A program made the translations under genes and the position numbers. A stretch of DNA of 64,000 nt, from positions 1 to 64,000 of the forward strand of contig JBBDQU010000078.1 in NCBI GenBank assembly GCA_040905865.1, given 5' to 3'. Origin of the DNA: Alphaproteobacteria bacterium (GTDB taxonomy: Bacteria > Pseudomonadota > Alphaproteobacteria > UBA8366 > GCA-2717185). How positions within the stretch are numbered: position 1 is the stretch's first letter; each line of letters opens with the position of its first letter. The notes under the pieces are model-generated. The model worked only from the letters and a program-made list of their open reading frames with translations, was not told the origin of the DNA and searched no databases. Shown one piece after another: positions 1 to 64,000 of this stretch.

Positions 1-56
1 CATAAGAATCCTGTTCGTCCCTCAGCGCATTAACAATTTATGATTCAGCCCTGGCG

Positions 57-1232
57 GTGGGGGCGGCCTTCCTGGCGCACTTCGCGGATTTCATCGATGC
101 TGGCTCGCTGGTGCCGGAGATCGCGCCCGGAATCATCGAAAAGCTGCTGTCGATCATGTCGGCCGCGATGCTGCCCATCGCTACCTTCGCCGTCGCCTCG
201 ATGATCTCCGCCTATAATTCCGCCAGCAGTTCAGCGACGCCGCGGGTCTTTCCGCTGATCGTCGCTGACGATGTCTCCAAAACGGCGCTGTCGAGTTTCG
301 TTGCCGCTTTCATCTTCAGTGTCGTGGCGCTGATTGCGGTGAAATCCAGTTATTACGGTCAGACGGGTTATTTTGTCCTGTTCGTCATGACTCTTGGCAT
401 GTTCGCCTGGATTATCGCCGTTTTCGTACGCTGGGTGGACAGTATCGCGCGGCTCGGCCGCATGGAGACGACCATCGTCAAGATCGAATCGGCAACGCGC
501 GATGCGCTGGTAATCCGCCGCCGCTTGCCGAACCTCGGTGGCGTGCCAATGGGGGATTCTGCTGCATCCGGGAATGCCGTGTATGGGACGGATATCGGCT
601 ACATCCAGCATATCAACATGCGCGCATTACAGGACGAAGCGGAGGTCTCGGGATGTCGCATAGCGCTGGTCTCGTTACCGGGTACTTTCGCGGCGCCGGG
701 CCGGCCGCTTGCTTATATCCGACCGGAAGAAGGAGGCGTGCCCGACATGTCGCGGATCACCGACTCGTTCCTGATCGGCAATGCGCGGGCCTTCGAGGAA
801 GACCCCCGTTTCGGAATTATCGCAATGTCTGAAATCGCGGCCCGGGCGCTGTCGCTGGGGATTAACGACCCGGGAACGGCAATATCGATTATAGGCAGTT
901 TCGTGAGACTCCTGGCGTCTTGGGCAAAGCCCCTTGAAGACGATGAAGCCTGTGAACCGGAATTCGACCGTGTGGAAGTGCCGGGACTGTCGGTGATGGA
1001 GCTGTTCGACGATGCCTTCATCGCCATTGCTCGCGACGGAGCGGGTATGGTCGAGGTCGGGGTGCGCCTGCAGAAGGCATTCCTGTCGCTGGTGTCGATA
1101 GACGACGCGCAGATGAAGGGAGCGGCACGGCATCATGCCGGACAGGCATTGGCCCGCGCCGAACGCGCGATGACCCATTCCACCGATATAGAAAGAATTC
1201 GCGCACTTGAAGAAAGAGTGCGTGGCGCGTGA
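57..1232 (+). CDS. DUF2254 family membrane protein, N-terminus uncertain
   Basis: Resembles DUF2254 predicted inner-membrane proteins of unknown function. The N-terminal 120 residues hold about three hydrophobic segments (about residues 1-10, 30-55 and 75-125), followed by a soluble domain. A motif rich in Ser/Ala and Thr-Pro-Arg (SASSSATPRV) sits between the second and third segments, as in one DUF2254 subgroup. The GTG at 57 is the only usual start in frame, but it lies inside the first membrane segment, and the frame is open upstream to a stop at 3-5. Relatives I remember begin 25-35 residues earlier. The true N-terminus is therefore either in another frame (see findings) or lost. The family assignment is fairly sure; the start is not. 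Confidence 0.7.
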   Translation: MGAAFLAHFADFIDAGSLVPEIAPGIIEKLLSIMSAAMLPIATFAVASMISAYNSASSSATPRVFPLIVADDVSKTALSSFVAAFIFSVVALIAVKSSYYGQTGYFVLFVMTLGMFAWIIAVFVRWVDSIARLGRMETTIVKIESATRDALVIRRRLPNLGGVPMGDSAASGNAVYGTDIGYIQHINMRALQDEAEVSGCRIALVSLPGTFAAPGRPLAYIRPEEGGVPDMSRITDSFLIGNARAFEEDPRFGIIAMSEIAARALSLGINDPGTAISIIGSFVRLLASWAKPLEDDEACEPEFDRVEVPGLSVMELFDDAFIAIARDGAGMVEVGVRLQKAFLSLVSIDDAQMKGAARHHAGQALARAERAMTHSTDIERIRALEERVRGA

Positions 1233-1368
1233 TTCCGCATAGCGTTCTTGTGGGACCATGCAGAATTGAGAGAATGTCGACGGACCATTCAATGCCGGCA
1301 TGACAATTGCGCGTTGCGCCTTTGGCCCGGTATGCTCCCGATTGTGAGGATTGGCGCAGGAGATGGCG

Positions 1369-2730
1369 ATGGCTGACAACGCAACCGAAGTTCTTGCAGG
1401 ATTTGCGGCCGGGCTGACATATGACGCCATTCCCGCGGATGTCCGGGACTCGGCCAAGCTGCTGATACTGGATGCGTTCGCCTGCGCGGTGGCGGGCAAC
1501 CTGGGCGAGGAAACCGGCCAGATGCAGGCGATGGCCACGGCCCTGGGATCATCGCAGGAGGCAAGTCTGATCGGCGGCGGACGGTTGTCGCTTGCCGGGG
1601 CGACAGTCATGAACGGTTACCTTATGACGGCGGTGACGATGTGCGACGTGCATCGCCCGACCCTCACCCATATCACGCCGGAAGTCGTGCCCCCGGCACT
1701 GGCGATCGGCGAGCGGGACGGCGTTTCCGGCCGTGATTTTCTGGCCGCTGTAACGGCGGGATGCGAAGTGACGACGCGGATCGGCATCGGGCTCGACTTT
1801 CCCGCCTTTCGCGGCAAGGGGTGGCACGGACCGGGAGTCATCGGCCCCTTTGGCTCGGCGGCGGCGGTCGGCAGCCTGCGCGGTTTCGATGAAGCGACAA
1901 TGGCGCGCGCCTTCGGCCTAGCCGGCAGCCAGTCGGCGGGGACCTACGCCGCCTGGGGAACGCCGACCGTGAAGTTCCACCAGTGCCGTGGCGCGCTGTC
2001 CGGCTTGATGGCGGCGCTGCTGGCGGAAACGGGCTTCGTTGCGACCAGTGAAATTCTCACCGCTGCCGATGGCGGCATTTACAACAGCTATTCCAATGGC
2101 GGCCGCCCGGCGGATGCTGTCGCCGGCCTGGGCGACCATTGGGAAATGCAGCAGATCGGGGTGCGGTTGTGGCCTTGCGCGACGTCCCTGCAGAACGTCA
2201 TGACGGCGCTGTCCGATCTTGTGGCGGCGAACAGTTTCGCGTTTGAAGATATTGCCAGGGCGACAATTGCGCTGGGCCAGACGCCCTTCGACATGCATGG
2301 CGGGTTCGCCATCTATACCGCGAAGTTCGAAGCGATGCTGTCGGCGCATTATGCGGCGGCGGTCTACCTGCGTGACCGGGAACTGACCCTGGCCCAGTTC
2401 GAACCGGAATGTTACGACGATCCGGCGCTGCGCCGCTTCGCCGCCGAGAATGTGGCAATCACCTGCGACACGACACTGGGTAACGGGCAGGCTGTTGCGA
2501 CGGTGGAACTGACGGACGGTCGGGCCTTCACGGCGCGGTGCGAGGCGCCGCTGGGTGCCCCGGAAAATCCGATGTCCTTTGCCCAGGTGCAGGACAAGTT
2601 CCGCACCTATGCAAAACCGCGCTACAGCGAAAGCCAGATCGAGAAGGTGATCGGCGCCATCGGACACTTGGAGGAGATGTCCACGGTTCAGCCGCTGATC
2701 GACCTGCTGCGCGAACCGGAAACGCCGTGA
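1369..2730 (+). CDS. MmgE/PrpD family protein
   Basis: A 453-residue member of the MmgE/PrpD family, whose characterised members include 2-methylcitrate dehydratase and cis-aconitate decarboxylase. Typical features are the all-alpha N-terminal domain (AKLLILDAFACAVAG), the HGPGVIGPFGSAAAVG segment near residue 150, and the VKFHQCRGALSG region. No methylcitrate-cycle genes are adjacent, so the substrate cannot be inferred. The start was chosen at ATG 1369, because AGGAG at 1358-1362 lies six bases upstream. An in-frame ATG at 1363 would touch that site, and TTG 1351 would lie before it. It ends three bases before the convergent sensor kinase. Confidence 0.85.
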   Translation: MADNATEVLAGFAAGLTYDAIPADVRDSAKLLILDAFACAVAGNLGEETGQMQAMATALGSSQEASLIGGGRLSLAGATVMNGYLMTAVTMCDVHRPTLTHITPEVVPPALAIGERDGVSGRDFLAAVTAGCEVTTRIGIGLDFPAFRGKGWHGPGVIGPFGSAAAVGSLRGFDEATMARAFGLAGSQSAGTYAAWGTPTVKFHQCRGALSGLMAALLAETGFVATSEILTAADGGIYNSYSNGGRPADAVAGLGDHWEMQQIGVRLWPCATSLQNVMTALSDLVAANSFAFEDIARATIALGQTPFDMHGGFAIYTAKFEAMLSAHYAAAVYLRDRELTLAQFEPECYDDPALRRFAAENVAITCDTTLGNGQAVATVELTDGRAFTARCEAPLGAPENPMSFAQVQDKFRTYAKPRYSESQIEKVIGAIGHLEEMSTVQPLIDLLREPETP

Positions 2731-2733
2731 CTT

Positions 2734-4161
2734 CTATGCCGGGATGTCCAGCGGCAGGGTGACCGTGACGCGCAGCCCGCCGCCCGCCGCGTTATCCAGT
2801 GCGATATCGCCGCCATGGGCCCGCACGATGGTCCGGGCAATCGCCAGTCCCAGACCGATGCCGCCGGTTTCCCGGTTGCGCGATTCTTCCAGCCGGACGA
2901 AGGGTTCGAAAACGCGCTCGCGCGCGGCTTCCGGAATGCCCGGCCCATCGTCTTCGATGGTAATGATTGCGTCGCCTTGCGATGTGGATATGGCGACACG
3001 GGCGCGCTGCCCATAGGCAACCGCATTTTCGATCAGGTTCCGGAATACCCGTTTCAGGGCGTCCGGACGTCCGGTGATGTCGATCCGCTCGGCCGGGTCG
3101 CAGGCGATATCCATGCCGGTATCGGCCAGGTCGGCGGCCACGCTGTCGACCAGCGCGGCAATATCGACAATCCGGCTGGGTTCCGCCGTTACGTCTTCGC
3201 GGGCGAAGGCAAGGGTCGCTTCGGTCATGCGCTGCATTTCCGCCAGTGTGGCGATGATCCTGTCGCGAAGTTCCGCATCCTCGATGAATTCCGCCCGCAG
3301 CCGGATTGAGGTAATCGGCGTCCGCAGGTCATGGGATATCGCGGCGAGCATCTGTGTCCGGTCGCGAACGAAACGCTGCAACCGTTCCTGCATCCGGTTG
3401 AAGGCTTCGGTTGTGCGGCGGATATCCAGCGGGCCTTCTTCCGCCAGGGGCGCGGTATCGGCGCCGCGGCCCAGGCTTTCCGCGGCGCTGGCCAGTTGCG
3501 CCAGCGGCCGGGTAACGCGGCGAACCAGAACGATGACGATAATGACAAGCACGACGGCCGTGCCGCCGACCATGCTGAGGGTTGGGACCGCCCAGGACGG
3601 CGGCGGCGGCGTCACCAGCGTTTCCACATTCATCCACCGCCCATCCTGCATGCCGATGGACAGCGTCAGCCCGAATGCGGGCCGCAATCGGCGTTTTCGC
3701 GGCTGCTCCCTGCGGTCATCGTCGCGCCGTTCATATTCGTCACCGTCCCGTCCCCAGCGAAACGGCATCGGCGGCATCCGGTCGACCAGCCCGCCGGCGG
3801 TATCGACGTCCATGCGAATTTCGACGTTGTCGCGGCCCAGATAGCGCTGAAAACTTCGCCGAAGCGCCCAGTCCCGGGGTCGGGCGCCATCGGCGCCGAC
3901 GGCGGCGGCATCGGATACGGTAAACCGTATCCATTCGTCGCTCGATTCCCCGGCGATCCGGGATGCCAGTGCGGCAGGTGTATTTTCGAGCAGGCGGAAA
4001 ACCGCCGCGCTGCGCTGCAGGACCTGGGTTCGCGCGGCGGCGCGGGCGGCCATGCGGCGCTCGTCGACGAAAATGGCGAAGGTCGCCAGTTGCGCGACAA
4101 CCAGTGCCGCCAGGATTCCGGCGACAAGCTGTCCCGCCAGGGTGCGCGGCCATATCCTCAC
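2734..4161 (-). CDS. two-component sensor histidine kinase (EnvZ-like)
   Basis: A 475-residue membrane histidine kinase. Segment order: transmembrane helix at about 10-32, periplasmic sensor region to about 190 (containing an Arg/Asp-rich stretch near 140-160), second transmembrane helix at about 193-215, HAMP domain at about 215-265, HisKA with phospho-acceptor His277 in ISHDLRTPITS, and a C-terminal HATPase domain with the N box (RNLIENAVAYG), DDGPGIP and the GGIGLGLAIA G box. Architecture and size match EnvZ-type kinases. It overlaps its response regulator by four bases (4158-4161), so the pair is translated together. The stimulus is unknown. The divergently transcribed EF-hand gene is a plausible target. 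Confidence 0.9.
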   Translation of the reverse strand: MRIWPRTLAGQLVAGILAALVVAQLATFAIFVDERRMAARAAARTQVLQRSAAVFRLLENTPAALASRIAGESSDEWIRFTVSDAAAVGADGARPRDWALRRSFQRYLGRDNVEIRMDVDTAGGLVDRMPPMPFRWGRDGDEYERRDDDRREQPRKRRLRPAFGLTLSIGMQDGRWMNVETLVTPPPPSWAVPTLSMVGGTAVVLVIIVIVLVRRVTRPLAQLASAAESLGRGADTAPLAEEGPLDIRRTTEAFNRMQERLQRFVRDRTQMLAAISHDLRTPITSIRLRAEFIEDAELRDRIIATLAEMQRMTEATLAFAREDVTAEPSRIVDIAALVDSVAADLADTGMDIACDPAERIDITGRPDALKRVFRNLIENAVAYGQRARVAISTSQGDAIITIEDDGPGIPEAARERVFEPFVRLEESRNRETGGIGLGLAIARTIVRAHGGDIALDNAAGGGLRVTVTLPLDIPA

Positions 4162-4877
4162 TGCCGCAGGACCTCGGCGGCAAACATATACCCGCCGCCC
4201 CAGACGGTGGCGATCAGGGAGGGCGATTTTGGATCACGTTCGATCTTCTTGCGCAGACGGCTGACCTGATTGTCGATGCTGCGGTCGAACACGGCGGCCT
4301 CCCGCGACCTTGTATGATCCAGCAACTGGTCGCGGGTCAGCACCATGTTCGGGTGCCGCAGGAACGCATCCAGCAGGTTGAATTCGCCGGTGCTGAGGGG
4401 GATTGCCGCGCCGGCTTCATCGATCAGTTCCCGCCGCGCGGTATCCAGCGTCCATCGGTCGAACCGGATATTGCCGGTTGATACCGTTTGCCGCTGCGGC
4501 GGCAGGCTGTGTACCCGGCGCAGCACGGCCCGGATGCGGGACACCAGTTCGCGGGGATTGAACGGCTTGGTCAGGTAATCGTCCGCGCCCATTTCCAGCC
4601 CGACGATGCGGTCCGTTTCATCGGCCATCGCGGTCAGCAGGATGACCGGAATGGCGGAAGATTCGCGCAGGTGCCGGCATAGCGACAACCCGTCCTCACC
4701 CGGCATCATGATATCGAGCACGACCAGGTCGATGGCGCTTTTTTCCAGCATACGGCGGGCCGCTGCCGCGCTGTCCGCTTCGCTGACCCTGTATCCGTGC
4801 TGGCCAAGATATTTCACGAGGGGATCGCGAATGTCCCGGCGATCGTCGACGACCAGTATATGCGGCGTTTCTTCCAT
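4158..4877 (-). CDS. OmpR-family response regulator
   Basis: A 239-residue response regulator with an N-terminal receiver domain. The acidic pair (VVDD) is at residues 9-12 and the phospho-acceptor Asp55 is in VVLDIMMPGEDG. A C-terminal winged-helix DNA-binding domain follows (about 140-235; DQLLDHTRSREAAVFDRSID, then VSRLRKKIE). The frame extends upstream, but the start was placed at ATG 4877 because the receiver fold begins there (MEETPHILVVDD). It is the first gene of a two-gene operon with the sensor kinase. About 200 bp separate it from the divergent EF-hand gene, and that gap contains a direct repeat of the kind OmpR-type regulators bind. Confidence 0.92.
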   Translation of the reverse strand: MEETPHILVVDDRRDIRDPLVKYLGQHGYRVSEADSAAAARRMLEKSAIDLVVLDIMMPGEDGLSLCRHLRESSAIPVILLTAMADETDRIVGLEMGADDYLTKPFNPRELVSRIRAVLRRVHSLPPQRQTVSTGNIRFDRWTLDTARRELIDEAGAAIPLSTGEFNLLDAFLRHPNMVLTRDQLLDHTRSREAAVFDRSIDNQVSRLRKKIERDPKSPSLIATVWGGGYMFAAEVLRQ

Positions 4878-4976
4878 AGCGTCCCGCGTACTCCCTTTAC
4901 CCGCATCATGCCGCCAATGCATGGCAGCGGGATAAAAGAATTGTATCAGAATGTCGCAAATGCCGCCGCCGGGACG

Positions 4977-4994
4977 ATTGGCGACAAATTGGCG
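4977..4994. promoter_or_regulatory. candidate response-regulator operator (direct repeat)
   Basis: The heptamer ATTGGCG occurs at 4977-4983 and again at 4988-4994, exactly 11 bp apart on the same strand. The site lies in the divergent region between the response regulator and the EF-hand gene. Direct half-sites one helical turn apart are typical of OmpR/PhoB-type regulators. The functional link is inferred from position and spacing only. Confidence 0.35.
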
Positions 4995-5077
4995 GTTTCC
5001 CGACATAGTTTCGGGATGGTTTCGGTGTCATCTGCTTCCTGTGAGAACAACCCGTTCCCCACTCGAAAGGAAGACAG

Positions 5078-5599
5078 ATGATACGCAACAAGAAGATCCT
5101 GGTCGGCGTCAGCGTCATTGCCCTTGGCGCCCTGAGCGCGCTGGCGGTGGGCGCGTCGGCGCATGACCGCAATGGCGGCGGTTATGGCAAGCATCATGGC
5201 GGCCCGGGCATGAAACGGCATATGCATGCGGAGCGCCTGTTCGACCGGTTCGACCTGGACAAGGATGGCAAGGTGACCGTGGCGGAAATCGACACGGCCC
5301 GCGCCGACAGCCTCGCCAGGTTCGACGCCAATGGTGACGGGGTCCTGCAGCTTGAAGAATACCAGGGGCTGTGGATGGAGCGCATGCGTTCGCGGATGGT
5401 CGATGGTTTCCAGCGCCTGGACGATGACGGCGACGGCAAGGTCACCGGCGATGAGATGAAGGCGCCCATGACCCGTATCGCCCGCTTCATGGATCGCGAT
5501 TCGGATGGCGCTATCACCCGCGATGAACTGCATCGCCGCCACAAGGGCGAACGCCGCCACCATCGCGACGACGAAAAAGACCGCCGCGACAGCAACTGA
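5078..5599 (+). CDS. exported EF-hand calcium-binding protein
   Basis: A 173-residue protein with an N-terminal signal peptide (basic MIRNKK, hydrophobic ILVGVSVIALGALSALAVG, cleavage near Ala-Ser-Ala-His). After a His/Gly-rich linker come four EF-hand loops with the expected acidic positions: DLDKDGKVTVAE, DANGDGVLQLEE, DDDGDGKVTGDE and DRDSDGAITRDE. The C-terminus is a highly charged His/Arg/Asp/Glu tail. It should bind Ca2+ in the periplasm or outside the cell; a specific role is unknown. ATG 5078 is preceded by AAAGGAAG. The gene is divergent from the two-component pair and closed by a strong terminator, so it is monocistronic. Resemblance to metal- or acid-responsive EF-hand proteins next to two-component systems suggests control by that pair. 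Confidence 0.85.
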   Translation: MIRNKKILVGVSVIALGALSALAVGASAHDRNGGGYGKHHGGPGMKRHMHAERLFDRFDLDKDGKVTVAEIDTARADSLARFDANGDGVLQLEEYQGLWMERMRSRMVDGFQRLDDDGDGKVTGDEMKAPMTRIARFMDRDSDGAITRDELHRRHKGERRHHRDDEKDRRDSN

Positions 5600-5626
5600 C
5601 AGACATTCCGACCACCCGGCCCAACT

Positions 5627-5661
5627 GGCCCTTTCCGCGATGCGGGAAGGGCCATTTTTTT
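5627..5661 (+). terminator. rho-independent terminator after the EF-hand gene
   Basis: A 12-bp stem (5627-5638 with 5642-5653, including one G-T pair) closes a 3-nt loop and is followed by A and seven Ts (5655-5661). This is a textbook intrinsic terminator 27 bp past the stop codon. Confidence 0.9.
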
Positions 5662-5772
5662 ACTCGCGCCTAGGGCGGATGCTTGAAACCGTTGACTTCG
5701 TGGTTGGCACCTTCGAGAACTAGGATTGACGACACAGGCGCCTGGGGGGCGCAGAACAGCAACGGGGCGGCT

Positions 5773-6396
5773 ATGAAACTTTATTACACGCCAAATTCAC
5801 CTTATGCCCGGATGTGCCGGATCGTGGCCGACCAGGCGGGACTGACCAGCGACATCGAACTGGAATGGGTGACCCTGCGCAGCAGGGACAACCCGGTTAT
5901 CCCGCTGTCGCCGCTGGGCCGGGTGCCGGTGCTGGTCGATGGCGACCTGACCCTGGCCGAGGCGCGGCATATCTGCGCCTATCTGGACGAAAAAGGCGGC
6001 CGGACGCAGACAGTCGCGCGCTATGGCGACTGGCAGGCCGTCGCGGCGGAAACGGAGGCGCTGGCCTTTCTGGACGCCATCACGGTCTGGTCGCGGGAAA
6101 TCCGGCGGGCGGCGGAAGACCAGTCCGATTTCCTGCTGGAGGTCGAGGAAGAACAGGCGCGGCGGGAACTGGCCCATCTGAACACGACCCTGACCGTGCC
6201 GGCCGGCGCCCCGCCGCTGACTTTCCGGACGATCTGCCTGTTTACGGCGCTGGGCATGATGCGCTTCTACAAGCTGGTCCCCGACTGGCGCGAAACCTAC
6301 CCGGCCGTCGCCGCCTGGTCGGATGCCTACGACGCGCTGCCGATTGTCGCCGCCACGGCGCCCCGCGCCGATGCGCTCAAGCCGCTGATACGCTGA
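5773..6396 (+). CDS. glutathione S-transferase family protein
   Basis: A 207-residue protein with the GST fold. The N-terminal thioredoxin-like half has the YYTPNSPYARMCRI active-site region (the Ser in SPYAR fits the bacterial GST pattern) and PLGRVPVLVDGD, whose cis-Pro contacts glutathione. The GD-LTLAEARHICAYLDE stretch matches the glutathione gamma-glutamyl site. The C-terminal half is helical. An in-frame extension to 5683 exists, but the fold begins at ATG 5773. Twenty bases separate it from the next gene, in the same direction, so it probably opens a three-gene transcript with the two genes downstream. Substrate unknown. Confidence 0.8.
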   Translation: MKLYYTPNSPYARMCRIVADQAGLTSDIELEWVTLRSRDNPVIPLSPLGRVPVLVDGDLTLAEARHICAYLDEKGGRTQTVARYGDWQAVAAETEALAFLDAITVWSREIRRAAEDQSDFLLEVEEEQARRELAHLNTTLTVPAGAPPLTFRTICLFTALGMMRFYKLVPDWRETYPAVAAWSDAYDALPIVAATAPRADALKPLIR

Positions 6397-6415
6397 AGGA
6401 AAGGGAGATCAGGTC

Positions 6416-7090
6416 ATGACGATTGCTGGACAGGCCATATTGCTGGCGCTGCTGGATATCGATCCTGCCGTGGAAGATGAATTTAACGAGTGGTACAACC
6501 GCGAACACATGCGCGACCGCGTCATCGGTCTGCCGGGATTCCGCCGGGGGCGGCGGTTCGAATCCGCCGGCGGGAATCCGCGCTATGCCGCCCTTTACGA
6601 GGCGGAGAGCGCGGAATCCTTCACCAGCGAGGCGTACCTGTCGCTGATTCGCGATCCTGACGAAAACAGCCGGCGTTACCTGCCCAATTTCATCGGTCCG
6701 ACCCGCTTCATGGGGCGACTGCTGGCCAGTGCGGGGGAAGGCGAGGGCGCGGTCGCCGGGTTCTACCTGTTCGACGCAGTGGAAGGACGCACGGATGCGC
6801 TGCGTCAGTGGCTGGCGGATACGGTGCCGGGGTTCACCGCCGAACGGGGCGTCATCGCCGCGCATGCCTGGGAGGTTGCGGCGGACCTGGTCGCGGCCTC
6901 GAAGCGGGTGCATCTGCGGCAGACCCCGGATCGCGTTCCCGGATTTGTCGTGCTGGTGGAGGCCGCGCGGGCCCCCGGGATCGCATCCGTCGACCGGTTG
7001 CTCATGGGTCCGGAAGGCATTGCGGCCCATGGCGGAACCGCGCCGTCGATTGCCGGCAATTACCGGACGGTTTACCGGGTCGGGCCCTGA
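6416..7090 (+). CDS. DUF4286-like dimeric alpha-beta-barrel protein
   Basis: A 224-residue protein made of two ferredoxin-like (dimeric alpha-beta barrel) modules. The first shows the FNEWYNREHMRDRVIGLPGF signature seen in DUF4286, EthD-like and related small proteins from catabolic gene clusters. The second (from about residue 105) is more diverged. The start at ATG 6416 follows GGGAGATCAGG. The stop is 14 bases before the next start. The likely role is binding or turnover of a small hydrophobic or aromatic metabolite, inferred from family and neighbours; no reaction can be assigned. Confidence 0.6.
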   Translation: MTIAGQAILLALLDIDPAVEDEFNEWYNREHMRDRVIGLPGFRRGRRFESAGGNPRYAALYEAESAESFTSEAYLSLIRDPDENSRRYLPNFIGPTRFMGRLLASAGEGEGAVAGFYLFDAVEGRTDALRQWLADTVPGFTAERGVIAAHAWEVAADLVAASKRVHLRQTPDRVPGFVVLVEAARAPGIASVDRLLMGPEGIAAHGGTAPSIAGNYRTVYRVGP

Positions 7091-7104
7091 AGGAGGCGTT
7101 TTCC

Positions 7105-8061
7105 ATGCCGACCCTGACCATGCCGACCCGCGATTACGGGTTGATGATGCAGATGAAAGAGGATGTCGTCGAACTGAACGACGATATTCAGCTCGAATAT
7201 CCCGAATTCGACAATATCCTCGTCGCCGCGCGCCGGATGGTGCGGGAACTCGCGTTCGATATCTGCGAAATGCCGGTCACGACCTATCTCTGCGCCAGGG
7301 CGCACCGTAAACCCTTCACCGCCATTCCCGTATTCATCACCCGCAATTTCCATCATGCGGCAATCTTCCATGACCCGAAATCGGGAATTCGCGAACCGCA
7401 GGACCTGGAGGGCCGCACCGTCGGGGTGAATCGCGGCTATACGGTCACGACCGGCGTGTGGGCGCGCGGGGTCCTGCAGAATGAATATGGCGTGAACCTC
7501 GAAAAGGTGCGCTGGGCCGCGACCGATGACGAACATGTTGCCGAATTCGAACTGCCGCCCAATGCGAACTACCTGTTCAGGGGGCGCAATATGGCCGACC
7601 TGTTCAAAACCGGAGATATCGACGCGGCGGCAGCGGTCTGGTCGGCGGTGCCCCCCGGCGCGCCGCCGCCGGGCGTGGAACCGCTGATCCCCAACGCGGT
7701 GGAGGCCGGTTTCGCCTCCTACCGGAAAACCGGCATCTACCCGGTCAACCACACCATCGTCGTGCGAGACGATCTGCTGGAAGAATATCCGGGCCTTGCG
7801 GTAGACCTGTTCGACGCGCTGACGGAATCGAAAGAGGCCTATTACGGCAGCCTCGACCGTTCGGGCGATCTGTCGGAAGAGGATGCACTGACGATCCAGT
7901 TGGAGGCGGGTATCGCCGGCGATCCGTTCCCTTACGGCGTCGAGCCGAACCGCAGGGCGCTGGATGCCCTGGCGCAGATGGCGGTCGACCAGCACATCAC
8001 GCCACGCCGATTTGAGGTCGAGGAACTCTTCGCCGAGGGAACGCTGGATCTGATCGGGTAG
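7105..8061 (+). CDS. 4,5-dihydroxyphthalate decarboxylase-like / PBP2-fold protein
   Basis: A 318-residue protein of the periplasmic-binding-protein-2 fold as used by 4,5-dihydroxyphthalate decarboxylase and its many relatives. Recognisable segments are FDICEMPVTTYLCAR, AIPVFITRNFHHAAIF, SGIREPQDLEGRTVGVNRGY and TTGVWARGVLQNEYGV. There is no signal peptide, which favours a cytosolic enzyme over a transporter binding protein, and no ABC permease or ATPase genes are nearby. ATG 7105 follows AGGAGG at 7091-7096; the longer reading frame from 6808 belongs to the shadow of the previous gene. The substrate is not determined; many relatives are annotated as decarboxylases without experimental support. 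Confidence 0.7.
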   Translation: MPTLTMPTRDYGLMMQMKEDVVELNDDIQLEYPEFDNILVAARRMVRELAFDICEMPVTTYLCARAHRKPFTAIPVFITRNFHHAAIFHDPKSGIREPQDLEGRTVGVNRGYTVTTGVWARGVLQNEYGVNLEKVRWAATDDEHVAEFELPPNANYLFRGRNMADLFKTGDIDAAAAVWSAVPPGAPPPGVEPLIPNAVEAGFASYRKTGIYPVNHTIVVRDDLLEEYPGLAVDLFDALTESKEAYYGSLDRSGDLSEEDALTIQLEAGIAGDPFPYGVEPNRRALDALAQMAVDQHITPRRFEVEELFAEGTLDLIG

Positions 8062-8085
8062 GCGGTTGTCGCGGTTGATAAAATG

Positions 8086-8122
8086 GCAGGGCGGCGGACC
8101 CGTAACAGTCCCGCCGCCCTGC
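8086..8122. terminator. inverted repeat between convergent genes
   Basis: A perfect 12-bp stem (GCAGGGCGGCGG at 8086-8097 with its complement at 8111-8122) with a 13-nt loop lies in the 83-bp gap between two convergent genes. There is no T-run on either side, so it may be a weak bidirectional terminator or a 3'-end stabiliser. Confidence 0.5.
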
Positions 8123-8144
8123 GCTATCATCGTCGCGATCTGAT

Positions 8145-9239
8145 CTACGCCTTGAACGCGGCAATCGCCTTTTCGTCGAATTTCAGGCCCAGCCCCGGCG
8201 CGGTCGGCAGGATCAGGTCGCCCTTGTCGATCACGGGGGTTTCTTCGTAGAGCGCCAGCATCCAGGGCATGTATTCCACCGTCAGCCCGTTCGGGCAGGC
8301 GGCGACCAGATGCACCAGGATTTCCGGCATCACATGGCTGACAATGGGCAGGTTGAAGGCTTCCGCCATGCCCGCGATCTTCATCCACTGGGTGACGCCG
8401 CCGGCCCGGACGATATCCACCATGACGATATCGACCGACCGCGCCTCGATCATCTGGCGGAACGGCGCGATGCCGTACAGGTATTCGCCCCCCGCTATCG
8501 GCGTGTTCAGTGCGGCGGTGACGCGGGCGAGGCCCTGATAATCGTCCGCCGTGGTGACATCCTCCAGCCAGAACAGCCCGACTTCTTCCACCCGGCTGCC
8601 GATATCGATGGCCTGTTCCGGACGCCAGCGCTGGTTGATGTCGCACATCAGCTTGATGTCCGGACCGATGGCCTCGCGCACCACCGTGACGCGGCGGACC
8701 TCGTCGGCCGGCGACGGGCTGCCGGGCAGCGCCATCTGGGTCTTCATCTCCCGGAAGCCTTTCTGCACCAGGATCTGCGCCGCCCGTTGCGCCTGGTCAT
8801 CGGTCAACCCGCGGCGCAGCGACCCGGAGGCATAGGTCGGCACGCGGTCCCGGTGCCCGCCCAGCAGTTTCCACAGCGGCTGTTCCAGCGCCTTGCCCTT
8901 GATGTCCCACAGGGCAATATCGATGGCCGACAGCGCCAGGGTGAAGATGCCGCCCGGCCCGCAGGAATCCCCGGCGCCGCTGCGCAGCTTCGCGACGATT
9001 TTCTCGATCCGCAACGGATCCTCGCCGACGGTCAGTTCGGACAATTCCTCGACCGCGACCTTCAGGCTGCCGGTCATCTTGCCGCCATAGAAGGTGACGG
9101 CGATGCCTTCGATACCGCTATCGGTGCGCAGGCGCAGCATGACGACGGGCCGGAACCGGCCGGCTTCTTCCGGCATATTCGCCAGCGGGTCGTCCTCCGG
9201 CACCTTCAGGATGGCGACTTCGTAACTGCTGATTTTCAT
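8145..9239 (-). CDS. mandelate racemase/muconate lactonizing enzyme family protein
   Basis: A 364-residue enolase-superfamily enzyme. The N-terminal capping domain runs from about 1 to 125, followed by a TIM barrel with the three metal ligands in the expected places: Asp in LMCDINQRW, Glu in FWLEDVTT, Glu in IAGGEYLYG. Also present are an Asp before the Ala-Gly-Gly of strand 6, His in IVSHVMPEI on strand 7, and Glu in TVEYMPW. The strand-2 motif reads MKTQM, so the second lysine of the usual KxK is Gln. The His places it nearest the mandelate racemase/sugar-acid dehydratase group. The start was chosen at ATG 9239; an upstream extension lacks family features. It faces the three-gene set at 5773-8061, with which it may share a pathway. 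Confidence 0.82.
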   Translation of the reverse strand: MKISSYEVAILKVPEDDPLANMPEEAGRFRPVVMLRLRTDSGIEGIAVTFYGGKMTGSLKVAVEELSELTVGEDPLRIEKIVAKLRSGAGDSCGPGGIFTLALSAIDIALWDIKGKALEQPLWKLLGGHRDRVPTYASGSLRRGLTDDQAQRAAQILVQKGFREMKTQMALPGSPSPADEVRRVTVVREAIGPDIKLMCDINQRWRPEQAIDIGSRVEEVGLFWLEDVTTADDYQGLARVTAALNTPIAGGEYLYGIAPFRQMIEARSVDIVMVDIVRAGGVTQWMKIAGMAEAFNLPIVSHVMPEILVHLVAACPNGLTVEYMPWMLALYEETPVIDKGDLILPTAPGLGLKFDEKAIAAFKA

Positions 9240-9358
9240 GGTTTCCCCCGATGTGATTTTAGATTGGCCAGAGCCTACACATCTTTTGCGCGCGAAGGCC
9301 AGCACCGCCCGTCGGCCGTGCTATGATTGAACGGATCAATGCAAACTGGAGAGGCGGC

Positions 9359-9646
9359 ATGGATATTCAGACATTCAGGGATTCGGTCCGCAACGATACA
9401 CCCCCGGACGGTATCGACCGTGCCCTGCAGGCGCTGTGGCAGGATGCGAAGGGCGACTGGGATGCGGCGCATCAACTGGCGCAGGCCCAGAACGACGCGA
9501 CCGGCGCCTGGGTGCACGCCTATCTGCACCGGGTCGAGGACGACCTCGCTAATGCCGGTTACTGGTACCGCCGCGCGGGAAAGCCGGCGTCGTCTGCGCC
9601 GTTACAGGAAGAATGGGACGAAATCGTCTCGGCGCTGCTGGATTGA
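9359..9646 (+). CDS. small conserved hypothetical protein, TPR-like
   Basis: A 95-residue, mostly helical, soluble protein. The central DAKGDWDAAHQLAQAQ and AWVHAYLHRVEDDLANAGYW stretches look like a pair of short helical repeats and recall small conserved hypotheticals found in many alphaproteobacteria and other Proteobacteria. No catalytic motif and no signal peptide are seen. The start is ATG 9359, preceded by GGAGAGG; the upstream in-frame ATG at 9323 has no comparable site. It is divergent from the enolase-superfamily gene, with a 119-bp shared upstream region. Function unknown. Confidence 0.6.
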   Translation: MDIQTFRDSVRNDTPPDGIDRALQALWQDAKGDWDAAHQLAQAQNDATGAWVHAYLHRVEDDLANAGYWYRRAGKPASSAPLQEEWDEIVSALLD

Positions 9647-9675
9647 GCAGCGCACTTCCCGCAATAGCGGCTGCG

Positions 9676-10695
9676 TCAGTGGCTGGTGCCGCGCTTCAGC
9701 CAGTCGTAGCGGTCGCCGGATTTAATGGTGACGTCCTCCATGCCGCCGGCCTGCCGCAGAACCGTAAGCGGAATATCGATCCCCGGTTCGCCCAGCGCCC
9801 AGACCTTGCGGTAAAAATCCATCTGTCCCGAAACCGGCTGGCCGGCGACGGCAACGACAAGGTCGCCCGCCTGGATGCCCGCGACCGCACCAGGGCCCTC
9901 GGCCGCCAGCCGGGAGACGAATACCCGCTGGCGGTGCTCTTCGGTGTAAACGCCCATCCAGGGATGCCGGGGTCCATCGGACCGGCCATTGGCGATCAAC
10001 TGCGCCAGGATCGGTTTCAGCGCGTTGATAGGCACGAACATGTTGCCGGGGCTGGGCGTGTCGGGGCCCTGCGCGTCGCCAACGATCAGCGAACCGATTC
10101 CGACCAGCCTGCCGTCCTTGTCGACCAGCGCCGCGCCGCCGAACAGCGGGTAAGGCGGCTGGGTGAAGATCGCGTCGGGCAACAGGTATTCCCAGTAACC
10201 GGCAAAGTCGCGACGGGAAACGACCCGGGCCGGAATAGCGCTTCGCACGCCGCCATATCCGGCGACAAGGGCGCCGGCACCGGTTTGCAGGGACGATGAA
10301 TCGCCTATCCGCATCGGTTTGACCGGTAGCGGCCGAGCCATCCGCAACAGGCCGAAGCCGGTGTTATGGTCATAGGCGATGACGCTGGCCGGTTGCGGTT
10401 CGCCGTCGGGCCCGGTCACCATCACCGACGACGCTTCGAGCACCAGATAACCGATGGTCACGATCAGGCCGCTCGAATCGATGACGACGCCATGGCCGTC
10501 GCGTTCCGTTCCCAGGGTTTTCGCTGACCGGGCGGTGCTTTCGGTCGTACTCTGGACGCGAACCACCGCGTGGAGTACGTCCTCGGCACTGGATTGCGCG
10601 GTAGCGGGAACCGGGACCGCCGACAGGACCGCAAAAAGAAGGACGAACGCCGCCGTTTGCTTTGCATATCCGAAAACGCGGTTCCACATATTCAT
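9676..10695 (-). CDS. exported S1C/PDZ protein with degenerate catalytic triad
   Basis: A 339-residue DegP-like protein with a signal peptide (about 1-33, ending PVPATAQ), a trypsin-like domain (about 38-225) and a C-terminal PDZ domain (about 240-325; AGIQAGDLVVAVAGQPV). Compared with the family pattern, all three catalytic residues appear lost. The position of the His in T-N-x-H-V-V is Tyr83 (TIGYLV), the Asp position is Gly113 (NTGFGLL), and the Ser in G-N-S-G-G is Phe185 (PLFGGAAL). It is therefore probably a non-proteolytic periplasmic binding or chaperone protein. Alignment was by eye. It is divergent from uvrD. Confidence 0.8.
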   Translation of the reverse strand: MNMWNRVFGYAKQTAAFVLLFAVLSAVPVPATAQSSAEDVLHAVVRVQSTTESTARSAKTLGTERDGHGVVIDSSGLIVTIGYLVLEASSVMVTGPDGEPQPASVIAYDHNTGFGLLRMARPLPVKPMRIGDSSSLQTGAGALVAGYGGVRSAIPARVVSRRDFAGYWEYLLPDAIFTQPPYPLFGGAALVDKDGRLVGIGSLIVGDAQGPDTPSPGNMFVPINALKPILAQLIANGRSDGPRHPWMGVYTEEHRQRVFVSRLAAEGPGAVAGIQAGDLVVAVAGQPVSGQMDFYRKVWALGEPGIDIPLTVLRQAGGMEDVTIKSGDRYDWLKRGTSH

Positions 10696-10799
10696 GACGG
10701 ATTCACCCGATAGAATTGCGAAAAAACTTCAAAACACAGCGTATCACGTTATTGCGTCGCGCCGTAATGTTGCACTGAAACGTGATCCGGCGCCTGAAA

Positions 10800-10814
10800 G
10801 TTCCGTCACCGTTT
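10800..10814 (+). promoter_or_regulatory. LexA-box-like sequence upstream of uvrD
   Basis: GTTC-N7-GTTT (10800-10803 and 10811-10814) differs by one base from the GTTC-N7-GTTC box used by alphaproteobacterial LexA. It lies 66 bp before the uvrD start. A 12-bp palindrome (CCCTATATAGGG, 10832-10843) follows and could contain the -10 region. Control by SOS is an inference. Confidence 0.3.
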
Positions 10815-10880
10815 CGCTGTGGCAGCTTCTGCCCTATATAGGGTAGTACAGCATCCCTTTTAAACGAGACCTGTGGTTCG

Positions 10881-13178
10881 ATGACCGACCCATTTGCCAG
10901 CGATCCGCTGGACTATGAAGAACCGGCGCCGTTCGCCCCGGCGCGGCCGGCGCCCTGGCTGGCCTCGCTGAACGAATCCCAACGCGCGGCCGTGGAAGCG
11001 CTGGACGGGCCGGTGCTGGTACTTGCCGGGGCAGGCACGGGCAAGACGCGGGTGCTGACGACCCGGCTGGCGCAGATCATCCACACCAATCGGGCGCGTC
11101 CCTATCAGATCCTGTCGGTCACCTTCACCAACCGCGCCGCACGGGAAATGCGCGAGCGGGTCGCGGACCTCATCGGCCCGGCGACCGAAGGGCTGTGGCT
11201 GGGCACATTTCATGCGCTGGGCGTCCGTATCCTGCGGCGCCATGCGGAACTGGTCGGGCTGAAGTCCAATTTCACCATCCTCGACACGGACGATCAGGTG
11301 CGGCTGCTCAAGCAGCTTCTGGAGGCCGAACAGATCGATGAGAAGCGCTGGCCGGCCCGGGTGCTGTCCGGGATAATCCAGCGCTGGAAGGATCGCGGGC
11401 TCACCCCGGCCAAGGTGCCAAGGGGCGATGGCGGCGAGTTCGCCAATGGCAAGGCGATCGACCTGTACCGGCAATACCAGGAGCGGCTGACCACGCTGAA
11501 CGCCGCGGATTTCGGCGACCTTCTACTGCATTGCCTGACGTTGTTCACGGACAACCCTGATGTCCTCGCCGATTACCAGCGGTTGTTCCGCTATATCCTG
11601 GTGGACGAATACCAGGATGCGAACGTCGCGCAGTATCTATGGCTGCGGCTGCTGGCGCAGGGGCATCGCAACCTGTGCTGCGTCGGCGATGACGATCAGT
11701 CGATCTATGGCTGGCGCGGGGCGGAGGTCGGCAACATCCTGCGGTTCGAACAGGATTTTCCGGGCGCGACCGTGGTCCGGCTGGAGCGCAATTACCGCTC
11801 CACGCCGCATATCCTGGCGGCCGCGTCGGGCCTGATCGCCCATAACGAGGGGCGGCTCGGCAAGACGCTGTGGACGGACATGAACGATGGCGAAAAGATT
11901 GTCGTTCGCGGCGTCTGGGACGGCGAGGAAGAAGCCCGCTATGTGGGCGAGGAAATCGAATCCCTGCATCGCAAGCAGCACCGGCTGGACCAGATAGCCA
12001 TCCTGGTGCGGGCCGGGTTCCAGACCCGTGAATTCGAAGACCGCCTGATGACTCTGGGCGTTCCCTACCGGGTGATCGGCGGCCCGCGATTCTATGAACG
12101 CGAGGAAATCCGCGACTCTCTGGCCTATCTGCGGCTGATCCATCAGCCGGACGACGATCTCGCCTTCGAGCGGATCATCAACAAGCCCGCGCGCGGCGTC
12201 GGCAAGACGACGCTGCAGGCGCTGCATGGATTGGCCAGAATTGAAGGCTGCTCGCTGTTCAGCGCCGGGGTGCGGATTGTCGAGACCGATGAACTCGGCA
12301 CCGCGGCAAAGCGCAAGCTGAGCACCATTCTGGAGGATTTCCGGCGCTGGGGGCAGATGGCGGGCGGCGTGCCGCATACGGAGCTGGCGGCGACGGTTCT
12401 GGATGAATCCGGCTATACGGAGATGTGGCTCACCAGCAAGAAGCCGGAAGCACAGGGGAAGCTGGAAAACCTGAAGGAATTGCTGCCGGCGATGGCGGAG
12501 TTCGCGAATCTGGAAGGCTTTCTGGAACATGTCAGTCTGGTGATGGAGAATACCGAGGCCGCCGGTACAGATATGGTCAATCTGATGACCCTGCACAGCG
12601 CCAAGGGCCTCGAATTCGAAACCGTTTTCCTGCCGGGCTGGGAGGAAGAGCTGTTCCCGCATCAGCGCGCCATCGATGAAAGCGGCACCGCCGGGCTGGA
12701 AGAGGAGCGGCGGCTCGCCTATGTCGGGATCACGCGGGCGCGCAAGCGGGTCCGAATCTCCCACGCGGCCAGCCGCCGGGTCTATAACCAGTGGCGCAGC
12801 GCCATTCCGTCCCGGTTTATTGACGAACTGCCGCCCGAATGCGTCGAGGTGACGAGTGATTCGGGCCTGTACGGCAGTTCACGGGATGGCAGGCTGTCGG
12901 AATACGGCAGCGGTTCCGGGTTCGGCGGCGTGCCGTCGAAAACGGAGGGCGGCCCCGGCTGGCGCCGCTATCAGGCGCATGGCAAGGGGCAGAAATACAT
13001 CGACTCGACTGCCTATACGGTTGTCGGGGATGAATCGGGATTTTCCGTGGGCGAGCGCTGCTTCCACCAGAAATTCGGCATGGGCGACGTCCGGGAAGTC
13101 GATGGCGACAGGTTGACCATCGCCTTCGATAATGCCGGCGAAAAGCGGGTCGTTGCCGCATTCGTGACCAGGCCGTAG
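10881..13178 (+). CDS. uvrD: ATP-dependent DNA helicase UvrD/PcrA
   Basis: A 765-residue superfamily 1A 3'-5' helicase acting in nucleotide excision and mismatch repair. Visible motifs are the Q-motif region LNESQRAAVEA (about 30-40), Walker A GAGTGKT (50-56), DEYQD of motif II, GDDDQSIYGWRGA of motif III, the NYRS segment of motif IV, LMTLHSAKGLEFETVF of motif V and YVGITRARKRV of motif VI. A roughly 130-residue low-similarity C-terminal tail ends in a Tudor-like FHQKFGMGDVREVDGD segment, as in PcrA/UvrD. Length is close to the family norm. prmA starts one base after the stop codon, so the two genes are probably co-transcribed. Confidence 0.95.
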   Translation: MTDPFASDPLDYEEPAPFAPARPAPWLASLNESQRAAVEALDGPVLVLAGAGTGKTRVLTTRLAQIIHTNRARPYQILSVTFTNRAAREMRERVADLIGPATEGLWLGTFHALGVRILRRHAELVGLKSNFTILDTDDQVRLLKQLLEAEQIDEKRWPARVLSGIIQRWKDRGLTPAKVPRGDGGEFANGKAIDLYRQYQERLTTLNAADFGDLLLHCLTLFTDNPDVLADYQRLFRYILVDEYQDANVAQYLWLRLLAQGHRNLCCVGDDDQSIYGWRGAEVGNILRFEQDFPGATVVRLERNYRSTPHILAAASGLIAHNEGRLGKTLWTDMNDGEKIVVRGVWDGEEEARYVGEEIESLHRKQHRLDQIAILVRAGFQTREFEDRLMTLGVPYRVIGGPRFYEREEIRDSLAYLRLIHQPDDDLAFERIINKPARGVGKTTLQALHGLARIEGCSLFSAGVRIVETDELGTAAKRKLSTILEDFRRWGQMAGGVPHTELAATVLDESGYTEMWLTSKKPEAQGKLENLKELLPAMAEFANLEGFLEHVSLVMENTEAAGTDMVNLMTLHSAKGLEFETVFLPGWEEELFPHQRAIDESGTAGLEEERRLAYVGITRARKRVRISHAASRRVYNQWRSAIPSRFIDELPPECVEVTSDSGLYGSSRDGRLSEYGSGSGFGGVPSKTEGGPGWRRYQAHGKGQKYIDSTAYTVVGDESGFSVGERCFHQKFGMGDVREVDGDRLTIAFDNAGEKRVVAAFVTRP

Positions 13179-13179
13179 C

Positions 13180-14058
13180 ATGAACCTGACCGCCGATGGC
13201 TGGAAGATAGAGGTCTTCGTGCCGCCGCGCGCCGCGGCGTTCTTCGAACAGGCCTTCGAGCCGTTCTGTATGGCCCTCGTATCGTTTGAGGTGGAGGAAA
13301 ACATCCTGTGGCGGGTCGAAGGCTATACCCTGGCGCCGCCGCCATCGGAGGCGCTGACAGCCGCCATTGCGATTGCCGCTGCCCGTGCGGGGGTCCCGGA
13401 ACCGGAAGCCGTCTGCCTGCCATTGCCGGCAACCGATTGGGTGGCGGAAACCCAGCGTTCGTTTCAGCCGCTGCGGGCCGGGCGTTACTTTGTGCAACCT
13501 TCGCATTTCGAGGGGACGGCGCCGGCCGGAGCGCATGTCATCCTGCTCGATGCCGGTGCGGCCTTCGGAACGGGTGAACATGCGACGACGAAGGGCTGCC
13601 TGCTGGCGCTGGACCGGTTGGCGCGGACGCGGCGCTTCGCAAAACCGCTGGATCTAGGCTGTGGCTCGGGCATCCTGTCCATTGCTGCTGCATTGACCTG
13701 GCACGCGCCGGTAATGGCGGCGGATATTGATCTGCGGTCCGTTGCCGTTGCCCGCGCCAATGCGCGGCAGAACCGGGTTGCCGGACAGGTGACATCCCTG
13801 TGCAGCAACGGATTCGCCGCCCGCGCGATTCGCCAGGCGGCGCCTTATGATCTTATCCTGGCCAACATCCTGGCGCGGCCGCTGGTCGCATTATCGTACG
13901 CGATCCGTCGGCATATCGCGCCAAACGGCGTTTGCGTCCTGTCGGGTCTGCTGGCCCATCAGGAGCGGGAGGTCGGCGCAGCGTATCGTCGCCAGGGATT
14001 CCACCTGGTACGGCGACTCCCGATCGACGGTTGGCACACGCTTGTCCTCGCCCGGTAA
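13180..14058 (+). CDS. prmA: ribosomal protein L11 methyltransferase
   Basis: A 292-residue SAM-dependent methyltransferase that modifies lysines of ribosomal protein L11. The N-terminal ferredoxin-like substrate-recognition domain is followed by a Rossmann methyltransferase domain with AFGTGEHATTKGCL and motif I LDLGCGSGILS. The post-I acidic ADID and the NILARPL motif (motif IV, N-P-P-F/NILA type) complete the PrmA pattern. It starts one base past the uvrD stop codon and ends 60 bases before the convergent DUF1127 gene. Confidence 0.92.
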   Translation: MNLTADGWKIEVFVPPRAAAFFEQAFEPFCMALVSFEVEENILWRVEGYTLAPPPSEALTAAIAIAAARAGVPEPEAVCLPLPATDWVAETQRSFQPLRAGRYFVQPSHFEGTAPAGAHVILLDAGAAFGTGEHATTKGCLLALDRLARTRRFAKPLDLGCGSGILSIAAALTWHAPVMAADIDLRSVAVARANARQNRVAGQVTSLCSNGFAARAIRQAAPYDLILANILARPLVALSYAIRRHIAPNGVCVLSGLLAHQEREVGAAYRRQGFHLVRRLPIDGWHTLVLAR

Positions 14059-14118
14059 CTACCGTCCGGCTGCCATATCCCGTTTTACCGGGGGCCGCCG
14101 GATGGGCAGGGAATTCGC

Positions 14119-14352
14119 TCAGGAAACCCAGTAGAGCCGCTGGTCGCCTTCGTGGAGATGCCGGTAATTCAGCGGCAGTTCTTCACGCCGGATTCCGATA
14201 TCGGCAAGCGTATGATCGTCAAGGCTGCCAAGATCACGCTGCGACGACCGAACCGCTCTTCCCGAAAACATCGTGCTTGTGAAATGAGCGATACGCGAGA
14301 ACAGGTCGCTCGACTGCGATTGACCCGTTTCGGAAACAGTTATGTTCGCCAT
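14119..14352 (-). CDS. DUF1127 domain protein
   Basis: A 77-residue protein with the C-terminal DUF1127 motif LDDHTLADIGIRREEL. Such small Arg-rich proteins are common in alphaproteobacteria; some members have been linked to RNA turnover or phosphate and carbon metabolism, but there is no general function. The N-terminal part is Ser/Thr-rich without similarity. The start was taken at ATG 14352, because AAAGGA lies eight bases upstream; an alternative in-frame ATG at 14370 would place that site inside the gene. Confidence 0.8.
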   Translation of the reverse strand: MANITVSETGQSQSSDLFSRIAHFTSTMFSGRAVRSSQRDLGSLDDHTLADIGIRREELPLNYRHLHEGDQRLYWVS

Positions 14353-14973
14353 GTTCGATATCCTTTTCATAACAGAATGTTAATTCGCACCTATGCGAGT
14401 TCTTGCCTTCAATATATGCCGCAATAATGAATATTTGAGCGGAATTTTTGCGTTGCAGCATTGCGATTGACGCATGGCAAAACCGGATGAAGAATGCGAC
14501 AAACTTGACGATTCCACGGCCGTTAGACGAAGGAATGCCCGCTGGCCGCCGGTATGTTGATTGATCGTGGGGGAAAAACGGTACCGCCTGCCGTCGTCAT
14601 GGACTACGCCCCGTGGGGCGAAAAGTTATCGACGATCGGCGTCTGCTTGTCGTCGCGCGATGAGCGGCGGCAGGCGGTACCTGGGTCCGATACCAGGGGG
14701 GAGGATAGTACCGGACCGTTCTGTATTACTTCCGGGAAACACGGACCCGTTGGTTATTTCCTTGACCTCTTTGTACCTCAACGATTCGGGAATGTCAGCA
14801 AAAATATTGCGTTGCAGCAATAAATTTTGCAGGGCAATAAAAATTGCTGCTTTGCGGCAAATATTTGCGGATTCCTGCGGGATTTCATGAAAATGGGATT
14901 GCTGGTGCGGTTCAATTCTGTGAGTCTGGCGACAACCGGTGGGGCGCAGGTGGTGACGGAAAGGAAGTTGAAG
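14353..14973. other. intergenic region rich in inverted repeats
   Basis: About 620 bp without a credible gene; the small open frames here have no coding signature. It is more AT-rich at both edges. It contains a 14-bp inverted repeat enclosing smaller hairpins (14580-14681), two competing pairings of GGGTCCG (14683-14689) with CGGACC (14712-14717) or CGGACCC (14742-14748), and an 8-bp hairpin at 14814-14850. A 13-bp direct repeat, TTGCGTTGCAGCA, occurs at 14448-14460 and 14807-14819. It should hold the promoters of the DUF1127 gene (left) and the aminopeptidase gene (right). Confidence 0.6.
14580..14681 (+). repeat. inverted repeat with nested hairpin (possible structured RNA)
   Basis: GGTACCGCCTGCCG at 14580-14593 is perfectly complementary to 14668-14681. 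Between the arms is a hairpin with six G-C-only pairs and a two-base loop (14607-14620), and a second weaker pairing of ATCGACGA (about 14628-14635) with TCG-TCGCGCGAT (about 14650-14661). Folded, this would be a three-way junction. Whether it is transcribed is unknown. Confidence 0.5.
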
Positions 14974-17010
14974 ATGGCGTCTGATGCACCGGATTATGAC
15001 GGAGACACGGCGCTGCTATCGGAATTATCGGCGGCCGGCGTCACCCTGAACCGGGACGCCGTGTATTCGCTGGTCGCGGGCGTGGCTGGCGCCCCGGAAG
15101 GCCGGCGGCCCGACGCCTGGATCGACCTGATTGCCCCGCGGGCGAATGCGACGCTGCGTGACCAGTTGCAGGCGTTGAAACGGATGATATCACAGCAGGG
15201 CGATGGCGGTTTCGCCGAAGGCCCGGCGCCCGCCGCCCGGCTGGCGGCGCTGCGCGCCGAACTGGCGCGGCGCGGGCTGGATGGCTTCATCGTACCGCGG
15301 ACCGATGCGCATCAGGGCGAATACGTGCCGCCGCATGATGAACGACTGCGCTGGCTGACCGGGTTTGCCGGGTCCGCGGGTACGGCCATTGTGCTGCGCG
15401 AAACGGCGGCGATTTTTGTCGATGGCCGTTACACGCTTCAGGTCCGCAACGAAGTGGCTACCGCGCTGATAGAGCCGATTCACCTGACGGATACGACGCC
15501 GGCGGATTGGATTGCCGCCAATTTGTCCGCGGGGAGCAGCCTTGGCTACGATCCCTGGCTGCATTCGGAGAATGCCGTTGACGCCTTCCGGCGGTCGGCG
15601 AAGCGGGTCGGATGCAATCTGGCGCCGCAGTTGGACAACCCGCTGGACGCGATCTGGCTGGATCAGCCGGCGCCGCCGATAGCGCCGATTGTCGCGCATG
15701 ACCTGGCCTATGCGGGCAAGCCGTCGGAAGAGAAACGGGCCGAAATCGGCGCTGCCCTGCAAAAGGCCGGTTGCGATGCCGCAGTGCTGACCGCACCGGA
15801 TTCAATCGCCTGGTTGCTGAATATCCGCGGCGGCGACGTGCCGCGCGCGCCAATGCCGCTGTCCTTTGCGATTGTGCATGGCGATGGCGCCGTCGACCTT
15901 TTTGTCGATCCGCGCAAGCTGGCGCCGGGCCTTGGCGCTCATCTTGGAAACGGCGTTTCCGTCAACAGCGAATCGGCATTTCCCGCCGCGCTGGCCGCAT
16001 TGCAGGGCAAAATCGTGCGCGTGGATGCGGCGAGCACCGCTGCCTATGCGGTCGACCGGCTGAACGAGGGCGGTGCGACCGTATCGCGCGGCGACGATCC
16101 CTGCGCACTGCCAAAGGCGTGCAAGAATGCAGTCGAAATCGCCGGGGCCCGCGCGGCCCATGAACGGGACGGGGCGGCGCTGACCCGCTTCCTAGCGTGG
16201 TTTTCCCAAAAGGCGCCGACGGGTACGCTGCGGGAACTGGAAGCCTCCGACAGGCTGGCGAAATTCCGGTTTGGCGATTCGCTGATCCGTGATCTCAGTT
16301 TCGATACAATTTCCGGATCCGGCCCCAATGGCGCCATCGTGCATTACCGCGTGTCGCCGCGCAGCGACCGGCGGATCAATGTGGGGGAGCTGTTTCTGGT
16401 CGATTCCGGCGCGCAATACCTGGATGGCACGACCGATGTTACCCGCACCATTGCGGTCGGTACGCCAACGGCGGAAATGCGCGATCGTTTTACGCGTGTG
16501 CTCAAGGGCCATATCGCGATTGCGCGTGTGCGCTTCCCGGCGGGAACGACGGGCGCGCAACTGGACCTACTGGCGCGCCAGTCCCTATGGCAGGCCGGTC
16601 TGGATTTCGATCATGGAACAGGCCATGGCGTCGGCAGCTATCTCAGCGTCCATGAGGGGCCGCATCGCATTTCGAAGGCGCCGAGCACGGTTGCCCTGCA
16701 GCCGGGCATGATCGTGTCCAACGAACCGGGTTATTACAAGTCCGGCGCCTATGGGATCCGTATTGAAAACCTGGTCACCGTGGTGCCCTGCAAGGCGCTC
16801 GCGGGAAGTGAACGGGTGATGCTGGAATTCGATACCCTGACCCTGGCGCCAATCGACCGCAGCCTCGTGGATGTCGCGCTGCTGGATGCCGGTGAGATCG
16901 CCTGGTTCGATGGCTATCACGCCCGGGTCCGGGAAACGTTGTCGCCGGCGCTGGCCGGTCCGGACAAGGCATGGCTGGAAGACGCCACGCGGCCGATTCA
17001 GCAGGCGTGA
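14974..17010 (+). CDS. Xaa-Pro aminopeptidase (M24B family)
   Basis: A 678-residue aminopeptidase P that removes N-terminal residues preceding proline. After an N-terminal helical region of about 80 residues without a clear assignment come two creatinase-like N-domains (starting ARLAALRAELARRGLDGFIV) and a C-terminal pita-bread domain. The five metal ligands are all present: Asp in LFLVDSGAQY, Asp in GTTDVTRT, His in GTGHGVGSYL, Glu in VSNEPGYY and Glu in GIRIENLV. The start was set at ATG 14974, with GGAAAGGAAG upstream; the frame is open further to 14827. The length fits eukaryote-like APP1 enzymes, which are longer than E. coli PepP. It is convergent with the subtilase, 19 bp away. Confidence 0.88.
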   Translation: MASDAPDYDGDTALLSELSAAGVTLNRDAVYSLVAGVAGAPEGRRPDAWIDLIAPRANATLRDQLQALKRMISQQGDGGFAEGPAPAARLAALRAELARRGLDGFIVPRTDAHQGEYVPPHDERLRWLTGFAGSAGTAIVLRETAAIFVDGRYTLQVRNEVATALIEPIHLTDTTPADWIAANLSAGSSLGYDPWLHSENAVDAFRRSAKRVGCNLAPQLDNPLDAIWLDQPAPPIAPIVAHDLAYAGKPSEEKRAEIGAALQKAGCDAAVLTAPDSIAWLLNIRGGDVPRAPMPLSFAIVHGDGAVDLFVDPRKLAPGLGAHLGNGVSVNSESAFPAALAALQGKIVRVDAASTAAYAVDRLNEGGATVSRGDDPCALPKACKNAVEIAGARAAHERDGAALTRFLAWFSQKAPTGTLRELEASDRLAKFRFGDSLIRDLSFDTISGSGPNGAIVHYRVSPRSDRRINVGELFLVDSGAQYLDGTTDVTRTIAVGTPTAEMRDRFTRVLKGHIAIARVRFPAGTTGAQLDLLARQSLWQAGLDFDHGTGHGVGSYLSVHEGPHRISKAPSTVALQPGMIVSNEPGYYKSGAYGIRIENLVTVVPCKALAGSERVMLEFDTLTLAPIDRSLVDVALLDAGEIAWFDGYHARVRETLSPALAGPDKAWLEDATRPIQQA

Positions 17011-17029
17011 TGGCGGATTGGGAAGCGCC

Positions 17030-18319
17030 TTACTTGCAATTCGGCCGCATCCGGACGAGTCCCCAGCCAAAAACAGGGTCGCGCCCCGGGGGGCCGAGGT
17101 CCTGCGTCAGTTTACGCAGGGCGGCGCGCAACGCCACGGGGTCGGGCCTGGCGCCGCTGGCAATTTCCAGCGTGACGGCGGCCGTGATAAAGGGGGCCGC
17201 GAAGGAAGTGCCGCTCTGCAGCGCACCGCCGCCATTCATGGCTGTCCAGAGGCCCACGCCAGGCGCGGCGAAATCGATATAGTCGCCCTGGTTGGCATGG
17301 TCATAGGCGGCAAGTTGCTGGTCGATGGCGGTTACCGCCAGCACATTGGGATGGGCAGCCGGATAGGCCGGTTTCGCGGATGCGCCGCCATTGCCCGCCG
17401 CCGCGACGATCACCAGCCCCTTCGCCGATGCCCGTTCCATGAGCAGCGAAAGGACCCTGTTCTCCGATCCCGTCAGGCTGATATTGACGACCGGTACGTT
17501 CTTGGCAACCTGCCAGTCGAGCGCCTTCATCATCGACCCCAGGCTTGCCTTGAGCTTACCGTCCGGCGTTGCCGAAAAGATATTGGCCGCATAAAGCGAA
17601 GCGCCGGGCAGCAGCCCGTTCCACTGGCCGTCGTTGCCGTTGCCGATGAGGATCGCAGCTACGCCGGTGCCATGGTCGGAAACTCCGGGCTTGTCCTGGG
17701 CCGCGAGAAAGGATCGTCGCGCAATATTCCGGCCGCGCAGCGCGGGATGTTCCAGGTCGACGATGGTATCGATGATTCCGATGCGCAACCCGGCGCCGCA
17801 ATCCCGCGAAACCTCGCCCCAGCCGAATAGCTTTCGCCCGTAATCGCCCTTCTGGCCGGACCCGGGACTCAGTCGCTGGTTCGCGCCCGAAACGACGGAC
17901 GGGTATTGGGCGCGGATCGAGGCAAGCGCCTGGTCCACGGTGACATCCGCCGGTGTCCGTAACCGCAAGACGGTCATGTCCAAAGCATCCAGGCGGATCC
18001 GTTCAATAAGGGCGTATCCATCACGCACCATGGCGCGCAGGAACCCGGAAGGCGGATCGACAATGAGGACTTCGCGCGGTTCGTGGGCTTCCGCATCCGT
18101 ATCGGCAAAGGCCGGCGCCGACGCATTGTCACCTGCGGCGGGCTGACCCGGAGATTGCGGCGCTACAGCGGGGGCCGGGCTTTCAGTCTGCTTTTCCGTG
18201 CTGCCGATGACATTGCCGTTCTTGTCGTACTGCAGGATACTCGTGCTCGACTGCGCGACGGCGAGGGACGCACCGAAGGTAAAAAGGAACAATCCGGCCA
18301 CCATACGGACAAAGATCAT
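17030..18319 (-). CDS. secreted S8 (subtilisin-like) serine protease
   Basis: A 429-residue subtilase. A signal peptide (about 1-22, LFLFTFGASLAVAQ) is followed by a Gln/Pro/Ala-rich linker and a propeptide-like region. The catalytic domain from about residue 165 has Asp in IGIIDTIVDLEHP, His in SDHGTGVAA and Ser in QSGTSFAAPF. The oxyanion Asn region is AAAGNGG. The start at ATG 18319 puts the signal peptide at the N-terminus; the frame is open to 18400 without features. The active site is intact. It acts in the periplasm or outside. The linker may serve to anchor or space the enzyme. Confidence 0.88.
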   Translation of the reverse strand: MIFVRMVAGLFLFTFGASLAVAQSSTSILQYDKNGNVIGSTEKQTESPAPAVAPQSPGQPAAGDNASAPAFADTDAEAHEPREVLIVDPPSGFLRAMVRDGYALIERIRLDALDMTVLRLRTPADVTVDQALASIRAQYPSVVSGANQRLSPGSGQKGDYGRKLFGWGEVSRDCGAGLRIGIIDTIVDLEHPALRGRNIARRSFLAAQDKPGVSDHGTGVAAILIGNGNDGQWNGLLPGASLYAANIFSATPDGKLKASLGSMMKALDWQVAKNVPVVNISLTGSENRVLSLLMERASAKGLVIVAAAGNGGASAKPAYPAAHPNVLAVTAIDQQLAAYDHANQGDYIDFAAPGVGLWTAMNGGGALQSGTSFAAPFITAAVTLEIASGARPDPVALRAALRKLTQDLGPPGRDPVFGWGLVRMRPNCK

Positions 18320-18472
18320 GTCGTCGGGCTCCTCCGGTCCTGGCCATCGGTGCCAGCGCCGCATAGCAATCCGCAGACACTGTCGCCAGCAGCCGCGCAT
18401 ATTTCGTCGTCGCTCATCAGCACGGTATCAGAAACATTCTCGCAATCAATTTCGCAATTGTCCTGTTAAAGC

Positions 18473-18533
18473 AAATCGTGATTAATCGGAATCACCCGGG
18501 TGATTCCGATTAACACGTGAATCTGCTCTATAG
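18473..18533. repeat. dispersed palindromic element, copy 1
   Basis: The core, 18482-18513, is a perfect palindrome of two 16-base arms (TTAATCGGAATCACCC and its complement). Imperfect complementarity continues outward to the GCAAATCGTG and CACGTGAATCTGC flanks. The 3' part, CACGTGAATCTGCTCTAT, matches copy 2 near 55050-55068. It lies in the intergenic gap between the subtilase and ligA genes, where it could also act as a 3'-end hairpin for one of them. Confidence 0.75.
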
Positions 18534-18584
18534 GCGCTTCAGCATCAAGGTCCCGGCTTCGGCCGTTACCGCAGGTTCCGCCAT

Positions 18585-22339
<3,755 letters not shown>

Positions 22340-22346
22340 CGAGGGA

Positions 22347-23162
22347 TTATTTCGTCCAGTCCCACATCCAGCTGAGCCAGGACCCCTCTTTCAGGGCGGG
22401 TTGCAGATTGCCCTTGTCCAGCAGCGCGTAACTGTCTTCGTACCAGCTGCTGCCGGGGAAATTGTGACCCAGAACGGCAGCCGCCATCTGCGCCTCGTCT
22501 GTAATGCCAAGCGCCAGATAGTTCTCGGTCAGCCGCAGCAACGCTTCGGGAACATGCGTGGTTGTCTGGTAGTCGCGTAGCACGACGCGGTAGCGGTTGA
22601 TGGCGGCCAGATTGTCGCCACGCTTCTGGTAATACCGGCCGACAGCCATTTCCTTGCCGGCCAGATGGTCGTGCACCAGGTCGATCTTGGCGCGTGCGTC
22701 CCGGCCATACTTGCTGTCCGGATAGCGCTGGATAACGTTGTCAAGGGCGGCCAGCGCCAGTTCCGTCATCTTCTGATCACGGCCAACATCTGAAATCTGT
22801 TCGTAATAACACAGGGCTTTCAGGTAATACGCATAGGGCGCATCGTTGTTGCCCGGGTGCAGTTCGATGAAACGTTCGACGCCGACGATGGCTTCGTCGT
22901 AGTCGTCGCGTTTATACGATGCATAGGCCGACATCAGTTGCGCCTTGGTCGCCCAGACCGAATAGGGATGCTGCCGTTCGACTTCGTCGAATGAACTGAT
23001 GGCGTCCTTGTAAAGGCCGGCCTGCAGGGCATCGACGCCGAAATTATACAGTCGCTCGACCGACTGTTCGACATAGGCGGGCTCTTCTATCGTACAGGCG
23101 GCGACGGACACACACGCGAAGAGCATGATTAATCGGCGAAATGATATCGAAAGGAAACGCAT
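22347..23162 (-). CDS. bamD: outer membrane assembly lipoprotein BamD
   Basis: A 271-residue lipoprotein. The signal peptide ends in the lipobox VAAC with Cys23 as the lipidated residue. The mature part carries five TPR-like repeats (for example LYNFGVDALQAGLYKDAISSF and YYLKALCYYEQI). It is the essential TPR partner of BamA in inserting beta-barrel proteins in the outer membrane. It follows lpxC by 88 bp and precedes recN by seven bases. Length is typical of family members (about 250-290). Confidence 0.95.
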   Translation of the reverse strand: MRFLSISFRRLIMLFACVSVAACTIEEPAYVEQSVERLYNFGVDALQAGLYKDAISSFDEVERQHPYSVWATKAQLMSAYASYKRDDYDEAIVGVERFIELHPGNNDAPYAYYLKALCYYEQISDVGRDQKMTELALAALDNVIQRYPDSKYGRDARAKIDLVHDHLAGKEMAVGRYYQKRGDNLAAINRYRVVLRDYQTTTHVPEALLRLTENYLALGITDEAQMAAAVLGHNFPGSSWYEDSYALLDKGNLQPALKEGSWLSWMWDWTK

Positions 23163-23250
23163 GCGGGCACGACCCTATTTTGATACAGGCGGTAATATAT
23201 CACCGGCTGCGGGGATTTCCCACAGGAACCATACTCGAAATCGGGGCAAA

Positions 23251-24198
23251 TCAGGCGCTGGCGGCGACCGCGCGGGTATCCCAGGTCGGGGCGCTCATTC
23301 CGGCCGGGCGAGTGCCTGAAACCGTGGTCCAGGCCGAATCCTGGTCGAACAGGGCGCGCAGCAGCTTGTGATGCATCGCGTGGCCCGATCTGACGCCGCG
23401 GAATTTTCCAAGCATCGGACCGCCTGCAAGATACATGTCGCCGATACAATCGAGAACCTTGTGGCGTACAAATTCGTCAGTGTACCGCAAACCGCCCTCA
23501 TTGACGACCTTGTCGCCATCGACGACAACCGCATTGTCGAGCGAGCCGCCCCGGGCGAAGCCGGCCTTGACCATCGCCTGCACTTCATGCAGGAAACCGA
23601 AGGTGCGGGCGCGGCAGATATCCGCCTTGAAGGCGGGGCCGGAAACATCCAAGCTGAGACCCTGGCGGCCAATGGCGGCGCTGTCGAATTCGATGTCGAG
23701 GGTGATGGAAAACCCGTTATAGGATTCCAGCGATGCGACGCTGTCGCCGTCACGCACCGTTACCGGACGCAACACCCGGATCATGCGCCGGGGAAAGTCC
23801 TGCTCGACGATGCCGGCCTGTTCGATCAGCGCGACAAACGGTTCCGCGCTACCGTCCATGATCGGAATTTCGGGACCGTTCACTTCGATGACGGCATTGT
23901 CTATTGCACAGCCCGCCAGCGCGGCCATGAGGTGTTCGACCGTCGCAATAAGCACTCCGTGTTCGTTGACAAGGGTCGTGCAGAGCTCGGTCGCTCCGAT
24001 AAAATCGCAATGCGCGGGAATGACGCTCACCGTAGCCGGCACATCCGTGCGGCGGAACAGGATACCGCTTTCCGGCGCCGCCGGGTGTATCGCCAGCGAA
24101 ACAGGGACCCCGCCATGCAGGCTGATACCGGAACATCGTACGCTGCTTCTCAAGCTTCGCTGCCAGAAAGAATCTACCAGCCTTGTTATTTTCTCCAT
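23251..24198 (-). CDS. lpxC: UDP-3-O-acyl-N-acetylglucosamine deacetylase
   Basis: A 315-residue Zn-dependent deacetylase catalysing the committed step of lipid A synthesis. The zinc ligands are His in VEHLMAALAG and the His and Asp of FVRHKVLDCIGD; the catalytic His region is RSGHAMHHKLLRAL. The glycine-rich GISLHGG opens the fold, and IPIMDGSAEPF is the domain-I/II junction. ATG 24198 was chosen because the fold begins shortly after; the frame is open to 24237. It follows ftsZ and an intergenic hairpin, so its expression may partly depend on its own promoter in the 217-bp gap. Confidence 0.96.
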   Translation of the reverse strand: MEKITRLVDSFWQRSLRSSVRCSGISLHGGVPVSLAIHPAAPESGILFRRTDVPATVSVIPAHCDFIGATELCTTLVNEHGVLIATVEHLMAALAGCAIDNAVIEVNGPEIPIMDGSAEPFVALIEQAGIVEQDFPRRMIRVLRPVTVRDGDSVASLESYNGFSITLDIEFDSAAIGRQGLSLDVSGPAFKADICRARTFGFLHEVQAMVKAGFARGGSLDNAVVVDGDKVVNEGGLRYTDEFVRHKVLDCIGDMYLAGGPMLGKFRGVRSGHAMHHKLLRALFDQDSAWTTVSGTRPAGMSAPTWDTRAVAASA

Positions 24199-24348
24199 TA
24201 CTCGGGAGACCCCTCTCGCCGGACGCCGGCCAATCATTACCGGCTATTGGTTACCGGTTTGATCGGTCAGCGTTTTTTTAACGCATTAACCTGATTGCAG
24301 GTGTAACAACCGACCCAGTCGAGCTCAAATCACTCTTTGTTACCAATT

Positions 24349-24383
24349 GTTACGTAGCCGCGTTGTCTGCGCGGCTACGTAAC
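24349..24383. terminator. strong hairpin after ftsZ
   Basis: A perfect 14-bp stem (24349-24362 with 24370-24383) closes a 7-nt loop 33 bases past the ftsZ stop. No T-run follows on the minus strand, so it may attenuate rather than end transcription, or protect the 3' end of the upstream mRNA. It separates the dcw genes proper from lpxC. Confidence 0.55.
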
Positions 24384-24415
24384 ATTCTGATATTACGCCG
24401 GTTTTAGCAGGGGCC

Positions 24416-26044
24416 TCAGTTTGCCTGACGACGCAGGAAAGCCGGTATCTCCAGCATTTCCTCTTCCGCCGCCGAGGTGCTGGGAGAACTGGACGAATCG
24501 AGCCCGCTCAGGCTGGCCTGACCGCCTGTCTCCTGTGGCCGCGTCGTGGGCGCGGGACGCGCCGGACCGGCGGCTTTCGGCGCAAGACGCGGTTCTTCAG
24601 CCTGCGGCTTCTGCGGCCGCCCGCTGCCCGTCATGCGTTCGAAAAGGGACAACCCCCGGCGGCGTTCCTTCGGCGGCTCGCTGCGGGCGTTTTCCATCGC
24701 CGCCGCGGCAAAAGGCTCCGCTTTCCCCCGGCTGCTGTTTGCGTCGCCCGGGCGTGCCGGACGCGGCGGGATGAATGCCGGACGATCCGACACCGCTGCT
24801 TTCGGGGCCAGCGGCTCGGGGACGGGTTCCGGCTCCCGCGCGACAGCCTGGACGACTTCGTTTTCCCGGGCGGTGGCGATTGCCGGCTCTTCTTCGGAAT
24901 GTCCGGTTTCGACCCGCTGCGGTTCCATTTCCGTTTCCGGTTCCGGTTCCATAGCGACTTCGACAATCTGTTCCGGTTCCGCGACGTTTTCCACCGGTTC
25001 GGCAGCGACGCTGACGGCCGGCTTGGCGACGGCGCGGGACAGGCCGACAGGTAGCGGCCGGTAGTCGGACTGTTCGACCGCTTCAATACCTGTCGCAACC
25101 ACGGATACCCGGATAATCCCTTCAATGGATTCGTCAAAGGTCGACCCGAAAATGATATTGGCGTCGGGATCGACTTCGTCGCGGATCCGGTTTGCGGCCT
25201 CGTCGACTTCGAAGAGGGTCATGTCCGGCCCGCCGGTGATGTTGATGAGCACGCCTCTCGCGCCTTTCATCGTCACATCGTCCAGCAGCGGGTTTGAAAT
25301 GGCCCGTTCGGCGGCTTCGGTGGCGCGCTTGTCGCCTTCCGCTTCGCCAGTGCCCATCATGGCCTTGCCCATCTCGCTCATAACCGTGCGAATATCGGCA
25401 AAGTCGAGATTGATGAGGCCCGGCATGACCATCAGGTCGGTCACGCCGCGAACGCCCGAATGCAGCACGTCATCGGCCATGTTGAACGCATCCGCAAAGG
25501 TTGTCTTCTCATTGGCGATGCGGAACAGGTTCTGGTTGGGGATGATGATCAGCGTGTCGACGAACTGCTGCAGTTCCTCGATTCCGGCTTCCGCGATCTT
25601 CATCCGGCGGTTGCCTTCGAACTGGAACGGTTTCGTGACCACCCCGACTGTCAGAATGCCCTGTTCCCGGGCCGCCCTGGCAATAACGGGCGCCGCGCCG
25701 GTGCCCGTGCCGCCGCCCATGCCGGCCGCGATGAACACCATATGGGTGCCGTTGAGGTGATGCTGGATTTCGTCCAGCGCCTCTTCGGCCGCTGCGGCGC
25801 CTATTTCGGGCCGCGAGCCCGCACCCAGCCCCTCGGTCGTGCTCAGACCCATCTGGATCTTGCGTTCGGCGAGGGAATGGCTCAGGGCCTGTGAATCCGT
25901 ATTACAGACGACAAAGTCGACTCCTTCGAGATTCGAGCGAATCATGTTGTTGACGGCGTTGCCTCCAGCGCCGCCGACACCCACGACGAGGATACTCGGA
26001 CTCAAGATGGTTTCCGACTTTGGCATGCTGAGGTTTATTGTCAT
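24416..26044 (-). CDS. ftsZ: cell division GTPase FtsZ
   Basis: A 542-residue tubulin homologue forming the Z-ring. The GTP-binding signature GGGTGTG is at residues 110-116, and the T7 loop region ([15 protein letters not shown]) and [11 protein letters not shown] segment are intact. After the core (about residue 320) comes a long acidic Pro/Glu-rich linker. Short conserved blocks [10 protein letters not shown] and [10 protein letters not shown] precede the C-terminal peptide [12 protein letters not shown], which should bind FtsA. The extended linker explains the length beyond the 380-400 usual in gammaproteobacteria and is normal in alphaproteobacteria. It starts 111 bp after ftsA, where ftsZ promoters are often found. 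Confidence 0.97.
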
Positions 26045-26155
26045 GAGATCTGCCTCCAGGATACCGGTTATAATATCAGAATGTTCCGGCGAATGCCGGG
26101 ATATTCCCGCGTCGTCGAGACGCCGCGAGGAATTTCGTTGCGGGGGGCCGCGATT

Positions 26156-27394
26156 CTAGAAATGTTCACGGAACCACCCTCCAAAACGGCCGAACGGGCC
26201 GCGATATGACTTGATGACCCCGGCTTCCGCCGGCCTGATTTCGCCGCGATCGTCGGCGGCGTAGGTCAGCAGCCCCGCAGCCGTCGCAAAGGCGGGCCCA
26301 CCGGTCGCTTCCGCGAGCCCGGCGATTCGCATCGGCCGGCCCAACCGGACCTGTTTGTCCAGGATCTGGCTGGCGAGGAGCCGGACATCATTGATCTGGC
26401 TGGCGCCGCCCGTCAGGACCACCCGGCGACCGGCCAGCTTGTCAAAGCCGCTCAGTTCGAGTCGTTCTCGGACGAGTTCAAAGGTCTCTTCCAGTCGGGG
26501 TGCTATTATGCTGACGATGAAGGATTTCGGGACACGGTTGACGGTGCCTTCTTCTTCCTCGCCGATTTGCGGCGCATCGACGATGTCGCGTTCGTCGTTC
26601 GGTGACGACAGTGCGCTGCCGTAAAGTGTCTTCAGCCGTTCGGCGTGACTTAGCGGGGTGGACAGGCCGCGGGCGATGTCGTTGGTGACATGCGTGCCGC
26701 CGACCGGAATCGTATCCGTAAAGGCCAGCGTGCCATCGTAGAAGACGGCTACGGAGGTCGTGCCGCCGCCCATGTCGATGACCGTGACGCCGAGATCCGT
26801 TTCGTCTTCGACCAGGCACGACAACCCCGAGGCATAGGCGCTGACAACATGGCCGCGGACGTTCAGGTGGCATCGGCCGATGCAGGTATTGAGGTTCTGG
26901 ATGGCGCTGGCGGCGACGGAAACAGTTCGTACCTGTACGCCCAGCTTTTGCCCGGACAATCCGCGCGGATCGCGGATGCCGTTCGAGCCGTCAATCTTGT
27001 ACCCTGCCGGGATGGCATGCACGAGCGCGCGTTCATTACCGGTGTCGCGCAGGCGGTTTTCGTTGAACAGGCGGCGCATTTCGCCGTCACCGATGGCGCC
27101 GCTCTCAATCGTGGTTTCCAGAATCATCTGGCCGCTTTCGGGGTGGCCGCAGCTGACATTGACGAAGACGTCGCGAATCTGTTCGCCTGCCATCTGTTCC
27201 GCCGCATAAACGGCGCTGATCACCGAATGCTGGGCTTCTTCCATATTGACGATCGTACCCGCCTTGAGTCCCCGGCTGGCGTGATGGCCGATTCCAGTCA
27301 CGCGAACGCGATCGTTTTCGTCGATTTCCGCGACGAAGCAGCAGATCTTGCTGGTGCCGATGTCCAGCGCTGTAATCAGTTCCTTGCGGGCCAA
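26156..27394 (-). CDS. ftsA: cell division protein FtsA
   Basis: A 412-residue actin-fold protein that tethers FtsZ to the membrane. It shows ALDIGTSKICCFVAEID (phosphate 1), VIDMGGGTTSVAVFYDG (phosphate 2), VVLTGGASQINDV (adenosine site) and a C-terminal amphipathic tail (FGRFGGWFREHF) suited to membrane binding. The start is TTG 27394 by homology to other FtsA N-termini, with an AAGGAAA stretch just upstream. The TTG may help lower FtsA levels relative to FtsZ; this is an inference. It is 46 bases from ftsQ. Confidence 0.95.
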   Translation of the reverse strand: MARKELITALDIGTSKICCFVAEIDENDRVRVTGIGHHASRGLKAGTIVNMEEAQHSVISAVYAAEQMAGEQIRDVFVNVSCGHPESGQMILETTIESGAIGDGEMRRLFNENRLRDTGNERALVHAIPAGYKIDGSNGIRDPRGLSGQKLGVQVRTVSVAASAIQNLNTCIGRCHLNVRGHVVSAYASGLSCLVEDETDLGVTVIDMGGGTTSVAVFYDGTLAFTDTIPVGGTHVTNDIARGLSTPLSHAERLKTLYGSALSSPNDERDIVDAPQIGEEEEGTVNRVPKSFIVSIIAPRLEETFELVRERLELSGFDKLAGRRVVLTGGASQINDVRLLASQILDKQVRLGRPMRIAGLAEATGGPAFATAAGLLTYAADDRGEIRPAEAGVIKSYRGPFGRFGGWFREHF

Positions 27395-27440
27395 GACCTG
27401 TTTTCCTTTCCTTTGGTCCGGTTACGCGAAAATTGCGTCT

Positions 27441-28301
27441 TCATGTGCTGTCTCCACGGTCCCGCTGTTGAACGATCAGGCGGTCGCGGATACGCAGATC
27501 GACGACCGAAATGTTCCGGCTTAAGATTTTGCTGTCGCGGTCCAGGGTAACCAGCCGCGACCAGGCGGCCTGCGGATCGGATTCCGGAAGGTGGATATCG
27601 ATGCCGTCGTCGAGCTGAAGGTTCCAGCGCCGGTTGCCAACCCAGATGCCGGCCCGCACCCTCTGCATCAGGTGCGGCGCGCTTGTCAGCATGTCGAGAA
27701 GCGCCGGCGCGTGCTTCGGCGCGGCTTCGCCGATGATGACCTTCAGATGCGTATAGCGTTCCAGCCCCTCTGCGCCGATGACTTCGCCGTGGGGATCGAC
27801 CAGGACAAATTGTCCGTTGCGCTGCCAGATCGCCATCGCGGTACGCTCCTTGATGCTGACATACAGGGTCCCCGGCAGCCGCCGCTGGACAACCGCATCC
27901 GCAACCCAGCCCAGCGCGCGCAGACGGCTTCTGATCGCTTCGGTATCGATGGTGAGGATCGGGTCGTTCTGTCGAACCCCGATTGCATTCAGCAACTGGG
28001 CGCGGGTCGTTTCGGTGCGGCCCTCGACAAGGATCTCGTCGACCGAAAGACCGGCGCGGACAGAGGCTTCGGTTGCGGAGACGATGAGATGATCCGTCAG
28101 TCGCGCCACCATACCGGATGACCACGCCCAATAGGCGCCGCTGCCGGCGCCGCCTATGAGAAGCAAAAAGCCGGCGGCATGCAGCGCGGGACGGCGCCAG
28201 CGCGGCGCGACGCGCCGGCGTTGCGCCTTCCGGTTTATCTTCCCGCGCGGCGACTTTTCCTGGCCGCGCCAGAGGCCCAGGGTGGAAATCAGCTGTCGCA
28301 T
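27441..28301 (-). CDS. ftsQ: cell division protein FtsQ
   Basis: A 286-residue bitopic division protein. A basic cytoplasmic N-terminus (residues 1-about 45) and one membrane helix (AAGFLLLIGGAGSGAYWAW) are followed by a periplasmic POTRA domain (VDEILVEGRTETTRAQLLNAIG) and the FtsQ domain. The start at ATG 28301 has GGAG eight bases upstream inside ddl, and the genes overlap by 13 bases. The longer open frame to 28484 is the shadow of ddl. FtsQ links FtsB/FtsL and the septal synthases in the divisome. Confidence 0.92.
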   Translation of the reverse strand: MRQLISTLGLWRGQEKSPRGKINRKAQRRRVAPRWRRPALHAAGFLLLIGGAGSGAYWAWSSGMVARLTDHLIVSATEASVRAGLSVDEILVEGRTETTRAQLLNAIGVRQNDPILTIDTEAIRSRLRALGWVADAVVQRRLPGTLYVSIKERTAMAIWQRNGQFVLVDPHGEVIGAEGLERYTHLKVIIGEAAPKHAPALLDMLTSAPHLMQRVRAGIWVGNRRWNLQLDDGIDIHLPESDPQAAWSRLVTLDRDSKILSRNISVVDLRIRDRLIVQQRDRGDST

Positions 28302-29206
28302 GCGGCGTTCTCCACCATCCATGTGACCAGCTCGCCGAACGGCATGCCTGCATGGGCGGCCTGTTCGGGAACGAGCGACAGCGGCGTCATGCCCGGCTGG
28401 GTATTCAGTTCCAGCATGTAGAGCTGCCCCGGTTCGCCCGCCGTGTCGTCGTAACGGAAATCCGAACGGCTGACGCCCTGGCATCCCAGGGTGCGGTGCG
28501 CCGTGACGGCGTATTCCATGGCCAGACGGGCGACGTCATCGGGAATCGGCGCCGGGCAGAGATGAACGGTCTTCCCTTCGGTATATTTCGACTCGTAGTC
28601 GTAGAACCCGGTCAGCGGCCGCAACTCCGTTACCCCCAGCGCCCTGTCGCCCATTACGGCGACGGTCAACTCGCGGCCGGGGATGAATGTCTCGACAAGC
28701 GCCGTATCGCCGAAGGGCCATTCACGGGTTGGAACCCGGTTGTCGCCGGGTCGAACGATGTACACGCCGACACTCGACCCTTCGTCATTCGGCTTGATCA
28801 CATAGGGCGGTTCAAGGTCGGTGCAGGCGCTGATCTGATCCAGCGTCATGACCCGGCCGTCGGGACAGGGAATTCCCTTCGCGCCGAACAGGATCTTCGC
28901 CTTCTGCTTGTCCATGGCGACGGCGGAGGCGAGGACGCCGGAATGGGTGTAGGGAATGCCGAGAAGATCCAGCAGCCCCTGTATCTTGCCGTCCTCGCCA
29001 TGGCGGCCGTGCAAGGCGTTGAAAACGACATCCGGCTTTTGCGTTATCAGGGCGGCGATCATGGCCTGGATGTCGCCGGTGACATCGATGCAGGCGATCC
29101 GGAAGCCGCATTTACGCAACGCGTCGGCACAGGCCTTGCCGGTGACAAGCGATACCTCCCGCTCTGCCGACGTGCCGCCCATCAAAACCGCAACGGATTT
29201 CTTCAT
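28289..29206 (-). CDS. ddl: D-alanine--D-alanine ligase
   Basis: A 305-residue ATP-grasp ligase making D-Ala-D-Ala for peptidoglycan. Visible are VLMGGTSAEREVSLVTG at the N-terminus, the ATP-grasp PPYVIKPNDEGSSVGV lysine loop, GVSRSDFRYD and the metal-binding LYMLELNTQPGMTPLSL. The start at ATG 29206 overlaps the murB stop codon by four bases. Length matches DdlB. Confidence 0.95.
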   Translation of the reverse strand: MKKSVAVLMGGTSAEREVSLVTGKACADALRKCGFRIACIDVTGDIQAMIAALITQKPDVVFNALHGRHGEDGKIQGLLDLLGIPYTHSGVLASAVAMDKQKAKILFGAKGIPCPDGRVMTLDQISACTDLEPPYVIKPNDEGSSVGVYIVRPGDNRVPTREWPFGDTALVETFIPGRELTVAVMGDRALGVTELRPLTGFYDYESKYTEGKTVHLCPAPIPDDVARLAMEYAVTAHRTLGCQGVSRSDFRYDDTAGEPGQLYMLELNTQPGMTPLSLVPEQAAHAGMPFGELVTWMVENAACDS

Positions 29207-30159
29207 GCCGCACCGCCATTGGCCGTATGGCCTGGAATGACCGAAGCCGGCTGGCCGATGCGCTGGATTTCCCATTCCAGCAGAACACCGGAATTATCCT
29301 GAACCCGTTGCCGGACAGTCTCGCCCAGCACCTCGATATCGGCGGCGCATGCCGCACCGGTATTGATCAGGAAGTTGCAATGCTGCTCGGATACCTGCGC
29401 ACCGCCGATGCGTAATCCCCGGCAACCTGCCTGGTCGATCAGTTCCCAGGCCTTGATTCCCTCCGGATTCTTGAAGGTGGAGCCGCCAGTCTGGGTGCGC
29501 ACCGGCTGGGTTTGCGTCCGCGCTTCGGAAATTTCCGCCATGCGGGCCGCGATAGCGTCCCTGTCGCCGGGGGCAATCCGAAGCTCGGCACGGACAAAGA
29601 CCCAGTCATCCGGCACCTGGCTGTGACGGTATGAGAATCCCATCGCTTCGCAGCTCAGGACATTCAGGACGCCGGCGGGATCGATCGCCCGGGTGCGGAT
29701 GACGACATCCCGGGTTTCCCGCTGATAGGCGCCGGCATTCATACGCAGGATGCCGCCGACGGAGCCGGGAATGCCCGACAGGAATTCCAGGCCCGCGAAT
29801 CCTTCGCGCTGTGCCGTGCGCGCCACGTTAATCGCCAGCGCCGCGGCGCCTGCCGCAATGGTCTCTTCCTCGATTGAAATGCGCGAAAACGCCCGCCCAA
29901 GCCGGATCACCACGCCGGGCACGCCGCCATCCCGGACAAGCAGATTGGAGCCGACGCCGATAATCGTGACCGGGATATCGCGCGGCTTCTCGGCGAGAAA
30001 ATACCGCAGGTCATATTCGTCCGCGGGTTCGAACATGACCTCCGCCGGGCCGCCGACCTTGAACCAGACGATTCGCGACAGCGGATAGTTTTCCCTGTAG
30101 GCGCCGCGAATTTGCGGCAGACGGTCAACAAGTCTCGGATTGCCGGTCATGACATTCAT
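29203..30159 (-). CDS. murB: UDP-N-acetylenolpyruvoylglucosamine reductase
   Basis: A 318-residue FAD-dependent reductase that makes UDP-MurNAc. FAD-binding segments [25 protein letters not shown] and GIPGSVGG are present, as are the Tyr in SYRHSQ and the proton-donor Ser in [14 protein letters not shown]. The C-terminal substrate-binding domain ends with [15 protein letters not shown]. It overlaps murC and ddl by four bases each, so it is tightly coupled within the dcw cluster. Confidence 0.95.
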
Positions 30160-31583
30160 TGCCCCGTCTCCGCCGGCGCGTCCGACAGCTGACGTAAAGC
30201 GCCGGGCAGGTCATTGGCCCAGTTGCTGATCGATCCGGCGCCGAGACAGACCACAAGGTCGCCCGGCGCGGCCATTTCGCGGACCAGCGCGGGCAGATCG
30301 GCAGGATCGTCCAGCGGCGAAACCTGACGGTGTCCGTGGGTGCGCAATCCCTGGATCAGCGCATCGCGGTTGATTCCTTCGATCGGCGCCTCACCGGCCG
30401 GGTATACATTGGCGACGATAACCGAGTCCGCATCGTTGAAGCAGGCGCAGAATTCCTCGAACAGATCCTTCAGGCGGGAATAGCGGTGGGGCTGGACCAC
30501 GGCGATGACACGGCGACGGGTCACCGCGCGCGCGGCTTTCAGGACCGCCGCGATTTCCACCGGGTGATGGCCGTAGTCGTCGATTATGGTGACGCCTCCG
30601 GTTTCGCCCGTTTTCGTGAAACGCCGCTTTACGCCGCTGAAATCCTTCAGCCCGCGCGCGATTGCTTCGTCACTGATCCCCATCTCGTTCGCGACGGCGA
30701 TGGCGGCCAGGGCGTTCAGCATGTTGTAGGCGCCGAACATCGGCAGTTCGATCCTCTTCAGCACACGGGCCCGGTCGTCGCGCGAATCGATCACGACATC
30801 GAAGGTGACGCCGGCGGGACCTGTTTGCAGATTTTCGCCGCGGATTTCCGCCTGCGGGTTTGTGCCATAGGTCACAAGCCGACGGCTGCTGATCTGACCG
30901 ATCAGCGTCTGCACGTCGGAATCGTCAATGCACAGCGCGGCGAATCCGTAGAAGGGTATGTTCTGCACGAAGGTTCGGAACGCTTCCTTCTCCGCATCGA
31001 AACCGCCATAGAAATCAAGGTGCTCCGGATCCATATTGGTCACGATGGCGATGGTTGCCGGCAGTTTGGTGAAGGTGCCGTCGGATTCGTCCGCTTCCAC
31101 GACCATCCAGTCGCCATCGCCCAGGCGCGCATTGGTGCCGTAGGCGTTGATGATGCCGCCATTGATGACGGTCGGGTCCAGTTCCGCTGCTTCAAGCAGG
31201 GCGGCGACCATCGAAGTGGTTGTGGTCTTGCCATGGGTGCCGCCGATGGCGATCGACCATTTCAGGCGCATCAGTTCACCCAGCATTTCCGCGCGGCGGA
31301 CAACCGGAATCATGCGCGCCAGCGCCTCGGTCATTTCGGGGTTTTCCGGCCTGATGGCCGACGAGACCACGACGACCTGCGCATCCGTGACATTGTCCGC
31401 CGCGTGGCCGACAATGACCTGAATGCCGAGTTTGCGCAGTCGGGCGACATTGGCGCCTTCCGCGACATCGCTGCCCTGCACCTGATAACCGAGGTTATGC
31501 AGGATCTCGGCGATCCCGGACATGCCGATGCCGCCAATACCGATGAAGTGAATCAGGCCGATGGACAGGGGCATCGCTCTCAT
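30156..31583 (-). CDS. murC: UDP-N-acetylmuramate--L-alanine ligase
   Basis: A 475-residue Mur ligase adding L-Ala to UDP-MurNAc. It has the N-terminal Rossmann-like [18 protein letters not shown], the ATP-binding [12 protein letters not shown] and the [10 protein letters not shown] of the C-terminal region. The start is ATG 31583, which overlaps the murG stop codon (ATGA); the much longer upstream frame is the shadow of murG. Confidence 0.96.
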
Positions 31584-32725
31584 GCGGCTTCCTCCCGCAG
31601 CGTGGCATGCGCGCCGTTTCCGTTTTCTCTGATGACGCCCAGGACCAGGTTTGCCAGCCGCTCGGCGGCTTCCGGCATTCCGGAACGCGCCGCGCAGCGC
31701 GCAGCCATTTCCAGCGTCGAGCTTACGGAAAAAAGCGATTTCAGCCGGTCGGACAGGACCGTTGGCGTAAAATCGCTGTCCGGAATCATCCAGGCGCCGC
31801 CGGAATCGCAAAACCGCGCCGCGTTCGCCGTCTGGTGATCGTCGATGGCGTGCGGATAGGGCACCAGTATGGCCGGCCGGCCGGCACAGGACAGTTCGGC
31901 CGTCGTGGATGCGCCGGCGCGGCAGATCACCAGATGCGCCTCGCTGAGGCGTCCGGGGATGTCGTTGAAGAACGGCGCAAGGACAGCTTCCGTCTCCGTC
32001 CGCGCATAGGCGGCCCGGACGGAATCGATATCCTCCCGGCGGCATTGCTGGGTAATGCGGATTCGCCTGCGCAAACCGTCCGGCAGGGCCGCCAGCGCCT
32101 CGGGAACGACTTTTGAAAAAATCGACGCGCCCTGGCTGCCACCCGTGACGAGCATATGGATCGGCGATTCCGCATCCAGCGGCGGATACGGATTGTTCCG
32201 GATCGCCAGAATTTCGGGTCGGACAGGATTCCCCGTCCAGACGGTTCGTTCCAGATCCGCATCGCGCAGGAATGCCGTGGTCTTGAAGGCGGTAGCGATC
32301 CGGCTGGCACGTGGCGCGAGCACGCGATTGGCGCGGCCCAGAACGGCATTCTGTTCGTGGATCACCGTCTTGATCTTCAGGTGCGAAGCCGCCAGCATGG
32401 TCGGAATTGTCGGGTATCCGCCGAAGCCGACAACCACATCCGGTTTCATGTCGCGAAGCAGGTTCCGCGACTGGAAAAAGCCGATCGCGAGCCGGAACAG
32501 GGCGACACCTTTCGTAAGGGGGCCGCGCCCGCTGATGCCGGCGGCCTGGATAAAGCGGGTTTCAACGCCGGCGAATGATTCGCCGTAGGAATTGCCGCGC
32601 CGGTCCGTGATCAGGGCCAGCCTGTGACCCTGCGCCAACAGGTTTTCGGCCAGCGCCTGGGCGGGAAAAACATGGCCGCCCGTACCGCCGCTGGACAGGA
32701 TGATCAGCTTGCCGTCTGCAGTCAT
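31580..32725 (-). CDS. murG: UDP-GlcNAc:lipid I transferase MurG
   Basis: A 381-residue GT-B glycosyltransferase that converts lipid I to lipid II on the cytoplasmic membrane face. G-loop 1 [12 protein letters not shown] and G-loop 2 [12 protein letters not shown] are intact, as is the donor-binding [27 protein letters not shown] 32725 overlaps the ftsW stop by four bases; the frame upstream of it is a shadow of ftsW. Confidence 0.96.
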
Positions 32726-33840
32726 CGCTGGCTCCCCGGACGGCGGCGGGTCAGCGCCAGCAGCATTCCCATGCCGAGGCCGAGCGCCAGGAGCGACGAT
32801 CCGCCATAGGAAATGAAGGGTAGGGTCATGCCCTTGGTCGGCATCAGGTTGACGGTCGAGGCCATGTTGATGATGGCCTGCAGGGCGAACTGCACGATCA
32901 GGCCGGTTGCCGCCAGCACGATGAAAAGATCCGTATCCGCCAGCACCCGGACGAGGCCGCGCAGGATGATAAAGACGAACAGGGCGATTATGATGAAACA
33001 GGCCAGCAGGCCGAATTCCTCGCCGGCGACAGCAAAAATGAAATCGGCATGGGCGTCGGGCAGAAACGCTTTTGCCGTTCCCTCGCCGGCGCCGCGGCCC
33101 AGCAACCCGCCATTCAGGAACGCCTCCATCGCCCGGTCGATCTGGTAACTGTCTCCCGAGGCCGGATCGAGGAACCGGTCGATCCGGCTGCTGACATGGG
33201 GAAAGACGAAATAGGCGACAACCATCGCCAGGATTCCGGCAATGCCGATCATAAAGACCCAGCTCATCGAAAGCCCGGCCAGAAACCACTGGATAAACCA
33301 GATGGCGGTCACGACGATGGCCTGCCCGATATCGGGTTGCGCCAGCAACAGCGAGAGCACGATCAGATAGAGGACGCAGGATATCAGGTAGCCGGGAATA
33401 TCCTCGCCGAGGCGGCGGGCCGAAAACATCCAGGCCGCGACGACGGCAAAGGTCGGCTTGATGAATTCCGAGGGTTGCAGCGAAAAGCCCGCAATGATCA
33501 GCCAGCGCTGCGAACCCTTGATTTCCGGGCCGACAAGCAGCGTCAGGATCAGCAGGCCGATCGTGCCGGCGAAGGCGATGGCGCCGACCCGCCGGATATT
33601 GCGCGGTTCCAGCAGGGAGACCGCGATCATCAACGCGATGGCGGGCACGATCATCAACGCCTGCCGACGCACGAAATACAGCGAATCCAGGCCAATCCGC
33701 TCCGCAACCGGCGGGCTCGCCGCGACGGTGAGGACGAGGCCGAATGCGGTCAGCAGGCCGAAGCCCAGCAATGTCCAGTGATCGACGGTCCACCACCAAC
33801 GGCCCAGGATTGAGGTGTCGTCGCGCGCGATCGGCCTCAT
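32722..33840 (-). CDS. ftsW: septal peptidoglycan glycosyltransferase FtsW
   Basis: A 372-residue SEDS protein with about ten membrane helices. The SEDS signatures are visible: GSQRWLIIAGFSLQPSEFIKP, the QPDIGQA loop holding the putative catalytic Asp, and the C-terminal LPFISYGGSSLLALGLGMGM. It polymerises lipid II with FtsI at the septum. It lies between murD and murG with four-base overlaps on both sides. Confidence 0.95.
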   Translation of the reverse strand: MRPIARDDTSILGRWWWTVDHWTLLGFGLLTAFGLVLTVAASPPVAERIGLDSLYFVRRQALMIVPAIALMIAVSLLEPRNIRRVGAIAFAGTIGLLILTLLVGPEIKGSQRWLIIAGFSLQPSEFIKPTFAVVAAWMFSARRLGEDIPGYLISCVLYLIVLSLLLAQPDIGQAIVVTAIWFIQWFLAGLSMSWVFMIGIAGILAMVVAYFVFPHVSSRIDRFLDPASGDSYQIDRAMEAFLNGGLLGRGAGEGTAKAFLPDAHADFIFAVAGEEFGLLACFIIIALFVFIILRGLVRVLADTDLFIVLAATGLIVQFALQAIINMASTVNLMPTKGMTLPFISYGGSSLLALGLGMGMLLALTRRRPGSQR

Positions 33841-35225
33841 GGCGCCGCCTCCCCGGTCGTGGAGAGGCGCCGGACAAGGCGACCGAATTCACGGCCGCGT
33901 TCCTCGAAATTGGGAAACTGGTCGAAGGAGGCGCAGGCCGGCGACAGCAGGACCACCGCATCTTCCGGATGTTCCGAACTAACCGCCGCGTGGGCATCCT
34001 GTACTGCCTGCGCCAGGGTGCCTGAAACTTGCGTATCGATTTTGTCAGACAGCGCCGTATTGAACGCTTCCGCGGCCTCGCCAATCAGATAGGCGCGCCG
34101 GATGCGCGGCAGGAAGGGGGCTATGGCTTCCAGCCCGCCTTCCTTTGGCTTGCCGCCCGCGATCCAGTAAATCACGGGATAACTGCCAAGCGCCTTGGCG
34201 GCGGCTTCCGGGTTGGTCGCCTTGCTGTCGTTGACGTAGCGGACGCCGGCGATTGTGGCGACCAGTTCCTGGCGATGCGGCAGGCCGGGATAGCTGCGAA
34301 TGCCGGCCACGATATCCGCGCGGGCCAATCCGGCAGCCTGTGTCGCCGCATAGGCGGCGGCGGCATTCTGCGCATTGTGCGATCCCGGAAGCGTCTGGAC
34401 ATCGCCCAGATCCATGACAGCGACCCGTTCGCCGGCGACGTCGTCATACAGGATGCCGTCTTCGGCATAGACGCCGCCATCGGTTTTCCGGCTGCCGGAA
34501 ACCGCGATGACCGTCACCGCGGGATTGTCCCGCAATACGTCACAGGTGGCGGCGCTGTCCGGATCGTCGACCCCGACAATGGCGGTGCCGCGGCAATGCT
34601 GAAAAATCCGCCGTTTGGCCGCTTTGTAGCCTTCCATGCCGCCGTGGCGGTCAAGATGATCCGGCGTGATATTGAGCAGAATCGCGATATCGAACGCCGC
34701 CGATGGCATCAGTTCAAGCTGGAAGGACGACAGTTCCAGCACATAGGTGCCGGATTGGCCCAGAGAGGCCAGGTCGAGTGCCGGCGTGCCCAGGTTGCCG
34801 CCGACCTGGACCGGTTGTTTCGCGGTTTCCAGGATGTGACCGATCAGGGCCGTCGTCGTCGATTTCCCATTGGTTCCGGTGATACCGATATAGCGTGCAT
34901 CCCGTTCGGCGCGGGCCAGCAGTTCGATATCGCCGACGATTTCGGTGCCCTGCGCCCGGGCGCGCGCCGCAACCGGGTGGGGTGCGGGGAAGGTGTGGGG
35001 AATGCCGGGGCTGAGCACCAGCGAGTCGACATCCTTCCACAACCCGTTGGTCAGGCTGGTGACCGTTATGCCGGCGGCTTCGGCCTCGGCGCGACGATCG
35101 CTGCTGTCATCCCAGGCATATACCTGCGCGCCGCTGGCCAGCAGCGCCCTGGCGGTGGACAGGCCGGATTTGCCCAGCCCCATGACCGCGATGGTTTTGC
35201 CTGATGTGGAAGGAATCCGGATCAT
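33837..35225 (-). CDS. murD: UDP-MurNAc-L-Ala--D-Glu ligase
   Basis: A 462-residue Mur ligase adding D-Glu. It has the N-terminal VMGLGKSGLSTARAL, ATP-binding GITGTNGKSTTTALIGH, and the C-terminal NDSKATNPEAAAKAL with the Lys/Asn typical of MurD. ATG 35225 was chosen, five bases after the mraY stop; a longer frame exists only as a shadow of mraY. The stop overlaps the ftsW start by four bases. Confidence 0.95.
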   Translation of the reverse strand: MIRIPSTSGKTIAVMGLGKSGLSTARALLASGAQVYAWDDSSDRRAEAEAAGITVTSLTNGLWKDVDSLVLSPGIPHTFPAPHPVAARARAQGTEIVGDIELLARAERDARYIGITGTNGKSTTTALIGHILETAKQPVQVGGNLGTPALDLASLGQSGTYVLELSSFQLELMPSAAFDIAILLNITPDHLDRHGGMEGYKAAKRRIFQHCRGTAIVGVDDPDSAATCDVLRDNPAVTVIAVSGSRKTDGGVYAEDGILYDDVAGERVAVMDLGDVQTLPGSHNAQNAAAAYAATQAAGLARADIVAGIRSYPGLPHRQELVATIAGVRYVNDSKATNPEAAAKALGSYPVIYWIAGGKPKEGGLEAIAPFLPRIRRAYLIGEAAEAFNTALSDKIDTQVSGTLAQAVQDAHAAVSSEHPEDAVVLLSPACASFDQFPNFEERGREFGRLVRRLSTTGEAAP

Positions 35226-35230
35226 CGCGC

Positions 35231-36316
35231 CTACCTCAGCTTCAGTGTGGAGAGGCCGACAAGGGCGAGAACGATGGCGATAATCCAGAACCGGATGACG
35301 ATGGTCGATTCGGCCCATCCCTTCTTTTCGAAGTGATGGTGCAGCGGCGCCATGGCGAAGACCCGCTTGCCGGTCAGCCTGAACGACGCGACCTGCACGA
35401 TGACCGAGACTGTCTCCAGGACAAACAGGCCGCCGACAATGGCCAGTACGATTTCATGCTTGGTCACGACGCTGATCGCGCCGAGCGCGCCGCCGACCGC
35501 GAGCGACCCCGTATCGCCCATGAAGACCATGGCGGGCGGGGCGTTGAACCACAGGAAACCCAGGCTTGCACCGACCATCGCGCCCGCGAACACGGCGAGT
35601 TCGCCGGCGCCGGCGATGTAATGGATTTGCAGGTAGTTCGAATAAACCGTGCTGCCCACCAGATAGGCGATAAATCCGAAACAGCCGGCGGCGATCATCA
35701 CGGGCACGATGGCCAGCCCGTCCAGCCCGTCGGTCAGGTTGACGGAATTGGAGGCGCCGATCATCACGAAGGCGGCGAAGGGAACGAAGACCCAGCCGAG
35801 ATTGATCAGAACGCTTTTGAAGAACGGCACGACCAGGGCATCGTTCAGCGGCGGCTGCGTCAGTTGCAGGACCCAGATTGCGGCGGCGACGGAAATCAGC
35901 AACTGAAACAGCAGCTTCAACCTGCCGGATAGGCCCTTTGAATTTTTGCGCGACAGCTTCAGATAATCGTCGGCAAAGCCCACCGCGCCGAATCCGATCG
36001 TGACGAACAGGACAATCCAGACATAGACGTTGCTGGAATCGGCCCAGAGGATGGTGCTGATCGTGATCGACAGCAGGATCAGGAAGCCGCCCATCGTCGG
36101 CGTGCCGATTTTTTTCAGATGGGTATCCGGAACGTCTTCGCGGATGTTGTTGGCCGCCCGCTGCCGGCTTTTCAGCCAGTTGATGACTCTGGGCCCGAAC
36201 AGGAAGCTGATGATCAGCGCGGTCATGATCGCGCCGCCGGTCCGGAATGTCAGATAGCGGAACAGGTTGAACGCCAGAAAATCTTCCGAGAACGGCACGA
36301 GGAAATTGTAGAGCAT
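35231..36316 (-). CDS. mraY: phospho-MurNAc-pentapeptide transferase
   Basis: A 361-residue polytopic enzyme that makes lipid I from UDP-MurNAc-pentapeptide and undecaprenyl phosphate. About ten hydrophobic helices are seen. Conserved motifs are [14 protein letters not shown] (catalytic Asp pair), [21 protein letters not shown] and [13 protein letters not shown]. The length equals the E. coli enzyme to within a few residues. It is separated from murF by three bases. Confidence 0.97.
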
Positions 36317-36319
36317 CGC

Positions 36320-37726
36320 CTAGCGCCCTCCTGCCATTGCTTCGGCATCGGCATCGCGATCCAGCGCCGCCAGCGCCGCAACGACCGGCGCCATATTGCT
36401 GCCAAATGACCCCTTGACCATCACGACGTCGCCGGGACGGATCGCATCGCGGACAATCGGCAGGATCGCGGCGCTGTCGCTGCCATGCGCGGCGCACCGG
36501 TCATGTCCCAGCGCCGCAGCCAGATGGGCCATGTTTTCGCCCGCGAGAAAGACGAGATCGATATTGTTGCCGGTGATGCTTTCCGCCAGCCCGGCATGCA
36601 GTTCAGGCGCCTGCGGCCCCAGCTCCCGCATGTCGCCCAGCACCGCGATGCGGCGACCCGGCGCCGTGCCCAGCACGTCGAACGCCACCCGCATAGAGGC
36701 GGGGCTGGCATTATAGCTTTCGTCGATCAGCAGGAAGCTGCCGCCATCGAGGCGGACATTCGTTCGCGACCCCCGGCCCTTTGGCGGGGAAACGTCCGTC
36801 AACGCCGCCATCGCGGCATCGACATCCGCGTCCAGCGCGGTGACGGCGGCCAGGACGGAGAGGCTGTTCAGCGCCCAGTGGCGGCCCGGCGCGCCAATTG
36901 TATACGTAACGTCCCGATCCGGAATGCGGGCGGAAACCCGGCTGTGCGCCGGCTGGACGTCGGCGGCAGCGAGCCGGAAATCCGCCATGTCATGGACACC
37001 GAAGGTCAGGATATTGCGAATGCCCGCCGCGTCCGCATGGCGGCGCAGGCGTTCGAAATGACGGTTGTCACGGTTCAGTACGGCGGTGCCATCGCGGTCC
37101 ATGCCGGTGAAAATTTCCGCCTTGGCGTCCGCAATTCCTTCCTCGGAATCGAAGAATTCCAGATGGGCCGATTCCACATTGGTGATAATCGCAACCTCCG
37201 GGTGGGCCAGCCGGGAGAGCGGCGCGATTTCGCCGGGCGCGCTCATGCCCATTTCGAATACGCCAAACCTTGCGTCGCGCGGCAGTCGCGCGAGACTGAG
37301 CGGCAGACCCCAATGGTTGTTGAGGTTGCCGCTGGTCGCGGTGGTTTTGCCCTGCCGGCCGAGCACCAGCGCAAGGGCGTCCTTCGTGCCGGTTTTTCCT
37401 GCGCTGCCGGTAACGGCGACGATTCTGGCGGCGCTGCGATCACGCGCGTGACGGGCCAGCGCGGTCATGCCGTTCTCGGTATCGGGCACCGTCAGCAGCG
37501 GTCCGCCATGGTCCACCGAATCCGCCACCATGGCGGCCGCGGCGCCGGCGGAAAATGCGTCACGGACATAGGCATGGCCGTCCATGTTCGGGCCCTTTAT
37601 GGCAATGAACAGATCGCCGGCCTGCACCGTACGGCTGTCGATGGACACGCCGGATGCCTGCCAGGATGTCGTAGTCCTGCCGCCGGTGGCCTGGGCCGCT
37701 TCGTTGGATGTCCACAGCGCGGTCAT
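36320..37726 (-). CDS. murF: UDP-MurNAc-tripeptide--D-Ala-D-Ala ligase
   Basis: A 468-residue Mur ligase adding the D-Ala-D-Ala made by Ddl. It shows the N-terminal SIDSRTVQAGDLFIAIKG, ATP-binding AVTGSAGKTGTKDAL, and FLLIDESYNASPASM, which contains the carbamoylated/ATP-contact region of the family. It begins four bases inside the murE end. The C-terminal domain includes VMVKGSFGSNM. Confidence 0.95.
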   Translation of the reverse strand: MTALWTSNEAAQATGGRTTTSWQASGVSIDSRTVQAGDLFIAIKGPNMDGHAYVRDAFSAGAAAAMVADSVDHGGPLLTVPDTENGMTALARHARDRSAARIVAVTGSAGKTGTKDALALVLGRQGKTTATSGNLNNHWGLPLSLARLPRDARFGVFEMGMSAPGEIAPLSRLAHPEVAIITNVESAHLEFFDSEEGIADAKAEIFTGMDRDGTAVLNRDNRHFERLRRHADAAGIRNILTFGVHDMADFRLAAADVQPAHSRVSARIPDRDVTYTIGAPGRHWALNSLSVLAAVTALDADVDAAMAALTDVSPPKGRGSRTNVRLDGGSFLLIDESYNASPASMRVAFDVLGTAPGRRIAVLGDMRELGPQAPELHAGLAESITGNNIDLVFLAGENMAHLAAALGHDRCAAHGSDSAAILPIVRDAIRPGDVVMVKGSFGSNMAPVVAALAALDRDADAEAMAGGR

Positions 37727-39195
37727 GCCGTAGCCCCGTCAATGTCGCGGATCGCGCCACGTGCGACCTCGATGTCGTCGAACGGCAGGATACGGGTGCC
37801 GATCGTCTGGCCCTGTTCATGGCCCTTGCCGGCAATGACCAGAACGTCGCCTGTCTCAAGCCCGGCAATGGCGGTTCGGATCGCTTCGCGCCGGTCGCCG
37901 ATATCCGTCGCCAGTGGGCAGGCGTCGAGGATTCCGCGCCGAATGGCCGCCGGAATTTCGCTGCGCGGATTATCGTCGGTGACGATGACCCTGTCGGCCA
38001 GGGCTGCGGCGATGGCGCCCATTTGCGGTCGTTTGCCTGCATCCCGGTCGCCGCCGCAACCGAATACCGTCACCAGCCGGCCGGCGGCATGGGCGCGCGC
38101 CGCGCCGAGTACGGTGGCCAGCGCGTCGGGCGTGTGCGCGTAGTCGACGATGACCGGCGCGCCGTTCGTTCTGTGTCCGACAATCTGCATGCGGCCCGCT
38201 ATGCCGTGCAATTGTGCCAAAAATGGGACCATGTCATCCATGTCCGCGCCGCACCCGGTAACCAGCGCGAGGGCGCAGAGCGCATTGGAAACCTGGAAAT
38301 TTCCCGGCAGGGGAAAGGCGACGTCGAATGGCCGGCCATGGACGGAAAGGGACAACCGCCAGCCGCCACCCTGCGCAACCGCGTTGACGCAGCGGATGTC
38401 TCCGCTTTTCCGACCGTAGGTCAGCAGGGTCAGATTACGGTGGCGCGCGATTCTGGCGACGGGTTCAAACAGGTCTGAATCGGCGTCAACCACAGCGACG
38501 CCGCCGTCGTCCACGAGTTCCGCGAACAGCCGCAGCTTGGCGTCGCGATAGGCGTCCATCGTTTTGTGATAATCCAGATGATCGCGCGTTATGTTGGTGA
38601 TCGCCGCGGCGGCGACACGCACGCCGTCCAGCCGGTACTGGTCGAGCCCGTGGCTCGACGCCTCGACAGCCAGGCGGTCGATATTGGCCATTTTCAACGC
38701 GGCGAGGGTTTCATGCAGCTTAACGGGATCCGGCGTCGTCAGTCCCGGACCGCCCGCCCATCCGGGCGCGGTGACGCCCAGCGTGCCCAGCGCGGCGGCG
38801 CGATGGCCCGCCAGCGTCCAGAATTGCTGCGCAAAATTCGCAACCGACGTCTTCCCGTTGGTGCCGGTTACCGCAACGATGGTGGCAGGCTGTTCTGGAA
38901 AGAAACGCGCCGCCATGAGAGCGAGGCGGCGGCGGGGATTCGGATCGATGATAACGGGCAGCGCGTCAGGGGCTTCCGCCGGACGGGAGCCGGGGGGCGC
39001 AAGAACCGCGGCGGCGCCGTTTCGTATTGCCTGCCCGATATAGTCGCGGCCGTCATGAACCGTACCGGGCAACGCCGCAAACAGAAATCCCGGGCGTACC
39101 TCGCGGCTGTCGGCGGTAAGGCCGATGATTTCGGTATCGGGCAGGATCGTCGCCGTCGTCACATTATCTCCGTTGACCAGCTCAGTAAGACGCAA
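37723..39195 (-). CDS. murE: UDP-MurNAc-L-Ala-D-Glu--meso-DAP ligase
   Basis: A 490-residue Mur ligase. The ATP loop is VTGTNGKTSVANF, and the DNPR motif (TDDNPRSEIP) marks selection of meso-diaminopimelate instead of lysine. No ATG fits the N-terminus. TTG 39195 gives the expected sequence MRLTELV and has GGGAGGGG about seven bases upstream, inside ftsI, which it overlaps by 14 bases. A longer frame upstream is a shadow of ftsI. It is coupled to murF by a four-base overlap. Confidence 0.95.
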   Translation of the reverse strand: MRLTELVNGDNVTTATILPDTEIIGLTADSREVRPGFLFAALPGTVHDGRDYIGQAIRNGAAAVLAPPGSRPAEAPDALPVIIDPNPRRRLALMAARFFPEQPATIVAVTGTNGKTSVANFAQQFWTLAGHRAAALGTLGVTAPGWAGGPGLTTPDPVKLHETLAALKMANIDRLAVEASSHGLDQYRLDGVRVAAAAITNITRDHLDYHKTMDAYRDAKLRLFAELVDDGGVAVVDADSDLFEPVARIARHRNLTLLTYGRKSGDIRCVNAVAQGGGWRLSLSVHGRPFDVAFPLPGNFQVSNALCALALVTGCGADMDDMVPFLAQLHGIAGRMQIVGHRTNGAPVIVDYAHTPDALATVLGAARAHAAGRLVTVFGCGGDRDAGKRPQMGAIAAALADRVIVTDDNPRSEIPAAIRRGILDACPLATDIGDRREAIRTAIAGLETGDVLVIAGKGHEQGQTIGTRILPFDDIEVARGAIRDIDGATA

Positions 39196-40933
39196 GCTGG
39201 CGCCCCTCCCGGTTGAGTTGAATATCCAGCAGTTCGTGAATTTCCGGCGATGTCTCATCGACCGGACGGACGCCAAGCAATGGTGCCGTGCGTTCAATCA
39301 GTCGTTTGACGGACGGGGCCGCGACCCAACCGCCGGTCGCGTAGCCATGGGTCTGCTTGTTGCCCTGCGGTTCGTCAAGGATCACCAGAACCACGTAACG
39401 CGGCGCATGCATCGGAAAGGCGGCGATGAACGATGAAATCAGGGATCGCCGCCGATAGCCGCCGTTGCCCGGCTTGTCGGCCGTGCCGGTTTTCCCGCCG
39501 ACGACATAGCCTTCGGCGGAAGCGTTCCTGCCGGTGCCGTTCTGGACGACGAGCCGCATCAGCCGCCGGATTTCGGACGAGGTCCGTTCCGAAATCACCC
39601 GCTTGCCTTCCGGCGGTTCGGTCGAATCCTTGCGGATCAGGGTGGGGCGATGGACCAGGCCGCCATTGACCATCGCAGAGACTCCGGACGCCAGTTGCAG
39701 CGGGCTGACGGCCATGCCGTGGCCATAGGAAATCGTCATCGTATTCACCGGACGCCATGGCGACGGCGTGATCGGTGAGCCGACTTCCGGTAATTCGATG
39801 TTGGCCTGCCGCAGCATGCCAAGCTGGCCGAAGAATTCCTGCTGCGCTTCGGCGCCGACATCCTGCGCCATTTTTGCCGCACCGATATTGGACGAGTACA
39901 TGAAGATTTCCGGAACCGACAGCCAGCGCTTCTTGGCGTGGTAATCACGGATGAGGAACCTGGACACGCGGATAGGTTCGGTGGCGTCGTAGCCGCCGCT
40001 CAGTTTTACGACGCCATAATCCAGCGCCATGGCCGCGGTGAAAATCTTGAACGTCGATCCCAATTCGTAGACACCCAGCGTTGTGCGGTTGAATTTCTGA
40101 TCGGGCAGGGCCGTGCCGGCATTATTGGGGTCGAAATCCGGCAGCGAGGCCATGGCGAGGACTTCACCATTGCTGACATCCATGATGATGCCTGCGGCGC
40201 CGATCGCGTTGAATTCCGTCATTGCGCGGGTCAATTCGCTCTGCACGGCATGCTGGACCCGAGTGTCGATGGTCAGTTGCAGGGGCGTATTGTTGTCACG
40301 CAACGATGGATCGAAGGACCGCTCTATTCCGGCGATGCCGCGATTGTCTATATCGACATAGCCCAGAATATGGGCGGCCAGCGGCCCGTTGGGATAGACG
40401 CGGGTTTCCGCGCTCTGGAAATACAGCCCCGGAATGCCGAGCGCATTAACCCTGGCCTGCTGGCGGGGGGTCATGTTGCGCTGCAGCCAGATGAACGACC
40501 GGTCGGTTTTCAGGGATCGCGCAATTTCGGCTTCGCGAAGGTCCGGCAGCGCCCGGACAAGCTGGCGCGCGGCATCGTCCGCATCGATAATCTTGCGCGG
40601 GTTGGCGTACAGCGAGGCGGTGTTCAGGTTGGTGGCCAGCAGGACCCCGTTCCGGTCCACGATATTCGACCGGTCCATGCGCATCGCCTGGATATGCGTG
40701 GCGTGTGCGGTCTTTGGCTCCCGGGCCTCCTGAAACAGGGCGATATCGACCAGCCGGACGGAAATCGCAACGAACGCGAGCATGAGCATCGCGCCCGTGA
40801 ATACGATACGGCTATGGCTGACCTCCAGGACATGGGCGTTCCGCTTGTCCGTATGGGCTGCGCAGGGCCGGGTGCCGGCACGCTGCGAATTACGCCGCCG
40901 CTTCGACAGGTGCCTGCGCCGGGAGAAAATCAT
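39182..40933 (-). CDS. ftsI: septal transpeptidase FtsI (PBP3)
   Basis: A 583-residue class B penicillin-binding protein. A basic N-terminus and one membrane helix (RIVFTGAMLMLAFVAISVRLV) precede the pedestal domain. The transpeptidase has the catalytic Ser in LGSTFKIF, the SSN motif (MYSSNIGAAK) and the KTG motif (GGKTGTADK). It cross-links septal peptidoglycan with FtsW. ATG 40933 overlaps the ftsL stop by four bases. Confidence 0.96.
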   Translation of the reverse strand: MIFSRRRHLSKRRRNSQRAGTRPCAAHTDKRNAHVLEVSHSRIVFTGAMLMLAFVAISVRLVDIALFQEAREPKTAHATHIQAMRMDRSNIVDRNGVLLATNLNTASLYANPRKIIDADDAARQLVRALPDLREAEIARSLKTDRSFIWLQRNMTPRQQARVNALGIPGLYFQSAETRVYPNGPLAAHILGYVDIDNRGIAGIERSFDPSLRDNNTPLQLTIDTRVQHAVQSELTRAMTEFNAIGAAGIIMDVSNGEVLAMASLPDFDPNNAGTALPDQKFNRTTLGVYELGSTFKIFTAAMALDYGVVKLSGGYDATEPIRVSRFLIRDYHAKKRWLSVPEIFMYSSNIGAAKMAQDVGAEAQQEFFGQLGMLRQANIELPEVGSPITPSPWRPVNTMTISYGHGMAVSPLQLASGVSAMVNGGLVHRPTLIRKDSTEPPEGKRVISERTSSEIRRLMRLVVQNGTGRNASAEGYVVGGKTGTADKPGNGGYRRRSLISSFIAAFPMHAPRYVVLVILDEPQGNKQTHGYATGGWVAAPSVKRLIERTAPLLGVRPVDETSPEIHELLDIQLNREGRQLASY

Positions 40934-41280
40934 CGTACGCTCCTGACCGCCGAAGCGCTGACGGGTGTCCCGCGCGTCGTTTCGACCGCAAGTGTCGGGG
41001 CCGGCGTATCGACGAGATCTTCCAGCCCGCCGACCTGCGAGGTTTCCGGGTATTGGAGGTCGGGCAGATACTTGCGCGCGAGGTTCTCGATATTCTCCGG
41101 CCGGTTCAGATAACTCCATTCCGCACGGAGGACATGGACGGCGTTCTGCTCCCGCAGGATCTGCTTGTTCAACCGGCTGAGATCGTTTTGCAATTGCTCA
41201 ACCTTGAAAGTGATGTTGAACAGGGCGAAGCCCGCGATACCCGCAAGACCTATCCAGATGAAAATGGCAGTGCTTCTCAT
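40930..41280 (-). CDS. ftsL: cell division protein FtsL
   Basis: A 116-residue bitopic protein. A single membrane helix ([19 protein letters not shown], about residues 6-24) is followed by a short coiled coil ([25 protein letters not shown]) and the [15 protein letters not shown] segment typical of FtsL. It works with FtsB/FtsQ to activate FtsWI. The start is ATG 41280, overlapping rsmH by four bases; the open frame to 41322 is a shadow. Confidence 0.88.
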
Positions 41281-42239
41281 GCTGCGTCCTCCATCGGCCA
41301 TGCCGCCGCCGCTGTTCGGCAAGCGGCCCGCATCCGTGCGGACCGTGCTCGCGGATTTGCGCGCGTTTCGGTTTCGGACGGGGTCAGGCCCCGGCGGTGG
41401 AGAAGCGTGAAGGACGGCGCGCGTCGATGCGGCGCTTCGGGCGCATGACGCGAGGCGCGCGGCGCTTCGTCAGAGCGGACCCGCAGGAAATTCTTGATCC
41501 GGCGGTCTTCCAGGGAATGGAAACTGACGACAACCAGCCTGCCGCCCGGCTGCAACAGATGTTCCGCGGCCACAAGGCCGCGGTCCAGTTCGCCCAGTTC
41601 GTCATTCACATGGATACGCAGCGCCATGAAGGTCCGGGTTGCGGGGTCGATACCGTCGGCGGCGCGCGGCATGACATCGCGGATGATCTGCGCCAATTGC
41701 AGGGTCCGGGTGATGGGACCCGTTTCCCGCGCCGCAACAATGGCATGGGCGATGCGTCGGGCGTGCCGTTCTTCGCCCAGGCGCCGGATCAGGACGGCCA
41801 GTTCCCGCTCGTCGAATTCATTGACGATATCGGCGGCAGTGGGGCCCTCCTGCGCCATACGCATGTCCAGTGGGCCGTCGCCGCGAAATGAAAACCCGCG
41901 TGCGGCGTTATCCAGTTGCGGGGACGATACGCCAAGGTCGAATACGACCCCATCCAGCGCCGGGGCTCCGGCGTTTTCCAGCAGTTTCGGCAGGTCCCCG
42001 AACCGGCCGTGCAGCAGGGTCAGTCGACCGTTATATTCGCGCGCCATTTCCCGTCCCCGCGCAATGGCGTCCGGATCGCGGTCGCAGGCCCAGACTGTGC
42101 AGTCCGCCGCGTCCAGTATTGCGCGGGAATAGCCTCCGGCGCCGAAGGTTCCATCGAGGTAGACCCGGCCGTCCGCCGGATCCAGCGCGGCCAGCACCTC
42201 GTCCCGCATGACCGGGATATGACGGTCCGATGCGGTCAT
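41277..42239 (-). CDS. rsmH: 16S rRNA m4C1402 methyltransferase RsmH
   Basis: A 320-residue SAM-dependent methyltransferase (formerly MraW). It has [13 protein letters not shown], motif [31 protein letters not shown], the [15 protein letters not shown] stretch and [16 protein letters not shown]. The extra C-terminal Arg/Ala-rich tail of about 20 residues is not conserved. It is the second gene of the dcw operon and overlaps mraZ and ftsL by four bases. Confidence 0.96.
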
Positions 42240-42697
42240 GCCGGAGCTCCGCGCGGCGCGGCCGGCAGGGTATAGTCCGGCGATGTCCGATTGACTCCGG
42301 CTGCATAGGCTGCATAGAGCTCCGGCTGCCAGATGTGAAACTGCCTTCCGGCGCCGATGAATACCGCTGTTTCTTCGATCCGGGCGGCGTTGCGGAAGTC
42401 TTCCGGCAGGACGATACGGCCCTCGCCGTCTATGCTCAGTTTGCGCGCCCGGCCCAGTATAGTGGTCGTGAAATATTCCTGTTCCCTGGTGTATTTGCCG
42501 AAGGAATCGATGTTTTCGGTCAGGGCTTCCAGTTGCGCCCGGTCTATCGCTTCAAGCGCGGTTTCCCATTTCGGCGACGGGTAAATGTAAATATACCGGC
42601 CGTCTCCTTCCGGGAGTTCGGCACGAAAATCGGCCGGCAGGGAAACACGTCCCTTCCTGTCGACCTTGTTTCGGTGTTCTCCCGTGAATAACAGCAT
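42236..42697 (-). CDS. mraZ: transcriptional regulator MraZ
   Basis: A 153-residue member of the AbrB-like MraZ family, with two tandem copies of the fold. The first has [22 protein letters not shown] and the second [23 protein letters not shown]; the D-x-K/E-G-R core is conserved in both. MraZ represses its own operon in E. coli by binding a row of short direct repeats at the promoter. ATG 42697 was preferred for its fit to the usual MraZ N-terminus; ATG 42718 is in frame and possible. It is the first gene of the dcw operon, with a phased repeat array at its predicted promoter. Confidence 0.95.
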
Positions 42698-42790
42698 TCC
42701 CGTTCCCGATTTCCGCATTCTCCACCACCGGGTTACATGCTATCTTTGCCGGAGGTGCGGACCCGTTAGGTAGGACGGATTATATGTCCG

Positions 42791-42840
42791 CCATGACAAT
42801 TCATGGTACTTTATGGAGTATCATGGAATTTTTTGGGAAG
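42791..42840. promoter_or_regulatory. mraZ: five 10-bp-phased YYATGG repeats, candidate MraZ operator
   Basis: Five consecutive 10-bp units read, on the plus strand, CCATGA, TCATGG, TTATGG, TCATGG and TTTTGG, each followed by four variable bases (42791, 42801, 42811, 42821, 42831). The array spans the -10 region, the spacer and the likely start of transcription. E. coli MraZ binds TGGGN repeats with the same 10-bp spacing; the match here is in spacing, location and the TGG core, not in the full motif. Confidence 0.65.
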
Positions 42841-42844
42841 TCAA
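42817..42844 (-). promoter_or_regulatory. mraZ: predicted dcw operon promoter
   Basis: On the minus strand there is a -35 box TTGACT (42844-42839), a 16-bp spacer and a -10 box GATACT (42822-42817). Transcription would start near 42810, about 90-115 bases before mraZ. It is the best sigma-70-like match in the region upstream of the cluster and coincides with the phased repeats. Confidence 0.5.
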
Positions 42845-43197
42845 GCAACGTGCAGTAAAAGCGCGAGAACAAATGCGTCTATTCTGTTCTCTTTCAAGAA
42901 TCCAGTTTTAGCGACATCATTAAATACACCTACAAGGACTTGTGGGACCCCGATGAATAAATGATATTTTGCGAATCGGGTTCAATATATGTTCCTATAA
43001 TGTTCTTTTCGCGACATATTTATTGGCGCGTGTAATTTGGATTTTTCCGCCACAAGGACGGTTTGGTATCGGGGTCGATGCCTGTATTCTATGTTTGCGC
43101 GCTGTCCTGAAAGTGGTGGTTACGAGTATTAGTTCTTGAATTTTGGCGATGGACTGCAAGGGCGTAGCGGAAATGGCGGCAACGGAGGAATGTACAG
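42845..43197. other. intergenic region before a membrane-protein gene
   Basis: About 350 bp, clearly more AT-rich than the surroundings. It should contain the promoter of the plus-strand membrane-protein gene at 43198. No terminator, repeat or RNA structure stood out, and no coding frame with family features was seen. Confidence 0.5.
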
Positions 43198-43983
43198 ATG
43201 AGTCAGGGTGGAGCGGGTCTGGGGCCGATGCCGATAACGGATTTTGAAATCGGCGCCGTGATACGGCGCAGCTTTCTGGTGCTCTTCAAGAATTTCGGTC
43301 CGTTCATCCTGTTGTCGCTGATATTCATGCTGCCTTCACAGTTTCCGTTATTGCTGGCGTCGCCGGAACCCTCCGTCGAAGCGGGTGGTGACGTCACCGT
43401 GGATGCAATGGTTCCGTTAGCCACCTTCGTCGTGCATTTCCTGTCGACGAGCCTGCTGTCCGCCACGCTGGTATATGGCACAATCATCCAGCTGCGCGGC
43501 GGTCACGCGACGGCGATGGAATCGGTCGTGAAAGGCCTCGGCCTGTTGTTACCCGTGATCGGCGTAAGCCTGCTGGCCGGCCTGATAACCCTCGCGGGAA
43601 TGCTGCTGCTGATTGTCCCTGGAATTCTGGCATTCACCGTCCTGTGGGTCGCCGTGCCGGCGGCGGTTGTCGAAAGGCCCGGCATAGTGGCCAGTTTGCG
43701 CCGCAGCGCCGAATTGACCGACGGTTATCGCTGGCGCGTACTCGGTGTGATCGCGGTTATCCTGCTGATCAGCGCCGTGATCGAAATGATCGTGGTCGGG
43801 CCGCTGGTGGCAACCATGAACCATGAAACGGCCGGCATGCCAATTGGCGCGACAATTATCCTGCTGATTGTCCAGGCTTTTTTCGCGGCGCTGTCCGCGG
43901 TGACGATTGCTGTCAGCTATCACGATTTGCGGATTACCAAAGAAGGCGTCGGCACGGAGCACATTGCAGCGGTATTCGATTAA
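43198..43983 (+). CDS. polytopic membrane protein, function unknown
   Basis: A 261-residue protein with about six membrane helices (for example FVVHFLSTSLLSATLVYG, LLPVIGVSLLAGLITLAGMLLLIVPGI and VLGVIAVILLISAVIEMI). The DFEIGAVIRRSFLVLFKNFGPFI start and the LWVAVPAAVVERPGIVASLRRSAELTDGYRW loop resemble membrane domains found in YciC-like and glycerophosphodiesterase-membrane-domain proteins. No catalytic residues are apparent. It is convergent with the RDD gene of the MoxR locus, 32 bp away. The start ATG 43198 follows GGAGGAATG-like sequence (GGAGGAATGTACAG). Confidence 0.7.
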   Translation: MSQGGAGLGPMPITDFEIGAVIRRSFLVLFKNFGPFILLSLIFMLPSQFPLLLASPEPSVEAGGDVTVDAMVPLATFVVHFLSTSLLSATLVYGTIIQLRGGHATAMESVVKGLGLLLPVIGVSLLAGLITLAGMLLLIVPGILAFTVLWVAVPAAVVERPGIVASLRRSAELTDGYRWRVLGVIAVILLISAVIEMIVVGPLVATMNHETAGMPIGATIILLIVQAFFAALSAVTIAVSYHDLRITKEGVGTEHIAAVFD

Positions 43984-44015
43984 AGGCGTGAATCTGACTT
44001 ATTTATACCGCCGCG

Positions 44016-44903
44016 TCAGGGGCGGTCGAATTTGTTCGCCCGCGGCTTTCCAAACAAGGCGCTGTGCTCCAGATGGCCGCGAAGGGCCGCGTAAAAGGCC
44101 CGCAGGAAATCCGATGCGTCGACCGGATGTTCATCCGATGGCGTCCAGCCGATTTTGGCCTGGATCGTCCGTGCGATGGCGGCCCGGGACTCGACGGTGT
44201 CCGGCGCGTCCTGCCGCAGCACCTTTTCCAGCGTCTGCAATTCATACACGCCGTAGACCGACAGCTGGGAGGGGGTAAAACGGATGGCCGTCCGATGAGA
44301 CTTGTCGGTTTCCGATACCGCGATATCCGGCAGCAATGCGGTTTTCGGCGTTTCGACCACCCAGGTGCCGGCGACGATATCGCCGCAGCGCAGCCTGTCA
44401 CGGTTGAACCAGGGCAGCGCCATCAGCATCCCTGTCCATGACAGCGTCAGCAGATTGACCCAGAAACCGTTGCCGCCATGGACCGACATCAGCAGGGTGA
44501 CCGGCATGAAGAGTTCGACCTCTCGCATCAGGTTCCGGGCAAAGATGGCGCCTGGCAGCAGCCGCCCGCCGTTGCGATCGATCACCCGCAGGCCGAGAAG
44601 CCGCTTCCCCGGCGTCGTGCCCTGCCATCTCAGTTCGAAGAAGATGAAATAAAAGCCCCGTATGCCGAAAGACAGGACAATGGCCAGCGACATCGCCCAT
44701 TTTCCGCCGGTATCGGGGAAAATTGCGATGGCGATCAGCACTATTGAGGCCAGGCCGAGTAAAATGATGCCTATATCGATCAGGACGGCGAAGAAGCGAT
44801 CCCCGCGGGCGGCGAGCCGGACCCGTAATGCCAGGCCTTCGGGGGTGACGATCTCGCGAACTGCGCCGGCGCGCATGCTGGCGGGCGGGTCAGTTGGCGT
44901 CAC
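44016..44903 (-). CDS. RDD family membrane protein
   Basis: A 295-residue protein whose first 170 residues form the RDD domain. It carries the name-giving basic/acidic pattern at the start (RLAARGDRFFAVLIDIGIIL), helices around VLIAIAIF and AMSLAIVLSFGIRGFYFIFF, then the WQGTTPGKRLLGLRV motif. The remaining roughly 110 residues are soluble. GTG 44903 was chosen because GGGAGG lies six bases upstream and it overlaps the preceding gene by 14 bases; ATG 44876 is an alternative. It is the last gene of the MoxR locus. Function unknown. Confidence 0.82.
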   Translation of the reverse strand: MTPTDPPASMRAGAVREIVTPEGLALRVRLAARGDRFFAVLIDIGIILLGLASIVLIAIAIFPDTGGKWAMSLAIVLSFGIRGFYFIFFELRWQGTTPGKRLLGLRVIDRNGGRLLPGAIFARNLMREVELFMPVTLLMSVHGGNGFWVNLLTLSWTGMLMALPWFNRDRLRCGDIVAGTWVVETPKTALLPDIAVSETDKSHRTAIRFTPSQLSVYGVYELQTLEKVLRQDAPDTVESRAAIARTIQAKIGWTPSDEHPVDASDFLRAFYAALRGHLEHSALFGKPRANKFDRP

Positions 44904-45906
44904 GGCCTGCCTCCCGTCCCGAAAAGGCGAAATATGCCAGCCAGGCCAGCAATACGCCGCCGCCGATGCCGTAGCGGAAAATGCCGTCGGTGACGAGCTG
45001 GCGGGCAAACCCTTCGAGCAGCGCCGCCACGAAAAACAGCCCGACGGCGCCGATGGCGACCACGGCGGCCATGCGGCCTTTCACCGCGAGATTATGCAGC
45101 CGGCTGTAACGGTCCGGGAAGGCGAGGGCGCCTCCCAGGACAAGCCCGGCGCCGCCGCATAACGCCATCGCGAGCAATTCCGTCGTGCCATGGATCATCA
45201 GCCAGGCCCAGAGGTCCCAGGAGAGCCCGCGCGACGCGTAGAGCGCGGCGAATGCTCCCAGGGTGAGGCCGTTCACGAACAGCAGCAGCACGGTTGGAAC
45301 GCCGAAGGCGAAGCCGAGCGCGAAACTCAACAATCCGATCTTTGCGTTGTGGCTGAACAGGAAACTGGCGAAGAGATTGAGGCTGTCGATGGCGGTGTCG
45401 TCGGTTTCGTAAAGGGCGGCGCGCAGGTCGCCGGTTTCCGCCGTCGGGGACCGGAATCCGGCCATCGATTCGGAGACGAAACTGTAATACCAGTCCGGGC
45501 TGTTCGCCGTCAGCACGAAGCCCACGATACCGCCGAAGGCCAGGACCGCGAAAGCGGCGGCGATATGCCATCGTGCCGCGCGGACCGCCGCGGGAAAGTC
45601 GCGCACCAGAAATCGCCGTATTCCCGCGCCCGGCGACTCGCGACCGCCGTAGACGCAGAAATAGGCGCGAACCGCGAGGCTTTCGAGATAAGCGACGACA
45701 TTCCGGTCCAGCGAAATACTGCGCGCGACCGACAATGAGGAAATGGCCGAACGGTATAGTTCCGGAAGGCGGCGCAACTCCTGCGCGGAAAGGCTCGACA
45801 GGCCTGATCGCTGCACCCGCTGCACCAGGCTGTCGAGGTCGCGCCAGCCTTCTTCGCGTTCGCGGCGGAAATTGTAGCTTCGGAGATGCGCTTCTGGTTC
45901 CGCCAT
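44890..45906 (-). CDS. stage II sporulation protein M-like membrane protein
   Basis: A 338-residue DUF95/SpoIIM-like protein. A soluble helical N-terminus (about 1-110) precedes five or so membrane helices (WHIAAAFAVLAFGGIVGFVLT, GLLSFALGFAFGVPTVLLLFVNGLTLG and others). The LFSHNAKIGLLSFALG and HGTTELLAMALCGGAGL motifs are typical of the family. In non-sporulating bacteria the gene usually sits with MoxR, DUF58 and RDD genes, as here. It is separated from DUF58 by one base and overlaps the RDD gene. Confidence 0.85.
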   Translation of the reverse strand: MAEPEAHLRSYNFRREREEGWRDLDSLVQRVQRSGLSSLSAQELRRLPELYRSAISSLSVARSISLDRNVVAYLESLAVRAYFCVYGGRESPGAGIRRFLVRDFPAAVRAARWHIAAAFAVLAFGGIVGFVLTANSPDWYYSFVSESMAGFRSPTAETGDLRAALYETDDTAIDSLNLFASFLFSHNAKIGLLSFALGFAFGVPTVLLLFVNGLTLGAFAALYASRGLSWDLWAWLMIHGTTELLAMALCGGAGLVLGGALAFPDRYSRLHNLAVKGRMAAVVAIGAVGLFFVAALLEGFARQLVTDGIFRYGIGGGVLLAWLAYFAFSGREAGRDAN

Positions 45907-45907
45907 G

Positions 45908-47218
45908 TCAGATAAGTTCCAGTCGCTTGATGTGAATGTACCGGTTCAGCAGTTCGGCGCCGACCGCATGGCTTGGCGCATCGATGCAATGGATACCCAT
46001 GCGGCGCAGCCGTTCGAAAACCGTGCGGCGCTCGCGCAGGAAGCCGTCGGCGACAACCATGCGATTGACGTCTTTCAGGGTCCGGGGGCTCTTTTCCGGA
46101 GGCGTGTGCAGCCGGGGATCGTGCATCGACACGAAGATGACGAGGTGCCTCGCGGCCAGCCGTTGCAGGTTCTCGACCATCAGTTCCGCCGTCACCGTAT
46201 CGACGAATTCCGTTTGCAGGATGATGAGCGAGCGCCGTTTCAGGCGCGTCATCAGTTCCATCAGGCCCCGGGTAAAGTTCGTTTCTTCCTGATGGTATTC
46301 GATGTCCGATGTCAGGCGCATCAGCCGCGGAAATTCGTGGACGCCGCCAAAGGGCTCCGCGGAGACGCGGGTCTGTGCGTCAAAACCGAAGACGCCGATG
46401 CGGTCGCCGTGACGCAGCGAGGCGTGGCCAAGCAGCAACCCGGCATTAATCGCGTGATCAAGCCGCGGAATGCCGTGCAAGGGCGTGCTCATCAGGTGTC
46501 CGGTATCGAACGCCAGGATGATCTGGTGGTTCCGCTCGGTCCGGAATTCCTTGCAGACAAGCTTGTGGTGGCGCGCCGAATGCTTCCAGTCGATGGAGCG
46601 GTGATCCAGTCCCGGCATGTATTCGCGCAGGGCATCGAATTCCGTTCCCTCGCCGGACTGGCGCTGGGTCTTGATTCCGAATGTGGCGTCCCGCACGGAT
46701 AGCGTCAGGGCGGCGCCGCGGACCGCCCGGATATTCGGGACAATCGGCACCGATGCATCCGTTTCGCGGATGTGGCGCCGCTCGACAAGGCCCAGTGGGC
46801 CCTGCCAGCGCAGCCAGAGACGCTGAATCGCCGCATGCCCGCGTCGGTTCGGCACCAGAGGGATCCGTAATTCGCATGATTCGCCGGGTATCATCCGGCA
46901 ATGCTGATGCGGCGGCGGCTGGAGTGTGCCGCCGGTGTCGCAGGCCAGCGTCACTGTTGTCGGATGACGCAGCGCGATGCCGGACAGCGCAATCGTCACG
47001 ACGTCACGGTCGCCGACATAGAGCACGCCGGGTATTTGCACATCGATGGCAAACACGCCGACGCGCGGCGTAAGAACAGCATCCCATCCGGTGATGGCGA
47101 CAGCGACGGCAAGGCAACCGAACGCCAGCGGCCACAATGTCTCGTCGGCGAGAATCAGGGCAAACCCGAGCGGGACACCCGATGCAAAGACAATGAAGGC
47201 GCGAAGCGTCGGCAGCAT
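45908..47218 (-). CDS. DUF58 domain protein
   Basis: A 436-residue protein with two N-terminal hydrophobic segments (about 5-45) and a VWA-like DUF58 domain. The DUF58 signature is LDHRSIDWKHSARHHKLVCKEF (about residues 200-220; key residues D, W, H, R), followed by IILAFDTGHLM and DRIGVFGF. DUF58 proteins are usual partners of MoxR ATPases and may act as substrate adaptors in maturing other proteins. It shares one base with the MoxR stop region at 47218. The start codon region starts with [14 protein letters not shown]. Confidence 0.88.
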   Translation of the reverse strand: MLPTLRAFIVFASGVPLGFALILADETLWPLAFGCLAVAVAITGWDAVLTPRVGVFAIDVQIPGVLYVGDRDVVTIALSGIALRHPTTVTLACDTGGTLQPPPHQHCRMIPGESCELRIPLVPNRRGHAAIQRLWLRWQGPLGLVERRHIRETDASVPIVPNIRAVRGAALTLSVRDATFGIKTQRQSGEGTEFDALREYMPGLDHRSIDWKHSARHHKLVCKEFRTERNHQIILAFDTGHLMSTPLHGIPRLDHAINAGLLLGHASLRHGDRIGVFGFDAQTRVSAEPFGGVHEFPRLMRLTSDIEYHQEETNFTRGLMELMTRLKRRSLIILQTEFVDTVTAELMVENLQRLAARHLVIFVSMHDPRLHTPPEKSPRTLKDVNRMVVADGFLRERRTVFERLRRMGIHCIDAPSHAVGAELLNRYIHIKRLELI

Positions 47219-48174
47219 CAGCGCGGCGCCGGTACCTGGTCGAGGATGGCCCTGATGACCTGATCGGCATTCGTGCCGTCTATTTCCGCGCCCGGCGCCA
47301 GGACAACGCGGTGTCGCAGCGCCGGAATGGCGAGCGTCTTCACGTCGTCGGGAATGGCATAGTCGCGGCTTTGCAGGGCGGCATAGGCGCGCGTGGCGAT
47401 GGCCAGCATGTTCGCGGCCCGGGGCGAGGCGCCGAACTGCAGTGACGGGTGCTCCCGGCTCGCCCGGATGACATCGACGATATAGTCGATCAGGTCGGCT
47501 GACAGCCGGATTCCGGTGACGACCTGCCGGATCTGTTGCAGGACCGTGAGGTCGGCGACCCGGGTCATGCCGAACGCGTCCAGCGCCGGCATCGTGGTGC
47601 GCTGGCCGTGCTGTTCGACGATGGCGCGCTCCTCGTCCCGCGACGGATAGTCCAGCACATGCTTGAACAGGAAACGGTCGAGCTGCGCTTCCGGCAGCGG
47701 GTACGTGCCATGCTGTTCGATCGGGTTCTGCGTGGCGATCACCATGAATCCGTCGTCCAGCGGATAGGTCTTCCCGTCGATGGTGACGGTGCGCTCATGC
47801 ATGGCCTGCAACAGGGCTGACTGGGTCTTGGGCGGTGTCCGGTTTATTTCATCCGCCAGCAGCAACTGCGTGAAAACCGGCCCCTTGGTCAGGGTGAAGG
47901 CGCTTGTCTGGAAATTGAAAAGATTGGTGCCCGTGACATCGCCCGGCATCAGATCCGGTGTGAACTGGATGCGTCCGAATTTCAGCGACAGGGCATGCGC
48001 AAACGCCTGCGCCAGCAATGTCTTGGCGGTGCCGGGCACGCCCTCCATCAGGATATGGCCGTCTGACAGCAGGCTGACGAGCATCAGGTCGATGGCGGTA
48101 TCCTGTCCGATGACAACCTTGCGGACCTGCTCCCGCAAGGCCTCGCTTGTCGTCCTAATGCCGTCTAGGTCCAT
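47218..48174 (-). CDS. MoxR family AAA+ ATPase
   Basis: A 318-residue ATPase of the MoxR/AAA_3 family. Walker A is [16 protein letters not shown], Walker [19 protein letters not shown], sensor 1 [22 protein letters not shown], and an arginine-finger region ([17 protein letters not shown]) lies in the lid domain. Such ATPases work as chaperones with VWA/DUF58 proteins, but substrates are generally unknown. Its start overlaps the DUF4350 gene by 20 bases, and the stop overlaps DUF58 by one, so translation is coupled in this cluster. Confidence 0.92.
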
Positions 48175-49411
48175 GTATCATCTCCTGCTTCCAGTGGTGT
48201 AGGCGCTGCATCGCGCGCAGCAGCCGGGGTCCGCCCGAAAGGGGCGCCGCTGATGCCTCGCGGTACAATGCTTCAAAGGACGGTTCCATTCGGCGCGCCG
48301 CGCCGATACGGTCTATCCATCTGATTTGTTCCGCCGCGTTCATATGGCGTGGCGCATGAAGCTGCTGCGCCAGTTCACGAAGCACGATGCCGGGATAGGC
48401 GCGCGCGACTTCCTGCTCATGGCCGGCCTGCTGCAACAGGTCGATCGCGTTTTCGATCAGGTCCGATTCCGTTGCCGTACCGCGGCGCGGGGCGGGTAGC
48501 GCCGCCCCGAAACGGCTCGACGCCGCCCAGACCAGAATGCCGAGCGCCGCGATTGCGGTGACGGTCGCCGCAAGGAAAGGCAATCTGAACAACGTCCGCC
48601 ACAGGCTCGGGGTCTGGAAAAATCCGTGGATGACCTCATCGATAACGACCGTGCCGTCCTTTGGCCGCATCAGCTCGATCATATCGAGCATCAGTGCGGC
48701 ATGATCGCCGCGACCGATTCCCGCATTGGACAGCAGGTCCGGATCCGAAACGACGAAAAGCGTCCGGCCCTGCACCGTGACGGCGCCGACGAGGATTCCC
48801 TCCCAGGCGGAAACAATGGGCTCGATGACCGACGATCTGATCAACTGAAGGCCCTCGATTTCCGGCACGGCCCGGCCGCGGATTCGGTTCGTCAGGGTGT
48901 CATTATCGACGCGCCCGCCATTGAATCGCCGAACCGATGCGGCGGATGCTTCGTTCCAGCCGATTTTCACGGGCTCGCGGATCACGACCGCGTTCGGGTC
49001 GAACTGCCGGATCACATGCTCGACCCACTTCCGGGGCTGAAATGCGACGTCGCGAACCCAGCCCGGGTGTGCAGGGTCGGCGTCCGCCGCCCATTTGGGC
49101 AGGATCAGCAGGGTCCGGTCCGCCAGCCCGTAACTGCCCGGTTGCAGGTTCGGTTCCGCGAGAATCAGCAGCGCTTTCCCGCCGGCCTTCGCCGCCGAAT
49201 TGTTGCGGCTCACGACCGTTGGAATGCCGCGCCGTTGCAGGAATTCCAGGAAGGCGCGGTGTCCGACGGCAGACGTCGAAAACACATTGGCGCCGCTTGT
49301 CCCGGGCTGGTCATCCGATATGGCGAAATAGGCCGCGCCCGCGAAGGCAAGGATACCGCAGGTGATCAGGATGGCGACGGTGCGCGGCGAAAAGACAGGT
49401 TGTTTCGCCAT
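48155..49411 (-). CDS. DUF4350 domain protein
   Basis: A 418-residue membrane protein with an N-terminal helix ([20 protein letters not shown]), a DUF4350/ThuA-like alpha-beta domain ([36 protein letters not shown]) and a second helix at about 285-305 ([20 protein letters not shown]). A cytosolic helical tail follows. The DUF4350 gene is a regular member of MoxR-DUF58-DUF4129 loci. Function unknown. Confidence 0.8.
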
Positions 49412-50196
49412 TAGCGGACCGTGGCCTGGCGGCGCGTGAAATTACGGTAGCCTTCGAGGCATTGCTCGAAGGTGTCCCGGTCGATTTCCATGCCACCGAA
49501 TCGCGTGCGTTCGACCGATGCAACGATGAACGCAAGGCTGGCCCTCGCAGTTTGGGGCAGTGATACCGACGCCACGACCTCCCGGCTCGTCAGCGCGGGT
49601 TGCACGGCGGTTCCCTGCTGTGTCCGGATATCCTCGATGAACCGCAACAACAGCAGATGGACGGCGTCCGCCAGCGCGCCGTCGCGGGCAAGTCGCTCGA
49701 CCTCATCCAGCGGGGAATGCGGCGTGCCGGATTGTACTGCGGTCCGGGCCGGGACCGGTTCCGTTTCGGCGGGACGTTTCCGGTCGCGCCGCATCTTCCG
49801 CATCGCAAGATAGACGAGGTACACGATACCCGCCGCGATCAGTGTCCAGGCGATGTATCGGAACATGTCGGGCAGGGGGCGGGTCGAACCTTCGAAATCT
49901 GTTTCAAACTGAAAATCAGGCGCCTCGGGCTGAATCGGGGCAGGGCGGGTTTCCGGTGCTGGCGGCGCCGGGGTGACGGGAAACTGGCGCTGGTAATCCC
50001 GGCCCGACAGGACGGTCTCGATGTCCTGCCTTACGGACTCGGTATCTCCCGGCGCCGCCGCCGTCTGTGCGTGGGCGATGCCGCCGCCGAAAACAATCGG
50101 CAGGACGAGGACAAGGATGTTTCGGATTGGCGGCACTCGCGGCCCGATGGCCGGGTTCGGTTTCATTCCTCTGTTTCCGGCGCGATACTCTGCCAT
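49411..50196 (-). CDS. DUF4129 domain protein
   Basis: A 261-residue protein. An N-terminal hydrophobic segment ending GGGIAHAQ looks like a signal peptide. A Pro-rich periplasmic stretch, one membrane helix (YIAWTLIAAGIVYLVYLAM, about residues 122-140) and the cytosolic DUF4129 domain with LLLRFIEDI and LTSREVV follow. It is the first gene of the MoxR locus. The start was taken at ATG 50196, with AGGG upstream; ATG 50166 and the frame to 50217 are alternatives. The stop shares one base with the next start. Confidence 0.78.
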   Translation of the reverse strand: MAEYRAGNRGMKPNPAIGPRVPPIRNILVLVLPIVFGGGIAHAQTAAAPGDTESVRQDIETVLSGRDYQRQFPVTPAPPAPETRPAPIQPEAPDFQFETDFEGSTRPLPDMFRYIAWTLIAAGIVYLVYLAMRKMRRDRKRPAETEPVPARTAVQSGTPHSPLDEVERLARDGALADAVHLLLLRFIEDIRTQQGTAVQPALTSREVVASVSLPQTARASLAFIVASVERTRFGGMEIDRDTFEQCLEGYRNFTRRQATVR

Positions 50197-50284
50197 TTCC
50201 GCGACCCTGAAATCCAAATAATCACTACGTGCCGTCGCACCGGATTTTTATACACATACCGGGCAGTGCCCGTAATTGTAGAAA

Positions 50285-50688
50285 TGTCAGACGGTCTGTA
50301 AGCCGGGTTCTGTTCCCGCCCTTTCGGGCGTTCGATGGCCATTCATCTGGGACGTCCGTCGCCGGATGCCTCGTGCGACCTACCCGGGCGGCAGCCCGAA
50401 AACCTGCCTTCCGGCGCCGAAACGCCGAAATGCCGCCCCTTTTCGGTCTTGCTCCCGGTGGGGTTTGCAATGCCACCCCCGTTGCCGGGGATGCGGTGCG
50501 CTCTTACCGCGCCTTTTCACCCTTACCGGCAGGCCTTGCGGCGATGCCGGCGGTACGCTTTCTGTTGCACTTTCCCTGGGGTTGCCCCCGCCGGGCGTTA
50601 CCCGGCACCGTGTTTCCGTGGAGCCCGGACTTTCCTCCCCCCGGCCGCGGTTTCCCACGCCGAAAGGCAGCCATCCGACCGTCTGACA
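50285..50688 (-). ncRNA. rnpB: RNase P RNA (class A)
   Basis: About 404 nt on the minus strand, delimited by a perfect 11-bp P1 helix (GACCGTCTGAC at 50677-50687 with GTCAGACGGTC at 50286-50296). Conserved blocks read on the minus strand are GAGGAAAGTCCGGGCTC (around 50621-50637), GGTAAGAGCGCACC (around 50493-50506) and the 3' GAACAGAACCCGGCTTA. They fall in the order expected for the catalytic subunit of RNase P, which processes tRNA 5' ends. A short G-C hairpin at 50260-50272 follows and could take part in termination. Exact ends are approximate. Confidence 0.95.
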
Positions 50689-50834
50689 GGCCCTACATAA
50701 TGTCCCCAGCGCCCGAATGCTATCGAACATTTTCATTATCCCTCTGGACGCAAACATAATTTTCGTCGCAGACTGGTACACCTGCGGGCTCCCGCGGGGG
50801 CGCAATCGTCGAAATGACAAGGGATACAGCGAAT

Positions 50835-51719
50835 ATGAGCGCAGGAGAACGTCTGCCCGGAACTCCGGTTCCCATGCATAAATGGACCGGTCATGGCGGT
50901 ATTACCATTGCCGGAGACACCTGGGGCGACCCGAACGGGCCGCTTGTCATCCTGCAGCATGGCGGCGGCCAGACCCGTCACGCATGGAAAGGCGCCGGTG
51001 AAACGCTGGGCGAGGCAGGCTATCACGCCGTTGCCTTTGACGCGCGCGGACACGGCGACTCCGACTGGGCGCCGCCGGATGAATACGATCCGGATTTCAT
51101 GGTCGAGGACCTGCTTTGCGTCGCGAAGGCGCTGGGCAACTTGAATCCCATTCTCGTCGGCGCTTCGATGGGGGGCGGGGTCAGCCTGCTCGCCATCGGC
51201 AAGAAGCGTATCGATGCCGCGGCGCTGGTGCTGGTCGACATGGCGCCAAAGATCGAAACCGAAGGCGCGCTGAAAATTCGCGAATTCATGAATCAGAAGC
51301 CGGACGGCTTCGACAGCCTGGAAGAAGTCGCCGCCGCCATCGCCAATTACCAGCCGCATCGCAAGCGGCCGCGCAACCTCGACGGGCTGGCGAAGAATGT
51401 CCGCCTTGGCGCCGATGGAAAATACAAATGGCACTGGGACCCGGCGCGCCGCCGCAGCATGGAGAATATGGAAAACTATCGCAAACGGCTGCACGAGTGT
51501 GCCGATACGCTGACCCTGCCGACCCTGCTGGTGCGGGGCGGGTTGTCCGATGTCTTGAGCGAGGAAGGCGCGCAGAGTTTCCTGAAACAATGCCCGCATG
51601 CGGAATACGTGAACGTGAAGAACGCGGCGCATATGGTCGCGGGCGACCGCAACGATATCTTCGCGGATTCTGTGATCGACTTTCTTGGCCGTGTCGCGCC
51701 GGTATCGGTGTCGAGCTAA
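50835..51719 (+). CDS. alpha/beta hydrolase
   Basis: A 294-residue alpha/beta-hydrolase fold enzyme. The oxyanion region is VILQHGGGQTRHAW, followed by FDARGHGDSDW; the nucleophile elbow is VGASMGGGVS, the acid is probably the Asp in RGGLSDVLS, and the catalytic His is in NAAHMVAGDRND. The catalytic set is complete; the substrate is unknown. It has no signal peptide. ATG 50835 is used with AAGGGA about ten bases upstream; ATG 50814 is also in frame. The stop overlaps the convergent amidase gene by four bases. Confidence 0.85.
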   Translation: MSAGERLPGTPVPMHKWTGHGGITIAGDTWGDPNGPLVILQHGGGQTRHAWKGAGETLGEAGYHAVAFDARGHGDSDWAPPDEYDPDFMVEDLLCVAKALGNLNPILVGASMGGGVSLLAIGKKRIDAAALVLVDMAPKIETEGALKIREFMNQKPDGFDSLEEVAAAIANYQPHRKRPRNLDGLAKNVRLGADGKYKWHWDPARRRSMENMENYRKRLHECADTLTLPTLLVRGGLSDVLSEEGAQSFLKQCPHAEYVNVKNAAHMVAGDRNDIFADSVIDFLGRVAPVSVSS

Positions 51720-52381
51720 ACCAGTCTGAGCAATCCGGCGAGCAGTCGGGCGCATTCGGCGTCCGGTTGCCCGTCAATTCGCGACGGCCGGAAATGCCGC
51801 TGGAATGCGGCAAGCGCTGCGTCGTTTTTCGCGTCATAACCGTATTGCGCCAGCATTTCCGGGACGGCGGCAATATCGGCGTCACATTCTTCCGGCCATA
51901 ATCCCAGTTTCCGGTCCGCCATCCGTCGCCAGTCGAAATGCTCACCGGGGTCAGTCTTCCGGCCAGGGGCGATATCCGAATGGCCGACCACGTTGCGGGC
52001 CGGGATCGGGTGGCGGGCGACGATGCCGGCCGCAAGGTCGATCAGCGCCGCCATCTGCGTCTCGGGGAAGGGCCGATAGCCGTGTTCGTGCCCCGGATTG
52101 ACCAGTTCCACGCCGATGGAGCGGCTGTTTACATCGCGGTGCCCGCGCCAGTGGGCAACGCCGGCGTGCCAAGCGCGGCGGGACTCATCCACCAGCCGCA
52201 GGATCGCGCCGTCTTCGTCGATCAGGTAATGCGCGCTGACCTGCGCCGCCGGATCGCAAAGCCGCGCCAGCGCCGCTTCGGCCGTTTTCATGCCCGTATA
52301 ATGCAGCACCAGCATATCGATGGCCGAACCGGCCGCGCGCGGTCCGTGATTGGGCGATGGATGATCGGCGATCCTGGGCAT
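51716..52381 (-). CDS. AmpD-like N-acetylmuramoyl-L-alanine amidase
   Basis: A 221-residue Amidase_2 enzyme. Zinc ligands are the His in MLVLHYTGM, the His in VVGHSDIAPGR and the Asp in KTDPGEHFDW; SIGVELVNPG is another family block. The C-terminal 60 residues (VPEMLAQYGYDAKNDAALAAFQRHFRP) form a peptidoglycan-binding domain, as in AmiD/AmpDh-type proteins. No signal peptide is seen, so a cytosolic AmpD-like role in recycling anhydro-muropeptides is favoured. It is the last gene of a possible three-gene minus-strand run. Confidence 0.85.
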   Translation of the reverse strand: MPRIADHPSPNHGPRAAGSAIDMLVLHYTGMKTAEAALARLCDPAAQVSAHYLIDEDGAILRLVDESRRAWHAGVAHWRGHRDVNSRSIGVELVNPGHEHGYRPFPETQMAALIDLAAGIVARHPIPARNVVGHSDIAPGRKTDPGEHFDWRRMADRKLGLWPEECDADIAAVPEMLAQYGYDAKNDAALAAFQRHFRPSRIDGQPDAECARLLAGLLRLV

Positions 52382-52453
52382 GCGACTTCCCTTCGCGCAC
52401 CTTCACAGGATTGCCGGATCGCCATGGGCGATTCCAGCAATCCACGATCTGAT

Positions 52454-54244
52454 TCAGGCGGCGCCTTCCAGCGCCTCGCGCTTCATTTCCACTTCAAGCC
52501 AGCGTTCCTCCGCCTTGTCCTTTTCCTGCCGGGCGGCGTCAAGGCGGGCGGCGGACGATTCGAATTTTTTGCGGTCGCGGCCGAACAGTTGCGGATCGGC
52601 AAGCGCTTCTTCCAGCGCGGCGATTTCCGATTCCAGCGCCGCAATGCGGCCCGGCAGTTGTTCCAGGTCTGTCTTCTCCCTGAAGCTCAGCCGTTCCGTC
52701 CTGCCCTGGCGGTGGTCCGGGGCGGATGCTTTCGGCGTGTCGCGGCGCTGCGATTCGATCCGCGCGTTCCGCTGCATCAGGTAGTCGTCATAGCCGCCCG
52801 GATATTCCGCGACATCGCCATCGCCTTCGACGGCGATCATGCTGGTCACCAGCCGGTTCAGGAAATCGCGGTCATGGCTGACCAGCAGGAGGGTGCCGTC
52901 GAAATCGCTCAGCATGTCCTCCAGCAGGTCCAGCGTATCCATGTCCAGATCGTTGGTCGGTTCGTCGAGCACCATCAGGTTGCAGGGCTGCGCCAGTTTC
53001 ACGGCCAGCGCCAGGCGGTTGCGTTCGCCGCCCGACAGGCTGGAAACCGGGCTGCGCGCCTGTCCTTCGTCGAACAGGAAATCCCGCAGATAGGCCACTA
53101 CATGGCGCTGCCGGTCACCGACCATGACGCTGTCGCCGCCGCCAGGACACAGCGTGTCCCACAGCGACGCATCCGGATCGAGCGAGGCGCGGTGCTGGTC
53201 GAAATGGGTCATGGTGACCCGCGCGCCGTGTTTCACGGTGCCGCTGTCCGGAGCCAGTTCGCCGGTCAGCAGCTTCAGCAATGTCGTTTTTCCGGCGCCG
53301 TTGCGCCCGATGATGCCGATCCGGTCGCCGCGCAGGATACGGGTCGAGAAATTATCGATAACGGTGTTGCCGTCATAGGCCTTGGAGATGCCGTCCGCGT
53401 CGATCAGGATGCGGCCGCTGGTCGGCGCGGCATCCGCGGCGATGGCGGATTTCCGGTTCGGACGCAGCAGGGCGACCCGTTCCTCCCGCAGCGAGGCGAG
53501 CTTGCGCACCCGGCGCTGGTTGCGGCGGCGGCGCGCGGTGACGCCCCGCTGCATGTAGCGCAACTCCGCCTTCAGGTAATGTTCGACCCGGCTGCGCTCC
53601 TGTTCCTGGTCGGCGATGATCTGGTCGGACCACTCCTCGAAGCCGCCGTATCCGGCGCTCAGCCGGTGCATCTTTCCGTTGTCGAGCCACAGGGTGGCCT
53701 GGGACAGCCTGGTCAGGAAGGCGCGGTCATGGCTGATGACCAGCAGACCGCCCTTGAACCGGTTCAACTCGTCCTCCAGCCATTCGATCGTCTGCAGGTC
53801 GAGATGGTTGGTCGGTTCATCCAGCAGCAGGATATCGGGGTCGGTCGCGAGTGCGCGGGCCAGGGCGGCGCGCCGCCCTTCGCCGCCGGACAGGGACGAT
53901 GCGATCTGCGCGGGGTCCAGTTGCAGCCGGTCCATCATCGCCGCTGCCCGGTGTGTTTCGCCGCCCCCGGCTTCGACATATTCCGACAGGGTCTGGCCTG
54001 GTTCGGGCGCGAAATCCTGCGCCAGATAGGTTACCTGCGTGCCGGGCTGGATGAACCGCTCGCCCGACAGCAGTTCGACTTCGCCGGCCAGCGCCTTCAG
54101 CAGGGTCGACTTGCCGCTGCCGTTGCGGCCGACAAGGCATATCCGTTCGCCGCGCCCGATCGCGACATCGATATCGGTGAACAGCGTGCGGGTGCCGAAT
54201 CCGGCGCTGGCGGCGCGCAGGGCAAGAAGAGGTGGCGCGGCCAT
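52454..54244 (-). CDS. uup: ABC-F ATPase, Uup-like
   Basis: A 596-residue protein with two ABC ATPase domains in tandem and no membrane helices. Walker A1 is CLVGRNGSGKSTLLKAL and Walker A2 GIIGRNGAGKTTLLKLL; signatures SLSGGEGRRAALARAL and SLSGGERNRLALAVKL are present, as are two LLLDEPTNHLD/VLDEPTNDLD Walker B segments. The C-terminal 80 residues form a charged coiled coil, the mark of Uup, implicated in translation and in transposon precise excision. It is two bases after the TerB-DnaJ gene. Confidence 0.88.
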   Translation of the reverse strand: MAAPPLLALRAASAGFGTRTLFTDIDVAIGRGERICLVGRNGSGKSTLLKALAGEVELLSGERFIQPGTQVTYLAQDFAPEPGQTLSEYVEAGGGETHRAAAMMDRLQLDPAQIASSLSGGEGRRAALARALATDPDILLLDEPTNHLDLQTIEWLEDELNRFKGGLLVISHDRAFLTRLSQATLWLDNGKMHRLSAGYGGFEEWSDQIIADQEQERSRVEHYLKAELRYMQRGVTARRRRNQRRVRKLASLREERVALLRPNRKSAIAADAAPTSGRILIDADGISKAYDGNTVIDNFSTRILRGDRIGIIGRNGAGKTTLLKLLTGELAPDSGTVKHGARVTMTHFDQHRASLDPDASLWDTLCPGGGDSVMVGDRQRHVVAYLRDFLFDEGQARSPVSSLSGGERNRLALAVKLAQPCNLMVLDEPTNDLDMDTLDLLEDMLSDFDGTLLLVSHDRDFLNRLVTSMIAVEGDGDVAEYPGGYDDYLMQRNARIESQRRDTPKASAPDHRQGRTERLSFREKTDLEQLPGRIAALESEIAALEEALADPQLFGRDRKKFESSAARLDAARQEKDKAEERWLEVEMKREALEGAA

Positions 54245-54246
54245 GG

Positions 54247-54978
54247 TCAGGTGAACCCGCGTTCCTTCTGGATGACGTCATAGGCGCCATTGATGGTCGC
54301 CAGCTTGCGGTTGGCGACTTCGATAAACTCCTCCGGGACGCCCTGCGCGATCAGCCGGTCGGGATGGTTTTCCCGCACCAGTTTCCGGTAGGCGGCCTTG
54401 ATGTCGTCATTGGCGGCGTCGCGCGGTACGCCGAGAAGCTGGTAGGGGTCGTTTTCATCCGGCTTGCGGTTGAGTGAGGTCGCGCGTTTGAACGCGGCCT
54501 CGTCGAGCGCGAAGATCGTCGAGACATCCCGCAGATACCGCTCCTCGGCGGGATGAATCTCTCCGTCCGCATGGGCGATGAAGGCGAGGCAGCTGAGCAG
54601 TTCCTCCAGCACGACCGGGTTGTCCCGGAACAAGCCGGCAAGCTGCCGCGCATACGGCTCGAAGCCGGCGCTGTCTCGCCGCGCCTGATTGAATACCTTG
54701 GAAACATTGGCGGTTTCATCCGCCGGGACCCGAAACACCTGTTTGAAGGCATCGATTTCGTCGCGTGTGACGACGCCGTCGGATTTCGCCATCTTCGCGC
54801 TGAGCACGATGACGCCGATGGTGAAGGCGATCGACCGTTCCGGGTACTCCTCGACATCCTGCTGGGTTGCCCGGTAACGGTCGACGGCATGGCCCGCCAC
54901 GGCGCCGATCAGCGCCCCCAGCGGTCCGCCAAACGCAAATCCGGCCGCGCCGCCCAAAATTTTACCCCAGATACTCAT
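54247..54978 (-). CDS. DjlA-like protein (TerB + DnaJ)
   Basis: A 243-residue co-chaperone. The N-terminal glycine-rich hydrophobic segment (ILGGAAGFAFGGPLGALIGAVAG) resembles the membrane dimerisation helix of DjlA. A TerB-like helical domain (about 45-170; FTIGVIVLSAKMAKSDGVVT) and a C-terminal J domain (DPYQLLGVPRDAANDDIKAA) with the HPD tripeptide in ENHPDRL follow. The HPD indicates it stimulates DnaK. It is transcribed just ahead of uup. Confidence 0.88.
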   Translation of the reverse strand: MSIWGKILGGAAGFAFGGPLGALIGAVAGHAVDRYRATQQDVEEYPERSIAFTIGVIVLSAKMAKSDGVVTRDEIDAFKQVFRVPADETANVSKVFNQARRDSAGFEPYARQLAGLFRDNPVVLEELLSCLAFIAHADGEIHPAEERYLRDVSTIFALDEAAFKRATSLNRKPDENDPYQLLGVPRDAANDDIKAAYRKLVRENHPDRLIAQGVPEEFIEVANRKLATINGAYDVIQKERGFT

Positions 54979-55006
54979 AAGACGATTTCCTGCAGGCCGA
55001 CCGGAG

Positions 55007-55070
55007 CTAGATCAGATCATGGTTGGTTGGAATCGCCTGTGGCGATTCAACATGCGAATTTGTTCTATCC
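55007..55070. repeat. dispersed palindromic element, copy 2
   Basis: A 64-bp segment centred on an inverted repeat (GGAATCGCC at 55029-55037 with its near-complement GGCGATTC at 55041-55048) and a three-base loop. Outer flanks CTAGATCAGATCATG and CATGCGAATTTGTTCTAT are partly complementary. The right part matches the element at 18473-18533 in 15 of 18 positions or so, which indicates one repeat family. It is in the gap between the DUF3750 and TerB-DnaJ genes. Confidence 0.65.
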
Positions 55071-55097
55071 TATTGAAGATATAGCACCTTCACAGGT

Positions 55098-55910
55098 TTA
55101 AAGGGAACCTGCTCCGGTTTTCTTTAAGCCTGATGTGCCATGGTCGCCACCCTCTTTTACCCGGCTGACCTGCGGAATCAAGCCAAGCCTTCCGATACCG
55201 GGCAGCTTTACCGCAAGGCTCATCGGATCGACACCGAAAGTAAGCCCGATGATATTGATTTCCAGCCCTTCCTCCGCGGCGGCAAGGACACCGAACAGCC
55301 CCTTGATGGAAAACTGGTAGCCGGTACCGCTCGGTGCGCGGCCCACCAGCGAATCGCCCAGATAGTCCTTGCCGATCGCCGTCGGCGGCAGGTCCAGCCG
55401 CAGTTCGGGTACCTCTTTCGCCACCCAGGCAGTGAAGGTATTGCTGTTCGGGCCCGGATAAACGGTATAGGCGTCCTGCCACGGATAGGAGCGCGCCGCC
55501 GCGTCGATCTTTTTGATGACTTCGTCAACGCCGTTGCCGCGCAGTTCGGCCAGCAGTTCCGGCTTGTTGCCGAACCAGTACCGGTCGGGAATGCCGTTAT
55601 GGACGGCAAGAACGCTGTTGCCCCAGCGTTTCCGCCAGCCGATTACCTCGTAGTTCGTATAGGCCGGCGCGCCGGTCTGCTTTACCGAAATCCACGTATG
55701 CACGCCGAAGGCGCCGCGCCAGCTATAGGTCCGCGCGCCGTATATTTGGACAACGGCTTCGTTTGTCGTGGCCGGATCCGGCGCGATATTCGCCGGTTCG
55801 CGGCTCGCCGTCCGCCAGTCCCCGCCCAAAACGTCACCTCCCGCGAGTATCAGAACCGGCCCCGCCAGCAGGGCGATCAGCGCCAGTAATGTGTGTTTAA
55901 CCCACCGCAT
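55098..55910 (-). CDS. DUF3750 family protein
   Basis: A 270-residue exported or membrane-anchored protein. An N-terminal hydrophobic segment (HTLLALIALLAGPVLILAG) serves as signal peptide or anchor. Then come AVVQIYGARTYSWRGAFGVHTWISVK and the YTVYPGPNSNTFTAWVAKEVPELRLDLPPTAIGKDY region, which are recognisable DUF3750 blocks. The conserved His, Trp, Asn-Ser-Asn and Thr suggest an enzyme-like pocket, but no activity is known. The start is at ATG 55910, within a small CTAGATCAGAT-type inverted repeat shared with copy 2 of the palindromic element. Confidence 0.85.
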   Translation of the reverse strand: MRWVKHTLLALIALLAGPVLILAGGDVLGGDWRTASREPANIAPDPATTNEAVVQIYGARTYSWRGAFGVHTWISVKQTGAPAYTNYEVIGWRKRWGNSVLAVHNGIPDRYWFGNKPELLAELRGNGVDEVIKKIDAAARSYPWQDAYTVYPGPNSNTFTAWVAKEVPELRLDLPPTAIGKDYLGDSLVGRAPSGTGYQFSIKGLFGVLAAAEEGLEINIIGLTFGVDPMSLAVKLPGIGRLGLIPQVSRVKEGGDHGTSGLKKTGAGSL

Positions 55911-56040
55911 CTGATCTAGATAGACCCTCCCGCATCGGGCGACAATGTCGCCACTGTAAATTTATCGTGCGCCGCAACGGGCTTATGGGCCCGGTCTGTG
56001 GCTTTTGCATGGCGGCTTCAGGCGGCGAGCAATATTAACT

Positions 56041-56070
56041 TTGATAATTTGACGACAAATCGTTTTATGT
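56041..56070 (+). promoter_or_regulatory. possible promoter of the oxoprolinase-family gene
   Basis: TTGATA (56041-56046), an 18-bp spacer and TTATGT (56065-56070) form a fair sigma-70-like match in an AT-rich stretch 34 bases before the start codon at 56104. AGGGA at 56092-56096 is the ribosome binding site. Confidence 0.3.
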
Positions 56071-56103
56071 TTTGCATGGCTTCATTTCAACAGGGACCAT
56101 GGC

Positions 56104-59100
56104 ATGACCGCAACCGACCCGCGCTGGCAGTTCTGGATAGACCGCGGCGGCACGTTTACCGATGTGGTGGCGCGCCGGCCGGACGGGGCGCTGGTGACGC
56201 ACAAGCTGCTGTCGGAAAACCCCGAACATTACCGTGACGCGGCGGTGCAAGGCATCCGCGAGCTGATGGGTGTCGCGCCCGGCGCCGCTATCCCGGGGGC
56301 GGATATCGAGGTCGTGAAAATGGGTACGACGGTCGCGACCAATGCGTTGCTGGAGCGCAAGGGCGACCGCACCCTGCTGGTCATCACCGAAGGGTTCCAT
56401 GATGCGCTGCGCATCGCCTACCAGGCGCGGCCGCGGCTGTTCGACCTGAACATCGTCCTGCCGGAACTGCTTTACGAGCGCGTGGTCGAGGCGCCGGAGC
56501 GGGTGACCGCGCATGGCGAGGTTCTCATCCCCGTGGATCTGGAGAAGACCCGCGCCGGGTTGCAGGCGGCCTATGATGACGGCATCCGCGCGGTCGCCAT
56601 CGTCTTCATGCATGGTTACCGCTACACGGCGCATGAAACCGCCGTGTCGAAGCTGGCGCGCGAGATCGGCTTCACCCAGGTGTCCAGCAGTCACGAGGCC
56701 AGCCCGTTGATGAAGCTGGTCGGACGCGGCGACACCACCGTCGTCGATGCCTACCTGTCGCCGATCCTGCGCCGATATGTCGACCAGGTGGCCGGCGAGC
56801 TGCAGGGCGTGAACCTGATGTTCATGCAGTCGAATGGCGGGCTTGTCGATGCGCGTCTGTTCCAGGGCAAGGATGCGATCCTGTCCGGCCCGGCCGGCGG
56901 CATCGTCGGCGCGGTACAGACCACGACCGATGGCGGGTTCGACCGGATCATCACCTTCGACATGGGCGGCACCTCGACCGACGTGGCGCATTACGACGGC
57001 GAATACGAACGCGCCTTCGAAACGCTGGTCGCGGGCGTGCGGGTGCGCGCGCCGATGATGCTGATTCATACCGTCGCCGCGGGCGGCGGTTCGATCTGCT
57101 TCTTCGACGGCAGCCGTTACCGGGTCGGCCCGGAATCGGCCGGCGCCAATCCGGGCCCGGCGGCCTATCGCCGGGGCGGACCGCTGGCGGTGACCGATTG
57201 CAATGTCATGCTGGGCAAGCTGCAGCCGGAGTTCTTCCCCACCGTCTTCGGGCCGGACCAGAACGAACCGCTGGACCGCGACGTGGTGCACCGGAAATTC
57301 GCCGAACTCGCCGCCGAGATCAAAACGGCGACCGGCGACGACCGCAGCCCGGCGGAGGTCGCCGAAGGCTTCCTGAAGATCGCGGTGGAAAACATGGCCA
57401 ACGCGATCAAGAAAATCTCGGTCCAGCGCGGCTATGACGTCACCGGATATGCGCTCGCCTGTTTCGGCGGGGCGGGCGGGCAGCATGCCTGCCTGGTCGC
57501 CGATGCGCTGGGCATGAAGAAGGTGTTCATCCATCCCTTCGCCGGGGTGCTGTCGGCCTATGGCATGGGGCTGGCGGACCAGCGCACCATGCGCGAGAAA
57601 TCCGTCGAGGCGCCGCTGGAGGAAGCCGCCGCCGGCATCCTGCCGCGAACGCTGGACGCGTTGGCCGCCGAAGCGGTCGCCGAAATGCATGCGCAGAACG
57701 TGCCGGACGAACGGATTACCGTGCTGCGCCGGGCGCATCTGAAATATGCCGGCACCGATACCGCGCTGCCCGTCGCGGCGGGCGGCGCGCTGGGCATGGT
57801 CGCCGAATTCGAGGAGGCGCACCGCCAGCGCTACGGCTTCGCGATGGAGGAAAAGCCGCTGGTCGTCGAAGCCGCCGTGGTCGAGGTGATTGGCAGCGCC
57901 GCCGCGGCCGATGGCGTGGCGGCGACTCCGCCGACGGAAGGCGCGGCGGCGCCGCTCGCCGTCACCCGGTCGCACATGGCGGGCGCGGAACACGATACCC
58001 CGATCTATGACCGCGATGCATTGCCGGTCGGCGCGAAGATCGACGGTCCCGCGATCATTCGCGAATCCGTCGCGACCACGGTCGTCGAACCCGGCTGGCA
58101 GGCGGAAATGAGCGCCAGCGGCGATCTGGTGCTGACCCGCGTCGTCGCGTTGCCCGGCCGCATGGCCATCGGCACCACCTGCGACCCGGTGATGCTGGAA
58201 GTCTTCAACAACCTGTTCATGTCCATCGCCGAACAGATGGGCTTCACCCTGCAGAACACCGCCTATTCGGTGAATATCAAGGAACGGCTGGATTTTTCCT
58301 GCGCGGTTTTCGATGCGGACGGCGCGCTGGTCGCCAACGCGCCGCATATCCCGATCCATCTGGGCTCGATGGGCGAGGCGGTGCGCACCGTGATCGACCG
58401 CAATGCCGGCAATATCCGGCCGGGCGACGTCTTCGTGCTGAACGATCCCTATAACGGCGGCACCCACCTGCCGGATGTCACCGTCATCACCCCGGTCTTC
58501 GACGATGCGGGCGGGGAACTGCTGTTCTTCGTCGGCAGCCGGGGCCACCAGGCCGATATCGGCGGCACCACGCCGGGCTCCATGCCGCCGGACAGCCGCA
58601 CGCTGGACGAGGAAGGCGTGCTGCTGGACAACGTCAAGCTGGTCGCGAACGGCCGGCTGCTGGAGGACGATATCCGCGCCCGGCTGCTGGCGGCGAAATA
58701 TCCGGCCCGCAACCCGGACCAGAATATCGCCGACCTGAAGGCGCAGATCGCCGCCAACGAGAAGGGCGTGCAGGAACTGCGCCGCATGGTCGGCCATTTC
58801 GGCCTCGCCGTGGTGAAGGCCTATATGGGCCATGTCCGCGACAATGCCGAGGAATCGGTTCGCCGCGTCATCGACGTGCTGAAGGACGGCGAATTCGAAT
58901 ATGAAATGGACGAAGGCAGCCTGGTGAAGGTGAAGATCACCATCGACCACGCGGCGCGCGGCGCGACGCTGGACTTCACCGGCACCAGCCCGCAGCGCCC
59001 GACCAATTTCAACGCCCCCACGGCGGTGGTGCGGGCGGCGGCGCTGTATGTCTTCCGCACGCTGGTCGGCGACGAGATCCCGATGAACGACGGCTGCCTG

Positions 59101-59739
59101 AAGCCGGTCACCTTCATCGTGCCGGACGGCTGCATGCTGGCGCCGCATTACCCGGCGGCGGTCGTGGCCGGGAATGTGGAAACCTCGCAATGCGTCACCG
59201 ATGTGCTGTTCGGCGCGCTGGGCGTGATGGCGGCGGCGCAGGGCACGATGAACAACATCACCTTCGGCAATGACCGCCACCAGTATTACGAAACCGTCTG
59301 CGGCGGCGGCGGCGCGGGGCCGGATTTCGACGGCGCCTCGGCGGTCCACACCAACATGACCAACACCCGCCTGACCGACCCGGAAGTGCTCGAATGGCGC
59401 TACCCGGTGCTGCTGGAAAGCTTCGGCGTCCGGCGCGGCACCGGCGGGGCGGGGCGGCATCGCGGCGGCGACGGCACCTATCGCCGCATCCGCTTCATGG
59501 AGGAAATGGAAGTCGTCGTCCTGTCCAACCATCGCCGGATTCCCCCCTATGGCATGGCCGGCGGCGAACCGGGGCAGGTCGGCCGCAACTGGGTCGAACG
59601 CGCCGATGGCGGCATCCACGAAATGTCCGGGCTGGATTCGGCGACCGTCCATCCGGGCGATGTCTTCGTGCTGCACACGCCGACCGGCGGCGGCTACGGC
59701 CGGGCAGAGGAGCGCACCCTGCCCGAGGCGGCGGAATGA
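56104..59739 (+). CDS. hydantoinase/5-oxoprolinase family protein (HyuA-HyuB fusion)
   Basis: A 1211-residue protein fusing both subunits of the family. The N-terminal HyuA half (about 1-690) begins [18 protein letters not shown], has [17 protein letters not shown] (ATP/actin-like phosphate motif) and [13 protein letters not shown]. The C-terminal HyuB half (about 695-1210) has [29 protein letters not shown] and [15 protein letters not shown]. The order matches eukaryotic and bacterial 5-oxoprolinases (ATP-dependent opening of 5-oxoproline to glutamate), but hydantoinases and acetone carboxylases share the fold, so the substrate is open. It stands alone. Confidence 0.88.
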
Positions 59740-59780
59740 GCCCGGTCAATTGAGCCGCCGCCCCGGAAAAGTACCGCGGC

Positions 59781-59820
59781 GATTAACATCGATTAACATC
59801 GATTACCATCGCTTATCATT
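59781..59820. repeat. 10-bp phased repeats, cluster A
   Basis: Four consecutive 10-bp units: GATTAACATC, GATTAACATC, GATTACCATC and GCTTATCATT. They lie 41 bp after the oxoprolinase-family stop codon. The third and fourth units are slightly decayed. The 10-bp spacing puts each TTAACAT on one face of the helix. Confidence 0.85.
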
Positions 59821-59901
59821 GCGGCATGTCGCCCCCTTATCCGCCGCCGACTTTTGCCGGCAGGCGTGAGACAGCCCACCCGCGCCGAAAAATTGCGGGG
59901 C

Positions 59902-59931
59902 GCTTAACATCGGTTAACATCGCTTAACATT
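59902..59931. repeat. 10-bp phased repeats, cluster B
   Basis: Three consecutive units: GCTTAACATC, GGTTAACATC and GCTTAACATT. They are bracketed by GCGGGG (59895-59900) and CCCCGC (59933-59938), a 6-bp inverted repeat, so the cluster would form the loop of a hairpin. The consensus over both clusters is GVTTAACATY. Distance from cluster A is 121 bp, start to start. Confidence 0.85.
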
Positions 59932-60339
59932 TCCCCGCGCTTCCGCCGTCTTCGGGGCGGTTCTACGTTCCCGTGCCCCGCCACTGTCACATCACTACCG
60001 GCCGGCGATGGCGACGCACGCCCCCGCCCGGATAAAAAGGAATAATATCATATAACGTTGAAAAATGCAAGATTTTCCACTCCACCGCGCGGAAGCGCGC
60101 ATGTTAAAGTCAGGCCCGCCATTCCACCTTGCCCGGTGTCGGAAACAAGATATGATCTGGCTTCTGGATCGGGGATTTAGTAAGCTGTCACCGTTACTTA
60201 CCCGAACCCGGCAGGCGCCATGCAAAATCCTTAATAAATGGGCCGGTCCGGGCAATCCATCACCGCCACGCGCCGCAAAATTCTATAAATTTCCCGAATG
60301 TTCGCCCGCTTTTCAGCGGACTCTCATGGAGAACCAAAA

Positions 60340-62157
60340 ATGTCTCGTGGATTGATCGAAACAACGACGACGGCTCTGCCCCCTCCCGCTTCGCGGAACC
60401 GGCGAAGCAAGCCGCGGCCGGTGATGCGCCGTTCGCTGATGTTCGCCATCCCGTTCGGTCTCTGTGGCGCGGTTCTTCCCGCCATCGCCGCCGCCGAAAT
60501 CACGCTGCCCGACTGCGCCACGTTGGCCGCGTGGGCCGGAAGCGCCGACTTCAGGGCGCGGCAGACGCTCAACCCGTCGACCACCTTTGGATTTGCGGAA
60601 GCCTTCATCGGCGAGGAGATGGTCGCGCTGTACGGCAAGACGGGGCCGGAATTCACGGAGGCGGACGTGGCGCAGGCGCGCCAGGGGGCGAAGGACTGCG
60701 CAAGGCAGGTCGACAAGGCCGGGGCGAAGGTCCTGGCGGGCCTGGAGCGGATCTACGGGCGTGACCTCGGGGCGACGCTCAAGGCCATCGCCAAGGCCGA
60801 AGGCCAGCTCGAGGCGGGGCTCGCGGCATTCGCGGCGGCGCCGGACGGCCTCGACAAGCTGCGCGCCATCACCGGCCTGCGCGCCATGGAGATCTGGGAC
60901 CGCGACGGTTACCAGGCCGCCGTGCGGCACATGAGCCGCAGCTTCGGCAAGGTCGTCGACGGCGTCGTCCGCCCGCTCGCGAGCCTGCCGCAGGCGGCGG
61001 TGGCCGAGCGCGTGCTGCCGGCGGTAGAGCCGCACTACGCCAGGTCCCGCGACATGGCGATGACGGAAGTCGGGCAGCAGATTGCCGCAATCGAGGCGAG
61101 CGAGCGCAGCCTGCAGCGCTACGACCGCGAGATCGGCAAGATCGTCAAACCGCTGGAGGGGCTGCTGCCCGAGGCGGAACGGGCCGCGCTCGCGGACGCC
61201 GTCGCCGCGCGCAGGACGGCGATCGAGCAGGAACTGATCGCCGCCGGGCTCGAGAAGCTGGCCGCCGCGCCGCCCGGCGCCCCGAGCCTCGGCATGATCG
61301 AGAACGCCGCGAGCGGCAGCCTGACGCGGGTGCTGTCGCCGGAGGCGGCGGAAGGATTTCGCGACACCCTGCGCCAGCGCCGGCAGGCTGTCGCGCTCGC
61401 CATCGTCGAGACCGTGCCGGAAAGTGTCCAGGGGCTGACCGCGCTGCCGCAGATCGCCACGGCGCTCGGCACATCGAAGGCCGACCTGGTCGGCGAGGCC
61501 GAGCAGGCCGCCCTGCAGGCGGCCATCGCTGAAAAGCGCGTGGCGGCCGGCGCGACCGTCACGCAGGAACTGCTGGCCGCCATTGCCGCCACGCCGGTGG
61601 AGACCGGCGCCTTCGCCGCGCTCGACCGCAGCGCGGATGCGCGGCTGCTGCCGCTGCTGGCGACCGAGGATGCCGACGCCGTGCGCCGGGCCGCCGACGA
61701 ACGGCGCAACGCGATCGGCGATGCGCTATTCGATCTGGTGACGGACGAACTCGACGACATGGACGACAGCGAGAAGTCGCTGGCCATCATCGACACGGCG
61801 CTGCTGCCCGGCATTAACGGCTGGCCGGCGTCGGCCGGTGCGCAGAAGACCCGCTTCCTCGACGCGGTGGTGACGAAGCGCAACGCCATCCTCGCGGAGA
61901 TCACCGAAACGCAGCTCGGCTCCCTCGGCGGGCGCCGCTACGCCGACCGCAGCGGCGCCACGACGCTGGAGTTCGGCGACGACGGCAAGGCCTACTTCAC
62001 CCAGGCCGGCGGCCAGACCATCGTCGCCCCTTACGAGGAGGACGGTGAACTGCGCGTGCTGGTGACGCTGCCCCAGGCCACGGTGGTGTTCACGCGTGAA
62101 GGCCGCTGGCTGGTCGGGGGGCCAGTGCAGCTTCAGCGCATGGACGACAAACAGTGA
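60340..62157 (+). CDS. exported protein of unknown function
   Basis: A 605-residue protein I do not recognise. After a Thr/Pro/Arg-rich start comes a signal peptide (RRSLMFAIPFGLCGAVLPAIAAAE, residues about 29-53). The bulk (about 55-530) is Ala/Glu/Arg-rich and helical, with repeated patterns of the type ALADAVAARRTAIEQEL, ALQAAIAEKRVAAG and AVRRAADERRNAIGDAL, spaced about 80 residues apart. The last 70 residues look beta-rich (ATTLEFGDDGKAYFTQAGG, LVTLPQATVVFTREGRWLV). ATG 60340 follows GGAGA by eight bases. It favours GAG and CTC codons more than most genes of the window, a possible sign of transfer. Confidence 0.65.
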   Translation: MSRGLIETTTTALPPPASRNRRSKPRPVMRRSLMFAIPFGLCGAVLPAIAAAEITLPDCATLAAWAGSADFRARQTLNPSTTFGFAEAFIGEEMVALYGKTGPEFTEADVAQARQGAKDCARQVDKAGAKVLAGLERIYGRDLGATLKAIAKAEGQLEAGLAAFAAAPDGLDKLRAITGLRAMEIWDRDGYQAAVRHMSRSFGKVVDGVVRPLASLPQAAVAERVLPAVEPHYARSRDMAMTEVGQQIAAIEASERSLQRYDREIGKIVKPLEGLLPEAERAALADAVAARRTAIEQELIAAGLEKLAAAPPGAPSLGMIENAASGSLTRVLSPEAAEGFRDTLRQRRQAVALAIVETVPESVQGLTALPQIATALGTSKADLVGEAEQAALQAAIAEKRVAAGATVTQELLAAIAATPVETGAFAALDRSADARLLPLLATEDADAVRRAADERRNAIGDALFDLVTDELDDMDDSEKSLAIIDTALLPGINGWPASAGAQKTRFLDAVVTKRNAILAEITETQLGSLGGRRYADRSGATTLEFGDDGKAYFTQAGGQTIVAPYEEDGELRVLVTLPQATVVFTREGRWLVGGPVQLQRMDDKQ

Positions 62158-62292
62158 GGATCGGTTGGCGGCGCGGTGGCGATGCCCCGGACACCCCCTG
62201 AAACCGCAGAAGCGCGGCCCGAAGCCGAGGCGGGAACAAGTCCCTGTATTCAGGAAACCGGCGCCGATTGGATGCGATCTGTCACTTCGAAC

Positions 62293-64000
62293 TCATGCCT
62301 TATCCAGCACCGCTCGCACCTTGGTTGCCAGTTCCATGCGGGTATAGGGTTTGCTCAGCAGTTCGACGCCCGGATCCAGACGACCCTGATGGACTATGGC
62401 GTTCTCGGTGTAGCCGGACGTAAACAGCACTTTCAGCGAGGGGTTGGCCGCCCGAGCCCGATCGGCAAGTTCGCGCCCGTTCATGCCGCCCGGCATGATA
62501 ACGTCGGTTAGCAGCAGGTCAAAATCGCCGCGCGTTTGCAATGCGTTCAGTGCTTCGGGTCCGGACATGGCGGTGGTAACGCGGTAGCCCAGAGAAAGCA
62601 GCTGGCTCTCAAGGTATGTGAGCACCAGGTCGTCGTCTTCCGCGACCAGAATATGTTCCGTTCCGCCTTGCGGCGGCGCCTCGACCGTTGGCTGGTAACC
62701 CGATTGCCGCCCGACCCGCACCCGGGGAAAATACAGCTTTACCGATGTACCCTCGCCGGGCTCGGAATATATCTTGATATGCCCGCCCGATTGCTTGGTG
62801 AATCCGAACACCATGCTCAACCCGAGACCACTGCCCATGCCCACGGCCTTGGTGGTAAAAAACGGCTCGAAGGCGCGTCTGAGCGTTTCGGGATCCATGC
62901 CCGCGCCCGTATCGGAAACACCGATCATCACGTATTCGCCGGGCACGACTTCCGGGTGGCGCTCGGCATAATGTTTGTCGAGCACGACATTGGCGGTCTC
63001 GACGGTCAATTTGCCATCGCCCTGCATGGCGTCCCGTGCATTGATCACCAGGTTCAATAATGCCGTGTCCAGTTCACTGCTATCGATCTCCGTGATCCCG
63101 AGATCGGGATCAGGCGCAAAATTGAACTCTATGCTTTCCGGCAGGGTGCGGCGAATGAGCAACCGCGCCGATTCCGCCACCTGGTTAAGGTCGGTCGGTT
63201 TCGGATCGAGGGGCTGGCGGCGGGCAAACGCCAGCAGGCGGCTGGTCAACTGGGCCCCGCGCTCCGCTGCGGACATGGTCATTTCCGCCATTGAGCGCAG
63301 CTGCGGGTCAGGCGCCAGTTCCGCCAACATTTCCGCGTTGCCCAGAATAACCGTCAACAGATTGTTGAAATCATGGGCGACGCCACCGGTCAGATGGCCG
63401 ACAGCTTCCAGCTTCTGCGCTTCGCGAAGCTGCTGTTCCATTTCCAGGCGCCCGGTAATGTCGCGCATGCTGCCCACCATGCGGATCGCCTTGCCGCTTT
63501 CGTTCCGGATCACGAACCCATGATCAACTACCGTGGCGCTCTCACCGTCGCTCTTGATAAAGCGGTATTCGCCGCCCCAGTATTCTTTGTCGCCGTCAAT
63601 GACTTCATGAATACTGTGGAGCACGCGCTCGCGGTCATCCGGGTGAATCCGAGCGGTCCAGGAGTCAGACCCTGGCTCGAGGTCCGACAGCGCATACCCG
63701 AAGGCATCGGCCATGGAATCGTTCCACCAGATTTCGTCGGTGGTCAAATTCCAGTCCCAGATCACATCATTGGTCGCCTGCGAGATTAACTGAAAACGCT
63801 CCTGAAACTGTCGAAGTACAGCTTCCTGCTGTTTTCGCTCGGTGATATTGCGCTCGACCGCAACAAAATGCGTGCAATGTCCTTCTTCATCAAGCAGCGG
63901 GGTGATATCGAGTTCCAGCCAGTAGGGTTCTCCCGATTTGCTGTAGTTCAGCACCTCGCAGCGGACCGGCTCTTTATTGTGCAGGGCGTCACGGACCCGA
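62293..64000 (-). CDS. hybrid PAS sensor histidine kinase, 5' end outside window
   Basis: At least 569 codons, partial: the reading frame stays open to the window end, so the start lies beyond 64000. From the N-terminal side: end of a PAS domain (LNYSKSGEPYWLELDITPL) with its PAC (FVAVERNITERK), a second PAS-PAC (LISQATNDVIWDWNLTTDEI), HisKA with His in GGVAHDFNNLLTVILGNAEML, HATPase with NLVINARDAMQ, GAGMDP and GLGLSMVFGF, and a C-terminal receiver with phospho-acceptor Asp in LLLTDVIMPGGMNG. No membrane helix is seen in the part present. This architecture is common in alphaproteobacteria; the signal and partner are unknown. Confidence 0.9.
   Translation of the reverse strand, partial: RVRDALHNKEPVRCEVLNYSKSGEPYWLELDITPLLDEEGHCTHFVAVERNITERKQQEAVLRQFQERFQLISQATNDVIWDWNLTTDEIWWNDSMADAFGYALSDLEPGSDSWTARIHPDDRERVLHSIHEVIDGDKEYWGGEYRFIKSDGESATVVDHGFVIRNESGKAIRMVGSMRDITGRLEMEQQLREAQKLEAVGHLTGGVAHDFNNLLTVILGNAEMLAELAPDPQLRSMAEMTMSAAERGAQLTSRLLAFARRQPLDPKPTDLNQVAESARLLIRRTLPESIEFNFAPDPDLGITEIDSSELDTALLNLVINARDAMQGDGKLTVETANVVLDKHYAERHPEVVPGEYVMIGVSDTGAGMDPETLRRAFEPFFTTKAVGMGSGLGLSMVFGFTKQSGGHIKIYSEPGEGTSVKLYFPRVRVGRQSGYQPTVEAPPQGGTEHILVAEDDDLVLTYLESQLLSLGYRVTTAMSGPEALNALQTRGDFDLLLTDVIMPGGMNGRELADRARAANPSLKVLFTSGYTENAIVHQGRLDPGVELLSKPYTRMELATKVRAVLDKA

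Follow-up and report, generated by a model that had tools for sequence, protein, structure and literature searches.

A phased ATGG array in the core promoter of mraZ as the probable, inverted form of the MraZ operator in Alphaproteobacteria

The promoter predicted for mraZ in the alphaproteobacterial genome studied here is overlaid by short ATGG repeats that recur once every 10 bp, and the question is whether these repeats are the operator at which the local MraZ controls its own operon. MraZ ranks among the best conserved of bacterial regulators, and its gene stands first in the cell division gene cluster, but to our knowledge descriptions of its binding site cover few organisms (Escherichia coli, Burkholderia, mycoplasmas, and Corynebacterium). 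The initial annotation had read the repeats as the operator of the local MraZ, and comparison with related genomes supports this call well, both through conservation across the class and through linkage to mraZ. Judged by this comparison, the array is very probably the docking site of the local repressor MraZ.

Units, spacing, and promoter of the array

In the window, by which we mean the whole stretch of 64,000 nucleotides that was analyzed, the predicted operator comprises five 10-bp units on the plus strand (42789 to 42838), a prediction resting on sequence, matrix match, and class-wide conservation. The unit CGCCATGACA (42789 to 42798) is a degenerate fifth unit that reads ATGA and lacks TGG, and it is followed by ATTCATGGTA (42799 to 42808), CTTTATGGAG (42809 to 42818), TATCATGGAA (42819 to 42828), and TTTTTTGGGA (42829 to 42838), all bearing TGG on the plus strand, that is, on the strand opposite to mraZ. 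There are thus four TGG units in an exact 10-bp step plus one degenerate unit, about 70 to 125 bp upstream of the mraZ start, and TGGG is found in just one of them. The repeats had been described as five YYATGG units 10 bp apart with a degenerate last unit. The exact spacing stands and the last unit is indeed TTTTGG, but only the three middle units read YYATGG and the first is CCATGA, so that two units deviate and not one. The window units on the plus strand also fold into a hairpin of 12 pairs with a T-run behind it, antisense to mraZ (42800 to 42836).

The phasing is specific to the 10-bp period, which alone gives four in-phase units in the window, with fewer at the other periods from 6 to 15. 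Four in-phase CCA triplets on the mraZ strand did not occur in any of 1,660 dinucleotide shuffles of mraZ upstream regions. The pattern CCATN6CCATN6CCAT has a single occurrence in the 4.37-Mb genome, namely, the window array, which is weak evidence alone given an estimated expectation of about 0.5 from base composition. A matrix trained on 110 alphaproteobacterial mraZ upstream regions, with the window's own family excluded, scored the array at 35.3 bits (42799 to 42851), the top score on either strand of the 64 kb, with a runner-up of 16.0 bits.

On the minus strand, a predicted −35 box of PmraZ, TTGACT (42839 to 42844), lies next to the unit at 42829 to 42838, and a predicted −10 box, GATACT (42817 to 42822), lies inside the array. 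These are the boxes given in the initial annotation, and they are 16 nt apart as the only sigma-70-like site in 42300 to 43400; since shuffled sequences average one such site, the promoter scan by itself is at chance level and is no evidence alone. The comparison adds to the scan a class-wide TTGAC, which in 85 alphaproteobacterial loci precedes the first in-phase CCA by 2 to 3 nt, and a TAT that the matrix shows as conserved in the stretch separating units 2 and 3. At the −10 position the class has the form GNTATCCC, which raises the possibility that TACTCC, shifted onward by 2 nt, is the true hexamer. The leader predicted for mraZ in the window is about 90 nt.

The gene behind this promoter, mraZ (42236 to 42718, minus strand; 160 amino acids, with an alternative internal ATG at 42697), matches Pfam PF02381 (1.7e-21) and the NCBIfam MraZ models, and its product has an intact DxKGR/DxxGR signature. 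It is followed on the same strand by rsmH (mraW), the next dcw gene (41277 to 42239; TIGR00006, 6.8e-86), and by ftsL of the dcw cluster (40930 to 41322; NF049847, 1.4e-23). The order mraZ, rsmH, ftsL, ftsI is that of a normal dcw cluster, and the array sits at the promoter of its first gene.

Conservation across the class and linkage to mraZ

The search for related loci gave two near relatives only, and the comparison was made over about 120 alphaproteobacterial mraZ upstream regions from genomes ranging from the same genus to the same class. Aligning such regions had been proposed as a check in the initial annotation, and once this was carried out, the 10-bp-phased array proved to be conserved at orthologous mraZ promoters across the class. 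On the mraZ strand, the class array reads TTGAC-NN(N)-CCCAT-N5-CCCATGATAT-CCCAT-N5-CCCA, which on the strand opposite to mraZ is ATGGGA every 10 bp. At least three in-phase CCCA at a period of 10 were present in 75 of the 112 loci outside the window's own family and in none at the other periods from 6 to 15. In a genome-wide search, the strict array pattern was found in 93 of 192 class genomes, and of the 86 arrays in genomes whose mraZ could be located, 82 lay directly upstream of it and on its strand.

This conservation bears on the idea that the segment acts as an RNA hairpin or intrinsic terminator and not as a protein site. A terminator-like match does exist at 42800 to 42827, with a plus-strand fold of −12.8 kcal/mol (z of −2.9). 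However, what is conserved is the direct 10-bp repeat and not the pairing, the stem is absent from both related arrays that were folded, no notable plus-strand open reading frame ends at the hairpin, and Rfam gave no match in 42200 to 43200. We therefore regard this explanation as scarcely credible.

The array also follows the presence of mraZ. The strict pattern was found in 93 of the 164 genomes with a Pfam MraZ match, with degenerate forms in most of the others examined, and in none of the 28 genomes lacking such a match, 26 of which retain rsmH. A more sensitive profile detected a diverged MraZ in three of these 28 genomes (G055, G081, and G169), so this group is not purely MraZ-less, and one of the three, G081, has a recognizable array. 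Because the genomes are related, these counts are not independent and Fisher P values overstate their independence. Two sets of observations are the cleaner evidence for the linkage. The first is the contrast within families f96 and f103, each of which contains one genome with MraZ and the array and one with neither. The second comes from G157, a reduced genome of 0.8 Mb in which no mraZ is detectable and three in-phase CCCA lie directly upstream of rsmH (locus L123). It is one such case among the truly MraZ-less loci with a readable region upstream of rsmH, and the partial array is, from its sequence and position, apparently a relic left after the loss of mraZ.

An array of this kind could instead bind another regulator of the dcw genes, such as NtrX or a different cell cycle regulator, its loss along with mraZ being incidental. 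NtrX does bind upstream of mraZ in Rhodobacter sphaeroides (PMC7240162), and further regulators act on dcw transcription in Alphaproteobacteria. We rejected an NtrX site in the window because the proposed motif, GCA-N9-TGC, is absent from both strands of 42719 to 43197. The core and the period of the array also match known MraZ sites outside the class, and loci without mraZ have lost the array or keep it in decayed form, all of which makes a different regulator very unlikely.

Two further observations concern genomes without a Pfam MraZ match. In family f16, MraZ is highly diverged and is missed by Pfam (L053 of G055 and L126 of G169); L053 has GTGGG units on the sense strand, L126 has no clear array, and a short-peptide search returned no further members of this type. 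As far as these sequences indicate, the operator may have reverted or been rebuilt in the lineage of family f16. A perfect ATGGGATATA array in G302 is a tandem repeat in a coding frame and was discarded as an operator.

Orientation of the probable operator compared with known systems

For the comparison across the phylum, the strict RTGGG pattern was too strict for non-alphaproteobacteria, and in-phase TGG was instead counted on each strand. In-phase TGG was richer on the antisense strand in 116 of 122 alphaproteobacteria and richer on the mraZ sense strand in 43 of 44 non-alphaproteobacteria, E. coli included, with one tie. With TGG antisense to mraZ, the window array does not have the E. coli type of orientation, and we treat orientation as a variant property of MraZ operators and not as a defining one. 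The unit differs as well. Outside the class it is (A/T)(A/T)GTGG(G), with G preceding TGG in 89% of cases and the third G present in about half of the units, and in Alphaproteobacteria it is NNATGGGAT, with A preceding TGG in 75% and the third G present in 76%.

These figures change the view that the operator core had drifted locally from TGGG to ATGG. As ATGG is found throughout the class, it is not a local drift but the class-wide core, and it still holds TGG(G), in the form of ATGGGA in Alphaproteobacteria and GTGG(G) elsewhere. The feature local to the window is that three of its four TGG units have lost the third G. The accompanying claim that spacing and place were both kept holds for the 10-bp period, which is that of E. 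coli, but not for the place, since the window array is on the opposite strand and in the −35/−10 region, as in other Alphaproteobacteria, and the E. coli array is on the sense strand and downstream of the −10 box.

E. coli MG1655 carries GTGGGAAATTGTGGGGCAAAGTGGGA ahead of the mraZ start codon, on the sense strand. The E. coli promoter Pmra (mraZ1p) resembles the window in having TGG(G) units at an exact 10-bp spacing, the same neighboring gene, and the same signature residues, but it has three GTGGG units in the sense orientation downstream of the −10 box, whereas the window has four to five ATGG(G) units on the opposite strand, from just after the −35 box to past the −10 box. PmraBc of Burkholderia cenocepacia likewise has a 10-nt repeat (7 nt plus a 3-nt spacer) at the dcw promoter, to which MraZ binds in electrophoretic mobility shift assays; its motif is GTG, downstream of the −10 box and overlapping the start site (PMC7761207), whereas the window array also covers the −35/−10 spacer and is read on the other strand. 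The UpsM/mraZ promoter of R. sphaeroides is also an alphaproteobacterial mraZ promoter but has a long leader with a terminator (PMC5089854), in contrast to the shorter leader of about 90 nt predicted in the window. A weak antisense array lies about 270 to 330 bp upstream of mraZ in L144 and L173, two loci whose leader resembles UpsM. By resemblance, this position may correspond to that of the start mapped in R. sphaeroides, 268 nt from mraZ; the text of that report makes no mention of a binding site, repeats, or TGGG (PMC5089854).

The protein itself gives no sign of a changed specificity. The signature residues D11, K13, G14, R15, R23, D88, G91, and R92 (aligned numbering) are identical in alphaproteobacteria, non-alphaproteobacteria, and the window MraZ, as would be expected if the site were inverted but the reading head had stayed the same. 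No class-specific residues were found in the binding hairpins, and the only clear class difference is I/L at aligned residue 105. On balance we lean, by a narrow margin, toward the view that MraZ operators of Alphaproteobacteria have the opposite polarity to those of the other proteobacteria that were sampled. In this view, the same TGG-reading MraZ is placed upside down, its site has shifted from downstream of the −10 box into the −35/−10 region, ATGGGA has taken the place of GTGGG, and a LexA-type box about 160 bp upstream is coupled to the array and keeps a near-fixed distance from it. We found no description of the inverted form in the open-access literature searched, and an earlier description may exist. 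A class-wide inverted operator in the core promoter would provide a ready motif for searching for MraZ targets in Alphaproteobacteria, and it makes it testable whether a multisubunit repressor senses operator polarity and how an operator flips in evolution.

Proposed repression by MraZ and the LexA-type box upstream

The complete explanation that we propose, and which we consider highly probable, is that the neighboring mraZ has its operator in this array, in the alphaproteobacterial form (ATGGGA, inverted, in the core promoter), and that MraZ would there occlude RNA polymerase, repressing its own gene together with the dcw genes. MraZ has been solved as multisubunit assemblies (PDB 1n0e, 9qlg, 9qlr, and 9sx6), in which the DxKGR/DxxGR hairpin that binds DNA would be present many times over. 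As for the geometry on DNA, we infer that one hairpin per helical turn would contact a TGG(G) step, all on one face of the DNA, and that the protein would extend over the spacer, the −10 box, and the PmraZ start, beginning immediately inside the −35 box and reaching beyond the expected +1. Because the array covers the core promoter, bound MraZ would block RNA polymerase and thereby repress mraZ and the operon behind it. Our literature search returned no binding, footprint, or expression study of an alphaproteobacterial MraZ. In B. cenocepacia, the fragment shifted by MraZ contains four 7-nt repeats with 3 nt between them, and in E. coli, MraZ represses the genes from mraZ to murC (PMC7761207).

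The least certain step is the sign of regulation, as MraZ is an activator in mycoplasmas (PMC7761207). A second difficulty, and a point against the operator reading, is that the window units fall below the class consensus, three of the four TGG units lacking the third G and the fifth lacking TGG altogether. The array scores of the genus (35, 41, and 29 bits at L003, L004, and L005) are below the training median of about 43 bits, and relatives from the same family have more complete CCCAT units. The array could therefore be an MraZ site at which MraZ activates, or one whose degenerate units no longer work in this genus and are a decaying relic. We think this unlikely, although it is the more serious of the alternatives. 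The overlap of the array with the −35 and −10 boxes favors repression over activation, three genus members whose MraZ proteins are 73 to 94% identical to that of the window still have four TGG units in exact phase, and outside the class about half of the units do without the third G. The genus would carry weakened units of the alphaproteobacterial operator through which MraZ may still repress.

GAAC-N7-GAAC is the LexA box type of Alphaproteobacteria, and it recurs upstream of the array. It was present in 57 of 122 alphaproteobacterial mraZ upstream regions and in 1 of 44 non-alphaproteobacterial ones; with the gap set to any other length between 3 and 12, the alphaproteobacterial count was 0 to 5. 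In most of the 54 loci in which both elements were scored, the box preceded the first MraZ unit by 147 to 169 bp. A triple form, GAAC-N7-GAAC-N7-GAAC, is present in the window (42980 to 43005, minus strand) and is unique in the genome, and the lexA gene of the same genome has GAACCAAACTAGAAC near its start. The pattern suggests a conserved SOS control near the dcw cluster, and none of the titles returned by our literature search linked LexA and mraZ in Alphaproteobacteria. Between the LexA-type box and the array, the window and the loci L003 to L009 of family f1 also share the dyads CACAAGTNCTTGTG and AGAATAGATGCATCTATTCT, which are among the conserved dyads located about 130 to 260 bp upstream of mraZ.
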